NCBI GenBank assembly: GCA_029204225.1
Contig: CM055107.1
Location: 30,715,410 to 30,779,409, forward strand
DNA from: Diphasiastrum complanatum
Taxonomy: Eukaryota > Streptophyta > Lycopodiopsida > Lycopodiales > Lycopodiaceae
DNA length: 64,000 nucleotides
Reading direction: 5' to 3'
Both the position numbers and the translations under genes were made by a program. Positions within the stretch are counted from its first letter, which is position 1, and the number at the start of each line of letters is the position of its first letter. Shown here piece after piece: positions 1-64,000 of this stretch. The notes under the pieces are model-generated. The model was not told the DNA's origin, did not search any database, and saw only the letters and a program-made list of their open reading frames with translations.

Positions 1-127
1 ACCCGCGACTATGGCCTGACCTTTGGCTAGGGGATGCATCGCCTGACATAATGGGTTGGAGAATAAGAGGGGAAAATACTACAGGCAACCAATGAGAGTT
101 TCAAAAATAGTAAAAAAAAAAATCACC

Positions 128-280
<153 letters not shown>

Positions 281-1345
281 TAGAATATAGAGTATTATGA
301 AATGCATGTCCAAAATTTTGTGATGACGAGAACGACAAATTGACAAGAATGATTTATGATTACTAATAATTATATTCACATGCATTCTTTTTTTAACTTT
401 TACATTCATTGCAATACTTTTATGTATATTGACTCATATCTACAACGTCAATACCAATATATATTGTCCGTTCACGACCTCAAGTTCAAACAACAATGGG
501 GTTTGCAACTTCCATAAAACCGTGGAAAAAAAAAACATTATAACCATGAGGAAAAAATAAAGGGTGAAATAATTAAAGGTTGGAATATTAATGATGATCC
601 AAATTGAACCCCATTGAGGATTACACCTCAAAAGAGACTCATTGGCCCTACAAGTGACTTGTATGTAATGAGGGGGTGTCTCTTCTATGACGACACCGAA
701 GAAGACCATGGTGTGTAAGCACTTGGCAGTCCTTGAGTCTGACAGTTCGTAGCATCGAAGAGAGAAAATGATGCTACTACTTTGAATATTTTAAAGTGGT
801 TACATGTGGTTCATTTAAATTCAAACAAGTGTCAACGTTTGACAGAAGAAAATCTAGAATAGAGAAGATCTTCCTCCATCAAATTATGTTGACACTTGTT
901 TGAATCCAAATGAACCTCATGCAACCTTTTAGGTTTATTGAGTTTGAAGTAGCCACTACATTATTCTCTCTTCGATGTGGTGAACCATCAAGTTCAAGAA
1001 CGCCAACAACCTGCACACCATCGACCTCTTTGGTGGTGTCATAAATAGAAGAAACACCTAATCAACACAGACAACTCGATTCTAGAGCCAAGGAGTCCCC
1101 TTTGCATTTTCAATGGATTTGTGTCATCATTAATATTCCAAGAATTCATTGCATGTCCTAATTTTTCATCATAGTTCTTCATTTTCATTTCCCACGGTTT
1201 TAGGGGAGTTTAGGGTCCCCTGTTGTTGTCTAGAATTATGGTTTATTGTTAATTCTAGATGGAAAATTGATTTATATACTGGTATTGCCCCCGTAGCTTT
1301 GACTCAAAACCTATAAAGGCTCCGACTATGAAGATACTTGAATCC
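281..1345 (+). repeat. Dispersed repeat R1, copy A (long arm)
   Basis: This stretch has no convincing coding sequence but matches 49893-50590 along most of its length. Shared landmarks include a 'gtatattgactcat' block near 424 and 49936, a 'gagggggtgtctcttctatga' block near 670 and 50096, and 'gttcgtagcatc' near 747 and 50168. A block ending in 'ggaaaattgatttatata' lies near 1260 and 50520. In both places the arm follows a CT tract and leads to a second CT-bounded arm, so it is one repeat family. The copy near 50 kb lacks some segments present here. No TIR, LTR or PBS was seen, so its mobility class is unknown. Confidence 0.75.
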
Positions 1346-1379
1346 TGAATAGAGTTGAATGAAATAATTATAATGTCTG

Positions 1380-1660
1380 AATCTTGCGGATATGTCCTAT
1401 TTCAGAATGTCACCTCATATTCCTTCCCTACGGCGTGTAGGTTTTTTCGTTCAAGGAAAGACTAGAATCTCGCCTTTAATGGGAGAAAAGTAAGGGCTAC
1501 ACACCTTCCTAGGATTGGGAATTCTGATTACCTGCATTCGACTCTTTCATATAAACTAATTTCTAGTGTATGTGATAAAAATTGAACTATAAAAATACTA
1601 GAATCTAAGCATCATACGCGTATAGAAGAAAGAGCAACTATGTAGCATAAAAATGCGAAA

Positions 1661-1748
<88 letters not shown>
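1380..1748 (+). repeat. R1 short arm and (CT)n tract
   Basis: Positions 1380-1660 match the four tandem R1 units at 48.2-51.1 kb: 'cagaatgtcacc', then a 'ctccctacgg'-like block, then 'gggctacacaccttcct' immediately before the CT tract. The CT run itself is 1664-1748. A small CT-rich run also occurs at 2068-2083 but belongs to the following stretch. Confidence 0.8.
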
Positions 1749-1750
<2 letters not shown>

Positions 1751-2014
1751 GGGCTCTGTTATGTACATATATCACTTTATTTGCTTTGCAAATCTTTGTG
1801 GAATGTAAACGTCGCATACTAATCTTATTTGCTAGTGGTGGCAAAAAAAAATGCCTTACTATGATAAAAGACCCCACTGAACAGAAAAAGTTTTTTTTTA
1901 AAAATGGTGGGAAAGTGGTGAATCTTTCAATGGCCAGGATCTATGCACATTATGGACAGTCAATCTAATGGTGAGCAGCAATTTGCACTTAGTACACATA
2001 AGTGTCCTCTGGTT

Positions 2015-2083
2015 CTATAAAGAGGGAATTCACACAACCCTATTCACTTTCCCTCATCCTGTCTTGCTCTCTCTCTCTCTCTC
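2015..2083 (+). promoter_or_regulatory. Possible TATA box and CT-rich leader
   Basis: CTATAAAGAG at 2015-2024 is followed about 30 bp later by a pyrimidine-rich stretch (2040-2083) typical of plant transcript leaders. A possible donor (AAG|GTGAGAG) lies at about 2180. No matching long reading frame follows, so this could be a noncoding or lost gene, or chance in AT-rich DNA. Confidence 0.3.
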
Positions 2084-4035
2084 CCTCATTCTTGCTTTCC
2101 TGGTGCTCTACCGTACGGTGATTGTGATTGAAGTGAACATTTGTGGATGCTATTGGAAGAACAATCGTATTTCAAACAAAGGTGAGAGTGGTTTGAATGG
2201 TAGCTCACTGATAAGGAAGCATGCATGCTAAAGATGAATGCTCACATGATGTTGTGATTACCGTTGTGTAGTAGCAAGGTTTAACTGGCATATTTGGGAT
2301 TGGATAATACGACAAGTAATCATTGTCCCAGCGAGCAAACATGGGCAACTTCTTAGGTATTTTTTTCAACCTTTGTGGTTTATGAAAAGTGCTGGACAAC
2401 AAACCAATTGTTGAGTATCTTTATCAACATTTTTGAAAAGTGGTTGATCGCTGGTCAACGACCTCTATGAAGCGGATATGGTCGTTGGCCAACGCTGGTT
2501 TTCTGAGTATTAACACTTAAACTACAGCGATCTACCATTTGATCATTGTATGAGCAATGTTGCTTGCATTTTTCAATATGTAATGCATTCAAAAATGTGA
2601 TGGACCACAATCTTTCCAGTTGGTTTCTGGAATTACCAGAAGCTGTAGCATTAATATGATTGATAAGAATGCTCTTACTATACTCAATTGGCTAGAATCT
2701 GTATGTAGTATTGCTACATACGATTGCTCCTTTGGTTTGATAAAGAGGATGATAGGATCTGTTTCTGATATACTAGTATTATGATGGCTGTGATTATGGA
2801 TAATGAAGTAGAAAAAGAAGTGGTGGGATGTGCTAATATACTCTTGAGTAATAGTAATTTCCATTGCTAATAATCTGTATATGGTGGGAAATGCTCTTGT
2901 AAGAATGCTATACGACTAATATACGGATAAGTTAGTAGCTTGTTAGGCTTCAAGAATACTCTATACTTAATCCGAATACTTTCGATGTGAATGCCTAAGC
3001 ATGTGGGTGATTCGTTTAAGTAGCTGAAGATGGATAGTTCACAAGAGAAGACTTCAACTCTCATTCAGGTATGACGCTTTACAGAATATCACCAATACGG
3101 TGGGTGACCTAACTTGGTACCATGATTTTACTCACGTATGTATGATGATTTACAAACCTTGCGCGTAATGTTTTTTTTAAGTAATAAAAAGTATAGGTTG
3201 ATCCTACATGCGCAGTAGATAACATGGGCATGAGTTAAAAAAAAAATTTCTCTACATCCAGTGTCCGGTTAATATAAGTAAAGTCAAGTAATTATATAGA
3301 GCTCGACCATGGTACACTTGAACGACATGGATTTGCCCAAGTTGTTCGGCGCTTGGATTCTCGGTGAACTGCTACGGGAGGCTTGTGGGGGCTAGTATAG
3401 CACGATGGTGCTCTAGTACCTAGCGTTGTGACCATCGCCTAGTCTCTGTCCATCTGTGTAATGAAAGATAGCTTCTTACATGAAGAATGTATATGTGAAA
3501 TTAATATGTTCTTTTTGCTCCTTTACTGATCAGTATGGCGTCTGCCGTGATACGACTTCGTTAAAAAGGGCAAAACGTAATGCTAAGTTATAAAATGAAT
3601 GATTGGGAAGATTGGACGTAGTTGTTTTTAATGCAACCTAGCCGATAAAGTAGTGAATCTTGTTTCGGACATGAATAACAACTGATGCTCAGCTATGACA
3701 CCTGTCTTCCTCATGCGACTAACTTGTGCGGTTTTGTTGTGTGGGATGGTGGTAGATAACAGTTGGGTGTCTTAAAACTTACTTTGCTTTATGGTACTCT
3801 GTACTGTTAAACTTTTTACAGCTATATTTTTACCTGTTATGTTATAAATTGAAGGGTTCAAAGGGTTTGGTCTTGACTTGTCAAAAGGGACTATGTGAAA
3901 TCTTGTTACTCTCTCTCTAGCATCTCTGATGCCACCCCGACTACCCTTTGGTCGAAGTAGCACCAAACATTTACGTTTACTTGTATTTTATGGCTAACAA
4001 GGTCTGTTGTATGATGTAGTCCACAAGATGGTTTC
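2084..4035. other. Stretch without a recognisable gene
   Basis: No family was recognised on either strand. There is an imperfect hairpin at 2450-2493 (arms gctggtcaacgacc and ggtcgttggccaac, 16-nt loop) and a donor-like cAG|GTATG at about 3066. A short ATG frame of about 28 codons starts at 3312. No known plant miRNA sequence was seen by eye. The stretch may be part of an unannotated transcript or simply old intergenic DNA. Confidence 0.5.
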
Positions 4036-4320
4036 ATGATGCGGTCACTCTTGGCTATGGGGAGCCCCTTCCTCCTCCTAGTCCTTTTGTTCAGACTATT
4101 ATATCACAATTTGATTACTTCTTATGCTATGACTACTTGTAATGCTGCTGGCCCGGATGATAAAATTTTTTGCCTTGTTGATCTGATGTGCATCATGGAT
4201 TGGATCAAAATTTATGCGAATTTTATCAAAAAGAAGAAATCCCTTAGCATGGTTGAAAAAATTTATATGAAACTTTCAAACTATGTTGAACGAATTGCTG
4301 CTTGTGTTTGGGGTGTGTAG
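4036..4320 (+). CDS. Hypothetical 94-residue reading frame
   Basis: The frame opens with two Met and a hydrophobic segment (residues about 4-32, rich in Leu and Phe) that could be a signal anchor. A lysine-rich stretch (KKKK around residue 66) and a short C-terminal part follow. It resembles no family I recognise and has no clear promoter or neighbour gene. Its length is within chance expectation for this composition, so it may not be a gene. Confidence 0.15.
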   Translation: MMRSLLAMGSPFLLLVLLFRLLYHNLITSYAMTTCNAAGPDDKIFCLVDLMCIMDWIKIYANFIKKKKSLSMVEKIYMKLSNYVERIAACVWGV

Positions 4321-4896
4321 TATTAATAATTTCATAACAACATTCTGGCCTCTATCAAATTGAATGAAATGCATTCTACAGTTGAGATGTTATCAGAGTA
4401 GTACAACAGTACTACACTCCGACTGATTAAGGTGTCAACAGAGAGTCGAGAAATGTTCGATGTATTCGTGGTTGTGCAGACAATTAATTAATCGCGTTCG
4501 TGAACTGTTCGTTTCTAGATAGAAGTTCTCGACAACTTAACTCCAAGGTTATGGTTAAAGAACACGAATAGTTTTAGAGCACGTTAGAAACTTATGTCAG
4601 TTACAAGCAAGAACACAGATCAAAGACCCAATTCTTCAGACAGGGACTGCCATCTCAAATGTATATATACAGTGTTCAACGAGACGAACAAACACACCTC
4701 TAAAACAACAGGTGCGTCGCTCCCGTGAAAAAGGTCTAGTTAACAATTAAGTCGAATGTATGTTCAATTATACTATAAAAGGTATATTTAACTAAGAGTT
4801 AAAATTACTCTAGTTCAATATGTCGCTTCATATCTAGTCGTTTCGCGTGGATGACCTAGTAAAGGCTATCCAATGCAACATTTCCTTTTTAGAGGT
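4321..4896. other. Stretch without a recognisable gene
   Basis: AT-rich sequence with no coherent reading frame. Around 4440-4560 there are several 'gttcg' and 'ttctcgac' words but no repeat structure that I can define. Nothing else is supported. Confidence 0.5.
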
Positions 4897-5757
4897 CCCA
4901 TAATTATTTTTGGAAATGAAAAAACTGAAACAAAGATAAATACATGAGTCTCGAAAATAAATTTCCGTTTGTTTCAATATTTTCAAAGCTTTTTATATTA
5001 TCAAGCAAATTGCAATTTTTTTTTACTTTCAACAATTCTTACCTTTATAAAATGATACAAGTCAATTTTCGGGTTTATTGAAAGTTTTTAGTTTTAGTTG
5101 GTTTTGTTTAATTAAAAAGTTCAAAATTATTTTTAAATCTTTTTTTTCTAAACAATAGAAAAAAAAATTAAAAATAAAAAAACCATCCACCGCGGCGGAT
5201 GGACACCAAATTTGTTTTTAGAAAAAAATTAAAACATAAATTTAGTCTACAAAGCTAAAAATTTATTTTTAACGAAAACATCTATAAGGGGGCATTGGCC
5301 TCCTTCCATCTGACACTTGTCATCAAGTTCATCTCATAATTGTTTTTAGAATTGACAAAATTGAAAAAGATAAATACATGAGACTCGAAGATAAATTTTC
5401 ATTTGTTTTCAAGATTGTCAAAAATAATTTACTATCAAGCGAATTGGAGATTTTTTCATTTTAAAGAATCTTTAACTTTTGAAAAATGGTAAAAGTTAGT
5501 TTCCGGGTCTGTTGGAAATTTTTTGTATGAGTTGGTTTATTGCATACATTTATTTTTATTTTTTTTCTAAAAAATAGAAAAACAAAATTTAAAAAAAAAA
5601 ATTATCTGTCGCAAACATCCATCGCGTCGAATGGTTTTTTTTTTGTTTTTGTTTTTTCATTAAAAAATTCAAAATTAAACTTTTATTTTTTTTGAAAAAT
5701 ATAAAAGAAAATTAAAAAATAAAAAACCATCCGCCGCGACAGATAGACACCAAGTGT
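4897..5757 (+). repeat. Degenerate AT-rich direct repeats with a GC palindrome
   Basis: Two diverged copies of a roughly 310-bp unit lie at about 4897-5215 and 5334-5640, and a third partial copy at about 5655-5757. Shared blocks include 'gataaatacatgag', 'aaataaattttc'-like words, 'gggt(t/c)tgttgaaa'-like words and a terminal 'aaccatccgccgcg' block. The first copy ends in a near-perfect 20-bp palindrome at 5183-5202 (CCATCCACCGCGGCGGATGG). The third copy has a decayed version at 5728-5747. The element class is unknown. Confidence 0.6.
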
Positions 5758-5929
5758 TTTGTTTTAGAAATTGAATTTTAATTTTTTTCTTAAAATCTTG
5801 AACAAAAATTAAAAAAAAAAAACATCTTTAATGGATCTATTTGAAAAAAATTCAATTGAAATATAAATTAGGTGCAACAAAATACAATTCGAAAATTTTA
5901 TAGTGCACTAACTAAAATTGTGATGACTA

Positions 5930-6725
5930 CAATTTGGCCAAGCTTTCTATGTTGTTGACCAGACCGTGTCGACCTTCCGAGGAACCAAGCCTCTTATTTT
6001 TTATGAGGGCTTGAAAGATTTCTACAAAACCGAACTCTGTTGGAACTCATGTAAAAGCGTTTGTGGTGGTTTGAAAAAAATTTGTAAGTGATCCCACGTT
6101 CAATATGGAGGATGATGTTCAGTCCCTTGGTTTAACTCGAGAGATCTATGTTCACGACGAGATCGCTTTCGATCGCATAATGTTTATGACACGAACTCAA
6201 GATGAAACTGAACATCATGTTGTTCTTTCATGTGAAGACTCCATGCATTTCACTGAACCATCTGCTACTCAAGATGAAAATAGGGTCTGTTTGAATTTTG
6301 AGGACGGCCACCTACAAAAATGAAATTTTTTGAGGGACAACATGGGCATTACAATTGGATACATGTGTTGAAAGTGAAAGTTGTTGATTCTAGATCTCAT
6401 GGTAATCCATGCATTGAAGTCAATGGCGCAAAGCTTTGTGCCGAACATATATTATTAATAACAATAATCAATGGATTTATGCAAGTCAATCATCAAGCTA
6501 CAAGACATTGGATCATGTGTGCGGTTAATGAGCACTAATGTAGATGGACTATATCATTATTTAAGAAGGATTTTAGGCCAATGCTTAGGTTTATGGACAG
6601 TGCTGAGTACTACGGTGACCTTGTACAATTCAGCTCGTTGGATTTTCTCGGGGAAGAGAATCGCAATAAAATTGAAAATCTAATGTGCAGAATCTTTTCA
6701 ATGAATGATTGGCCAACATTCATGG
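5930..6725 (+). pseudogene. Unidentified coding relic, copy 1
   Basis: Three abutting frames look like one broken gene. About 5938-6089 reads in a coding-like way (QAFYVVDQTVSTF... to GGLKKICK, then TGA). A shift in an A-run leads into 6105-6323 (MEDDVQSLGL...). A further shift leads into 6320-6538 (MKFFEGQHGHYNW...), and after a single stop the same frame continues to 6725 (FKKDFRPMLRFMDSAEYYGD... to WPTFMA). The first part weakly recalls the end of a DUF4216 region of CACTA proteins (QVFYV-type motif), which is an inference. The rest matches no family I know. Part of it (6312-6545) is duplicated at 7205-7375. Confidence 0.4.
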
Positions 6726-7204
6726 CTTAGAAAATATGGCATTTTCTCTCTCATATCCAAAGATCTCTTTGATCAGTCTCTCTGACATTGGTTGTCAAAC
6801 ATGGGTCACTTGCAAAAAATAGAAAATATAGTTGATCTCAATAACAATGTCCAGGTTCTTGAAGTTTAGATACAAAATTTTAAAATACCGTTGGAGAATT
6901 GGAAGCTCATGTACTGAATTTCAAAAAGGCATATAATTCTGTCTGTTTGGTGGATAAACATGATGATGATGATATCGATCGTCTTCATGTCTTGATGATG
7001 TGAGATAAAATGTAAGTTCATTCGTGGTTTCATATTTGAGGGATCATTTTGAATATTGCACCATATACAAAACCATGAATGATTATAAATGATAGTTTCA
7101 ATGTTGCATAGAGGTTGCTGGACATTAGTCAATGAATTCTTAACATGAGTCATTCTCCAAAGATCTCTTCAGTCTCTCTGACATTGATTGTCAAATATGG
7201 GCCA

Positions 7205-7540
7205 CATGCAAAACATGAATTTTTTGAGGAACAACATGGGCATGAGATACACATGCATTTAAGTCAATGGTGCAAAGCTTTGTGCCAAACTTTATTATCC
7301 TTACCAATCATCAATGGATTTATGGTCGAATAGCAAGCAACAAGACATTGAATCATGTGTGCTATTGAGTACTATTAACGGTTGAAAATGGAAAATCCCT
7401 ATTCAGGGACATTCATATTGGAGAGGGAATGGTGGAGGGCAGGTATTGTCTAAGGGTCTTTGATGAGGATGGCAATTAACTAAACATGACAGTTGGCTCA
7501 TCCCAACTGATTGTTATCAAGCAAAAAACTAATAACTATA
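7205..7540 (+). pseudogene. Unidentified coding relic, partial second copy
   Basis: Positions 7205-7375 repeat 6312-6545 with an internal deletion. Both share 'gaattttttgaggaacaacatgg'-type sequence, 'caatggtgcaaagctttgtgcc' and 'tcatcaatggatttatg'. A coding-like frame follows from 7381 (VENGKSLFRDIHIGEGMVEG, then YCLRVFDEDGN, stop, then MTVGSSQLIVIKQ). Function is unknown. It probably belongs to the same relic gene as 5930-6725 and may be cargo of the adjoining CACTA element. Confidence 0.35.
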
Positions 7541-8006
7541 TATGCTTGAGCCCATCAACCGTATAAAAGACCGTACTCATAATGAGGTCGACACTCATTT
7601 CCTCAATCTTATGCTAGTTTGCTACTTAAATTATAGGATAGATGATGTTCTATACACTATGTAATGAGTTCTCAAAGAATGTGCAATGTGCTTGTGCTTC
7701 TAGTGATCTATGTTTTAGCTTTGTTTTTTCTCTAGCATTTTGTTTTGGAAGCTTAAAGTCCTTGGTGTTGAAAAATATATAATTACTTGATACCTTTGCT
7801 TGAGAATTTAGGTCCAAATTTTGGGAGTGCATATTCTTCGTCAAAATACTGCCACTACCAAAATTAGCTATGATATGAATTTTCTACTTATACAAACATG
7901 TTGCTTACTTCTTGCAACTTATAAATTTTGTGGTTGTTGCTTGACGTTGTTTGTTACTGGTCATAGTTTTTATGGATCGTAATGTATTTTTGATATGGAT
8001 GTAAAA
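7541..8006. other. Stretch without a recognisable gene
   Basis: AT-rich DNA between the unidentified relic and the first CACTA-associated exon. No reading frame, repeat or terminal CACTA motif could be supported here. Confidence 0.5.
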
Positions 8007-8620
8007 ATGGTTTCAACCATGTCAATGACCAGAGGCACCTCCTCTAGATCGCAAGGTCTAGCATTGGCTCGCAGAGCCCAACAGGTAACTAAGTTCACTT
8101 TATTTTCAATTTATAGTAGACCATTTTCTTTTTAATATCTATATATCCTCAATGTTTTAAAAAAATTGATGTTGATATTCCTATTTTTTTTATGAATGGT
8201 TTTTATGCAATATCTTCTTTGGAGAGATTTCAGAAATGCCCCTATCCGTGGACGTGGACATGGATCGCAAGGCACTAGGAGGACGTCAAATGTTGCTTGT
8301 GAGCTAGCCACTACCTCATCAGCAATGCCACGACCTAGTACTCATGATCGTTCGGCACCTGCTCCTTCACATGATAGAGGTCTAGTTATTATATCTAGTA
8401 TTTCTATATAATGTGTGTGTGGCTCTCTTGTAATTCTCTTGCAATGTAAATTTATGTCACTAGTCAAAATAGATATAGAACAATGATGTTAGTATTGAAA
8501 AGAATACATGCAGGTCAAGTTTCGTCTAGCACTTCTGGTAATGATTGATCCAGACCACCTAATAGGTCTCCAATTGTTCCTTACGAGAGACAAAGACAAT
8601 ATCCGCAGCTTTTTGGATGA
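8007..8620 (+). pseudogene. Decayed low-complexity ORF1-like exons of a CACTA element
   Basis: An open exon starts at ATG 8007 and runs 26 codons (MVSTMSMTRGTSSRSQ...) to a clean donor at 8084|GTAACT. A second coding block (about 8226-8388, NAPIRGRGHGSQG... to APSHDRG) is rich in Arg, Gly, Ser and Pro. A third (from about 8516, SSSTSGND, stop, SRPPNRSPIVPYERQRQYPQ) contains in-frame stops. Such Arg/Gly/Pro-rich leaders are common in plant En/Spm accessory proteins, but these exons carry no diagnostic domain. The link to CACTA rests on position just upstream of the transposase domains. Exon joins are not fully in phase, consistent with decay. Confidence 0.4.
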
Positions 8621-8812
8621 GTCCGATAAAATATTGTTCACCATGTTTGTTTGTATCTTTTATTTGTTTGCATTATATGTAGTTCTAATTTTTTATTTCC
8701 ATAACATACAATCTTTTGAATTTCAAGATACTTGCTCATTTCTAATTGCAAGCTATATTTGAGTGCTCAAATATATGACACTAATTATATTTTTTCCTTT
8801 GATTTATGTAGC

Positions 8813-8890
8813 TAGATCCATGGGATGAAAAGATCCGTTGTGATTGTGTCAATTGCAAAGAATTTAAATATCGCAAAATAAATGGTGTAA
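8813..8890 (+). pseudogene. CACTA transposase-associated domain fragment
   Basis: The translation LDPWDEKIRCDCVNCKEFKYRK carries the IRCDCVNC core of the transposase-associated domain (PF13963 type, usually IxCPCxxC). That domain lies at the N-terminus of plant CACTA TNP2 proteins. Only this core is legible, and flanking codons are interrupted by stops. It fits the order accessory exons, transposase-associated domain, TNP2 domain along the plus strand. Confidence 0.55.
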
Positions 8891-9394
8891 TTTTCTGGCT
8901 GTGCAATGTTTTTTTTTGTAAATAAATGGTGTAAATTTTGTTGTATGATATGTCTTTTAAGATGCATTACACTCTCATTGATGAACCTATTTTATGATGT
9001 TTGGTAATGAAGTATTGTATCGACCATATTGATTCTGCCATATCATCATCCATATTGTTTTTGTTTTGTTATAACATGTGTTATATATTGCATGATTTTT
9101 TCAACGTTCATAATATTATGGAGACGAAGAGGATTTTAGAGGGCCTGGACTCACTGTGTTTTCGAAACGACATAGGAAAACGGTTCGAAAAACTATCCTC
9201 CTCATGAGACCACTCCAATCGATAGAAATGATGCACAACACAATCATGGACAAGAAGCTAGCTTCACAACTCAAGAAAATGTCAAATACATGAGAACTGA
9301 GGTGAAACAAGCATGAGAACTGAAGCTACAACTCCTTTATATGAAGAGGAATATGTTTCTAGATTGTCAGCATGCTTGCTCATCCTAAATCTTC

Positions 9395-9513
9395 AAGTTG
9401 TGTACAAATGCTTCTTGGTTTCCAAGGGGAGGCTCGAACCTGAGACCAAAGAAACTTTGGATGTCAAGCTAACCAACTGAGCCAACCCCGTTGGGCTAAG
9501 TTGTGTACAAATG
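9395..9513 (-). mobile_element. 87-bp tRNA-derived SINE-like insertion with 16-bp target duplication
   Basis: An 87-bp insert (9411-9497) is flanked by perfect direct repeats AAGTTGTGTACAAATG at 9395-9410 and 9498-9513. On the minus strand the insert carries a tRNA-type A box (TGGCTCAGTTGG) and a B box (GGTTCGAGCC) about 30 bp apart, as in RNA polymerase III promoters of plant SINEs. Its 3' end on that strand forms a short hairpin (CTTGG-aaa-CCAAG) and has no poly(A). The acceptor stem does not pair as a real tRNA would, so it is not a functional tRNA gene. The perfect duplication indicates a recent LINE-assisted insertion into the older CACTA element. Confidence 0.85.
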
Positions 9514-9689
9514 GAGTAATCAAAGTGTTGATGCATTATTCAGGTGACTATTCATATAAATTTGATATTTTTTGTTTTAATTCAAGACTAACTAGTTGAC
9601 AATATTTGTAACCTTATTGGGCATTTGCCATAGATTGTTATGTTCACTATTACCTGAGGGCAATACAATTCCAAATTCAAGAAAAGATG

Positions 9690-11700
9690 TTAAAAAATAT
9701 TGGCGATGCTTCGAATGGACTACAATTGCATTCACGCATGTCCAAATGATTGCATATTATACAAGGGTGTGCATGAATCAAAAACAAGTTGCCCTAAGTG
9801 TGAATAACCACAATATAGGTAGGATGTGCAAGGAACCAAAGTTGCATCCAATGTGCGCCATTTTCCAATATTATCGTGGATCCAACACATGTTCCGTTCC
9901 GAGTCCTTGGCCGAATTGATAGATTGGAATGCTAGAAATAGATCCACTGATGGTATCATGAGAATACCATGTGATAGTACGGCCAAAAACACATCAAAAA
10001 TGAGTGGCCGATATTTTGTACCGATCCAGACATTTAAGACTTGGGTTGGCCGTGGATGGTATTAATCCACATGGCCATCGATCTTCTACTTGGACAACAT
10101 GGCCAGTGATGCTTGTGAATTACAACATACCTCCATAAATGGCCATAAAAAAAGGTCCCAGTCGTTACAAGGTAAAAACATGGATGTATATCTAGAATCT
10201 ATTGTCGAGGAGTTGTAGATTCTTTGGAGAGGGATTCATGTGTACGACATTTCACGTCCTATCGGATCTCGAGAATTTGAATTAAAAGGTATGTTGATGT
10301 GGACGATGCATGATTATCCTGAATTCGGTGAGTGTAGCAGTTTTTCTAGTTCCGGATACCATGCTTGTAATATATATGGAAGTAATCTCCCTACACGATA
10401 TGCAAAACATGTTAGAAAAGTCATATATTCTGATCATCGTAAATATCTTCCATTTGACCATAGTCTTCGTAAAACTCGTTTTTGTCGACTAGGAGACAAA
10501 GTGGAGGCACGCCCTCCACTAGAAAGATTAACGAGTAAAGATTGGCTTTAGAAATGGAACAATGCAATGGATAATTCCACTTCGATCGAGGGTATGAAAA
10601 GGTTATCCATTTTTTATACACTCCCATATTGGACGACATTAAAAATAACTCATTTATTGGATCCAATGCACATTTTCAAAAATGTAGGAGAGTCACTATG
10701 GAGACACTTCAATGAATCAAAAGTTTTGTATGCATGATCCTTGAAGAACTAAAAGATTTTGTTCAAATGTGACACTTGTGGACTAATGATGGACAAGAGT
10801 CAAGGTCAAGATCAACTCATGCACCATGGATTTTGTCAAAGGAAGAGAGTACGAATATAAAGGCAGTTATTTGGCATATTTGATTTCCTACTAGATACAC
10901 AAGGTCTACAAGAGGGGCATTTACCACAGACGGCAAATTATCCGGATTAAAGTCTCATGATTGGCACAAGATGAGACATGTATATGTATTTGATGTGTTC
11001 AATTAGGGATGCATATGCATATAATGAAAGGGTGTTTGACCGAAGATATACAAAAGGTTATCGCAGAATTATCGACCTTTAAAAGGTATTGCTAGTGAGT
11101 CTTAACATCATTCAAATGAGCATATTTTGCATGTATATTAATGATGTTTTTGTATTTCTATATGCGACAAATATATCCAGATGGATATCTTCAAAAGACA
11201 TAAGTATAGGAGATATAGGATGCATGCATCTCAAAGCTATCGAAATTGTTTGTGCTTTTGAGAGATGCCTTCCTCCATCATTCATGGACATCCAAATTCA
11301 CCTATTGGTTCACCTTGTTGATGAGGTGGAGTAGCGGGCCCTGTGAGTGCAAGATGGATGTTTTTTTTTAGCACTTTATGAAAGTTCTAAAAGGTTTTAT
11401 GCACCAAAAGGTGCATGTAGAAGGTAGTATGGCGGAAGGTTGGATGGCACAAGAGTCTTTGTTTTACATTATAGAGTACTTGACACAATTAAATCCAGGG
11501 GCTCCAAGACTGTGGCATGATAGTGACGAGAGCAACAAACAAGAGAGCATTCCACAAGGAAAAGGAATGCGTGCGAGATTTTTCGAGAGTATGAGAGACA
11601 AGGTTTGCACGTTCATGTTATACAACACAGAAGAATTATCATCTTGGATTGATTTTTACAAAAAATCTAAAGATCAAAGGAATATTGATAGAATGTGATG
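9690..11700 (+). pseudogene. TNP2-type CACTA (En/Spm) transposase, decayed
   Basis: TNP2 transposases cut CACTA elements at their terminal repeats. The N-terminal landmark is IHACPNDC(I/M)LYKG near 9730-9765. It is followed by VRHFPILSWIQHMFRSESLA and DGIMRIPCDS (about 9850-9980), which match the family's RYFPL..RLQRLF and DGVMRHP.DS blocks. The best block is 10235-10480: YDISRPIGSREFELKGMLMW, then TMHDYPEFGECS and SDHRKYLPFDHSLRKTRF. A DUF4218-like part is at 11225-11340 (CAFERCLPPSFMDIQIHLLVHL) and 11378-11690 (VHVEGSMAEGWMAQESLFYI). Stops and frameshifts occur throughout, and about 600 bp between 10680 and 11200 is barely legible. A SINE sits just upstream. No CACTA termini could be placed. 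Confidence 0.85.
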
Positions 11701-12002
11701 GTGTTGATCACATAGGGGCCAGACTTTTCCATCTAAATTGGAGAAGCTCCCAGATCAATGGCAACATTTATTGGCTATATGAAGCCATGAATGATGCTTG
11801 TGCAATTGGAAAACAAATATCAAATTCGGAGTGAGATCTTGCGCACGGTTGTAGTTGGCATGTTTGTCTCTAAATTCAAACTCATCATTTATTATTTATA
11901 TAATGATTGCCTTGTTATTGTAACATGCACATTATTTTGAAATATTATTTGATATATGCATTTTTTCAGTATGGTAGTATAGGCAACATATAGCCCTTTG
12001 GT

Positions 12003-12265
12003 CTAGTGGACAACACTTTTGTATTGAATGCATCGACAAAAAAAGAACGATATTTGATTGTGGAGTGATGACAAGGTTTCATCAAGCCAATCGTAGTAGT
12101 GCAAGAGAGATACCAATTTGGCTACGTTGGAACCATACAATATATATTGGAAGTCGATTATAGATCTTTTAAGATCTTTTTGTTCGACGTTAAATGGTTT
12201 TAAGTTATATGTCGAGGGCCACATGCAACTATACGATTGGATTCAAATGGACCGTGAAGAAGTAT
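12003..12265 (+). pseudogene. DUF4216 C-terminal fragment of the CACTA transposase
   Basis: The translation around 12115-12215 (FGYVGTIQYILEVDYRSFKI, then FLFDVKWFKLYVEG) matches the Y.G...I.EL.Y....V.LFKC.WF pattern of DUF4216. That domain ends many plant CACTA TNP2 proteins. It lies in order about 300 bp after the DUF4218 part. A minus-strand copia LTR begins directly downstream, so the CACTA 3' end was probably removed by that insertion. Confidence 0.65.
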
Positions 12266-12882
12266 GAATCACTAAGATCCAAATTTGTCCTCTTGATCTT
12301 TGGTATGAAAGTCAACACAATCTACATAGAAAAGTTACCATCTACTTAATGAAAGAGATACAACCTCAATAAGAACTTGATCAAGCATCAAACATAAGAT
12401 GAAATGAAGTTATTTTCCATACAAAAATAGTAAGCTATTGTATTTTACATGTGTGGATCTGAATATAGCATAAAATGAGCATTCTACACACAAGATTGCA
12501 AGATATCACCAATATAATGCACCAATGGATAGATGAACCCAAGAGAACTCATGTATAAGCATAAAATGAGATGAGAGAGAGAGAAAGCTTCTCATAACTT
12601 GTGTGTATAGCCATATATAGCAGATCCATGTCTCATTAATGATCTTGGTTTCCCTCCATACCAAAAACCCTACCAATAATGTGGACTAGATTCAATGTCT
12701 CCAATATTCAAATTTGAATCTACCAAACTCAACCTTCTACTATTTTCCTCACTTTTTAAAAGGGGAAATTCATATACATTTGAGCTTAAATAAATTTGAA
12801 ATGAAAATCTCTAAGTGTAATATGAAAATGCCAAATAAACAAGTATGACCAAAAATGACTAAACTAGTTAAAATCTTTCACA
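12266..12882 (-). repeat. 3' LTR of minus-strand copia (family C1), diverged
   Basis: The sequence is the reverse complement of the LTR at 13289-13939 and is like 36720-37367. Shared words are 'tgagcattctacac', 'atgtataagcat.aaatgagat' and 'ctttttaaaagggg'-like blocks. Its right edge is fixed at 12881-12882, where TG (as CA on the plus strand) abuts a polypurine tract (gttgaagagggag read on the minus strand, 12883-12895). The left edge is less certain because it runs into CACTA sequence. Confidence 0.7.
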
Positions 12883-12895
12883 CTCCCTCTTCAAC

Positions 12896-13288
12896 TAGTT
12901 TTAGCATAGACTTTGAGAATACTCCAAGTGAAGTCCTATGCTTCATAAACAAGTCTTTTCCCAATGCTTTGGTGAAGATATTAGTTACACATTCCCTTGA
13001 AGAAACACGTTGAAGCTCCACCTCCTTTGCCATGACTTGCTCCCCTCACAAAGTGATATGCCACCTCAATATGGTTGCTCCTAGCATGAAATGAGGGACT
13101 GTTTGCCAACTTTTGGGCTGATAGGTTGTCACAAAAGATGATTGGGCTCTCTAAAAAATCGATTAAGTGAAGATCCTTGATCATCCTCTTAATCCATACC
13201 ATCTCTTTTGTGCAATGAGTAAGGCCTTTGTACTCGGCCTCACTAGATGACAATGAGATAGTGGCTTGTTTCTTTGACATCCATGACA
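12896..13288 (-). pseudogene. Copia C1 RNase H C-terminal part
   Basis: The frame from 13289 down reads SWMSKKQATISLSSSEAEYK..., the end of a copia RNase H with the SSSEAEY motif containing the catalytic Glu. It goes on to CDNLSAQKLANSPSFHARSN and a corrupted C-terminus (about 100 residues in all). It resembles 37384-37800 closely. It is cut at its 5' side exactly where the plus-strand copia LTR starts (13289). The upstream pol of the same orientation reappears at 17967, with the piece between RT and this point missing. Confidence 0.85.
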
Positions 13289-13939
13289 TGTAAAAGATCC
13301 AACTAGTTTCATCACATTTTGCTATATTTCCATATTTGGCATATTGAGGCCAAAACTTGTTTTAGACTTAGAGGTTGACTTTTCAAAGTTCATTAGTCTA
13401 AATTTCATTTGAATAAACACTTTTTTGAAAGTGTGGGAAAGTTAGAATGCGAGTTTGAGTAGATTCAAATTTGAATAATTGGGTACATTGAATCTAGACC
13501 CAAAATTAGTAGGGTTAGCATTTTGGTGGGAAAGCCAAGTGGCCAAATAGGGTTTGGATCTGCTATAAAAGGATGTAACTCATGGAGAGAGCAATCTTCT
13601 CTCTTCTCTATCTCATTTCATGCTTATACATGGTTCTCTTGGGTTCTACTCTCCATTGGTGCACTATCTTGGTGATTGCTTGCAATTCTATGTGTAGAAT
13701 GATTTATATTTGTTATTTTTGGATCCACACGTGTGGAATATAGTATCTTGCTAGTTTTGTATGGACAAAAATAGTACTTTATCATTTCATTCAAGTTTGA
13801 TCAAATTCTATTAGTGTTTGCATCTCCTTTTGTGTGTAGATGCTGATTATTCTACATTAGTGAGATTGGTAGTGTATTTCTCTTTCTAACCAAAGATCAT
13901 TCAAGTAGATTGGATCATAATGATCTGAAATCTTTCACA
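13289..13939 (+). repeat. 5' LTR of plus-strand copia C1
   Basis: This 651-bp LTR starts TGTAAAAGATCC and ends TCTTTCACA, immediately before a primer-binding site. It contains the palindrome CCACACGTGTGG at 13725-13736 and a possible TATA (GCTATAAAAGG) near 13562. The first 123 bp recur as the truncated 3' LTR at 17844. Confidence 0.88.
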
Positions 13940-13951
13940 TGGTATCAAAGC
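13940..13951 (+). other. Primer-binding site (initiator tRNA-Met)
   Basis: TGGTATCAAAGC abuts the LTR end. It matches the copia PBS TGGTATCAGAGC, complementary to the 3' end of initiator tRNA-Met, with one mismatch. Confidence 0.88.
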
Positions 13952-14539
13952 TTGTGTTCCAGGTTATGGAGGAGGAAATCAGATCTATCAATGATTTGGT
14001 GAAGATATCAAGTCTAGAGCATGCTAGAGAGGATTCTACACCAAAATCGAGTTTTTTGCTTTTGTAGATTGGATCTTTTGTAGATCAAAACACTAAATAG
14101 GTCAATATACTTGATCAATTCTGATTTTTGAATTCACATACTGGATTTGGCCAATTTTTGGATCATTGGATCAGCCTAAGTGGTGGCCTATAGATTGCAT
14201 ATCAAATTTCTAGCATTTGCATGTAGATTTGGAATAGCCAATTCTTTGTGATTTTGTCAAAATCCCAATTTTGATTGGATCTCTAGATAGTGAGGTTTTT
14301 GGACTTCATTTGAGTGTGTTTCAATCTTAGGAAGTGGCAAAAGTCATTAGATTGAGGATAGATCATAGGTTGGTCAAGATTCCATGATTCTATGTGTTGA
14401 TTTGCTTGGATAAGTGCTAGAAGAGAATTTGTGAGATAGCTTCAAATCTTGGTAATTTCTTTTGAAAGCATTTGTTGTTGTTCAAAGGAGTGCTTTGTGC
14501 ATTGAAATAGGTTGAAAGAGAAGATCAAATCATTGCTAC

Positions 14540-15308
14540 ATGGCAACCTCAATTGGAGTCATGTTGGAAGCCAATGATAGGCTTACCTCAACTAACTATT
14601 CATTGTGGAAAGTGAGGATGGAGTCACTTCTTGAGATGAATGATGTTTTGGATATTGTTGTAGGTTTGGAGGAGAGACCAACAACAAGAAGATCAAATGA
14701 GATATGACAAGAGGGCCAAGAAGGCTTTACACATGATAAAGATGAATGTTACCAATGAACTTCTCAAGGAAGTTGGTAAGTGCACATCATCTTTGGAAGC
14801 TTGGAATTCATTGAAAAAACTTTATGAATCCAAGTCTACTTCTAGAGTGTTGACTCTAAAAAGGCAAATCTTTTCTTGTTTGCAAAAGAATGAAGAAAGT
14901 CCAAGTACTTTTGTTTTGAGAATGAAGGCATTGAGTGATGAGTTGGCTTGCATTGATGAAAGCATTAAGAAAAAAGAGCTTATTCAAGTAATTCTTAATG
15001 ACTTGTTGGATGCTCATGCTAACATTGCTCAAAGTATTGCTATTCAAAAGACTTTGCCAAGTTTGATGGATCTTCAAGAGATCTTGATCAATGAGGAATA
15101 TAGACTTCAAGCAAGAAGTGGTTCTACATCAACACTTCAAGAGGATGCTATGTTAACAAAGGGCAAATTCAAGGGCAAAACCAAAAGTAAGTGGCTAAAG
15201 GGCAAGATCAAGTGGATGCTTCTTCAAGTGGCAAAAAGAAGGATAGATTAAAGCTCAAGTGCTTCTATTGTGGTAACAAAGGACACTTTGCAAGTGAGTG
15301 ATACAAGA
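14540..15308 (+). pseudogene. Copia C1 Gag (UBN2 type) with zinc knuckle
   Basis: Gag packages element RNA in virus-like particles. ATG 14540 opens MATSIGVMLEANDRLTSTNY and keeps the conserved Trp of YSLWKVRMES. A frameshift near 14695 is followed by 14697-15251 (YDKRAKKALHMIKMNVTNEL, then LKKLYESKSTSRVLTLKRQI), typical of the UBN2/retrotran_gag_2 fold. The zinc knuckle at about 15259-15300 reads CFYCGNKGHFASE and then TGA, so the last Cys of CX2CX4HX4C is replaced by a stop. The basic stretch KGKFKGKTKSKW precedes it. This Gag is not functional. Confidence 0.88.
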
Positions 15309-15408
15309 AGAAGAGAGATCAAGGAGACAAGCAAGGTAATCTTACTCTTGATGAGGATGGTTTGGATGTTCAAGATGCAAATGATGATGCTTTTGTGATG
15401 TCTAATGT

Positions 15409-17000
15409 ATGCTTGCTAATGATGGAGATCTAGATCCTTGGTGGATTGATAGTGGAGCAAGTCCACACATGACCTTTCACAAAGAGTACTTCACGTCTTT
15501 GTTGGCATATGGAGATGACAAGAGGGTGATCTACACGGCCAATGATGGTGAGTGTGCAATCAAAGGGATTGGCACAATTCATATTTCTCTCTCTATATGA
15601 ATGTTCATTTGGAGGATGTCTTGTCTATTCCATCTATAACCAGGAATTTTCTTGGTGTGAGTCAAATGCTAAGTAAGGGCCTCAAGGTGGAGTTTGATGG
15701 AGATGCTTGTTTGATCAAAAGGAAGGATGTCTTGATTGGAAAAAGTAAAAGGCAAGGGAAGTTGTTCAAACTAGATGCTTGTGTTATTGATAACCAGGTT
15801 GGATGTGTTGCAAGGGAGCAAATTTCTATTCAAGAAGTTTGGCACACCTCAACTTCAAGTCATTGGAGGTAATGACAAGGAAGAAGGTTGTGATTGGTAT
15901 TCCAAGTTCCTTAAGTGATGTCAAGCATTTTTGTGAGTCTTTTGCTTTGTCTAAGGCACATAGAATACCTTATACTAGATCTATTTCTATATCTACAAAG
16001 CCTTTTCAACTTGTACATTTGGATATTTCATGGATTTACTAAAATTAGCAATAGTGGAGCTAAGATGTATGTAGCATTCATTGATGATTTTAGTAGATTT
16101 TGTTGGATCTATCTACTAAAGAGCAAGGATGAAGTGTATGATGTCTTTTTCAAGTTCAAGAATGCAAGGGAGAACCAATTTTCCACAAAGATCAAGTGCT
16201 TGAGAGGTGACAATGGTGGTGAGTACATATCTAACAAGTTCAAGGCCTTTTGTGATGAGCATGGGATCAAGAGAGAGTATACAACATCAAGGACCCCACA
16301 ACAAAATGGAGTGGCTGAAAGGAAGAATAGGACTTTATGTGATTGTGCTAAAGCTATGAGGTTAAGTGCTAATCTTGACAAACAATTTTGGGATCAAGCT
16401 TTGTTGTGTGCCAATTTCTTGTGCAATAGGTGGCTGAGTGCTAATTTGGATGGAAGGACACCTTTTGAGATGCTATTCAAGAGGAGGCCGAGTGTCAAAT
16501 TTCTAAGAACCTTTGGATGTAGATGCTATGTCAACCTTACTCTTGATGATATGACCAAGGAGGATCCATCTTCAAGAAGAGGTATTTTTGTTGGATATAG
16601 TGAGGTGAGTAAAGCCTACAAGGTTTACATTCCTTCTACTAACAAAGTGTTTGTTGGTAGAGATGTCATTTTTGATGAGGGGAACATTCCAAAAGTGTCT
16701 TCAAGCATGATTGATGGTAGAGTGGATGGATCTAACATTCTTGATGTTGATGAGAAGGATCCTACTTTGGATGGTGATGATGATGGACCTTCATCAAGTC
16801 AAAATCCAAGGAGAACATCAAGAGAAAGACAAGTACCTTCAAGGCTCACATATGATCAAAAGGGTAAGCAAGTAGTTTATGGAAATTATGTTGTTTTCCT
16901 AACCTCTTTGGATGAACCTACAAGTGTAGATCAAGCAAAGAAAGAAGAGGAGTGGATCCAAGAAATGGATCTTGAGTATCGATCTCTTATGAAGAGTGGA
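15409..17000 (+). pseudogene. Copia C1 protease and integrase
   Basis: The aspartic protease motif WWIDSGASPHMTF is at about 15440-15478, with its frame broken at 15598. A corrupted gag_pre-integrase segment (15600-15870) follows. The integrase core frame is best from 16045 to 16690: FIDDFSRFCWIYLLKSKDEV, RGDNGGEYISNKF, TPQQNGVAERKNRTL, PSVKFLRTFGCRCYVN and GIFVGYSEVSKAYKVYIPST. The D, D and E of the catalytic triad are readable. The linker to RT (SSSQNPRRTSRERQVPSRLT, EEEWIQEMDLEYRSL) stops at about 17000, where copia similarity ends abruptly. Confidence 0.9.
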
Positions 17001-17645
17001 ACATCTTTTGAATACTCAAGTAAGGTCAAAGGAGCAGCAAAGAAGTGTTGTTCAAGTTTACTTTATTTGTACTATCTCATGTTTGAGCATTTTCCAAGTG
17101 GATGTGTGCAAATTGTCAAGATATGGTAAAACTAGCTACATTGGTGAGCATTGTTTTGGTGTTGGATTTGTACTAGCATTCTTGGCTGGTTTTGTTGATG
17201 GAAATGAAGCTATTGTAGGTTTATTATGTCACTCATTCATGGTCAAGTCATCAAGGTATGATGACATCTTATGGCAAGATGAAGATGGAGGATCATTCAT
17301 GGAGTATCATGGTGGATACAAGGCAACAAAGGACAAAGGAGAAGGAGACATGCAAGCAAATGTTGATCACTCAATTTATTATTTGTTTGCTGTATTTTTC
17401 TAGGAAGTTCAGAACTGGAAGCAGGGTGGAATCATCTCATTTACATTCTATTTGATTCTTCATGTTCTAGTCACATTTTGACATGTAAAATTGATGTAAG
17501 AAATAGTGAAGCATCCCCAGTGGAAACTATTCTCTATATCAATTATGGTTGTTTCTATTTTGAGCATTACATGATCATTGAAAGGACATCTATTATTAGG
17601 AAGAAGATCATTCTTATGATGGTTCTATTGTCAAAAACTATGCTA
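17001..17645 (+). other. Non-copia segment in place of reverse transcriptase
   Basis: Between the start of RT and the end of RNase H the copia sequence is replaced by about 645 bp with no similarity to pol in any frame. The longest frame (16996-17403) gives about 135 residues with no recognisable domain (FGVGFVLAFLAGFVDGNEAI, YDDILWQDEDGGSFMEYHGG). Composition is similar to the flanks. It could be captured genomic or transcript sequence, or the remains of another element. No splice sites or terminal repeats were evident. Confidence 0.7.
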
Positions 17646-17848
17646 GGAGCAAGCATATTGAGATACAATATCACTTTGTGAGGGAGCAAGTCATTGCAAA
17701 GGAGGTGGAGCTTCAACATGTGTCTTCAAGGGAATGTGTAGCTGATATCTTCACCAAAGCATTGGGAAAAGACTTGTTCATGAAGCATAGGACTTCACTT
17801 GGAGTGTCTTCAAAGTATATGCTAAAACTAGTTGAAGAGGGAGTGTGA
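17646..17848 (+). pseudogene. Copia C1 RNase H tail and polypurine tract
   Basis: The end of RNase H reads SKHIEIQYHFVREQVIAKEV, then SRECVADIFTKALGKDLFMK, down to KLVEEGV and a stop. The polypurine tract gttgaagagggag (17831-17843) lies directly before the LTR TG at 17844. This tail keeps plus-strand priming and end signals although RT itself is gone, which is typical of non-autonomous derivatives. Confidence 0.85.
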
Positions 17849-17966
17849 AAGATTCAACTAGTTTCATCACATTTTGCTATATTTCCATATTTGGCATATT
17901 GAGCCCAAAACTTGTTTTAGACTTAGAGGTTGAATTTTCAAAGTTCATTAGTCTAAATTTCATTTT
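17844..17966 (+). repeat. Truncated 3' LTR of plus-strand copia C1
   Basis: About 123 bp match the start of the 5' LTR (TGTGAAAGATTCAACTAG...). The match stops at 17966, where reverse-oriented copia pol begins. The missing 3' end means no target duplication can be tested. The junction shares 'tgtaaaaga' with the 5' LTR start at 13289, a possible microhomology. Confidence 0.85.
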
Positions 17967-19932
17967 GTAAAAGACATACATGATTTGGCTTTGTGGATTA
18001 AATGTAGCACTCAAGTTGCTCCATGTACACTTTGTCCTCAAGATCGCCATTCAAAAATGCATTTGTAATGCCCAATTGCCATAGATCCCATCCATCAAGA
18101 GTAGTAAGAGAGATGACGACCAGAATGCTTACCATCTTTGCCAGGGGTGCAAAGGTCTCATCATAGTCAATACCATGTTCTTGTGCATATCCCTTGGCCA
18201 CCAACCTTGCCTTATGCTTATTGATAGATCCACCTTAGTCAGTCTTTGCTTTGAAGATCCATTTGCATCCAATAGCTTTCTTGTCCTTAGGTAACTCCAC
18301 CAATCTCCATGTTCCATTCTTCATAAGAGCTTCATACTCAAGATCCACTGCTTGGTCCACTCCTCTTTGTTCCTTGTAGGTTCATCAAAAGAGGTTAGGA
18401 AATCAAAGTTTGTTCTAGCAACTACTTGCGTACCTTTCTCATCATACGTGAGCCTTGAAGGCATTTGTCTTTCCCTTGATGTTCTCCTTGGATTTTGACT
18501 TGATAAAGGTCCTTCAAAATCACCATCTAAAGTAGGATCCATAACATCATCATCAAGATTGTTAGATCCATCCACATCATCATTACTTGAAGATACTTTT
18601 GAAGTGTTTCCCTCATCAAAAATGACATCTCTACCAATAATCACCTTATCAGTAGTAGGAATGCAAACCTTATAGGCTTTACTCACCTCGCAATATTCCA
18701 ACAAATATACCTTTCCTTGAAGATGGATCCTCCTTTGTACTCTCAATAGTTATATTGACATAGCAAGTGCATCCAAAAATTCTAAAAAACTTGACACTCG
18801 GCCTCCTCTTGAATAGCATCTCAAAAGGTATCCTTCCATCCAATATAGCACTCGGCCACCTATTGCATAAAAATTTAGCACACAATAAAGCTTGATCCCA
18901 AAATGGTTTTGGAAGATTAGCTCCTAACCTCGTGGCTTTAGCACTTTCACATTAAGTCCTATTCTTCCTTTCAGCCACTCCATCAGTGTTGTGGGGTCCT
19001 TGGTGTTGTGTACTCCCTCTTGATCCCATGCTCATCACAAAAGGCCTTGAACTTGGTAGATATGTACTCACCACCATTGTCACTCCTTAAGCACTCGATC
19101 CTTGTGCAAAATTGGTTCCCCCTTGCATTCTTGAACTTAACAAAGACATCATACACTTCATCTTTGCTTTTTAGTAGATAGATCCAACAAAATCTACTAA
19201 AATCATCAATGAAAGTTACATACATCTTAGCTCCACTATTGCTAATTGTAGTGATTCCATGAATATCCAAATGTACAAGTTGAAAAGGCTTTGTAGATCT
19301 AGATGTAGATCACAAACATGATTGATACTTTTTAAGGAACTTGGAAGACCTATCACAACTTGCTTTCTAGCCATTACCTCCAATGACTTGAAGTTGAGGT
19401 GTCCCATCCTTTTATACCAAACCTCTTGAATAGGTATTTGCTCTCTTGCAACACATCCAACTTGGTTAGCAATAACACAAGCATCCTTCCTTTTGATCAT
19501 ACAAGCATCTCCATCAAACTCAACTTTGAGGCCTATACTTAGCAATTGGCTCACACAAAGCAAATTCTTGGTAATATATGGAATAAACAAGACATCCTCC
19601 AAATGAACACTCCTATTTGTAGAGAGAGAAATAGGAATTGTACCAATTCCTTTGATTGCACACTCACCATCATTGGCCATGTAGATCACCCTCTTGTCAT
19701 CTCCATAGCCAACAACGAAGTGAAATACTCTTTGTGAAAAGTCATGTGTGAACTTGCTCCACTATCAATCCACCATGGATCTATATCTCCATCATTATCA
19801 AGCATACATGAAGACATCACAAAAGCATCATCATTTGCATCTTGAACATCCAAACCATTCTCGTCAAGAGTACGATAACCTTACTTGTCTCCTTGATCTC
19901 TCTTCTTCTTGTAGCACTCACTTGCACAACTA
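17967..19932 (-). pseudogene. Minus-strand copia C1 Gag end, protease, integrase and RT start
   Basis: Read on the minus strand from 19932, the order is a zinc-knuckle remnant (SECYKKKRDQGDK near 19920), then protease WWIDSGASSHMTF (about 19790-19735). The gag_pre-integrase part follows (WYKRMGHLNFKSLEVMARK), then integrase (19270-18680: DDFSRFCWIYLLKSKDEVYD, SDNGGEYISTKFKAF, then the linker). The RT start ends it (18204-17998: GYAQEHGIDYDETFAPLAKM, NAFLNGDLEDKVYMEQ). A frameshifting lesion at 18979-18996 (CCACAACACTGATGG) is shared with the fragment at 59.27 kb. RT is cut at 17967. RNase H of the same orientation lies at 12896-13288, so the plus-strand element sits inside this one, with some pol lost. 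Confidence 0.88.
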
Positions 19933-20395
19933 TAAATATAGGCCCATTGCCATGCCCATTGCCACACACATAAGATGGGGACTAGATTTGACCCAACGGC
20001 CCTCGCGTGGCAATGTCCGTGGCAATCACGTGGCAAACTGTGTGGCAATGAACGTGTGGCACTGCCACGCTGTCAAAGTTTTTCATCATCGGCTCTTCCT
20101 CCGAACAAATTTGGGGGGGGGGGGGGGGGGGGGGGGGGCTCAGAGCAATTCAAATTTTGAATATGCATGGCACTGCCACGCTTAAAATTTTGGAAATTTG
20201 CCACGCGTGGCATTTTTTTTCCAGAATGCTGAATTTTGCCATGCGTGGCAAAATTCTTGAAATTTTTTTTGAAGTTTGCCATGCGTGGCAGTGCCACGCA
20301 TGGCAAATTTTCTAGCAAGCAAAAACTTGCCACGCCATGGCAAGTTTTTTGGAATTTTTTTTTAGGGCATGGCAGTGCCACGCAGAAATATTTTA
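19933..20395. repeat. Cluster of TGCCACGC-based palindromes with a 26-nt G run
   Basis: At least a dozen (A/G)TGGCA or TGCCACGC words occur in both orientations. TGCCACGCGTGGCA is a perfect palindrome at 20199-20212. A 26-bp near-palindrome lies at 20231-20256. At 20275-20307 two 16-bp arms (TTTGCCATGCGTGGCA and its exact reverse complement) are separated by one base. Arms aaaaacttgcca (20321-20332) and tggcaagttttt (20338-20349) form another hairpin. The word TGGCA(C/G)TGCCACGC recurs at about 20057, 20168, 20287 and 20366. A G run (20113-20138) sits inside. Dense short inverted repeats resemble the subterminal transposase-binding arrays of CACTA elements, and a CACTA ORF1-like gene lies nearby. 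Confidence 0.85.
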
Positions 20396-20489
20396 ACAAA
20401 AAAAAAACTCGCAAAATGGAAAAGGTGGGGGCCTCGACTGCATTTGCAAATAGATTTCGTGAAGAGAAGCTTTTGAAAGAAAAGCTTTG

Positions 20490-20626
<137 letters not shown>

Positions 20627-20788
20627 TTGTTAGTTTTTCATTGTTTATTGATTTGTTTATTGGTTGGTTAGTGAATGATTGTTCATTGTTGGCTTTTGTA
20701 GAAAAAAGCTATGCAATTTTGAAGGAAAGGAGACAATCCAAGCAAATGCATAAGGTGTGTTAGGCATTCTCAATTTTGAAGAAAAGCT

Positions 20789-20918
<130 letters not shown>

Positions 20919-21029
20919 TTGTTAATTTTTCATTGTTTATTCATGAGGTATATTATGCATTCTAAACTTTGGTAGATTACATTTGAGTCATAAAGTGCAT
21001 TTTCATAGTATCTTCAACATGGTGAGATT

Positions 21030-21160
21030 GATGTAACAATGATTAATGATTTTTAATTTAACAATGATTCTTTGATTTGTATTCTAACAATTATCATTTT
21101 GTTGATTGATTTGTAATCTAACAATGATTATCTGATTTGTAATCTAGCAATGATTTGGTT
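21030..21160 (+). repeat. Short degenerate tandem repeats
   Basis: About four diverged copies of a 27-30-bp word of the form 'taacaatgatt.ttgatttgtaatc' lie in otherwise gene-free AT-rich DNA (20913-21410). No other feature was seen in that interval. Confidence 0.55.
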
Positions 21161-21479
21161 TTCATTGTTTGCTTTTATAGAGAAAAAAAGAGATGCATCT
21201 CATCCAAACAATAGATGAGGTATGTTTTTATCATCTTGAATTGATGTTTCTGTTTGTTTTTTATTGTTTGTATATATTTACAACAAATTTATACAAGATG
21301 AAATAGAAAAACATAAACAATAAACAATCATTCCATACATAATGAGATAGAGATGATCAAATACAAAAGTTTATATTCATAATTCAAAAAAGTGTATATA
21401 TTTGCATCTAATTCATGAAAAGAGCATTGATACTAATATCCTTTTTTACTACTTTTGCAAATACTAAAAATACGTTAAA

Positions 21480-22610
21480 TCTAAGAAGTAATAGTAGGCT
21501 TCTTAGTCTTCGCTATCTTCTCCCTCATCGTTGTCTGAAGCCAAATCTTGTCCTTCGTCTTCGCCTTCGTCCCCTTCATCTTCATTCCCTTCTCCTTGGT
21601 TTCCTCCCGTACTTTCTTCCACAAAGGAAGCGGATGCCCTCTACATACACATTCACAAAACAGATTAATAAATATTAGCCAAACACATGTCATAAAATTG
21701 AAATGAAATACAAATTGTGTATCAAAAATAAGAGAAATATAAATTATGTAACAAAAATTTGCCCTTGGATGTACGCCTTGTGTCGCAAGATGATCAACCA
21801 AGGCACTATAGCCTTGGCAATATCCAATATTGTACTCGGCATTTGTGTACTTATGCCCATAATCTTCAACCTACATCAACACAAATTGATGATTAGAAAA
21901 AAGCAAAAAATTATTGGTAAACAATAAAAATATGAAATGCATGCTAAAAGAGAATTGCTTACAAATTGGGCATGCATATTGGCGTCCAAGGTGAGATTGG
22001 CCTAAAAGATTAAGCCTTGATTTTGGTGCCTCTCTTTGTTGCTTAAAGCGCTCGGGATTAGGATTCTTGGATTCATAAACAACTTTTCCCCAATCTTTTT
22101 TAGATGCCCATCCCGGCCTCTTCTTGCCTTTACTACATAATCGTTTTAAAGATTGGAGCTTATGACAAATATGCGTACACATACCAGTCTTCGTCCATTT
22201 GTCATTAAATCGATTTGGTTGTGGAAACTCACGGTACAATATATCAAGTATCTTGTCTTTGTCCCCTTGGTCTTGTTGCTCCCAAGGGTTAAACAAATCG
22301 TGACCAAAGTATTTAAGAGTAAGGTCGTGGAATCTATTGATGATGACCTTACCCCTAATGTCCATGATGATGGAACTGTCCTCATCAAGGTCATAGAAAA
22401 TATTTGTGGATTCTTCCGATGGCATCTCCGTCGAAATGAATCCACAATCTTGTTGATCGGATTCTCCTTCGGAAAGACAAAGGGCTTTCATCCTTTGTCT
22501 TTCCTCGCGAGATAGCATAGTATAAATATCTCGCACTCGATCGGAATCTGATCCCGAGGCTTGTCCTCTTCCACCGGAAGAGGATCTTGGCCTCCTCCTT
22601 GATGCTCCGC
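21480..22610 (-). pseudogene. En/Spm (Ptta-type, Transposase_24-like) ORF1 gene, broken
   Basis: The main minus-strand frame (22610-21968) has a basic Arg/Gly/Ser-rich N-terminus (SRRRPRSSSGGRGQASGSDS) and an acidic middle. The domain IRGKVIINRFHDLTLKYFGH ... DKILDILYREFPQPNRFNDK ... KRPGWASKKDWGKVVYESKN ... FKQQREAPKSRLN ... HLGRQ follows. The W..fv.......n...R..l...h..G spacing fits PF03004-like proteins of CACTA elements; this assignment is by memory of the pattern. Donor GTAAGC at about 21961 and acceptor TGTAG at about 21872 frame an intron. The next exon (VEDYGHKYTNAEYNIGYCQG...) is in another phase, implying a lesion. A last exon at 21655-21510 is very acidic (GEGNEDEGDEGEDEGQDLAS). 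The first residues of the long frame lie in an LTR, so the true start is lost. Confidence 0.5.
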
Positions 22611-22612
22611 TA

Positions 22613-22982
22613 TGACAAAATTTCCAGAATTCACACGTGTGGGGAATGTCCACAAGTAACCTGATGGATCTAATTAAGCTTTGTGATTAGCACAGTAACC
22701 TGATTCTAGATTGATTAGCAAGATCTAGTTCAGAAGAAATGGCTTAACCACAATCTAGCATGCTAAGCAACTGAATATGATAGCAATGAATCAATAATGA
22801 GCAAAAGTACAAGATATCAGTGTACAAGCATTAGCTTCAACACGAGTTAGAGAGAGAAAGATAGAGAGATAACAAGCAAAATAGTTTAGATCCAAAATGG
22901 CATGAAGTAGCTACAAAACTTTGGTTCTTCGTCATTGATTGTGAGGAGAGCTACACATATTTATGGAGTTTGAGGTAGCTTG
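22613..22982 (-). repeat. LTR-like repeat C2 (partial), minus orientation
   Basis: This is the reverse complement of 58640-59033 with about 80% similarity. Shared words are 'gacaaaattt', 'cacacgtgtg', 'gatctaattaagcttt', 'caatctagcatgctaagca' and 'ggcat.a.gtagctacaaa'. Its terminus at 22613 (TGACAAAATTT) is the same as the end at 59033, so this is a real element end. The other side is cut by the copia LTR beginning at 22983. Confidence 0.7.
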
Positions 22983-23828
22983 TGTGAAAAATGCAAAAAT
23001 AAGCTTGGTAGAGGCTAAAAATCTTGTATATAGATAAACACACATGTGTGGAGGCTGTTCCCATGTGTAAAACTAGTGTACTTGTCATGTACCATAATCA
23101 TGTACATATGATTTAATTCAAGTTCTAGTGGCTAAAATGGCCAAAAACTAGTTTTCTAGATATATGACACATGGCATCAATCTATTGATTGCATGAGCCA
23201 AATATTTTGGTTAGGTGTCATATCCCATGTGTAGAGGATAGCTCACACGTGTGGAATAAGCTGAAGTAGGCGAATTTTGACTTCTAGAAGATTTCTAAGT
23301 AGATCTCCATATAGAAAAAAATGGACCAAAAGTACTCAAAATAGAAGGTTTTGTCCAAGTGTTAGTTTTGCATGATGAATCATCATATGACAAAGCACCT
23401 TCACACATGTGGGATCAGAGGGATGATCAGTACCATGAGCTCTCACTTATTGTATATATAGAGCCACATTTGGCCATAATCATTGTGAGACACCAATCTT
23501 GGTTTTGGAAGCAATTTTGAGTGATTCTCTCCATTTGTCTACATTTGTTTTGATTGTTTTGAGGTTCCATCAATGTGTACTTGATTTTCAGGTTGGAGTC
23601 TATACTCAGACAATGTTTCACACGTGTGAAACCATAAAGTACACTTACCTTCAATTAATGATTGTTCTTGTTAGGATTTTGTGTCTAGAATTGATCTAGA
23701 TTGATCTTAATCTGAAGTAGATTGATCTTAATCTGAAGTAGATTGATAGATCAAGTAATCTGACAACCAATCCCTCTTGAGGATCAAATTAGGATCCACT
23801 CTTGGTCCTTTCTGTACTTTTTTGCACA
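22983..23828 (+). repeat. 5' LTR of plus-strand copia C3
   Basis: This 846-bp LTR starts TGTGAAAAATGC and ends TTTTGCACA, just before a PBS. It is the inverse of 31135-31965. It holds CACACGTGTG palindromes at 23244-23253 and 23619-23628 (the latter inside the 16-bp palindrome TTTCACACGTGTGAAA) and a TATA-like TATATATAG near 23452. The same edges in both copies fix its ends. Confidence 0.88.
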
Positions 23829-25590
23829 TGATATCAGAGCCAAGTACAAAATTTTTTGTTGAAATTGATAGAGTTTATCCAAATCAAAGCCAAAATTAGC
23901 AGTTTTTTGGAAACTAGTCAAATTTTGTGTAGCGAGTTGGATTTGATAGCTATCCTCAAAATTTTTGGTCCAGATCTTGTTGTGGGCTGTAGGAACCCTT
24001 TTCACATGTGTGAGGCCGTACAGCTCTGGTTTTGACTGAGAAATTTCAAAAATTTGTAGAATTTGACTCACATACCCAATTTGAGTGATTTTTGGTGCAA
24101 AATCAAGCATTTTCTAGACAGAATCTAATTCTTGATTAGTTCTTGGATTAGATCAGCCAAGAAAATGAATTTGAAGCTTGAATTGGGTGCATTAATTGAT
24201 TATCTCTGATTTTTTGAGTGCATGTTGAAGTTGCGAGAGATTTTGCTAAAAATCATAGATTAAGGAGTGATATGCAAGGTGAGAGGTTGTAATCCATTGT
24301 ACCATCACTCTAGATTTGTTCAAGAGTGATACAGTCAAGTTTAGAAGCATCAATTTGCTAGAAAACATCCTTGGATCTGTCCTCCAAGTGAAATCTTTGA
24401 GAGTTTCTAGTGCATATAGAGCATCTATGCAGATCTTTTGTAGAATTTGACATAGATTGGCTTAAATTGAGAGTTCTAGAAAAGAGATTGAGGTACAAGT
24501 CACATTGTTCAACCCTACTCAATTTGTTTGAGTGATTGTAAGGTTTGAAAAGATTCATTAAGGTGTCTATGGAAAATGTGTAGAGAGAGATCCAATTTTC
24601 TAAGAGTTCCTTCCTTTGTAGAAGGCAAGATCTAGAAGCTCATTTTGTGTTGTTATTGGTGGAGAGTTTGTCTCTTCCCAGGTGATCAAATCTTTCTAAG
24701 TGGCATTAGCTCTTTGAAGCACAATATCTTAGTGAGAAAAATCACAACTTTTGATTTTGAATTTCATTCCAAGTCTTAAGAGGTAGAGTAATTGGTGGAA
24801 TCCAATAGGGGTGATTGAATCAATTTATTGAGCAAAAATTGACATAGTATGTATGAAACTCAAATTAGTTCTATTCAACTTTCTTTGTGAGGGTGTGAGG
24901 GTCAATTTGAGATCCCATTGGATGTCTAGAATGAGGAGGAGTCCATATTTGAGTATTCATGCATGGTTGAGATCTTTGTGAATCTCTAGTTGTCTAATTT
25001 TTTAAGCTTTGTGAAAAATTGGTGGTATAGTTTGTTGTCAAATCAAATCAAATTCATTCTAAATTTCAAGTGTGAGATTATTTGGGTCAAGAGTGAGTCC
25101 AAAAGAAGTGATTAAGTTTGATTTTCATGTATTTGAAACAAAACCCATCTTTTGTTCAAGAATCTCAAGTGTTGAGAGAACTAGTCAAGTGAAAAGAAAA
25201 ATCTAGGTGTCAAATATTTTTCATATCCATTTCAACTTTCAAAAGAAAGAGTCATTGGTATTTGATGAGTCCAATAGGAGATTGGATCTGATTTCTTTAG
25301 TGATTTGATTCAAAGATTGTGTGCTTTTGTCTTAGTGATCAAAGCAAAGTTTCCAAGTGACTAGTCATTACTGTGAAGATTGATTCTTAGGTTTGTGAGC
25401 TAGATCTTTTGTAGATCCTTCTAGATTGTTGAAGATGTTCAAATCTAGTCTCTTGAAAGTCACAAATTACATTTGTAGAATTTTGAGCTATATCGCATGA
25501 TAGGGGTCAATTCCATTTACAAGCGATAAAAAACAATCAATCTAAATGTACTACATGATGGAAGTCCAAGAATAAGATCCAAAGCATGGC
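23829..25590 (+). other. PBS and long untranslated leader of copia C3
   Basis: PBS TGATATCAGAGCC at 23829-23841 (one mismatch to the tRNA-Met type) is followed by about 1.7 kb with no coding frame. The first about 1.65 kb is mirrored on the minus strand at 29480-31122, so the long leader is a family trait and not debris. Gag is essentially absent: the leader runs almost straight into the zinc-knuckle region. Confidence 0.75.
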
Positions 25591-26130
25591 AAAAGTGATG
25601 ATGATCAAGAATCAAGCTCTAAAGAAAAGAAGAAAGACAAAGCCAAACAAAAGTGTTTCTTTTGTGAAAGGCACTTTGCATCCCAGTGCTACAAAAAGAA
25701 GAATGCACAAGATGAGAGTAAGCAAGACAACCTTACCATTGAGGATTATGAGGATGAAGTTGATTCATCCTTGATGGCATCTACACCAACAATCAAGAGC
25801 TACTCCAATGACACATGGTAGATTGAGAGTGGGGCTAGTTCTCACATGACATTCCAAAAGGAATTCTTCTCAACTCTTGTACCTTTTTTAGGTTGTAAAA
25901 AGTCTATTCTAACAGCAAGTGATCAAGAATGTAGAACAGATTGAGTGGGAACAATCTCTTTAAGTCTTGGATCCTCTAAAAGATTGGATATAGAAAATGT
26001 ACTCTATGTTTCTAATCTTACTAGGAGCTTGCTTGGTGCTGGGCAACTAATGGATAGTGGTTTAGATGTTCATTTTAAGGAAGATGTTTGCTCTATTATG
26101 ATACTTGCATTGTAAACGGATTTAAGAAAA
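25591..26130 (+). pseudogene. Copia C3 zinc knuckle and protease remnant
   Basis: Coding-like sequence begins near 25600 with a Lys-rich stretch and KCFFCERHFASQCYKKK (about 25645-25700), a zinc knuckle missing the residues around its GH. The protease follows near 25820 as IESGASSHMTF, where the catalytic Asp of DSG is replaced by Glu and the preceding Trp region has a stop. DIENVLYVSNLTRSLLGAGQ and DSGLDVHFKEDVC then match the start of the gag_pre-integrase region. Copia similarity ends at about 26130. Confidence 0.8.
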
Positions 26131-26159
26131 GGAGGCTATTCTCAAAGGCCCGCAAGCAA

Positions 26160-26230
26160 CCATTTTGATGAGAATCGTGAGATGCTCTAATACCACTGAT
26201 GAGAATCGTGAGATGCTCTGATACCACTGA
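26160..26230 (-). repeat. Tandemly duplicated PBS-like motif
   Basis: A 35-bp unit (gatgagaatcgtgagatgct followed by ct.ataccact) is repeated twice. Each copy ends in a PBS-like word on the minus strand (GTGGTATCAGAGC and GTGGTATTAGAGC). Confidence 0.75.
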
Positions 26231-26710
26231 TGAATCTAGGGGAGAAAATTCATGAAACAGTCGCGACTCTCTTTCAAGATTCGGATGGAGTTCAGATGCG
26301 TTCGTTGGGCACTGCCAGCTGAAACACTCCTACAATCCTCCAGAGAGTAGTCAGTTACTACTGATCTACGTTCATAAATTAGTACAGCATTTGACTTAAT
26401 TTCAACCAAGTTGCAAAATTCAAAGGGAACAAGAAAACTCAGACATATGAAATAAACAGCATAAGCATTCAACATCCAAGATCAGACACAATAATCTATA
26501 TTGATTTTCTCTGATTTCTTCAGGGCACTGCATGCGAATCCACGTAGTGAGTTGGCATGAGAGAAGCACGGTTCTCTCAAGAGTAGTAGTCTCACTTCAC
26601 TAGCGGACAATTGGATCTTCTAATCCTAGACAGAATTATCTTCTCGCACACAAGCGAAGCTTCTGTCTGTGTTCGTCTTGATTGCTTACTAATAGTAGGT
26701 TGGAACAATG
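26231..26710 (-). repeat. Possible copia LTR (family C4), minus orientation
   Basis: This roughly 480-bp noncoding segment is bounded on the minus strand by PBS-like GTGGTATCAGAGC downstream (26212-26224). A further GAGTGGTATCAGAGCC occurs upstream (26699-26714). It follows the end of a copia RNase H of the same strand, so a 3' LTR or joined LTR-leader is expected here. No second copy exists in the window to fix its ends. Confidence 0.4.
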
Positions 26711-26759
26711 GCTCTGATACCACTCCATTGGGTGGCTCTCGAAGAGAGAAGGGCTGAAA

Positions 26760-28130
26760 GCTAGCAAGGCTTTGTAATCGGAAACACTTTGTTTCTTCAG
26801 CTCCCTCTCAAAGCATGGTAGCTTTATGATCCCGAGATTGCTCCTTTGCCTCTCAAAGAGCCCTTTGTCCAGAGCTTTAGTGAAGATGTCAACAACCATA
26901 TCTTTTGTTCCTATGAAGGTGGTCTGCATCATCTTCCTTTCAATCAGATCCCTGATCAAGTGATACTTGATCGCAATGTGCTTCGTTCTTGAGTGAAACA
27001 CAGGATCTTTCGTTAGGTGTATCGCAAAGGTGTTGTCCATCTGCTAGACCAATGGCTCGTTTCTTGTTTCACCCAATTCGTCCAGGAACTGCCTTAGCCA
27101 AATTATTTCGTTGGCCATCTTCGCTGCTGCTACGTACTCTGCTTCGCAGGACGACTGGGCTACAATGGTCTACTTCTTGCTGACCCAGAGAATTGCTATC
27201 CCTAATGCGATGGTGAATCCTCCTGAGATGCTTTTACAGTCATCCCTGAGAGATGCCCAACTAGCATCGCTGTAGGAAAGTATCCTGAGGCCTGCACCAC
27301 GACAATAACATAAGCCATAATCCCTCGTTAATTAAAGATATTTCAAAATTTGTTTTGCAATCATCAAATGTGTTGAGCCTGGATTCGTGCAGAATTGGCT
27401 CATCCTGAATACTGCATAAGCAATATCAGGATGTGTGTTGTCTCCAAGGTACATCAGTGAACCTATCAACCTCATATAGGGTGTGAGCTACATCTGTTCT
27501 CTTTCTTCCTCAGTCTTTGGACAGTCGTCATTTGTTAGCATCGTCCCCACGAGCATTGGAGTGTTTGCTCCTTTGCAGTTCAGCATCCAAAAGTCCTCTA
27601 GGATCTTCTGGGTGTATCTGGATTGGTGAAGATATAACTTGCCTCCCTCATAGTCTCTTTCGATTTGTAAGCCTAGGTAACATCTGGTTTCTCCTAGATC
27701 CACTATCTCGAAATGCTTCGAGATGTCTGTCTTTATTTCAGCAATTAGCTGCTCACTCCTGTAAAGTATCAGAGTGTCGTCCACATAAACAACCACTATG
27801 ATGATCTGCCCATCTATAACTTTGACATACACGCTGGAGTAAACCAACAGAGGCTTGAATCCCAATGATTGAAGGGCCTGATCCTTCTTCTTGTACCATT
27901 GTCGGGCTGATTGCTTCAGACCAATGCTTCTATGCATTCTGCATACATAGTCAGGAAGTGAATTCGAGACAAATCATGGGGGTTGATCCATGTAGACCTC
28001 TTCGTCTAATTCGCCATGCAAGAAGGCTGTCTTCTCGTCCACAATGTGGATCCTGAGGTTCTAAGCTGCTGCATATGCAAACAACAGATGTAGGGATGAA
28101 TGTTTGACGACAGGAGAGAAGATTTCAGAG
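26760..28130 (-). pseudogene. Copia C4 reverse transcriptase and RNase H
   Basis: On the minus strand from 28130, GIDYSEIFSPVVKHSSLHLL and DEKTAFLHGELDEEVYMDQP (RT motif region A) lead into 27937-27488. That block holds QSARQWYKKKDQALQSLGFK, VVVYVDDTLIL (the catalytic YVDD) and GETRCYLGLQIERD. RNase H continues at about 27250-26819 with SGGFTIALGIAILW, QSSCEAEYVAAAKMANEIIW, DNTFAIHLTKDPVFHSRTKH and DIFTKALDKGLFERQR. Several stops interrupt it. The piece starts abruptly at 28130 within RT. It resembles the maize Opie-like branch more than the other copias here (impression only). Confidence 0.88.
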
Positions 28131-29470
28131 TAGTCAATACCGTATCTTTGAGACATACTCAACTAGTATGGCTTTACTCCAATTTTGAGATGCGATGATC
28201 TCACTAAAGCAATTTGATTTATCAAATGACATAAGAGAAGTAAGTATGAGATGTATACCACATGAGATATGCTCCTCTTTCCCTTGAAATGTGAGCCACA
28301 TGGGCTCAACCATTTTTCTTGAGTTTCTTTTTGGAATCACAATTTGAGAAGGTCTCTCCTCCTCAATCCTTGGCACACTTGAACCTTGAGAAGGATTCTC
28401 CTCCTCAATCCTTGGCACATTTGAACCTTGAGATGACTCCTTAAGATCCTCTTCATGGTGCTCCTTTTTTATGAAAATCTGAGACCTCCATGTCTCATAA
28501 TGATCAAAACAAGTATGACCATTCAATATGCACTTCCTATGATTATCAAGATTACTTATGCTAGAAATATAAGTCCAAAAATCACCACAACTTGGCATGA
28601 TTTTTCCAATATTGAAATCAAAGGTATTTCCATCTCAATAAGGCTAACTACTTGCTTATGGATATAAGTGTCCACTTTGGATGCTTCACTTATTCTCATA
28701 AGAAGTTTACAACTTGCCTTTAGGATTGAAAACTTACAATTTTCATCTGTATGAATGAACACGTCATTCATGATCTTATTGAAACCAAAAGATCCTATAT
28801 TATGAAGATATTTCCATTTCCTTGACTTCATAACTAATGTAAGCTTACAAGGAAAACATATTTTTCTATCTTTTAAGGCATCACACTCAACTAGTATTGC
28901 CTTAATCCACCTTTGAGATACAAAAATCTCTTCAAAGCAAAATGGTTCTTCATAAGTTGACAAGATAGCATAAATGAAACTATTTTCATTTTGTGATTGC
29001 TGTTTCTTATTCTTGATTGATTTCTCTTGGATCATAACAATAAGTTTGGACTTATCTAGAGTTCCAAGAAAAATACTTTCCAAGGACATAAAATAAATCC
29101 AAGTTACTTTCATGAAAGTGGCATCTACTTTTGCATCTTGAACCAAACAATGCACTTCCAAATAGAAAATTTCAAAAGATTTGACTCTGTGTTGTGATGG
29201 ACTCTTGAAGACAAATCTTGCAAGTCCTTGTGAGACTCCAAGCCTCATTCACCTTTCCACAAAGGAAACACCTTTCCTTGGACTTGTCCTTCTTGTATTT
29301 GCATTTAAAACTTGAAGCTCCATCCTTCACCTCGGCCCCCTTGCTTTGGTTCTCCTTGGATGGATTGGTCTTCTTTTTGTAGCTTCTTGAGAAAATATAT
29401 CCTCCCTTACCACAAAGGTTTCACTTAGGATCCTTCATTTCCTTCAGTAAGATGCCACCTATTGATGCCA
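28131..29470 (-). pseudogene. Copia pol linker relic with unusual long frames
   Basis: Read on the minus strand, 29460-29230 has zinc-knuckle-like debris (LCGKGGYIFSRSYKKK, KERCFLCGKVNEAWSL). A 230-codon frame (29248-28556) has no clear family except a copia-like EEPFCFEEIFVSQRW segment. 28598-28134 holds the integrase-RT linker (SQGSNVPRIEEENPSQGSSV, VEPMWL, FSEIIASQNWSKAILVEYVS) and ends where RT of the C4 piece begins, about 60 residues further into the domain. This may be the 5' half of the same element with an internal deletion at 28130, or two joined elements. Confidence 0.55.
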
Positions 29471-31134
29471 TGTGAATAAAAAACTGTGATATGATTCTAC
29501 AAATTTAATTTGTGACTTTCAAGAGACTAGATTTGAACATCTTCAATAATCTAGAATGATCTACAAAATATCCAGCTCACAAACCTAAGAATCAATCTTC
29601 ACACTAATGACTAGTCACTTGGAAACTTTGCTTTGATCACTAAGACAAAAGCACACAATATTTGAATCGAATCACAAAAGAAATCAGATCCAATCTCCTA
29701 TTGGACTCATCAAATACCAATGACTCTTTCTTTTGAAAAAAAAATGGATATGAAAAGATTTGACACCTAGATTTTCCTTTTCACTTGACTAGTTCTCTCA
29801 ACACTTGAGACTTTTGAACAAAAGATGGATTTTGTTTCAAACACATGAAAATCAAACATAATCACTTCTTTTAGACTCACTCTTGACTCAAATAATCTCA
29901 CTCTTGAGATTTAGAATGAATTTGATTTGATTTGAAAACAAACTATACCATCAATTTTTCACAAAGCTTAAAAATTAGACAACTAGAGATTCACAAAGAT
30001 CTCAACCATGCATGAATATTCAAATATGGACTCCTCCTTCTTCTAGACATCCAATGGGATCACAAATTGACCCTCACACTCTCATAAAGAAAGTTGAATA
30101 GAACTAATTTGAGTTTCATACATACTATGTCAATTTTTGCTCAATAAATTGATTCAATCACCCCTATTGGATTCCACCAATTACTCTACCTCTTAAGACT
30201 TGGAATGAAATTCAAAATCAAAAGTTATGATTTTTCTCACTAAGATATTGTGCTTCAAAGAGCTAATGCCACTTAGAAAGATTTGATCACCTGGGAAGAG
30301 ACAAACTCTCCACCAATAACAACACAAAATGAGCTTCTAGATCTTGCCTTCTACAAAGGAAGGAACTCTTAGAAAATTGGATCTCTCTCTACCTTAATGA
30401 CTCTTTTCACACCTTAATGACTCTTTTCAAACCTTACAATCACTCAAAAAAATTGAGTAGGTTGAGCTATGTGACTTGGATCCCAATCTCGTTTCTAGAA
30501 CTCTCAATTGAAGCCAATCTATGTCAAATTCTACAAAAGATTTGCATAGACTAGAAACTCTCAAAGGTTTCACTTGGAGGACAGATCCAAAGATGTTTTC
30601 TAGCAAATTGATGCTTATAAACTTGACCCTATCACTCTTGAACAAATCTAGAGTGATGGTACAATGGATTTCAACCTCTCACCTTGCATATCACTCCTTA
30701 ATCTATGAGTTTTAGCAATTTCTCTCTTCAACCTCAACATACACTCAAAAAATCAGAGAAGATCAATTAATGCACCTAATTCAAGCTTCAATTTTAATTT
30801 TTTGGCTGATATAATCCAAGAACTAATCAAGGAATTAGATTCACTATAGAAAATGCTTGATTTTGCACCAAAAATCACTCAAATTGGGTATGTGAGTCAA
30901 ATTCTACAAATTTTTGAAATTTCTCAGTCAAAACAGGATCTGTATGGACTCACACGTGTGAAAAGAGTTCCTACAGCCCACAACAAGATCTAGACCAAAT
31001 ATTTTGAGAATAGCTATCAAATTCAACTCGCTACACAAAATTTGACTAGTTTCCAAAAAACTGCTAATTTTGGCCTTGATTTGGATTAACCCTATCAATT
31101 TCAACAAAACCTCTTGTACTTAGCTCTGATACCA
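29471..31134 (-). other. Leader and PBS of minus-strand copia C3
   Basis: This is the mirror image of 23829-25480. The PBS (TGGTATCAGAGC on the minus strand) is at 31123-31134, directly inside the LTR edge. The stretch has no coding frame. Confidence 0.8.
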
Positions 31135-31965
31135 TGTGGAAAAAGTACAATTTGGACCAAGAGTGGATTCTAATCTGATCCTCAAGAGGGATTGGATGTT
31201 AGATTTACTTGATCTATCAATCTACATAAGATTAAGATCAATCTAGATCAATTCTAGACATAAAATCCTAACAAGAACAATCATTAATGAAGGTAAGTGT
31301 ACTTTCTGGTTTCACACGTGTGAAAACCTGTCAGAGTACGGACTCCAACCTAAAAACAAAGTACACTATGATAGAAACTCAAAACATTCAAGAAAAATCA
31401 AGACAAATGGAGAGATTGACACAAAAAGTCTCCAAAACCAAGATTGGTGTTTCATAATGATTATGGCCAAATGTGGCTCTATATATACAATAAGTGGGAG
31501 CTTGTGATACTGATCATCCCTCTGATCCCACATGTGTAAAGGTGCTTTGTCATATGATGATTCATCATACAAAACTGACACTTGGACAAACCCTTCTATT
31601 TTGAGCACTTTGGGCCAATTTCCTACTATATGGAGATCAACTTGGAAATCTTCTAGAAGTCAAAATTTGCCTACTTCAGTTGTCCTCCACATGTGTGAGC
31701 TATCCTCTATACATGGTATATGACACCTAACCAAAGGATGTGGCTCATGCAATCAATAGATTGATGCCATGTGTCATATGTCTAGAAAACTAGTTTTTGG
31801 CCATTTTAGCCACTAGAACTTGAATTAAATCATATGTACAACATATATGATTATGGTACATGACAATTACACTAGTTTCACACGTGGGAACAAGCTCCAC
31901 ACATGTGTGTTTATCTATATACAAGATTTTTGGCATCTACCAAGCTTATTTTTGCATTTTTCACA
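31135..31965 (-). repeat. 5' LTR of minus-strand copia C3
   Basis: This 831-bp LTR is the inverted counterpart of 22983-23828. CACACGTGTG occurs at 31313-31322 inside TTCACACGTGTGAA. Its outer end (TGTGAAAAATGC on the minus strand) is at 31965. No matching 3' LTR was found to the left. Confidence 0.88.
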
Positions 31966-32561
31966 TAAAGTACAAAATCAGGTGCTCAGACACATGTGAG
32001 GAACATCCAATTTCAGTTTAAAAGTTCTCTTTCATGTTTGATCGAAAAATATTGCTAGATAGCTTGTTTGAAAGCTAGTTTTGTCTAGTTTATGTAGCAA
32101 TTAGTTTTATTCAATTTGATTGAGCCAATAAAAAGTTATAAGCTTTTGAAGAGAGACAGGTAGGTCACCTAGGCCTATGTGGACAGATTTGGTTTGATCA
32201 AGAGATTGCTTGTTTAATCCTAAATCACAGTTGTATGCTTGTCAATTCTATCTATTTGAGATCTAGGCATTGTTTTGAGATCTTAGCCATTTTGTTTCAT
32301 ACAATATCATTGTATTTGAGTCAAATTTTGTTTCTTAGTGTATTTCACATGTGCTAAGTGTGTTTGATCCTAAATTTGCCCATACTCCAGTATTTGATGT
32401 GAAGTAGATCTAGTTTTAGAGAGATTGGTAGAGCTAGTGAGAATCATCTCACAATTTCTTGCAAGATCTTGCCTATGAGTTGGTAGCTCACCATTATTGG
32501 ATCATATAGTGAGAGAGTAGCAACAGTTTTTGTTCATCACTTGAGTCTATTTCCACTTTAT
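31966..32561 (+). other. Leader of plus-strand copia C5 (5' LTR missing)
   Basis: About 600 bp without coding potential lies between the minus-strand C3 LTR and the C5 Gag ATG. No PBS and no match to the C5 3' LTR (36008-36684) was seen, so the 5' LTR of C5 appears lost. Confidence 0.55.
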
Positions 32562-33310
32562 ATGGCTTCAATGGGTTCATCCTTGTTGGAACAAAGTGAG
32601 ATATTGACTACTTCCAATCATTCAATATTGGAGTTGAGAATGGAGTCCACACTGATACTCCAAGATGTGATGGACATTGTTCTTGGCCTTGAAGAAGAGC
32701 CTCAAGTTCTCCAAGAGGTTAAAAAATACAAGAAGAGAGCTAGGATGGATCTCCACTACATCAAGATGAATGTCTCTAATGAGATATTGAGGGAGATTGT
32801 TACTTGAACTACAGGCAAAGAAGCTTGGGATTGGTCTCAAGTCTATCTATGAGGCTAAGAACACCTCTAGGCTCCTCACTCTTAGAAATCAAATCTTCCA
32901 AAGTAGTCAAAAGACTGATGAGAGTGCATCTCAGAATTATGTTTTGAGAGTCATTGATATTCATAGGGAGCTTGCATGCATTGTGACTCAACCAATCAAA
33001 GTGAGCTAGTCCAAGTCATTCTCAATGGCTTGAGAAGTGAATATGACAACTTGTCCAATCCTATGCCATTAAGGACGAACTACCAAATTTGGAGGCCCTT
33101 CAAAATGTGGTTATTTATGAAGAATCAAGACAAGAGTACAAACTCTTGAGGATGGACAAGCTATCACTCAATCATAATGATGGCAAGGCTTTATTTGTCA
33201 AGGACAAGCACAAAGGGAGGAGCAAGAACCAATATCAACAATCCTCAAGCAAGGACAAAGCCAAGTTGATACTTGTACTATCAAAAAGAATGATGAGATA
33301 TTTGACCTAG
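32562..33310 (+). pseudogene. Copia C5 Gag (UBN2 type)
   Basis: ATG 32562 opens MASMGSSLLEQSEILTTSNH and continues MESTLILQDVMDIVLGLEEE ... YIKMNVSNEILREIV before a stop at about 32806. Other frames carry on: LKSIYEAKNTSRLLTLRNQI (32800-33009) and LEALQNVVIYEESRQEYKLL with a Lys-rich end (33089-33290). At least three frameshifts are present. The zinc knuckle and the whole protease are missing, because the basic region joins directly to TCTIKKNDEIFD near 33268-33305, which belongs after the protease. Confidence 0.85.
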
Positions 33311-33329
33311 GATCTAGATTTGGAGGCAT

Positions 33330-34325
33330 CTATAAACTAGATCCAAGAGAAAGTGTAAATTCTTGTAATGTTGCTTTTGTGACCAAGCTATCTATGGAGG
33401 ATTTATGGCATAGGAGGTTGGGACATCCCAACTACAAATCCATGCTCTCTATGATCAAAGAAGCGAAAGTTATTGGCTTGCCAAAGTCATTTTACAAGGA
33501 GATCAAGCCATGTGAGACTTGTGCTATTGCTAAATCTCACAAGAAGCCATTTACAAGATCTTCTATCAAGAGTAAGCATCCTTTGGATTTGATCCACTCA
33601 GATGTTCATTTCTCATCATCTATGAGCAAGGGAGGAGCCACTTGGATATATCTTCTTTCTTCTAAATCTATGGTGTTTGATCATTTCCTTATTTTCAAAT
33701 CTTATGTTGAGAAGCAATTCTCATTAAAGATTATAATATTTTAGATGTGATGGAGGTGGAGAGTATATCTCCAATAAATTCCATGACTATTGTGAGCATG
33801 AAGGCATTAAAAGTGAGTCCTCTGTTGCCTACTCTCCATCTCAAAATGGAGTGGCCGAGAGAAAGAATAGATCCTTATGTGAATGTGCCAAAGCCATAAG
33901 GATTGAGGCATCTTTTCCAAAATACTTTTGGGGAGAAGCCATAAGTTGTGCAAATTATCTTTGCAATAGACTCCCACATATTGCTCTTGGAGGAAAGTCA
34001 CCATATGAGATCTTATCTATAAAGAGCCCTAAGGTTGATCACCTTAGAGTTTTTGGATGCATATGTTTTGCCCATATTCCCTTGGAAACAAGGAAGAAAG
34101 ATGTTTCTACTTCATGCAAAGGGATCATGGTTGTATATTCATCCACTAAGAAGGCCTATAGAGTCTTTATACTCTCTACCTCGATTGTGATTGAGAGTAG
34201 AGATGTTATTCTTCATGAAGAGCAAAAATCCAATTTGGAAAGGGCCGAGATCAAAGCATCTCTAGATGCATCAATTGCTATCGAGGACAATTATGAAGTG
34301 ATGGGGTTGAGAATTGAAGAGGAGT
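33330..34325 (+). pseudogene. Copia C5 integrase
   Basis: The gag_pre-integrase HHCC-type domain is well kept: MEDLWHRRLGHPNYKSMLSM ... CETCAIAKSHKKPFTRS (33400-33570). The core starts DLIHSDVHFSSS but lacks the FIDDFSR block (about 12 residues deleted). A shift at 33744 leads to RCDGGGEYISNKFHDYCEHE, YSPSQNGVAERKNRSLCECA, VDHLRVFGCICFAHIPLETR and AYRVFILSTS. The linker (RIEEESPWIF) runs to 34355. The Asp and Glu catalytic residues are partly present but the frame is broken. Confidence 0.9.
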
Positions 34326-34329
34326 CTCC

Positions 34330-35975
34330 ATGGATTTTTCACCAAGAAGGTCCATGAGAGAGAGATCCGAGCCCAAGAGGCTCTCATATGTCGATAAAGG
34401 CAAGCAAGTGGATCTGGATTCCACTAATTATGCCTTCTTTGTTTCTCATGAAGAGCCAAAGAATATTCAAGAGGCACTCAATACCCAGGAGTGGTATGAT
34501 GCCATGAAGCAAGAGTATGATGATGCATTGATCACCAACAACACTTGGGAGCTTGTGGATCCACCATCCAACAAGCATGTGATTGGATGCAAGTGGGTAT
34601 TTCGAATCAAATACAATCATGATGGCACCATCAAAATGTACAAGGCAAGATCATGTGCTAAAGGATTTTCTCAAATCCATGGCCTTGACTATGAAGAGAC
34701 CTTTGCACCTATTGCAAAGATGGTGACAATAAGAATTCTTATCTCTCTTGCTTGTTTTTTCAAATGGAAGGTGTTCCAATTGGAGGTATCCAATGCCTTT
34801 TGAATGGTTATCTTGAGGAGGAGATACATATGGAACAACCTCAAGGGTTCATCAAGGATGAGTCCAAAGTGTGCTTGCTCTTCAAAAGTCTTTATGGACT
34901 AAAGCAAGCACCAAGATCATGGTATTCAAGACTCAACTCTTTTCTTATCTCACTAGGATTTGTCCTTAGTGACTATGATCCTTCCATGTATCTAAAGTTT
35001 GTTGATAGTAATATTGTTATTCTTCTAATCTATGTTGATGACATTATTCTTTGTGAAAGTTGCATCAAGCTAGTTGAAGACACTAAGCTAGCTAGAAGTG
35101 AGTATAGAATGCAAGATCTAGGAGAGATCCACTACATACTAGGCCTAGAGATTGACTTTCATGAAGATTATGTTTTTATATGTCAATCTAGATATGCTCT
35201 TTCTATGTTGAAAAAATTTCATATGGAAAATTCTAAGAGCATAGATACTCCAATGGAGCAAGTTGTGAAAGATCCTAATAAAGGTGATGAAAGATCCTTC
35301 GAGGACATCACACTTTTTAAGAGTCTTATAGGCTCCTTAATTTGGCTTACCATCACTAGGCCCGACTTGAGCTTTTGTGTGCACAAGTTGAGCCAATTTA
35401 TAGAAGATCCAAAGATCCATCATTGGAAGATGGCCAAGAGGATTCTAAGATATATATCTTCATCTTTTGACTATGGTCTATTCTACAAAAGTCAAGATCT
35501 ATCCATTATTGGCTACTCGGATTCGAACTTTGCAAGTAATAAGATGGATCGAAAGTCCATAAGTGCATACACCATATTCCTTGGAGGCAATCTAATATCT
35601 TGGCTTTCCAAAAAGAAATTTACTATATCTTTTTCGTCATGTGAAGTTGAGTACAAAGCACTCACCACAACTACCAAAGATGTGCTTTGGATCAAGAGAT
35701 TGTTATTGGAGCTAAAGTGCATCAAGGAGGATGATCTACCAATGATCAAATGTAACAACATCTCGGCCCAAGACCTTGACAATAATCCCATACTTCATGC
35801 AAGGAGCAACCTCATAGAAGTGGCACACCACTTTGTGAGGGAAAAGCTTATTGGAAGAGAAATCTATTTGGAGCATGTCAACACATCCTCGTGTATTGTC
35901 AATTCACCAAGCCCTTGAGCAAAAGTGCCTTCACCAAGCATAGATCTAATCTTGGAGTAATATCAAGATCAATGC
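34330..35975 (+). pseudogene. Copia C5 reverse transcriptase and RNase H, nearly full length
   Basis: RT starts at about 34480 (EWYDAMKQEYDDALITNNTW, ELVDPPSNKHVIGCKWVF, GLDYEETFAPIAKMVTIRIL). Motif A reads QLEVSNAF, with Glu at the usual catalytic Asp, followed by a frameshift at about 34800. The next frame, 34752-35918, is a 388-codon stretch with MEQPQGFIKDESKVCLLFKS, LYGLKQAPRSWYSRLNSFLI, LLIYVDDIIL and YILGLEIDF. RNase H follows: GYSDSNFASNKMDRKSISAY, SSCEVEYKALTTTTKDVLWI and HARSNLIEVAHHFVREKLIG. The C-terminus shifts frame near 35895 and ends before the polypurine tract. It is the most complete pol in the window but not functional. Confidence 0.92.
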
Positions 35976-35997
35976 TTAATCTTCAATTGATAAATTT

Positions 35998-36684
35998 TTA
36001 AGAGGAGTGTGAAAAATTCAAAAAGGTTATCTATGTTAGTTGTAGGGGTCTTACACTTTTCTATGTCAAGTATCTTGGTGTAGAACACTGATAGTAGGGT
36101 CAAAATTGGCATAGAAGGAAAATTGGTCAAATCCACATGTAAGCCTCTATTGAGCCAAAGTAGTGTAAGTGGTAGAACTCGAGCTAGATTTGTAAAGTTG
36201 TTATTGGATGTGTGACAAATCAAAGTTCAAGAGGTCCAATAGAATTAAGAGGTGGAAGTGTCAATGATCCAGTAGGATTTGAGTTATGTTTGAGAATGAT
36301 CCAATAGAATCAAGAGGTAGATGCATCATTGGTCCAATAGAATCAAGAGGTGATAGAAATGAGGTCCAATAGTTTTTGAGGGTGAACTACCTCATGGATC
36401 TACTAGTCTCATTGTACTTCTCATTTTGTTCTAAGTAATTTGGAGATCAATCAAGTTTTTGAGTCTAAGTGTTTACTTGATTTCTCTCTCTACCCGAGAG
36501 CTATTGATTGCATTCTCTCTCTACTCGAGGGTTGGCCTTTTCCTTAGTTTTTTTGAGAAATCACTTTCCACACTTGTGTATGTACTTTGGTTTTGAGTTA
36601 ATGCATGTGGTAGTGTGTTTTTGCCTTTGAGAGTGAGATAGATCTTGAATCTCAATCTAATCTTGATCATTGTGCATTCACACA
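35998..36684 (+). repeat. Polypurine tract and 3' LTR of copia C5
   Basis: The tract aagaggag (about 36000-36007) precedes TGTGAAAAATTC at 36008. The LTR ends near 36682-36684 (...CATTCACACA). It contains a minisatellite at about 36228-36372, with four to five copies of a word like 'gtccaatagaatcaagaggtg'. A second LTR copy is absent from the window, so its right end is approximate. Confidence 0.7.
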
Positions 36685-36719
36685 CCTTAGGAGATCTAAA
36701 TCACACTTTGCGGACACTC

Positions 36720-37367
36720 TATGAAAGTTTTTAGATCCTTAAGATCCAATCAACTTGAAAGTTCTTTGGTTAGAAAGAGATATACACTACCAATCTCACC
36801 AATGTAGAAAAATCAGCATCTACACACAAAATGAGATGCAAACACTAATAGAACTTGATCAAACTTGAATGAAATGATAAAAACTGTTGCTGTCCACACA
36901 AAACCAGCAAGCTACTATATTTCACACGTGTGGATCTGAAAATAGCAATTATAGATCATTCTACACATAAAATTGCATGCAATCACAAGTATAGTGTACC
37001 AATGGATAGTGGATCCCAAGAGAACCATGTATAAGCATGAAATGAGATAGAGAAGAGAGAAGATCACTCTCTCCATGAGTTACATCCTTTCATAGCATGT
37101 CCAAACCCTATTTGGGCACTTGGCTTTTCCTCCAAAATGCTAACCCTACTATTTTTGGGTCTAGATTTAAAGTACCCAACATTCAAATTTGAATCTACTC
37201 AAACTCACCTTCTAACTTTCCCACACTTTCAAAAAGTGTTTACTCAAATGACATTTAGACTAATGAGCTTTAAAAAAGTCAATCTTTAAGTCTAAAAACA
37301 AAGTTGGCCTCAATATGCCAAATATGGAAATATAACAAATATGATCAAACTAGTTGAATCTTTCACA
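36720..37367 (-). repeat. 3' LTR of nested copia C1
   Basis: 648 bp, bounded by the target duplication on the left and the polypurine tract (37368-37380) on the right. The outer edge reads TATGAAAG on the plus strand where the partner LTR has TGTGAAAG, so the terminal dinucleotide has mutated. CACACGTGTG is at 36923-36932. Confidence 0.93.
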
Positions 37368-37383
37368 CTCCCTCTTCAACTAG

Positions 37384-38060
37384 TTTTAGCATAGACTTTG
37401 ATAACACTCCAAGTGATGTCCCATGCTTCATGAACAAGTCTTTTCCCAATGCTTTGGTGAAGATATCAGCTACACATTCCCTTGAATACACATGTTGAAG
37501 CTCCACCTCCTTTGCAATGACTTGCTCCCTCACAAAATGACATTGCACCTCAATATGCTTGCTCCTAGCATGAAAGATAGGATTGGTTGCCAACCTTTGG
37601 GCTGATTGATTGTCACAAAAGATGATTGGGCTCTCTAAGAAATCCAGCAAGTGAAGATCCTTGATCATCCTCTTGATCCATATCATCTCCTTTGTGCAAT
37701 GTGTAAGAGCTTTGTACTCGGCCTCACTAGATGACAATGAGATAGTGGCTTGTTTTTTCGACATCCATGATATAGCTCCATCACCTATGAAAATACAATG
37801 AAATCTAATAGATTTCCTATCCATTACATCTCCAACATAGTTCAAATCTGAAAATCCAAAAAGATTAGGTGATGATCCCTCATACAATATGCCAAAATCT
37901 CGAGTTCCAATGATGTACCTCAAAACTTGCTTTCCTTGCTTCCAATGCTCCTCACTAGGATCTTGCATGAATTGACTCAATCTTCCAACACAATAGCTTA
38001 GATTTGGTCTAGTAATGGCTAGATAGATGAGTGAACCAACTAGCTTCCTATAGAGAGTAA
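37384..38060 (-). pseudogene. RNase H of nested copia C1
   Basis: The 205-codon minus-strand frame (37980-37363) is uninterrupted: MSQFMQDPSEEHWKQGKQVL, GFSDLNYVGDVMDRKSIRFH, SWMSKKQATISLSSSEAEYK, CDNQSAQRLATNPIFHARSK, CVADIFTKALGKDLFMKHGT. The DSN-type first catalytic Asp appears as FSDLN, and the SSSEAEY Glu is present. It is the best-kept copy of this family's RNase H and shows that the element is younger than its host. Upstream, 37980-38100 continues RT C-terminal sequence with lesions. Confidence 0.9.
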
Positions 38061-38145
38061 TGTCCTTGAAAGATCATTACCTCTTATAGTTAGCTTGACT
38101 CCATAGGTGTATCACTAGCTTTTGCATCTACCATATGAAATATTT

Positions 38146-38852
38146 CTAGAAAAGAATTAGCATACTTCTCTTGACAAATGAAGTAGATTGATAAGATCTA
38201 ATGACTTCTTTTCCCAAAATGTAATGCAAATTACCAAGATCATGCACCTCAGACTCCATCTTAAGAGCATTCTTGATATCCTCCACATCTTGATTGTCTC
38301 CACCACTCAAGATGATATCATCTACATAGATTAGCAAGATGGTAACATCATTTCCAGCAAACCTATAATAAAGTGAATGATTATACTCACTCATAACAAA
38401 GCCTTGAGAGAGTAAGAAAGTGTTAAGCTTAGCATACCAACTCCTTGGTGTCTGATTTAATACTTTCATCCTCAAAACAAAAGTAGTTAGACTTTTTTCA
38501 TTCTTTTGCAAACAAGAAAATATTTGCCTTCTTAGAGTCAACACTCTAGAAGTAGACTTGGATTCATGAAGCTTCTTCAATGAATCTCAAGCTTCCAAAG
38601 ATGATGTGCCCTTACCAACTTCTTTGAGAAGCTCATTGGTAACATCCATCTTTATCATGTGTAGACCCTTCTTGGCCCTCTGTCATACCTCACTTGATCT
38701 TGTTGTATTACTGGTATCTCCTCCAAACCTACAACAATATTCAAAACAACATTCATCTCAAAAAGTGACTCCATCCTCACTTTTCACAATGAATAGATAC
38801 TTGAATTAAGCCTATCATTGACTTCCAACATGACTCCAATTGAGGTTGCCAT
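38146..38852 (-). pseudogene. Gag N-terminus fused by deletion to RT palm
   Basis: Gag ATG is at 38852 (minus strand; MATSIGVMLEVNDRLNSS...). Codon 23, the conserved Trp, is TGA (38784-38786). Gag continues to ESKSTSRVLTLRRQIFSCLQ and FVLRMKVL. The frame then passes without a break into RT (TPRSWYAKLNTFLLSQGFVM, ILLIYVDDIILSGGDNQDVE, HDLGNLHYILGKEV). The 145-codon frame 38580-38146 spans the junction near 38455. The deletion removed about two thirds of Gag, all of protease and integrase, and the start of RT, yet kept one open frame. Confidence 0.9.
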
Positions 38853-39438
38853 GTAACAATGACCTAATTTTCTTTTTCAACTTGTTTCAATGCACAAAGC
38901 ACTCCTTTGAACAACAACAAATTCTTTCCAAAGAGATCACAAAGATTTGAAACTATCTCAAAAATTCTCTTTTAGCACTTATACCAAGCAAATCAACACA
39001 TAAAATCATGGAATCTTGATCAACCTATGATCTATCCTCAATCTAATGACTTTTGCCACTTCCTAATATTGAAACACACTCAAATGAAGTCCATCAACCT
39101 CACTATCTAGGGATCTAATCAAAATTAGGGTTTTGACAACATTACAAAAAATTGACTATTCCAAATCTACATGCAAATGCTGAAATTTTGATTATGCAAT
39201 CTAATAGCCACCACTAAGGCTGATCCAATAATCCAAAAATTGGTCAAATCTAGTATGTGAAATCAAAAATCGGAATTGATCAAGTTTATAGACCTATATA
39301 GGGTTTTGATCTACAAAAGATCCAATCTACAAAAGCAAAAAACTCGATTTTGGTGTAGAATCCCCTCTAGCATGCTCTAGCTTGATATCTTTACCAAATC
39401 ATTGATAGATCTGATTTCCTCCATAACCTGAAACACAA

Positions 39439-39450
39439 GCTCTGATACCA
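39439..39450 (-). other. PBS of nested copia C1
   Basis: TGGTATCAGAGC on the minus strand, an exact initiator tRNA-Met type site, abutting the LTR at 39451. The leader between Gag and PBS is 38853-39438. Confidence 0.93.
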
Positions 39451-39954
39451 TGTGAAAGTTTTCAGATCCTTAAGATCCAATCAACTTGAAAGATCTTTGG
39501 TAAAAAGATAAATACACTACTAATCTCACCAATGTAGAACTTGATCAAACACTAATAGAGATGCAAACACTAATAGAACTTGATCAAACTTGAATGAAAG
39601 GATAATAGAGAACCATGTATAAGCATGAAATGAGATAGAGAAGAGAGAATATCACTCTCTCCACGAGTTACATCCTTTTATAATAGGTCCAAACCCTATT
39701 TGGCCACTTGACTTTCCTTCCAAAATGCTAATCCTACTATTTTTGGGTCTAGATTCAAAGTACCCAACATTCAAATTTGAATCTACTCAAACTTACCTTC
39801 TAACTTTCCCACACTTTCAAAAAGTGTTTATTCAAATGACATTTAGACTAATGAACTTTGAAAAGTCAATCTCTAAGTCTAAAAACAAAGTTGGCCTCAG
39901 TATGCCAAATATGGAAATATAACAAATATGATCAAACTAGTTGAATCTTTCACA
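39451..39954 (-). repeat. 5' LTR of nested copia C1 (internally deleted)
   Basis: 504 bp against 648 bp for its partner. About 145 bp in the middle, including the CACACGTGTG palindrome, is missing. The outer end abuts the CACTC duplication at 39955. Confidence 0.92.
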
Positions 39955-41795
39955 CACTCCACATGTCAAGCAAGCAAATCTCTCCAAAGAGATTGAAGAA
40001 GATTTTGTTCCAAGTGATGGAGAAGGATCACTCATGGTATCCAGTTTTTCTTCATCACCTTTCAAGAAAGATGGAACTTGGTACATAGATAGTGGAGCTT
40101 CTTCACATATGTGCTGTTCAAAGGAGTCTTTTGACTCAATTGTATTTTACAAAGGACTTAAGAGATCTATTTGCACTGCTAATGATCATGAGTGCTCTAT
40201 AGAAGGAATTGGCAACATTCTATTGAAACTTGCTTCTTCTAAAGTTCTTGCACTTTCTAATGTTCTTTTCATTCCAAAACTTACAAAGAACTTGATTAGT
40301 GTGGGAAAATTGCTTCATAGTGGTTGTGATGTAAAGTTCAACTCCAATACTTGCTTTACCAAGAAAAATGATGAGGTCCTAGATGATGGATCTAAATATG
40401 GTGGAATTTCCAAGTTGAAGTCTTATGAGAATGCAAACCTTTGTGAAGTTGTTTTTTTATCTAAGGAGGACTTGTGGCATAGAAGGTTGGGCCATCCTAA
40501 CTTTAAGTCTATGTCTTCTATGGTTAAGAAAGAGAAGGCTATTGGTTTTCCAAAATCACTTGCCAAAGATTTCAAGCCTTGTGAGTCTTGTGCTATTGAA
40601 AAATCACATAGAAAGCCATATCAAAAGTCTTTTATCAAGACTACTCATCCTTTGGAGCTTATACACTCGGATGTTCATTTTTCTTCTTCTAAAAGTATTG
40701 GTGGTGCAACATGTTTTGTCACCTTTATTGATGATTTTAAAAGCTATGGTATTTGATCATTTCCTAATCTTCAAAGCTTATTTTGAGAAACAATTTTTTT
40801 TCAAAGTTAAATCTTTAAGATGTGATGGAGGAGGTGAATACATCTCCAACAAGTTTCATGAATATTGTGAAGGTGAAGGAATAAAGAGAGAGTTTTCTTG
40901 TGCTTATTCTCCATCTCAAAATGGAGTTGCTGAGAGGAAAAACAGATATTTATGTGAATGTGCTAAAGCAATCCAAGTTGAAGCTTCTTTGCCTATTGAA
41001 TATTGGGGTGAAGCTATAATTGTGCAAACTATTTGTGCAATAGATTACCTCACAATGCACTTGCTGGAAAATCAGCTTTTGAAGTCTTGTTTAAAAAAAA
41101 AACCTAAGGTAGATCACCTTAGAGTTTTTGGATGTGCTTGCTTTGTTCATGTACCCTTGGAAACAAGAAAAAGAGATGATCCTAATTCTATTAAAGGGAT
41201 CGTGGTTGGATATGCATCCAACAAGAAGGCTTACAGAATCTATGTTCCACATCAACTACAATTGAGAGTAGGGATGTTATATTTCATGAGGATCAAAAAT
41301 ACATTCTTGAAGAGGCCGAGTTTAAAGATTCTCACAAAGATACTCCAATTGTCACCCTTGAAGACTATCATGGAGAGATGGGGCCGAGAATTGAGGAGGA
41401 GTCACCTCGAATTTTTTCACCAAGGAGATCTCAAAGAGAAAGATCCGAGCCTAGGAGGCTTACTTATGAAGATAGAGGCAAGCAAGTGGAACTCAACTCC
41501 ACTAATTGTGCTTATTTTATTTCACATGAGGAGCCAAAGGATGTATATGATGCACTCAATTTGAAGGAATGGTATCTTTCCATGCAAATAGCAAACATAT
41601 TGAAGTTGCACATCACTTCGTGAGAGAGAAGCTCATTGGAAGGGAAATCTACTTGGAGCACATCGACACATCATCTTGTATTGCTGATATGCTCACCAAA
41701 TCTTTGAGCAAGAGTTCCTTCATCAAGCATAGAGCCAATCTTGGAGTAATACCAAGATCCATGTTCATGTCAATATAGATTGTTTTTAGGAGGAG
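39955..41795 (+). pseudogene. Copia C6 protease and integrase, RT deleted
   Basis: The frame 39941-40756 reads ANLSKEIEEDFVPSDGEGSL, protease TWYIDSGASSHMCCSKESFD, VLALSNVLFIPKLTKNLISV and KEDLWHRRLGHPNFKSMSSM ... CESCAIEKSHRKPYQKSF. The integrase core starts with FVTFIDDF, then loses the next residues and shifts. The next frame has RCDGGGEYISNKFHEYCEGE, SPSQNGVAERKNRYLCECAK and VDHLRVFGCACFVHVPLETR. After the linker (RRLTYEDRGKQVELNSTNCA), LNLKEWYLSM joins at about 41580 to the end of RNase H (HANSKHIEVAHHFVREKLIG), so all of RT and most of RNase H is missing. The last frame ends at 41778. The C1 insertion splits its Gag end. Confidence 0.9.
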
Positions 41796-42030
41796 TTTTG
41801 AAATGGAAAAATAATCCATCTTGACTTTAGGCTTGCTACAAACATTGTACCATGCAAGTATGTTGTTCCATAAATGCAAATGCCAAGTTTGGCCTAGATA
41901 GAACTCGAGCTACATGGATATGTCATATCTAGTTTGATGTTACAACTTGCATATAGATTGTAGACTTAGAATTAGCAAAATTATGCTTGTAACATATATA
42001 TTCATTTATATAATATTTTGGCAAATAAAA
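41784..42030 (+). repeat. Polypurine tract and partial 3' LTR of copia C6
   Basis: The tract ttaggaggag (41786-41795) is followed by a TG at about 41798 and about 230 bp of noncoding sequence. That sequence shares the word 'gaactcgagcta' with the C5 LTR (36176). The right end is not defined and merges with the next region. Confidence 0.55.
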
Positions 42031-42623
42031 AAAAAACATTTAGAATGTAAACTAGCAATATCTTCCTCAGTATTGGCATTAGAGCCAATGAAAACATCCC
42101 TCAACATATCAATATCTACATTCAAATATTCAGTCTCTTTATCAGGAGTATCAATCAAGAAATGACTGATATCCTTAATGGAATGTCCAGTAGTGGAGGA
42201 TAAAGGGATCTTAGTATCATGAATCAAAGTATCTGACTCTACTGGGATTTGTACCAAAAGGAAAAACACAAATCCAGTCTGCGACATTTTCGATTACAAA
42301 CATTACATTCACTAGAATTCTTAAATTGATCAAAAAGTCTAGTGTACATCCTGTCTAGCCGCTGCTTATAATGAGAAAAAATATGTACAAGATCAGTGAA
42401 ATGCATAAACGACAAATTAGATGCAGAGATTGGAGGGATACTGACTATATCCCTGAATTTGATATACTGGTCATAAAAAAATCAGGACTCTATTGTACCG
42501 TACTGAACACATTTAGAAAAGGCTGAAAGAGGGACTTGAAGTACTCTATGCACTCAGTTATACCGAACTCAGAGAGAAAATTAGACAACAAACGCTCACG
42601 ACTAGGATCAGAGGAGAAAGCCA
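42006..42623 (-). pseudogene. Unknown protein with a CxxC-type Cys cluster
   Basis: ATG 42623 opens MAFSSDPSRERLLSNFLSEF, GITECIEYFKSLFQPFLNVF and reaches a TAG after STVQ. A shift in a T-run leads to a second frame (42475-42239): YDQYIKFRDIVSIPPISASN, LVHIFSHYKQRLDRMYTRLF, DQFKNSSECNVCNRKCRRLD. A third frame to 42006 follows (DTLIHDTKIPLSSTTGHSIK, then an acidic part). The CNVCNRKCRRLDLC cluster could bind zinc. I do not recognise the family. A TATA box lies 240 bp upstream, and the divergent neighbour is the CENH3-like gene. The three frames join with one stop and two shifts, so it is a young-looking relic of a gene of about 200 residues. Confidence 0.5.
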
Positions 42624-42863
42624 TTGAGTAGTATTGGATTTGTGCGAGAGGGGAGTAACCGAAGATGAAGGGAGAACATTACGCACGCACAGAAGTGATA
42701 TGTACAAACGACGTATCGCTCTTTTGAAACATGATACAATAAGAGAACAAACAAGGCGCACACAAAAGCAATATGTGACGAAAATAGATATAAAATATGC
42801 GCGTAGAGAATCAATATGAGCAAAATCCGAGAAAGTAAAAAAAATAGGTTTTCAAAGATCGTG

Positions 42864-42873
42864 CCCTTTATAG
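42864..42873 (-). promoter_or_regulatory. TATA box of the minus-strand Cys-cluster gene
   Basis: On the minus strand CTATAAAGGG stands 240 bp before ATG 42623, right beside the first G-box palindrome (42880). Position and sequence suit a plant core promoter. Confidence 0.5.
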
Positions 42874-42879
42874 TCATCT

Positions 42880-43245
42880 CACACGTGCGAGTCAATGGTC
42901 AACTGCCCACGTGTCATACGATGATTTGCTGAAAATCATCCACACGTGTGCAGTCGTACAGAATGCATGTGTCACATTCTGATTCGTTGTCGCTTGACAC
43001 GTGTCATAGGATGATTCGATCAAAATATTTCACACGTGTGAACTGGTACAAGAGGCATGTGTCACATTTTGATTTGTTGCCGCTTGACACGTGTTGTAAG
43101 ATGATTCTAAAAAATATTCCACACGTGTGAAGCTATGTGTTGCATTCTGATTGGATGGAGTGTGACACTTGTCGATGGCTGATTTGTTACTAGACACGTG
43201 CGGACGGCACGTGTGACCACACATGTGTGACTACACATGTGCAAA
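42880..43245. repeat. Tandem 89-90-bp repeats carrying alternating G-box palindromes
   Basis: Units begin at 42880 (truncated), 42941, 43031 and 43120 with CACACGTG(TG). Each full unit also has a second palindrome of the TGACACGTGTCA type (exact at 42995-43006) and a 'gcatgtgtcacattctgatt' block. CACGTG is the plant G-box bound by bZIP and bHLH factors. The array lies between two divergent genes and so may be a shared enhancer, or a transposon subterminal array. Confidence 0.8.
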
Positions 43246-43481
43246 AAAACCGTTTACACATGTTCACGAGCTTGGAGGTAGTTTCACTTGTTTTTTTCTA
43301 AATTTTTGTACCATATCGCTTCTCTGCGAATGCTCTTTTCTCTTTTATCTCCGTCTCCTTCTATGTGCGAACAAGAGCGATATTACCGTCGTACATATCG
43401 CTTATGTGCGTGGTTAGCTTTTTGTCTCGTTGTTTTTGTTTTTCACACTCGCACAAGAGCGATACGTCCTAGACTGCTCTC

Positions 43482-43859
43482 ATGTCTAGGGTCAAACAGA
43501 AACAGAGGGATTTCTTCTCTCCTGGGGCTATATCCACAAGTACCCCTGCTGTTAATTCTCCACGGAAGACCGGGCGTAACAGGAGGAGATGGCTCTCTAA
43601 GATTAAGAAATATCAGAGATCCACCTTGCTCTTGATACCCACAGCTCTCTTCTACAGAACTATTTGTCTGATTACCCGAGATAATCTGTAGAGTGCTATC
43701 AGGTTCACACCTAGAGCATTGTAGTGTTTGCAAGAGTCCGTAGAGGACTATTTGGCTCTTTTTTTTTAGGATTCTATTTTGCTTTCCATCCATGCCAAGT
43801 GAGTGACCATAATGCCTAAAGATTTTCAAATCCTATATAGAATGAGAGAGAGATTTTGT
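43482..43859 (+). pseudogene. CENH3-like (centromeric histone H3) domain, broken
   Basis: CENH3 replaces H3 in centromeric nucleosomes. ATG 43482 opens a basic tail (MSRVKQKQRDFFSPGAISTS, SPRKTGRNRRRW). The histone fold follows: KIKKYQRSTLLLIPTALFYR aligns with alpha-N and alpha-1 of H3, where LLIP is CENH3-like (H3 has LLIRKLPF). Loop 1 is one residue longer than in H3, and IRFTPRAL fits the R(W/F)TPEAL of plant CENH3. LQESVEDYL then aligns with LQEAAEDYL, and after a shift in a T9 run IHAK, stop, VTIMPKDFQILYRMRERF matches the H3 C-terminus. Lesions are TAG in loop 1 and alpha-2, the T-run shift and TGA before VTIMPKD. There are no introns within the fold. The frame continues downstream into another protein instead of stopping after alpha-C. 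Confidence 0.75.
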
Positions 43860-45252
43860 AGACTTCACAAGGGTGAACCCGATGTTCCCTGGAACAAACC
43901 CCTTGATAGGACCAACCTACTCTCCAAGAAGCCTCGCAAGCAACCTGCCCCCAGAAGGAGCAAGCCATCCTCTTCTAAGGCTCCCAAAAAGGTCCGACGT
44001 GTAACCCTCCAAGCTTCCACATCTGGAGGTGATGGAATTGTAAATATTGTAGCTCTTGATACTGTGGTTGATTCAACCACAAAAATTTTGGACATTCCCT
44101 CCATTGTAGATACTCTCCTGCCTCCTCCTGTTAATGTCAAACCTGTAGCATATTTAGATTCTGATAATTATTTAAAATTTAAGAAAGATATTTCAGATGC
44201 GATAGATAGTATCGGCATGCCAATCCTCTTCCAAATAGAAGAGATTGGTCTTACTCTTAATTTTAAAATTCCATATTGTTTGCAGATGAAGGATAGAAGG
44301 GCATTTATTAGCGATCCAGTGATTGAGGCTGGTCTCCCCTGACTGCACTATGATATAGCAAGGGATTCCATGAAAGAAGTGTCGCTTCTTAGCAATTTTT
44401 TCCTGCAAGGCATCAAGGACAACAACGACACTTTGTCACACTGTATCCTTAGTGCTTGCTCACCTACTGTGAAGTTTTTGTTGATGCCATATCATACCAA
44501 GTATGTCTATCTCTTTACTTGTCAAATTCATTACTTGTCTACTTCTTTACTCGTAATTATTGTATCGTTTATCTAATGAAATTCTTCATGATTTTTTGCA
44601 GTGATAACTGGAGCTTAATTGTAATTTCTGTAAAAATCACAGATAATAATATTGTAAATCTTTTTTGTGTAAAGATGAATTTTGCCAGCAACACACATAA
44701 GGATATTGACTCACTGTTGTCGGAGATATGTAAATATTTTTCAATAGAGAATCCCACGGCAGGGAAATGTGAAATTGTGATTATTGATCATTGAGGTAAT
44801 CATTAAACATTTCTGGTGTATTTTTGTTTATCATCATTGTTAAGCATTAGTACCTTCATCCCATTATTAATCAATTGAATGTATTGCAGAAACTCCAACA
44901 AAATGACTCATATAGTTGTGCGTGGTATACTCTATACAATGCAAAGTTATTTTTCCAGTGGTACAATCTTCAGGAGGATGTTGATATTTCAAAAGTGAGT
45001 TATTAGCCCTTTCTATTTTATCTTTATGTTAACTATTGTTTGTTATTAATATTCATCTAATACAATGTTTATTGCAGTTTGTCCTAGGTGATTATATTGT
45101 TGGCAAAGTGTACATAAGTGTACATATTTCGACAGGAGATCATTCTTAGTCTATTGGCCAGGTCAACTGCTGGACCAAAGATTGATGTTGGGCCATCTAA
45201 GGCAGACGATGTTCAGATTTTAAATGAGACTGGGCAAATTGTAAATACTTAA
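43860..45252 (+). pseudogene. Linker plus Ulp1-like (C48) cysteine-protease domain
   Basis: This continues the CENH3-like alpha-C frame. A basic linker (KKPRKQPAPRRSKPSSSKAP, KKVRRVTL, NLS-like) leads to VAYLDSDNYLKFKKDISDAI and a TGA at 44340. The same frame goes on to 44500. Introns 44501-44601, 44796-44889 and 44995-45077 all have GT-AG ends. Spliced, MPYHTNDNWSLIVISVKI and LQQNDSYSCAWYTLYNAK recall Ulp1/SENP (P.H...HW.L.V and Q.DS..CG). The Gln and Cys are kept, but the His of HW is Asn and the Asp is not evident. The last exon ends near 45252 after one shift (DDVQILNETGQIVNT). Ulp1-like domains are common in plant DNA transposons. Confidence 0.6.
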
Positions 45253-45495
45253 GCTGAATAGATAGACTTATAAACATATAGAAATAGAATTATAGAGATA
45301 TAGACATACAGAAACAAAATCATTTGAACAAATGTACAAATTCCCCAAATTCGGATGATCTTTTATTGAATACATATACCAATTTGTACAATTGATTGTA
45401 CTTTTTCGTATCTGCATGAAAGATAAGCAACTTGTTAATTTCTCTATTCTCTAATAAAGGTACATATATGATCATTGACTGATTTACAAATCAGA

Positions 45496-46706
45496 TTAAA
45501 ATCTTACGAGCTTTCCATTGATAATGAATGTGAAATATTCTGGTAGAATTTCATTGTCCATTAAGACCAACTCTTGTCTAATATAACTCAAGCTCCAATG
45601 ATCCTCCACTATAATTGTAGTTAGCATATCTTCATTGTTGAAAATGTGGACTTTTTTTCGATCTGTGTGATCATCCATTTAAAGGTCTTGATTGAGTGGC
45701 ATCCATGTCTCACTTATTCGTTTCCATCTCTGGTAACTAAATGTAAGACTAAGCATTTGTCTTGCAATGCAATAACGAAATATCATAGATGATTTCTTAA
45801 TTCTACATTCAATATCTCCAACCGCCTTGCATTCCCAACCCACATCCATCAGATCTGAAAGAGTGTCATCTGGCACATCCTTACGAACAAATAATGTTGG
45901 TGTTCTATGAACATTTGCATTTGAAAAAAAATAATCTACAAATACAAATAAGGATAGAAACCAACTTAATCTATTGACTTTTGATCCAGTGCTAGCTTTG
46001 ATTGAGTTTTTCAAATATAATAGTAATTTGCATCTAAAAGATTCTGACACCATACTATCAGGTGCAAGCCATTCATCACTTCCAAAATGTGGCAGTGGTA
46101 TATCTTCAAGCTTTCCAAAACCTCCATGCATATCTGGAATATACTTGGACTCATAGAAAAATATACCACTATCTACAAGCTCCTTAGAAGTTTTTCCTCT
46201 GTATTGTAATTTTCCAATATTCGAATGAACTTCACATCCAATATACCTGCTAGGGATTGTGTTGGCTCCCATTCGCTTATCCTGGATGGATATAAATCTA
46301 CAAGAATGCAATACATATATGATAACTGATATGATTTCAACAAGTTTCAAAAGCATGAATGTTATAATATAGATCCCAATTTTTTTTAAACTTATAGTTA
46401 CATTTTTGGCGATCATGAATATCAAAATCTTGTAGATATAGCTCCGAATGCATATAGACATGTTGAACCAAGACTTCTGAGATTGATTGCCCTCCTGGAG
46501 AAGTCCTAAAATCAAGGATCTTTGCTTTCTAATATGATTTGAATGTCATCTTTGCTTTCTTTTTTGGTCTAAACATGCCTTTTGAGAATGGATGCAGCAG
46601 AACCCATGAGTTTTTGATATATCTTGTTGGTTTCCAAAATCCGGCATCATCCTTCTCATTGTGAAGAATCATTGATTCAATTTTAGATCTTGGTCTCCTG
46701 GCCATA
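45496..46706 (-). pseudogene. Unknown gene with possible ubiquitin-like C-terminus
   Basis: On the minus strand ATG 46706 opens a basic start (MARRPRSKIESMILHNEKDD, AGFWKPTRYIKNSWVLLHPF, KGMFRPKKKAKM). A stop and a shift follow, then an intron-like gap ending at TTGTAG near 46297. The main frame to 45679 has GANTIPSRYIGCEVHSNIGK, DSGIFFYESKYIPDMHGGFG, PHFGSDEWLAPDSMVSESFR and PTLFVRKDVPDDTLSDLMDV. Just after a stop, ATG 45678 to 45496 reads VHIFNNEDMLTTIIVEDHWS, LSYIRQELVLMDNEILPEYF and TFIINGKLV. This resembles the ubiquitin-like L..IR.E....P..F.F...G..V pattern found in some transposon proteins. The gene converges on the CENH3-Ulp1 gene, with about 240 bp between them. The family is not recognised. 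Confidence 0.45.
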
Positions 46707-46720
46707 CCGATTGCTTCCAA

Positions 46721-47227
46721 AGTTTAGCGCCAAATTCTCAAATATATGAAATGCCAAATCGACTCAATGCTATATGATACTTATTCAATGTGAATGGATA
46801 ACTGGACCACAGTAACAACATGTGGTAACTATGCTTATTGTCTAACTGTGATGCATGTCACCAGTTCCTATGCATGTGATGACTTACTATTGGCAAACCT
46901 ATGTAGTTTGAAATTTATGAACATATTAACCAATGTGGTTAAATAATTAACTAGAGACAATGTCGTTGTGGGCAGATTCACACATTCGGGACAGACACTA
47001 TCCACCAATAGCATATTCCCATCCTGCCCGGCGGCAAACTCAAAAATTTTAAAAGTTAATTTTTATAACTTTATTATTTCTATCTACGTTACGTAGATTT
47101 CAAATATATGCAATTTCATTGGGCTACATGGCGGACAAAACTAAGAAAAAAAAATTAAAAGCATATTTAGGAAGGGTCTTTTTTTATTTTAAAAATCCTC
47201 TTATGGCTACACACAACATGACTACGA
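46721..47227. other. Stretch without a recognisable gene
   Basis: AT-rich upstream flank of the minus-strand gene, with the self-complementary word ACGTTACGT near 47090. No TATA box is convincing. No repeat shared with other parts of the window was seen. Confidence 0.5.
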
Positions 47228-48165
47228 CATAGTCATCGACTCAGGAGCAACTTCTACCAAGAACAAGGAATAGAACATCAATTCACTCCTGTATACACAC
47301 CACAGTACAATGGTGTTGCAAAACGAAGAAACATGACGCTTGTCGAAGGAGCGAAATGCATGATGGCATAGGCTCAATTGCCAAGTCTATTTTGGGTTGA
47401 GGCAGTAGCTGCAGTTGTACACTTGCAGATCAAATCGACAATAACAACCCTGGAAAATAAGACACCGTATGAAATGTAGACAAGTAAAAAGCCTAATATA
47501 AACAGGACCAAGAAGGTTGACAAGACAAAGAAAACCTCCAAACCGATACACTGACAATCTTCAATGGAGTGAAGATGCAAATATCAAATATTGTAGCTTC
47601 ACTAAGGAATCGACAACCTACCAAGAAGCTATCCAGAGTCCAAAGGGAGAATCATGGAAGCAGACAATGTAAAAAAAGTTCGAGTCGATGAGGCAAAATG
47701 AGGCATGGACATTAGAGCCACTGTCTGAAGGAAATAAGACTTTCGACTGCAAATGGTTCTACAAAGAAAAGTAGAAGTTAGATGGCACTGTTGGATGCTA
47801 CAAGGCTAGACTTGTCGCCAAGGGTTACATATAGAGGTATGGCATCGACTACTTTGATACATACTCACCAATGGTCAAGATGGCAAGCATCCGACTACTC
47901 CTTGCATATGCAACGCAAAGCAACGCAAAGCAACGCAATCTGGAAATTCATTAGATTGATGTTAAAACAGTCGTTCTCCACGGAGATCTAGAGGAAGAAA
48001 TCTTCAGAAGCTGCCAGAAGGATTCAAAGACCTTGACAATCAAAAGTACGTCTGTCGACTACATCGATGCATCTATGGTCTGAAATAGGCATCACGAGCT
48101 TGGTACATGAAGTTCGACAACCTTCTGAAGTCTCTAGACTTCGTTCCTACTCAACCTGATTCGGA
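47228..48165 (+). pseudogene. Copia fragment (protease, integrase tail, RT start)
   Basis: YDIVIDSGAT (protease, 47224-47253) joins directly to integrase FYQEQGIEHQFTPVYTPQYN, GVAKRRNMTLVEGAKCMM (47256-47370), so most of integrase is deleted. The linker and RT follow: YQEAIQSPKGESWKQTM, GNKTFDCKWFYK, GIDYFDTYSPMVKMASIRLL, QIDVKTVVLHGDLEEEI and CRCIYGLK-like LHRCIYGL. Stops and shifts are frequent. A 10-bp word (aacgcaaagc) is repeated three times at about 47912-47941 inside RT. The fragment ends at 48165, where R1 sequence begins. Confidence 0.85.
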
Positions 48166-48167
48166 GT

Positions 48168-51103
<2,936 letters not shown>

Positions 51104-52690
51104 AGCAGGTTTGGTTCTTGATAAGAGATGAATACTCTTTATCCATAGCTTCTTGCCAGAGATCTGAATCTGGATGACTGAGTGCCTCTTTGACAATCGT
51201 TGGCTCGTGAACAAGGTAGGCTGCAGACTCGTCGATATATCTGATAGGTGGTCTGCTAGCTCTTGATGATCTTTTGGAAAATAGAGGAAGTTGATCATTT
51301 TCATCATATTGTAGTTGTTGAATTGCAACACCATCATCTTCTGATTCATCGTTAATTTATTGTTCATCAAAAGTAGATGAGCTTGGTCCTTCAATGGGAA
51401 TAGTCGACTGAGGAACTGGAAAGTTCAATATGTCAAGGAAATCTGACAGGTCGGCTGGATGGGCAATACCTTTTTCCTTGAGGTCTTGAAATTGATCTTA
51501 GATGAAGATGACATCCTGACTAGTGAATATCTTCAACTCAATGGGATTGAACAACTTGTAGGCTTGATCTAAAATAGTGTAGTTGATGAAAATACATTTG
51601 ATACGTTAGAAGTCGATTTTCTTCTTGAGATCGTGAGGAATTTGCACATAAGCAGTACATCCAAAAACTCGTAAGTTTGATAGAGAAGGTTTGATACCTG
51701 TTCAAACTTCGAATGGTGTTTTGTATGAGAGATCTTTACTAGGACATATGTTCTGAACATAAGTTGTCGTTGAAATAGCTTTAGCCCAGAAGGACTTCGG
51801 TAGTGTCGCATGTAATAACATACACTTTGTCGATTCGACGAAGGTTCTGTTCTTTCTCTCAGCAAGACCATTTGACTGAGGTAAATAGGAGGTAATGTAT
51901 TGTTGCTCAATGCCATTGTTAAGACAGTACTCCTTGAATTCGATGTAGATATATTCTCCCCTGTTATCTAACCTCAATGCTTTGATTTGTTTGCCAGTTT
52001 GATTTTTTGCATGCTCTTTGAATTGTCTAAACTCGATGAAAGCCTCTTATTTTAGTCTAATGAAATAAATAGCCATTTTTCTGAAGAATTCATCAATAAA
52101 GGTAATGAAATACTTTGCATCTAACAATGAAGGAGTTTGCATAGGTCCACATATATCTATATGAACAACATCTAACAAACCTTCTGTTGCATGCCTATGA
52201 CTTGGTCTAAAAGGAATCCTAGTCTGCTTTCCAAGGATGCAGCTATGGTAGATAGGCAGATCGACTTTACCAAAAGGATAGTCGAGATCAAGAGCCATGG
52301 ATTGGCTGACATGTTCAAAACAGATGCATAAGTCAAGTGTCCTAAGCGATGATGCCATAGTAATGCCTTATTGACAAGAATAGAGATTTTCAAGGCTTGA
52401 CTAGAATCAGAATAACAATTATGTTGAGTAGCTCCAGAATCCAAAAATCACGAATCATCCAAATTCGCGTATTTGTCTTTGACCATAAAAGTGCCTTTGT
52501 CCATTTCGACTTGAGGAGATACTGTAACTATATTTGCTTGTTGATCATGTTGCTTGGCTGTATTCTTCGCTTTGAGAATTCAACAATCCTGGATCTAATG
52601 GTTATTGCATTTGCAATACTTGCAAAACATCTTCTTCTTTGACGAATGTGGATTTGATGATTGTTCTTGACTTTGAGTCTGTCTGTGATT
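51104..52690 (-). pseudogene. Copia C7 protease, integrase and RT start, minus strand
   Basis: Read from 52690 down, zinc-knuckle debris comes first (CKYCKCNNH...DC). Protease DSGATQHN (52444) is joined by deletion to LVNKALLWHHRLGHLTYASV. Integrase follows: HIDICGPMQTPSLLDAKYFI, LDNRGEYIYIEFKEYCLNNG, YLPQSNGLAERKNRTFVEST and TTTYVQNICPSKDLSYKTPF. The linker RASRPPIRYIDESAAYLVHE and RT start PDSDLWQEAMDKEYSSLIKN end it. RT is cut after NQTC at 51104, where the (CT)n tract starts. Several shifts are present. Confidence 0.88.
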
Positions 52691-52864
52691 CGACGTAGAC
52701 TGCTTGGAGCTTTTCTGCTTCTGTCATTTCAAGCCCTTGTTGACATAGAGAGCATGAGATCAAGAGGTAGACAAAGTGTCTTGACTTCTTCGATTATCTT
52801 CTTGCAGCAACATAGTGATAACTCTGATAAGAGTTAAATCTGAGTGTGTTATGATGATCGTCAC

Positions 52865-53350
52865 CTAGTTCTCATATGTAAAGGGCAGACTTAAAAGCAA
52901 TGTCATAATTGCGTCTTGATCGTCTATGACTGATCCGACAATGGCCATCTGTTGCAAGAGATTCTTAAACTGGTTAATATGTTTCTGAAGACAATCACCA
53001 TTTGACATCTTGAGTGTGACGAATTTTCTTCGAAGATCTAACTTGGTAGTTACGTCTCTCACATCATATAGTGAGCTCAGGATGTCCCAAACTTTTTTCG
53101 AAGTCTTAGGCTCAGCTATATGGCCAATTTGAGTATATGATATATTGAGGATAATAAGCGCGAAAGCTTTACCATCATTCGATTTCCATTCCGAGGTTTC
53201 TGTGTCGTTTTCAGGTTTCACTTTGATACCTGTAACAACATCCCACAACTCGTTGGCGATTAGCAAGGCCTTCATCTTAAATTTTCACAAATGATAATTG
53301 GATCCATTCAGCTTGTTTGTGATAGAACCGACTTTACTTTGAGAATCCAT
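52865..53350 (-). pseudogene. Copia C7 Gag (UBN2 type), minus strand
   Basis: The start is ATG 53350 (MDSQSKVGSITNKLNGSNYH). Codon 22, the conserved Trp, is TGA at 53285-53287. The frame then runs unbroken to 52865: KMKALLIANELWDVVTGIKV, FALIILNISYTQIGHIAEPK, WDILSSLYDVRDVTTKLDLR and HINQFKNLLQQMAIVGSVID. The sister copy at 55267 carries the same stop. The region 52700-52865 continues Gag with lesions. Confidence 0.88.
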
Positions 53351-53545
53351 TTGGAACTTAGTTTGTCGATTGTATCGATGACGCTAAGATGTAGTGATGC
53401 CAACAATAGAAAATCAATTCTCTGATACTGAAAGGATGAAAGGAACTGAAAAATATGATATCAATTTGTTATCGCGAAAGATATCAAGTATTAGAGCTTT
53501 TCGCTCTGATATCGAAATAGTATTAGGCGTTGAAGAAGAATCAAT

Positions 53546-53557
53546 GCTCTGAAACCA
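53546..53557 (-). other. PBS of copia C7, minus strand
   Basis: TGGTTTCAGAGC on the minus strand, one base off the tRNA-Met type, abuts the LTR TG at 53558-53559. Confidence 0.8.
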
Positions 53558-54710
53558 TGTCAAAAATAGGTGAGTAATAGAATGTGGAAACTTCCTACTT
53601 CCAATGCATGACTACTCCTATAACAAAATGAATAAAGTAGTAGTGATGGAAATTACGTCCAATCTTTAGCAACTAACTTTTGCTAGATACTAAGTGACTA
53701 CATAGACAAACATAAAGTATTAAATTCTCAGACAATTTTTATCAGTTACAAAAGCAATACAAAGATGCATGCATTCTGACACAAACTGAATGCAATAAGG
53801 AAATAGTATTGATTTAGAAAAACAAGATCAGATGCTAATGAGTGCAAGACAATAGCGGATAGAAACCGTGCACTCTAAAGCTATCTCTGAGTAACTAAGA
53901 ATAAGTCTGAAATAAGGAACTTTGCTGATAAGCAGTAGCGCAATAGCAACTCTAAAATACATCTCTATAAAACTGATCTAGAATGCTCAAGAGAGTTCAA
54001 GCTTGAAAGCTTGATAGAGAGCTAACAACAATACTTTCTGATTGTGAATGATCTGCTTGATGAGAGTGTAGGAAGCGTCGTGTAATAACACTCAACTCCT
54101 TCACAATCCACAATGTTGATGGATCATTCTACTGATAATGAGATGTATGAACAACTGATTTATACTAAGTAATTAGGTCGTCAAATGCGATTGCCAGTTG
54201 GCTGGTGTCCATTGACATTCATCCAGTTCTTCTCAAAAGTTGTTTGTTGATAAGCGGTGACAATTGGCCGTAAACAGTCATAAATGAATGTAAACTGTCA
54301 TTTTGCATAAATGAATGTAAATTGTCACAGGCGAAAAATGTGACACTGTATTTTTACTCGTAATTTTTGACAGGCAAAAAATGCAAAAAAGACGACATTG
54401 CATTTTTGCACGTAATTCCTTATAGGCAAAAAATACAAAAAAGATGACACTGCATTTTTACACATAATTCCTGACAGGCGAAAAATGCGAAAAAGCCGAC
54501 ACTGTCTTTTTACATGAGATTCCTGACAGGAGACACTGTCGGGTTTGTAGAGAGAGAAAATATGACACTATTGTCAAACTCCGTGTATTTTTGCAGATTG
54601 TGTAAAAACACTTGTAATTCTGTAGATTGTATAAAGACATGAGAAAATTCGCAGAACTGGATAAACAGTTGGATGAAGATTAAAACCCGATTAGTCGATT
54701 AGTAGGACAG
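53558..54710 (-). repeat. 5' LTR of minus-strand copia C7
   Basis: The inner end (53558) is fixed by the PBS. The outer end is estimated. It contains the 52-bp repeats at 54329-54540. The stretch near 53590-53650 resembles the reverse complement of 54940-55000 in the plus-strand copy ('gtagtcatgcat' words). No coding sequence. Confidence 0.6.
54329..54540. repeat. 52-bp tandem repeats within an LTR
   Basis: Units start at 54329 (43 bp, shortened), 54372, 54424 and 54476, each beginning AGGC(A/G)AAAAATG and ending near CTGAC. A partial fifth begins at 54528. Such arrays are common in U3 of plant LTRs. Confidence 0.85.
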
Positions 54711-55266
54711 AGAATAATCCAACACTATTTTGCTTTCATACTGAATCAATACTATCTTCTTATCCCATTCAGCTTCATCTCAGAATGTATGCATTTTTAT
54801 AATTTTTTGCGACTGATTATTTGTCTGATAATTCAATGCTTTAATGTTTGGCTACGTAATCGTTGTAGTACTAATGATTTCATAGTTAGTTACTATAAGA
54901 TTGAACGTGATTTCAATCACTATTGTTTTGTTCAAAATTGATAGGCGTAGTCATGCATGAAGAAAGAGAAAGATAGTTTATTCTATTATGCATGATAAGT
55001 TTTCTTTCTTGTCGTTTGAGTTATTTTTATTCAAATCTTATTTGACCTATCTTTTATACACCGCTTTCCAACATCGTATTTAAGTATTGATTCTTCTTCA
55101 AGGCCTGATACTATATCAGAGCGCAAGCTCTTATACTTGATATCTTTCGTGATATCAAATTATTCTTCAGTTCGAATCAATTTATTTCGGTATCAGAGAA
55201 TTGAATTCCACAGCATTGTATCTTTCTCTTAAAGACGATTGAATTATCAATAGTCTAAAGTTCCAG
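54711..55266 (+). other. LTR end and leader of plus-strand copia C7
   Basis: This mirrors the leader of the minus-strand copy: 'tgattcttcttcaa.gcctgatacta', 'atatcagagcg', 'cttgatatctttcg.gat' and 'gtatcagagaattga' occur in both. A PBS-like ATATCAGAGC is at about 55113. The LTR boundary could not be placed. Confidence 0.5.
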
Positions 55267-56505
55267 ATGGATTCTCAAACTAAAGCCAGTCTTATCGTAG
55301 ACAATCTGAATGGATCCAATTATCATTTATGAAAATTTAAGATGAAGACCTTGCTAATCTCCAATGAGTTGTGGGATGTTGTTACACGTATCGAAGTGAA
55401 ACCTGAAGATGATACAGAAGACTCAAAATGAAAATCAAAGGATGGTAAAGCTTTCGCGATTATTATCCTCAATATCAGATACTCAAGCTAAGTTTTTGGA
55501 AGAAGTCTGGGACATCCTGAACTCACTATGTGATGTGAGTGACGTAACTAATAAGTTACATCTTTGAAGGAAATTATTCAGACTCAAGATTTCAAATAAT
55601 GATTCTCTTCAGAATCATATTAACCAGTTTAAGAATCTCTTGAAACAGATGGCCGTTGTTGGATCAGTCATACATGATCAAGACACAATTATGACATTGC
55701 TTTCAAGCCTATCCTCTACATATAAGAACTGAGTGATGATCATCATAACACACTCAAATTTATCTCTTACTAGAGTTATCACTATGTTGCTACAAGAAGA
55801 TAATCGAAGAAGTCAAGTCACTTCGTCTACCTCTTTATCTCATGCTCTATATGTCAACAAGGGCTCAAAACGACAGAAGCAGAAAAGCTCCAAGCAGTCT
55901 ACATCAAATCAGAAACAGACTCAAAATCAAGAACAATCATCAAATCCACGTTCGTCGAAGAAGAAGCTTTTTTGCAGGTATTGCAACCACAATAACCATG
56001 AGATCTAGGATTGCCGAATTCTCAAAGCGAAGAATGCAGCCAAGAAAACTGACCAACAAGCAAATACAGTTACAGCATCCCCTGAAGTCAAAATGGATGA
56101 CGGTGCTTTTATGGTCAACGACAAATATTCGAATTCGATGATTCATGGTTTCTAGATTCTGGAGCTATTCAACATATGACCAATCATTGGGAGATTTTCC
56201 AATCCTATACGCCTTACAGCACAAAGAAGTATGTTCATCTTGGTGATGATAGTACTCACACTATCGAAGGTGAAGGTATTGTAAGATTAAGATTCCAGCA
56301 TGGTCAATTCAAACTATTGTCAAAAGTCTTGTATGTTTCTAAACTCTCTATAAATGTGTTATCAATAAGTAGAATTATAGATTTAGGTCATAAGGTGGAG
56401 TTTGAGTCTGATCAATGTAGAATTATCAATAGGAGTAATAAGATCCTTGCACTCGACAAGAGACATGGATACTTATATAGATTGGCACGTTGTGTTTGAT
56501 GGTGG
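55267..56505 (+). pseudogene. Copia C7 Gag and protease, plus strand
   Basis: ATG 55267 (MDSQTKASLIVDNLNGSNYH) has TGA at codon 22 like its minus-strand sister, then KMKTLLISNELWDVVT. Gag decays through several stops. 55733-56008 is Ser/Gln/Lys-rich and precedes a zinc-knuckle remnant (CRYCNHNNHEI). The protease WFLDSGAIQHMTNHWEIFQS is at 56146-56205. It continues HLGDDSTHTIEGEGIVRLRF, LSKVLYVSKLSINVLSISRI and NKILALDKRHGYLYRLA. It is cut at about 56505 by the next element. Confidence 0.88.
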
Positions 56506-58260
56506 ACATTCAAATTTTTTTAGATAAGACTATAATTCAAGGTGCTTGTGATTTTGTAAGTATTAGCATGGAAGCATATGCAACAATATTTAAACTAATT
56601 AGAGAAGCTTTTCAGCAAGTTCAAATTAGAAAAGTCCCAATCCCTAGGACACATCACTTGAAAAAAGAGAGAGATACATTAAACATAGGTTTGCATAAGA
56701 TCACTGGAACTCCATTTCATATTGAGGAGGTGTATGAAACTGATGGAAGATCGATATCCTATTATTCATCAAACAACTTATTTGTTGATCTAAATTACTT
56801 GCTGAGATACATCCTCACATTCTATGATATAACCTTTTAAAAGGTGAATGACAAAATAGTCATAGTACTTAAGTTAGATGAGTCAGAAATTGTGAAAGGG
56901 CTAAAGATGGAGAGAGTTAGTATAACTCTCATGAATGGTGCACTATCACAAACAGAGGACCAAGAAGATTTCAGATTCAGTGTCCAGTCAAAAAATGATA
57001 TATGGTGGTTGGCAGCGTTTCAAGTAACTAGCTTCATTATTACATCACATTAATTGAATAGTATTTATTCTTTGTCAACTAAGTTTGATTAATTCTTTGG
57101 ATAGGTGCTGAAGGAGGATCATGATATATTATCATGGATATTCTCAAGGACATCTTATCCTAGGATCATCAAGGACCATATGGATGGAGGACTTCTCAAT
57201 ATTCCAGGAGTTGGAGACTTCAATGTTGAATGGCACTTAGCAGGCGATTTGAAAACATTGAAATGTATGTATAATGTCTCTCAAGGTGCTACATCAAAAC
57301 ACCCTTGTTTGTACTGCATGAAAATGGAAAAAGATGTTACTAGGAGTACAGGAATTACTAGAGAATATGCGGATCCAAACTGGTAGCCTGTGCTACCTAT
57401 CCCCTTGAAAAATGTGCATGTTTGCACTCTTCATGCAGAAGTTAGATTAATAGAAAAGATCATTTATCTTCATATAGTTTCTGCTTGGAATACTAAGCTA
57501 GCATCATCAACAAAAGAAGCTATCTCTCGATTAGAAGATGTTTTATCAAAAGCAGGACTTCATAAGAGACATGTCAAAATTCAAAAAGATGAAAAGCTTT
57601 CAGATTAGAATGGGAATATGCCAACTAAGCCAAGCATAGGAGGAGCAAAAGCGTCTCTATCAAATCATACTGGTAAGGCTTCTAATATTCAACACTCAAT
57701 CTCTGGACACATATTATTGCTACCACTCAGGATTTCGAGAAAGACGGCAAAACTAGAATACTAAAGTTGATGTATGGAAGAAGATTGATAGTATGATTGC
57801 TATTTAAAAAAAAAGATAAATACTATGATATTGATAAGAAAGCCATACAAAGGACTTGTGTTGAGTTTGTTAATGTAGTATCAAAATCATGGGGAGAAAA
57901 TCACATCACTCATTACATGGTTAGTATAAATTCTTTAAGTTGCTTTCAATTTTTCATATATATTTAGATCCAAACATAAGATTGACATTATGGTTTTGAC
58001 ATCTGCAACACATACTAAGAGATCATACAACATTTTTTGCAAACACGTATGGAAGCTTGAGTGTCTGGTCATCAAAGGGGATGGAGAAGTCACATTGGCA
58101 AGCACGAGCAGCATTTCATCAAAATACACAACATGGAGGAACCAATGAAAAATAAAACTACATTTGTCAATGTTTCAGTGGTTCTACCGCAGAGTTCAGA
58201 TTCGACATATAACAAAGTCCACACAATACAACAAGTTTAGAAAAGCATGCAAGTTCATAC
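56506..58260 (+). pseudogene. Unclassified DNA-transposon-like protein with CxxC motif
   Basis: Exon-like blocks read KKERDTLNIGLHKITGTPFH (56660), KIVIVLKLDESEIVKGLKME (56853) and DIWWLAAFQ. A GT-AG intron (about 57030-57104) follows. Then come SWIFSRTSYPRIIKDHMDGG, EWHLAGDLKTLKCMYNVSQG, TSKHPCLYCMKMEKDVTR and VHVCTLHAEVRLIEKIIYLH. Further blocks are KVDVWKKIDSMIAI, TCVEFVNVVSKSWGENHITH, GSLSVWSSKGMEKSHWQARA and FQWFYRRVQIRH (58170-58200). The D.K.L...C.YC, CTLHA..R..E and GMEKSH..AR blocks recall transposon-like proteins of many eukaryotes that I cannot place in a named superfamily. Stops are few, so it is not ancient. The 5' end is fused to copia C7 at about 56505. No TIRs were found. Confidence 0.5.
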
Positions 58261-58329
58261 AGGGAGATAAAATTAGATGATTTATGAGTAGAAGATAAAA
58301 AGACATTCAATCATCATGGTCATCAAATC

Positions 58330-58439
58330 ATGACATGTTCAGAATTGCTTGCAAATTCATTGAACAAGAGAGGAAAAATACTCAATGTAAATGTGTGACA
58401 TGTTCAGAATTGCATGCAAATTCATGGAACTTGCTTCCC
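58330..58439 (+). repeat. Short direct duplication
   Basis: The word 'gacatgttcagaattgc(t/a)tgcaaattcat' occurs twice, near 58333 and 58407, between the transposon relic and the next fragment. Confidence 0.7.
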
Positions 58440-58545
58440 ATTGTTGTTTAAATCAATCGGGATTTGAATGCTTGGCCTCATGTATCACCTTTGCCCAATC
58501 TTTTTTGGAAGCCCAACCTAGTCTTCTAAATGATTGACAAAGTGA
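58440..58545 (-). pseudogene. Fragment of the Transposase_24-like gene
   Basis: The minus-strand translation RRLGWASKKDWAKVIHEAKH and FKQQW matches RPGWASKKDWGKVVYESKNP and FKQQR of the gene at 21480-22610. Only about 35 codons remain. Like its relative, it lies close to a C2 LTR. Confidence 0.7.
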
Positions 58546-58639
58546 AATGGACACATGCATGATGATTTGTACAATTCTAGTTAGAACTAGGACACTTGGT
58601 AAAAGTAGGTAGAGATACATGCATGAGATATGACAAATG

Positions 58640-59033
58640 TCACATAGACTCTAGTTTTCACTTTAGATGTCATTGAAAGGTGGATGGATGTGGTTCTACC
58701 TCGAGCTATTCCATAAATATGTGTAGCTCTTCTAATAATTAATGATGAAGAACCAAAGCTTTGTAGCTATCTCATGCCATTTTGGATCCTTCTCTCTCTA
58801 ACTCGTGTTGATGCTAATGCTAATGCACTAATTTCTTGTACTTTTGCTCATTTATGATTCATTGCTATCATACTCTGATGCTTAGCATGCTAGATTGTGG
58901 TTAAGCCATAACTTATGTAATAGATCTTGCTATTCAATCTAGAATCAGGTTATTGTGCTAATCATAAAGCTTAATTAGATCTATCATACATGTGGATCAT
59001 TCCCACACGTGTGAATCTTGAAATTTTGTCAAT
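58640..59033 (+). repeat. LTR-like repeat C2, plus orientation
   Basis: Inverse of 22613-22982, ending in the same terminus (...GAAATTTTGTCA at 59033). CACACGTGTG is at 59004-59013. The left edge is uncertain, possibly from about 58570. Directly after the end begins copia integrase coding sequence without a PBS, so this end was inserted into or joined to it. Confidence 0.7.
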
Positions 59034-59765
59034 ATGTAACTTTCATTGATGATTTTAGTAGATTTTGTTGGATCTATCTACTAAAGAGCAAAGATGAAGT
59101 GTATGATATCTTTGTTAAGTTCAAGAATGCAAGGGGGAACCAATTTTCCACAAGGATCGAGTTCTTAAGGAGTGACAATGGTGGCGAGTACATATCTACC
59201 AAGTTCAAGGCCTTTTGTGATGAGCATGGGATCAAGAGGGAGTATACAACACCAAGGACCCCACAACACTGAATGGAGTGGCTGAAAGGAAGAATAGGAC
59301 TTTATGTGAAAGTGCTAAAGCCATGAGGCTAGTAGCTATTCTTCCAAAACCATTTTGGAATCAAGCTTTATTGTGTGCTAACTTTTTATGCCATAGATGG
59401 CCGAGTGCTATATTGGACGGAAGGATACCTTTTGAGATGATATTCAAGAGGAGGCCGAGTGTCAAGTTTTTTAGAACTTTTGGATGCACTTGCTATGTCA
59501 ATATAACTCTTGATGATTGAAGGAGGATCCATTTTCAAGGAAAGGTATATTTGTTGGATATCGTGAGGTGAGTAAAGCCTACAAGGTTAACATTCCTACT
59601 ACTGATAAGGTGATTAGTAGAGATGTCATTTTTTATGAGGGGAACACTTCAAAAGTATCTTCAAGTAATGATGATGTGGATTTCATTTCAAATTTACTTA
59701 AGCTCAAATGTACTTGAATTACCCCTTTTATAAAGTGAGAGAAATAGTAGAAGGTTGTAGTGGGT
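59034..59765 (+). pseudogene. Copia C1 integrase fragment joined to LTR remnant
   Basis: FIDDFSRFCWIYLLKSKDEV ... SDNGGEYISTKFKAFCDEHG ... TPRTPQH, TGA, then MAERKNRTLCESAKAMRLVA, PSVKFFRTFGCTCYVNITLD, stop, KGIFVGYREVSKAYKVNIPT. The lesion CCACAACACTGAATGG (59261-59276) matches that of the minus-strand copy at 18979-18996. After SSNDDVD (about 59685) the sequence turns into the interior of a C1 LTR ('aaatttacttaagctcaaatgta', compare 12780-12795), so pol to LTR sequence is deleted. Confidence 0.88.
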
Positions 59766-60020
59766 TTCTTTCCTTCCTAATCTGAATCCAAGATCTAGTC
59801 AATCTAGCATCAAAGAGACAGAGTTAGTTGTCACGCGGAGGTTCATTCCCATGAGAGCGATAGTATAGTTCATATTTCAACATGAATGGAGGATCTAACA
59901 CTAACATCCATTAACACTAAGCATTAACACTACATCCATTAATCCTACTTCCATTAACCCTAAATCCACAACAATGATAGAAACTTACTCTTCTCTCTCT
60001 CCCTTTCTCTCTCACAAAAA

Positions 60021-60150
60021 GCATAAGAAATAGCAATCCCAATAATGATCAAATCCAACAATTAGCAAAATCCAAAGAAATCATAAGAAATAGCAATCCC
60101 AATAATGATCAAATCCAACAATTAACAAAATCCAAAGAAAGCATGAGAAA
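60021..60150 (+). repeat. 60-bp tandem duplication
   Basis: A 60-bp unit beginning (g/t)cataagaaatagcaatccc is repeated from 60021 and 60081, and a partial third starts at 60141. The interval 59770-60020 is otherwise featureless apart from short 'attaacactaa'-like words. Confidence 0.9.
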
Positions 60151-60189
60151 TGGAGAAAAAGAGAGGAAGAGCAAGGACATTCATCAATC

Positions 60190-60575
60190 CATTTCTAAAG
60201 AGAACCAATCTGCTTTATTGAAATGAGAAAATGAACATCAGGAGCAACTCGAGTTGGTCCCTTTTTATAGTAGAGAGGAGGAACCTGGCCTCTGAATCCT
60301 ATTGGTCCAGTCTTGCCTCTCTTTTTATTCAGATTTAAAAAAGTGTGGGAACCATCAAAATTGGAAGGAAACCCAACTTTATTCACTAACTTAACATTTA
60401 GGTCCTACGACATTAAAAGTCCCGCAAAAAAGCCTAAAGTCCTTTTATTGAATCTCTAATTAATCAAATAACTATGTGATAATTGGGTTGGACTTACACA
60501 CGCAGGGTGCCAAATCCCTCTCACTTTTAACTAGGGTTAGGGTTGTCTTGGGATCCGCAAACCCTCCCCCACACC
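60190..60575 (-). repeat. LTR-like 3' region with TATA box
   Basis: On the minus strand a G-rich polypurine-like run (GTGTGGGGGAGGG near 60560-60572) follows the end of the gag-like gene. CTATAAAAAG at 60261-60270 makes a good TATA box. This order suits a 3' LTR of the element encoding the gene at 60588-62950. No second copy is in the window to confirm its ends. Confidence 0.4.
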
Positions 60576-60587
60576 TGCAATATGTAG

Positions 60588-62950
60588 TTATTGGGGACTT
60601 TTATTGGCTTCGCGCCGAATATTAATTAAATAATACTGCACCTTTTTCATAAATTCAAGACGTGCAGTATTGAGATCCAAATTATGCGACAGGAAACAAC
60701 GGTGGGCTCCGGCAATCCACTTGGAAGTTGTCCATGAGGTGAAGCGAGATTCCCAAGAGCCTCCCATCATAGCCGCACGAAAATACAGTCGAGCAATCGG
60801 CAGCTGATCTTTGATTTGCTCTAAGGCCATCGGCTTATTTAGATCGAATGCCAGGGTAGGAAGACAATCGTCCCATTTGGTTGCCACTGACGCCAACAGA
60901 GTTAGATCTTTTGCAAGCATTGTCGATTGTCACACCGTTGGATCCGGAGAGTGAACATACTCTCTCTGATATGCTTGTAAGCTCGGTGGAAGTCCACTAA
61001 AATATTCCAGCTGTAAGACTGGTGGATGATTGGCCAATTGGGCATATGGATGGTGATTTTATCCATAGCCAATCCCAAGTCTTTCCATTTTTGTCTTTGC
61101 GGCATTGGCACGTAATAAGGATCTACCCGCAACTGGCGAGGGCTGGTGACGTAACTCCTAATTGATTCCGGAGTTTTCTCAAAAACCGTGATTCTCCATG
61201 CCGATTGCTCTCCTAGTGCAAGTATTTTGTCTAATTCTTTGCCGGTCTCGATCTCGGAGGTCTTAAATTTGAGAACCCATCCACCACGTGAGGACTCATG
61301 TGGATGCTGCTTTAATAAGGTCTGGATCTGGTCCTCGACGCTGATGGGCCTTCTGAATAAATGGCTTGTCCTTGATGAGGAGGACCCACTTGTATTGTCG
61401 GTATAGTTGGCGGTTGATCTGTTAGATCTGGAGCTCCCCCCTGGTCCATGCTCGAATCAACCCCTGTATCCATCTATACAACTTCTTCGCGCGAAGGGGA
61501 GAATTGCGGCATGACCGAGACGGGGATTTGTGGTCCGGCTTCCAACACTTGAGCGACGGCTTTTTCATAGGCATTGATGGTCTCTTATGCCTTTGCCAAC
61601 TCGGTTGAAGCTGCTCCTTTGAACCTATCAAAGCGACCTTGGAATTCCTGAAGGGCCACTTTGTATGTTTTCACTTTCTTGAAAAAATATGCAATCTCCG
61701 TCGGCGTGACCAGATGATCGGGTATTTGTGTTTGCAGATATGCATCACGCTCAAGGGTGGTCGCATCCAATTCACCTTGAAGCCATGTGCGATCTTGTTC
61801 GGCCATTTGTAATTGCCCCTTCAGCAGCTGCACCTGTTGCTTGGCATCTTGCACTGCCTTATCTACCTAATCTTGTGCGGTTGTCAGGGCATTTTGCAGG
61901 GAGCTGATGTAAGTTTCCAAGTGATCAGCTTGTTGCTGGACCAAAATCTTTTCGCTTTCAGCCTTTTCTTCATGTTGCTTGGCTATCTTTACCTCTCGAT
62001 TCAGCTGGACAATTTTCTGGCTGATCAGAGTGTTTTCGGATCCTAAATCATAGATCCTCTACTCCATTTCCTTCTTCTTATCCAACATAGACTGGATCAC
62101 TTTCCCAAGGCTTGAAACTAATCCGAGAGCATCACTAGAATCGATAGTTGTGGAGGTGGCAGCAGCAGGAGACCCTGATGGTACTGTCGTTGGTAGGTGT
62201 GGAATAGGTGCCAAGGTCTCTTCTTCTTCAAAAATATTCTCGTCTTCAAACCCTTCAAGCACCGTGGCGTCGAACTGCTTTGGTGACTTTACAGTTGTGT
62301 CGAGCCGAAGTGTGGTTGGGCTACCCTATGTGGGTGGTTGCTGAGTGGCATCTTCGACACCAACAGTAGCTTCATGGATATGCTCGAATCTTCTTCCAAG
62401 GGATTGGGGTTTAAAGGGCACTGGGCTCTGGGGCATTTCAAAGATTTTGGTGGCCCCAAGGGGGCCGGAATCATCGAACATATCCATGAAGAACTGTGTG
62501 TTGGGTGAGGTTGCTTTGGTGTGTGGGGGTGAGGCGGCCTGAGCAGCCATGATGGGAATGGTAGGCCTAATGGTCACAAACTGTCCTTGTATAGGAGTAG
62601 AGGCGAGGGAAGCATCAGAGGCGAGGGAATGGGAAGTTCAGTGCGAACAGCAGCAAGGGGTGGGAGCGCAGCTGATGAGGTATGCCTAGTACGTCGTCGT
62701 AACGCGAAAGGCGAGTCAAGAATTACGATCTCGCTGCGTGGACGACGATTACTATGAGAACTTGAGACATGGTGAGATGACTCGGCCGGTGCTTCTTCAT
62801 AAACCGAAAGCACAGAATCCAGGTGGAAGCCATGGATTTTGTTTTCTAAGTGAGAAGCGGTGAAGAGGGACAATAGAGAGCCAGCGACGAACTGCTGCTT
62901 TGTATTGGCCTTAATTGTTCGCTTGAGCTCACCAAAAATAGTCTTAAACT
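60588..62950 (-). pseudogene. Coiled-coil gag-like protein of a retroelement, broken
   Basis: One long minus-strand coding region with a few stops. About 62940-62575 reads FGELKRTIKANTKQQFVAGS, FTASHLENKIHGFHLDSVLS and an Arg-rich RRPRSEI...ALRRRTRHTSS. 62577-62060 is Pro/Ser-rich and acidic (FEDENIFEEEETLAPIPHLP). 62050-61590 is a heptad-rich coiled coil (SQKIVQLNREVKIAKQHEEK, LLKGQLQMAEQDRTWLQGEL). 61130-60590 has RVDPYYVPMPQRQKWKDLGL, SWNILVDFHRAYKHIRESMF, GGSWESRFTSWTTSKWIAGA and LEFMKKVQYYLI. No zinc knuckle, protease or RT follows before the LTR-like end, so it could be a gag-only element. I do not recognise the family. Confidence 0.5.
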
Positions 62951-63770
62951 AGTTATATGGTTCAAGAGGGGCTTTGGCCAAGATGTAAGAGTTCATAATT
63001 CTGTTGAGTAGGCCGTCGTGCTCACTGGCAGACATCACATGTCTGAATAAAATTTTTTGTGTCCTTATGAAGCGTAGGCAACCAACAACTGGATTGCAAA
63101 AGTTTGCGAACAGTAATATCTGTAGAGAAGTGTCCTCCACCCATGCCATCATGTGAAAACATGATTAGATCTGGTACTTCATGTGATAAAACACATCTTC
63201 GTAAAATATTATCTCATCCACGACAATACAATTGTCCTACAATTAATTGATAAGGTTGAGTCTTATGAATCAATTGTCTTTTCTGTACTTTTGTCAAAGA
63301 GTCATTCGGTTGTCCTAGCATCAGGTACTCAACAATATCTGCCGCCCACTCAAGTACTGCTTCAACATAGAACAACGCAGCATCTGGCAGTTCATCATCC
63401 ACTTCAGTATTAACTGGTGCGGATTCAATTCGCGAAATGTGATTGGCTAGATAATGTTGCTTTCCCTTTCTGACCACAATTCGAAAGTCAAATTCAGTCA
63501 ATAATAATAACCATCTTGCAATACGTCCAATATTACACATCTTATTTACCAAGTAAAGTAACGGTTGATGATTCGTATAAAATACAAAGTGCGTTTCCAT
63601 GAGGTAGTGACAAAATTTTCGAACAGAAAAAATCATGGCTAGCGCTTCACGTTCTGTTGTTGAATAATTCTTCTCTAGATCTGTAAGCTGTCTGCTTGCA
63701 AATCGTATAGGATAATCCTTCTTATAGTCACCTGGCTGCGTCAAAACTGAGTCTTCCTGCTTGCTATTTG
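62951..63770 (-). pseudogene. Ty3/gypsy RNase H and integrase zinc domain
   Basis: The frame 63774-63214 reads DYKKDYPIRFASRQLTDLEK, NYSTTEREALAMIFSVRKFC, HYLMETHFVFYTNHQPLLYL (RNase H with the TEREALA and TNH.PL motifs), then VRKGKQHYLANHISRI and QPYQLIVGQLYCRG. After a shift the integrase HHCC domain is legible: RRCVLSHEV, MGGGHFSTDITVRKLLQSSC, WLPTLHKDTKNFIQTCDVCQ (63170-63010). It fades at about 62955, where the gag-like gene's frame takes over. The RT side is cut at about 63770. This is the only Ty3/gypsy element in the window. Confidence 0.9.
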
Positions 63771-64000
63771 ACAAAATTTTATAGCAAAATAAATTCCAAT
63801 CAATCCTAAAAGTGATGGAGGATGCACAAATAAAAGATCTAGGTCCAAACTATGAGCTAGAATCAAGACTAGTTACCAAAACTAGCAAATTTGGCATTTA
63901 ACTCCACATTAGGCACATAGTTTGATCAAAGTAAGGTACATCAAGCTTCTCAGACCTGTAAACAGGTTCAGTACCTTTCAAACCAAGCAATTAATGCATA
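63771..64000. other. Unassigned sequence at the window edge
   Basis: Noncoding sequence with the doubled word 'aagactagttaccaaaactagcaa' but no match to other parts of the window. It adjoins the cut RT side of the gypsy fragment and may belong to another element beyond the edge. Confidence 0.4.

Follow-up and report, generated by a model that had tools for sequence, protein, structure and literature searches.

Histone genes are known as cargo of fungal hAT transposons, which resemble the element described here in combining a TIR DNA transposon with an H3-like gene (PMC3538342, PMC6710886). In Pyrenophora tritici-repentis, which has 26 H3L genes, H3L is a full match for neither H3 nor CenH3 (PMC3538342). 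Such cargo also occurs in Pseudocercospora fijiensis and its relatives, and in P. fijiensis the H3-like genes lie in elements of ~9.5 kb with hundreds of RIP-damaged copies (PMC6710886). The fungal elements differ from ours in using a hAT transposase, and in the available portions of both reports a protease fusion goes unmentioned (PMC3538342, PMC6710886).

Proteases of the C48 (Ulp1-like) type, in turn, are known as extra genes of plant DNA transposons, in the Kaonashi/KIU elements (VANDAL MULEs) and in CACTA-ULP, and our element is like them in both respects (PMC13317346, PMC2528002). VANC-type KIU genes carry Ulp1, and KIU elements have been tied to anti-silencing (PMC13317346). These systems differ in their MULE or CACTA transposases, the KI-MULEs being without TIRs, and the word 'histone' is absent from the main text of the two reports (PMC13317346, PMC2528002). 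Ginger1 is likewise a TIR element that encodes a C48 (or OTU) domain; its protease, however, is joined to a Gypsy-like integrase, its listed hosts are animals and the available part of the report does not mention a histone (PMC2836005). A search of the open-licence literature found neither a histone-Ulp1 fusion transposon nor a plant case of a histone-carrying transposon.

The locus considered here lies in a stretch of 64,000 nucleotides from the lycopod Diphasiastrum complanatum, hereafter the window. An initial annotation had proposed that a CENH3-like histone domain runs in frame into a Ulp1-like protease domain, and the two-domain frame is borne out: the window holds a dead member of a large family. 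A basic tail and an H3-type fold occupy positions 43482–43862 with the motifs LLIP, RFTPxAL and VTIMPKDFQ all in place, and loop 1 of this fold exceeds that of H3 by one residue, as had been claimed. From the fold proper (43590–43862) the frame continues unchanged through a basic, NLS-like linker (43863–44140) and enters a C48-like domain, the N-terminal part of which (44141–44500) has its counterpart in a copy on contig C14, within the stretch aligned with SENP2; all of these features are on the forward strand. The window fold matches PF00125 at 3e-8 if X is written at the first two stops, while its open relative L066 reaches 2e-26. The 69 residues ahead of the first stop give only 0.002, under the cut-off, and among PDB chains they match CENP-A and H3 weakly (best E 0.018).

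Exon borders in the window copy were set by alignment to other copies. Exon 1 (43482–44500, forward) comprises the histone part, the linker and the first part of the protease and is followed by exon 2 (44602–44795), with an HWSL-type motif that reads NW here, exon 3 (44890–44994), with QQNDSYSC and the putative catalytic Cys, and exon 4 (45078–45252), which encodes the C-terminus, all on the same strand. The splice sites of exon 2 are common to the L064, L065, C14 and C23 copies, and for exon 3 the C14 copy provides a PF02902 match. The three downstream introns of the initial annotation are thereby confirmed, with all six GT/AG intron ends found in the window copy, as are the NDNWSLI and QQNDSYSC motifs. 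The same layout, with histone, linker and protease part in exon 1 and three introns thereafter, recurs in the window, L064, L065, C14 and C23 copies over the extent that each one covers. The copy is indeed dead, but not quite in the way first described: a reading of 43482–45252 in all frames gives five in-frame stops (43689, 43722, 43767, 43800 and 44340) within the single frame that extends from the ATG at 43482 to 44500, and the supposed T-run frameshift does not exist. Exon 2 is out of frame owing to a length difference relative to other copies, and the protease His position is Asn in the window copy where the aligned B copies have His.

Relatives of this gene are abundant in the genome. 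The linker query has at least 152 matches (4549 candidates), the 69-residue histone query at least 150 scored matches (3399 candidates) and a 340-residue query from the L066 exon at least 119 scored places (9813 candidates); here and below, candidates are unscored first-look counts and scored places are lower bounds. With 119–152 scored relatives for each of three genome queries, the window frame is far beyond chance. Histone fold, linker and N-terminal protease part are joined in 119 of 119 scored places, the earliest match ending at residue 304 and the latest starting at residue 35. A joining of the two parts at the window locus only was considered and is rejected on this count, and on the same order of parts in a distant clade, C. 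Exon 1 is free of stops in 25 of these copies and contains stops in the other 94, as counted by hand from the list of the 119 places. The in-frame stops in these exons are skewed towards TAG (147 of 187), an excess of the kind expected if methylated cytosines in CAG codons are lost, and thus suggestive of such decay.

Open copies were found in subfamily B, which has ~64% DNA identity to the window. Exon 1 of its member L066 matches PF00125 at the value given above and H3 chains in the PDB. The search for intact two-domain copies proposed at the outset led to the C14 copy (L068 and L069), which when spliced is open throughout and encodes 479 aa. This protein matches the profiles of both families, Pfam Histone at 8.3e-22 and Peptidase_C48 at 3e-9, each over its curated cut-off; against PF02902 it scores 37.5 bits (cut-off 20.7). 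In the PDB its protease part matches a Ulp1-like SUMO protease (1.8e-4), SENP2 (3e-4) and Ulp1 (8.1e-4). A PF02902 profile search of the whole genome returned three places only, none known to lie within these elements; such a search reads exon by exon and therefore misses a C48 domain that is split by introns.

The element around the histone-Ulp1 gene is a plant DNA transposon present in high copy number; it measures ~9 kb, and its terminal motifs are inverted. The earlier claim of an H3-type fold and a Ulp1-like domain encoded in frame by a mobile element thus holds. The surviving part of the window copy extends over 41987–47205 in forward orientation. On the left it breaks off at 41987, the point at which L065 and L067 begin to align with the window and beyond which the sequence is Copia-like. 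On the right, the similarity of five separate places, the window among them, ends at 47205 or its equivalent, and the terminal motif at 47172–47205 (minus strand) reads inward 5'-CATWAGAGGANTT...GACCCTT. This 34-place motif has 7001 matches in the genome with at most one mismatch, 3500 forward and 3501 reverse, against 0 for the reversed control. Among 100 listed motif places on contig C1, neighbours less than 15 kb apart form four inward pairs, no outward pair and three same-way pairs, and most of the 100 are without a partner within 15 kb. The inward pairs span 8.1, 9.0, 9.45 and 11.3 kb; that of 9.0 kb (9016 bases) encloses a scored histone exon and that of 9.45 kb a match to gene 2, introduced below. 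Four of the 119 scored histone places are on C1, three of them inside the range of the listed motifs, and all three of these have an end motif in the expected orientation, 4.7–5.7 kb upstream or 3.3–3.8 kb downstream. We read the whole as a TIR DNA transposon. Elsewhere in the window, a long inverted repeat (52462–56135) with arms of 648, 218 and fewer bases, 75–92% complementary, seemingly consists of Copia-like pieces in opposed orientation.

Gene T, in forward orientation, comes first in the element; it is followed by gene 1 (reverse), by the histone-Ulp1 gene with its four exons (forward) and by gene 2 (reverse). Gene 2, the convergent neighbour (45496–46705, minus strand in the window), is very conserved, with at least 150 scored places at 90–100% identity and 11178 unscored candidates, and no Pfam family exceeded the cut-off in a search with it. 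The 150 scored copies of gene 2 are better conserved than the 119 of the histone gene, which are mostly at 80–89%; gene 2 may be a key protein of the element. In 12 of the 119 histone places a gene 2 match lies 2.41–2.52 kb from the histone start, on the opposite strand each time. A gene T match lies near 13 of the 119, forming 14 pairs of which 12 are on the same strand, and in eight of the same-strand pairs it is 3.95–4.12 kb upstream of the histone place. On contigs C1–C24, to which random placement was confined, nine gene 2 pairs were observed versus 0.26 at random, and 12 gene T pairs versus 0.24; an additional histone set, chosen by eye because it had neighbours, does not enter these counts. 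The divergent neighbour, gene 1, survives in the window as a fragment (41987–42678, minus strand) delimited by BLASTN to L064, L065 and L067; its L064 copy has a CxxC..C motif, and its L064 and L065 copies match no Pfam family over the cut-off.

Position and conservation suggest that gene T is transposase-like. It has at least 150 scored places and 6992 unscored candidates; 148 of the 150 match approximately the first 85 residues and two the whole 163-residue query. Pieces of gene T, which come from broken copies, match no Pfam family even with the E limit relaxed to 10, and a search of separate pieces with an E limit of 1 yielded a single match, below threshold; against the PDB, gene T matches PsbW only, at an E of about 1. 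None of the Pfam matches of the element pieces searched, these broken gene T pieces included, is to a hAT family. A gene T fragment of another copy lies in the window at 56492–58394 (forward), 89% identical to positions 706–2567 of L064, a stretch that lies upstream of a histone-Ulp1 gene. Its motifs KLDESEIVKG, GDLK, CLYC and HAEV may be DDE-like.

Between gene 1 and the histone gene lies a divergent promoter region with an unusual density of CACGTG. The spacer of 782 bases in the window contains nine such sites, clustered at 42882–43213 without strand assignment, versus 0.11 after shuffling, and the remaining 58.6 kb of the window contain 11. In all seven copies compared, the 0.77–0.78 kb upstream of the histone gene hold 5–11 sites versus 0.11–0.16 expected, and the array is found in subfamilies A and B. 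Within 42882–43213 the dense array of CACGTG and ACACGTGT consists in part of 90-bp tandem repeats. By analogy with VANC motif arrays, the cluster may serve as a self-recognition or promoter array; VANC proteins of VANDAL elements bind arrayed short motifs, according to the accessible part of the report (PMC5735166). CACGTG is, however, also an ordinary G-box of plants.

What would an element do with such a fusion? Selection was assessed by NG86 in six pairs formed by four subfamily B copies. dN/dS is 0.19–0.35 in the histone fold and 0.09–0.46 in the N-terminal half of the protease, and 0.34–0.84 in the less constrained linker. Linker values that involve L064 are raised by a stretch of its linker that looks frame-shifted; in the three B pairs that do not include this copy they are 0.34, 0.50 and 0.67. 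In comparison with a subfamily A copy, both domains have synonymous sites that are saturated or not computable, and dN is 0.23–0.26 in each. The low ratios show that both domains evolved under purifying selection and were thus of use to the element. Decaying copies dilute the signal, and the actual constraint is probably stronger than measured. Our preferred reading, to which we assign a probability of roughly 0.45, is that a domain acting on SUMO is delivered by the histone fold to the chromatin of the element, countering silencing or aiding re-integration. The histone fold would pair with H4 or dock on histone chaperones and thereby carry the protease domain to element chromatin, where that domain would remove SUMO from silencing or repair proteins or hold their SUMO conjugates; the outcome would be that silencing is countered or re-integration helped.

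The strongest competitor, though unlikely, is that the histone part works alone, with the element's own H3 variant protecting or marking its chromatin and the C48 domain reduced to a catalytically weak binding module. It draws on the catalytic Asp position, which in the aligned copies apparently reads Asn and which renders protease activity uncertain as judged from sequence, on the constraint on the histone fold, and on a clade, D, with at least 150 scored histone places, in which the copies read have the H3-like domain with no adjacent C48. Against it, the open C14 copy retains the His, the oxyanion Gln and the Cys, the N-terminal half of the protease is itself under constraint, and the fused order recurs in clades A, B and C.

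The kind of histone bears on where such a protein might act. PF00125 matches of 2e-26 (L066), 9e-20 (L065), 6.3e-30 (L072) and 3.9e-25 (L074) place the histone part, on profile evidence, in the histone H3 family. The comparison with plant CENH3 used sequences of Arabidopsis, rice and maize. Clades A and B are 46–53% identical to the canonical H3 of the host (L076) and 43–51% to plant CENH3, and clade D is 52–53% identical to host H3 and 45–51% to plant CENH3; clade C is 44% identical to H3 and 47, 50 and 41% to the CENH3 of Arabidopsis, rice and maize. The CENH3-like signatures LLIP, APF and FTxxAL are kept, with the longer loop 1 in clades A and B. A tree of 94 columns, from which the window row was left out on account of its stops, unites A, B and C in one group (90/88) and the three plant CENH3s in another (91/89) with no transposon row in it, and A, B, C and D together form one side of a branch with 70/78. 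The tree, a check that the initial annotation had suggested, is small and weakly resolved, with full support in only two of 11 inner branches, and the separation of the CENH3s in it is accordingly tentative. The view that the gene is a CENH3 retrocopy is not supported, as A, B and D resemble CENH3 no more closely than they do H3 and the CENH3s group apart. A recent CENH3 retrocopy was thus rejected on identities and tree, with clade C pointing the other way; an older CENH3 parent is possible, given that clade C is nearer to two of the three plant CENH3s.

Clades C and D extend the family. The histone query for clade C (L074) has at least 150 scored places and 6828 candidates. Its parts follow the fused order, with 46% over 140 residues for the histone part and 30% over 67 (E 1e-8) for the N-terminal part of the protease; the copy read has them in two frames. 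For clade D (L072, L073 and L075; loci on C156, C17 and C22) there are 6360 candidates beside its scored places. In the 1.3 kb read there is no C48 domain, and the frame stops directly after the fold; an N-terminal extension is possible, since reading began inside an open frame. Downstream of L072 and L075 lies a convergent frame of an unrecognised family. L077 is a decayed clade D histone copy. A typed CENH3-like query also returned L078 (C3:74791200–74791800; RFKPGTVALREIRKYQKS...), possibly an exon of a host CENH3 or H3 variant.

These affinities also weigh on the suggestion that the element is directed by its histone fold to CENH3 or to centromeric chromatin, or that this fold competes with the CENH3 of the host, which we consider improbable. 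LLIP/APF, RFTPxAL and the longer loop 1 of A and B are CENH3-like, clade C is nearer the rice (50%) and Arabidopsis (47%) proteins than H3 (44%), and the top PDB matches of the window fragment are, weakly, CENP-A. For open members of clades B and D, on the other hand, the best 60 PDB matches listed are H3 chains, with plant H3.1 the best for clade D, and the plant CENH3s group apart. Nor is the centromere targeting envisaged at first supported by the distribution of copies: the 80 of 119 on contigs of known extent are evenly spread along them (KS p = 0.23), a measure of position on the contig that leaves targeting unproven.

It is just as improbable that a captured host H3-type gene and a Ulp1 fragment are carried as passengers without use. 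Plant transposons commonly capture genes, according to the accessible part of one report (PMC13317346), and stops in exon 1 of 94 of the 119 scored copies would fit a useless cargo; a passenger would, however, hardly show dN/dS well under 1 in both domains with a looser linker between them, nor the same fused order in three clades. The least credible origin by far is a remnant of a virus-like or giant-virus insertion, for although viruses also carry histones and Ulp1-like proteases and several genes lie in one element, the three shared introns, the 7001 inverted end motifs and one scan of viral contigs with a 337-aa exon, which returned no relative, all speak against it, and no capsid or polymerase gene came to notice in the parts read.

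Chromatin delivery of a SUMO-acting domain is thus the reading we favour, and the fusion itself predicts the pathway, namely H3–H4 handling together with SUMO. Histones are normally the property of the host, and a transposon lineage that keeps a selected H3 variant with a deSUMOylase-like domain would offer a handle on the dialogue between transposons and chromatin. A bolder proposal, which we regard as doubtful in its entirety, is that these elements form a new superfamily of plant DNA transposons with an H3 variant of their own, fused to a SUMO protease in three clades and apparently unfused in the fourth; the variant would reside in element nucleosomes or on host chaperones, and the elements would edit their own SUMO marks to evade silencing. 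For genome annotators, it follows that some plant 'CENH3' or 'H3' gene models may stem from transposons.

Set against the systems described so far, the element departs from the fungal hAT-H3L transposons in its plant host, its C48 fusion, its other neighbour genes, its several clades and the purifying selection on its domains. With plant CENH3, the element histone has LLIP, APF, xFTxxAL and, in clades A and B, the extended loop 1 in common; it differs in being fused to C48, in its intronless histone part, in that clades A, B and D are not nearest to CENH3 and in not grouping with it in the tree. Each cargo is thus known by itself, Ulp1 from plant transposons and the H3-like gene from fungal hAT elements; for their fusion, in a plant, the open-licence literature searched has no counterpart.
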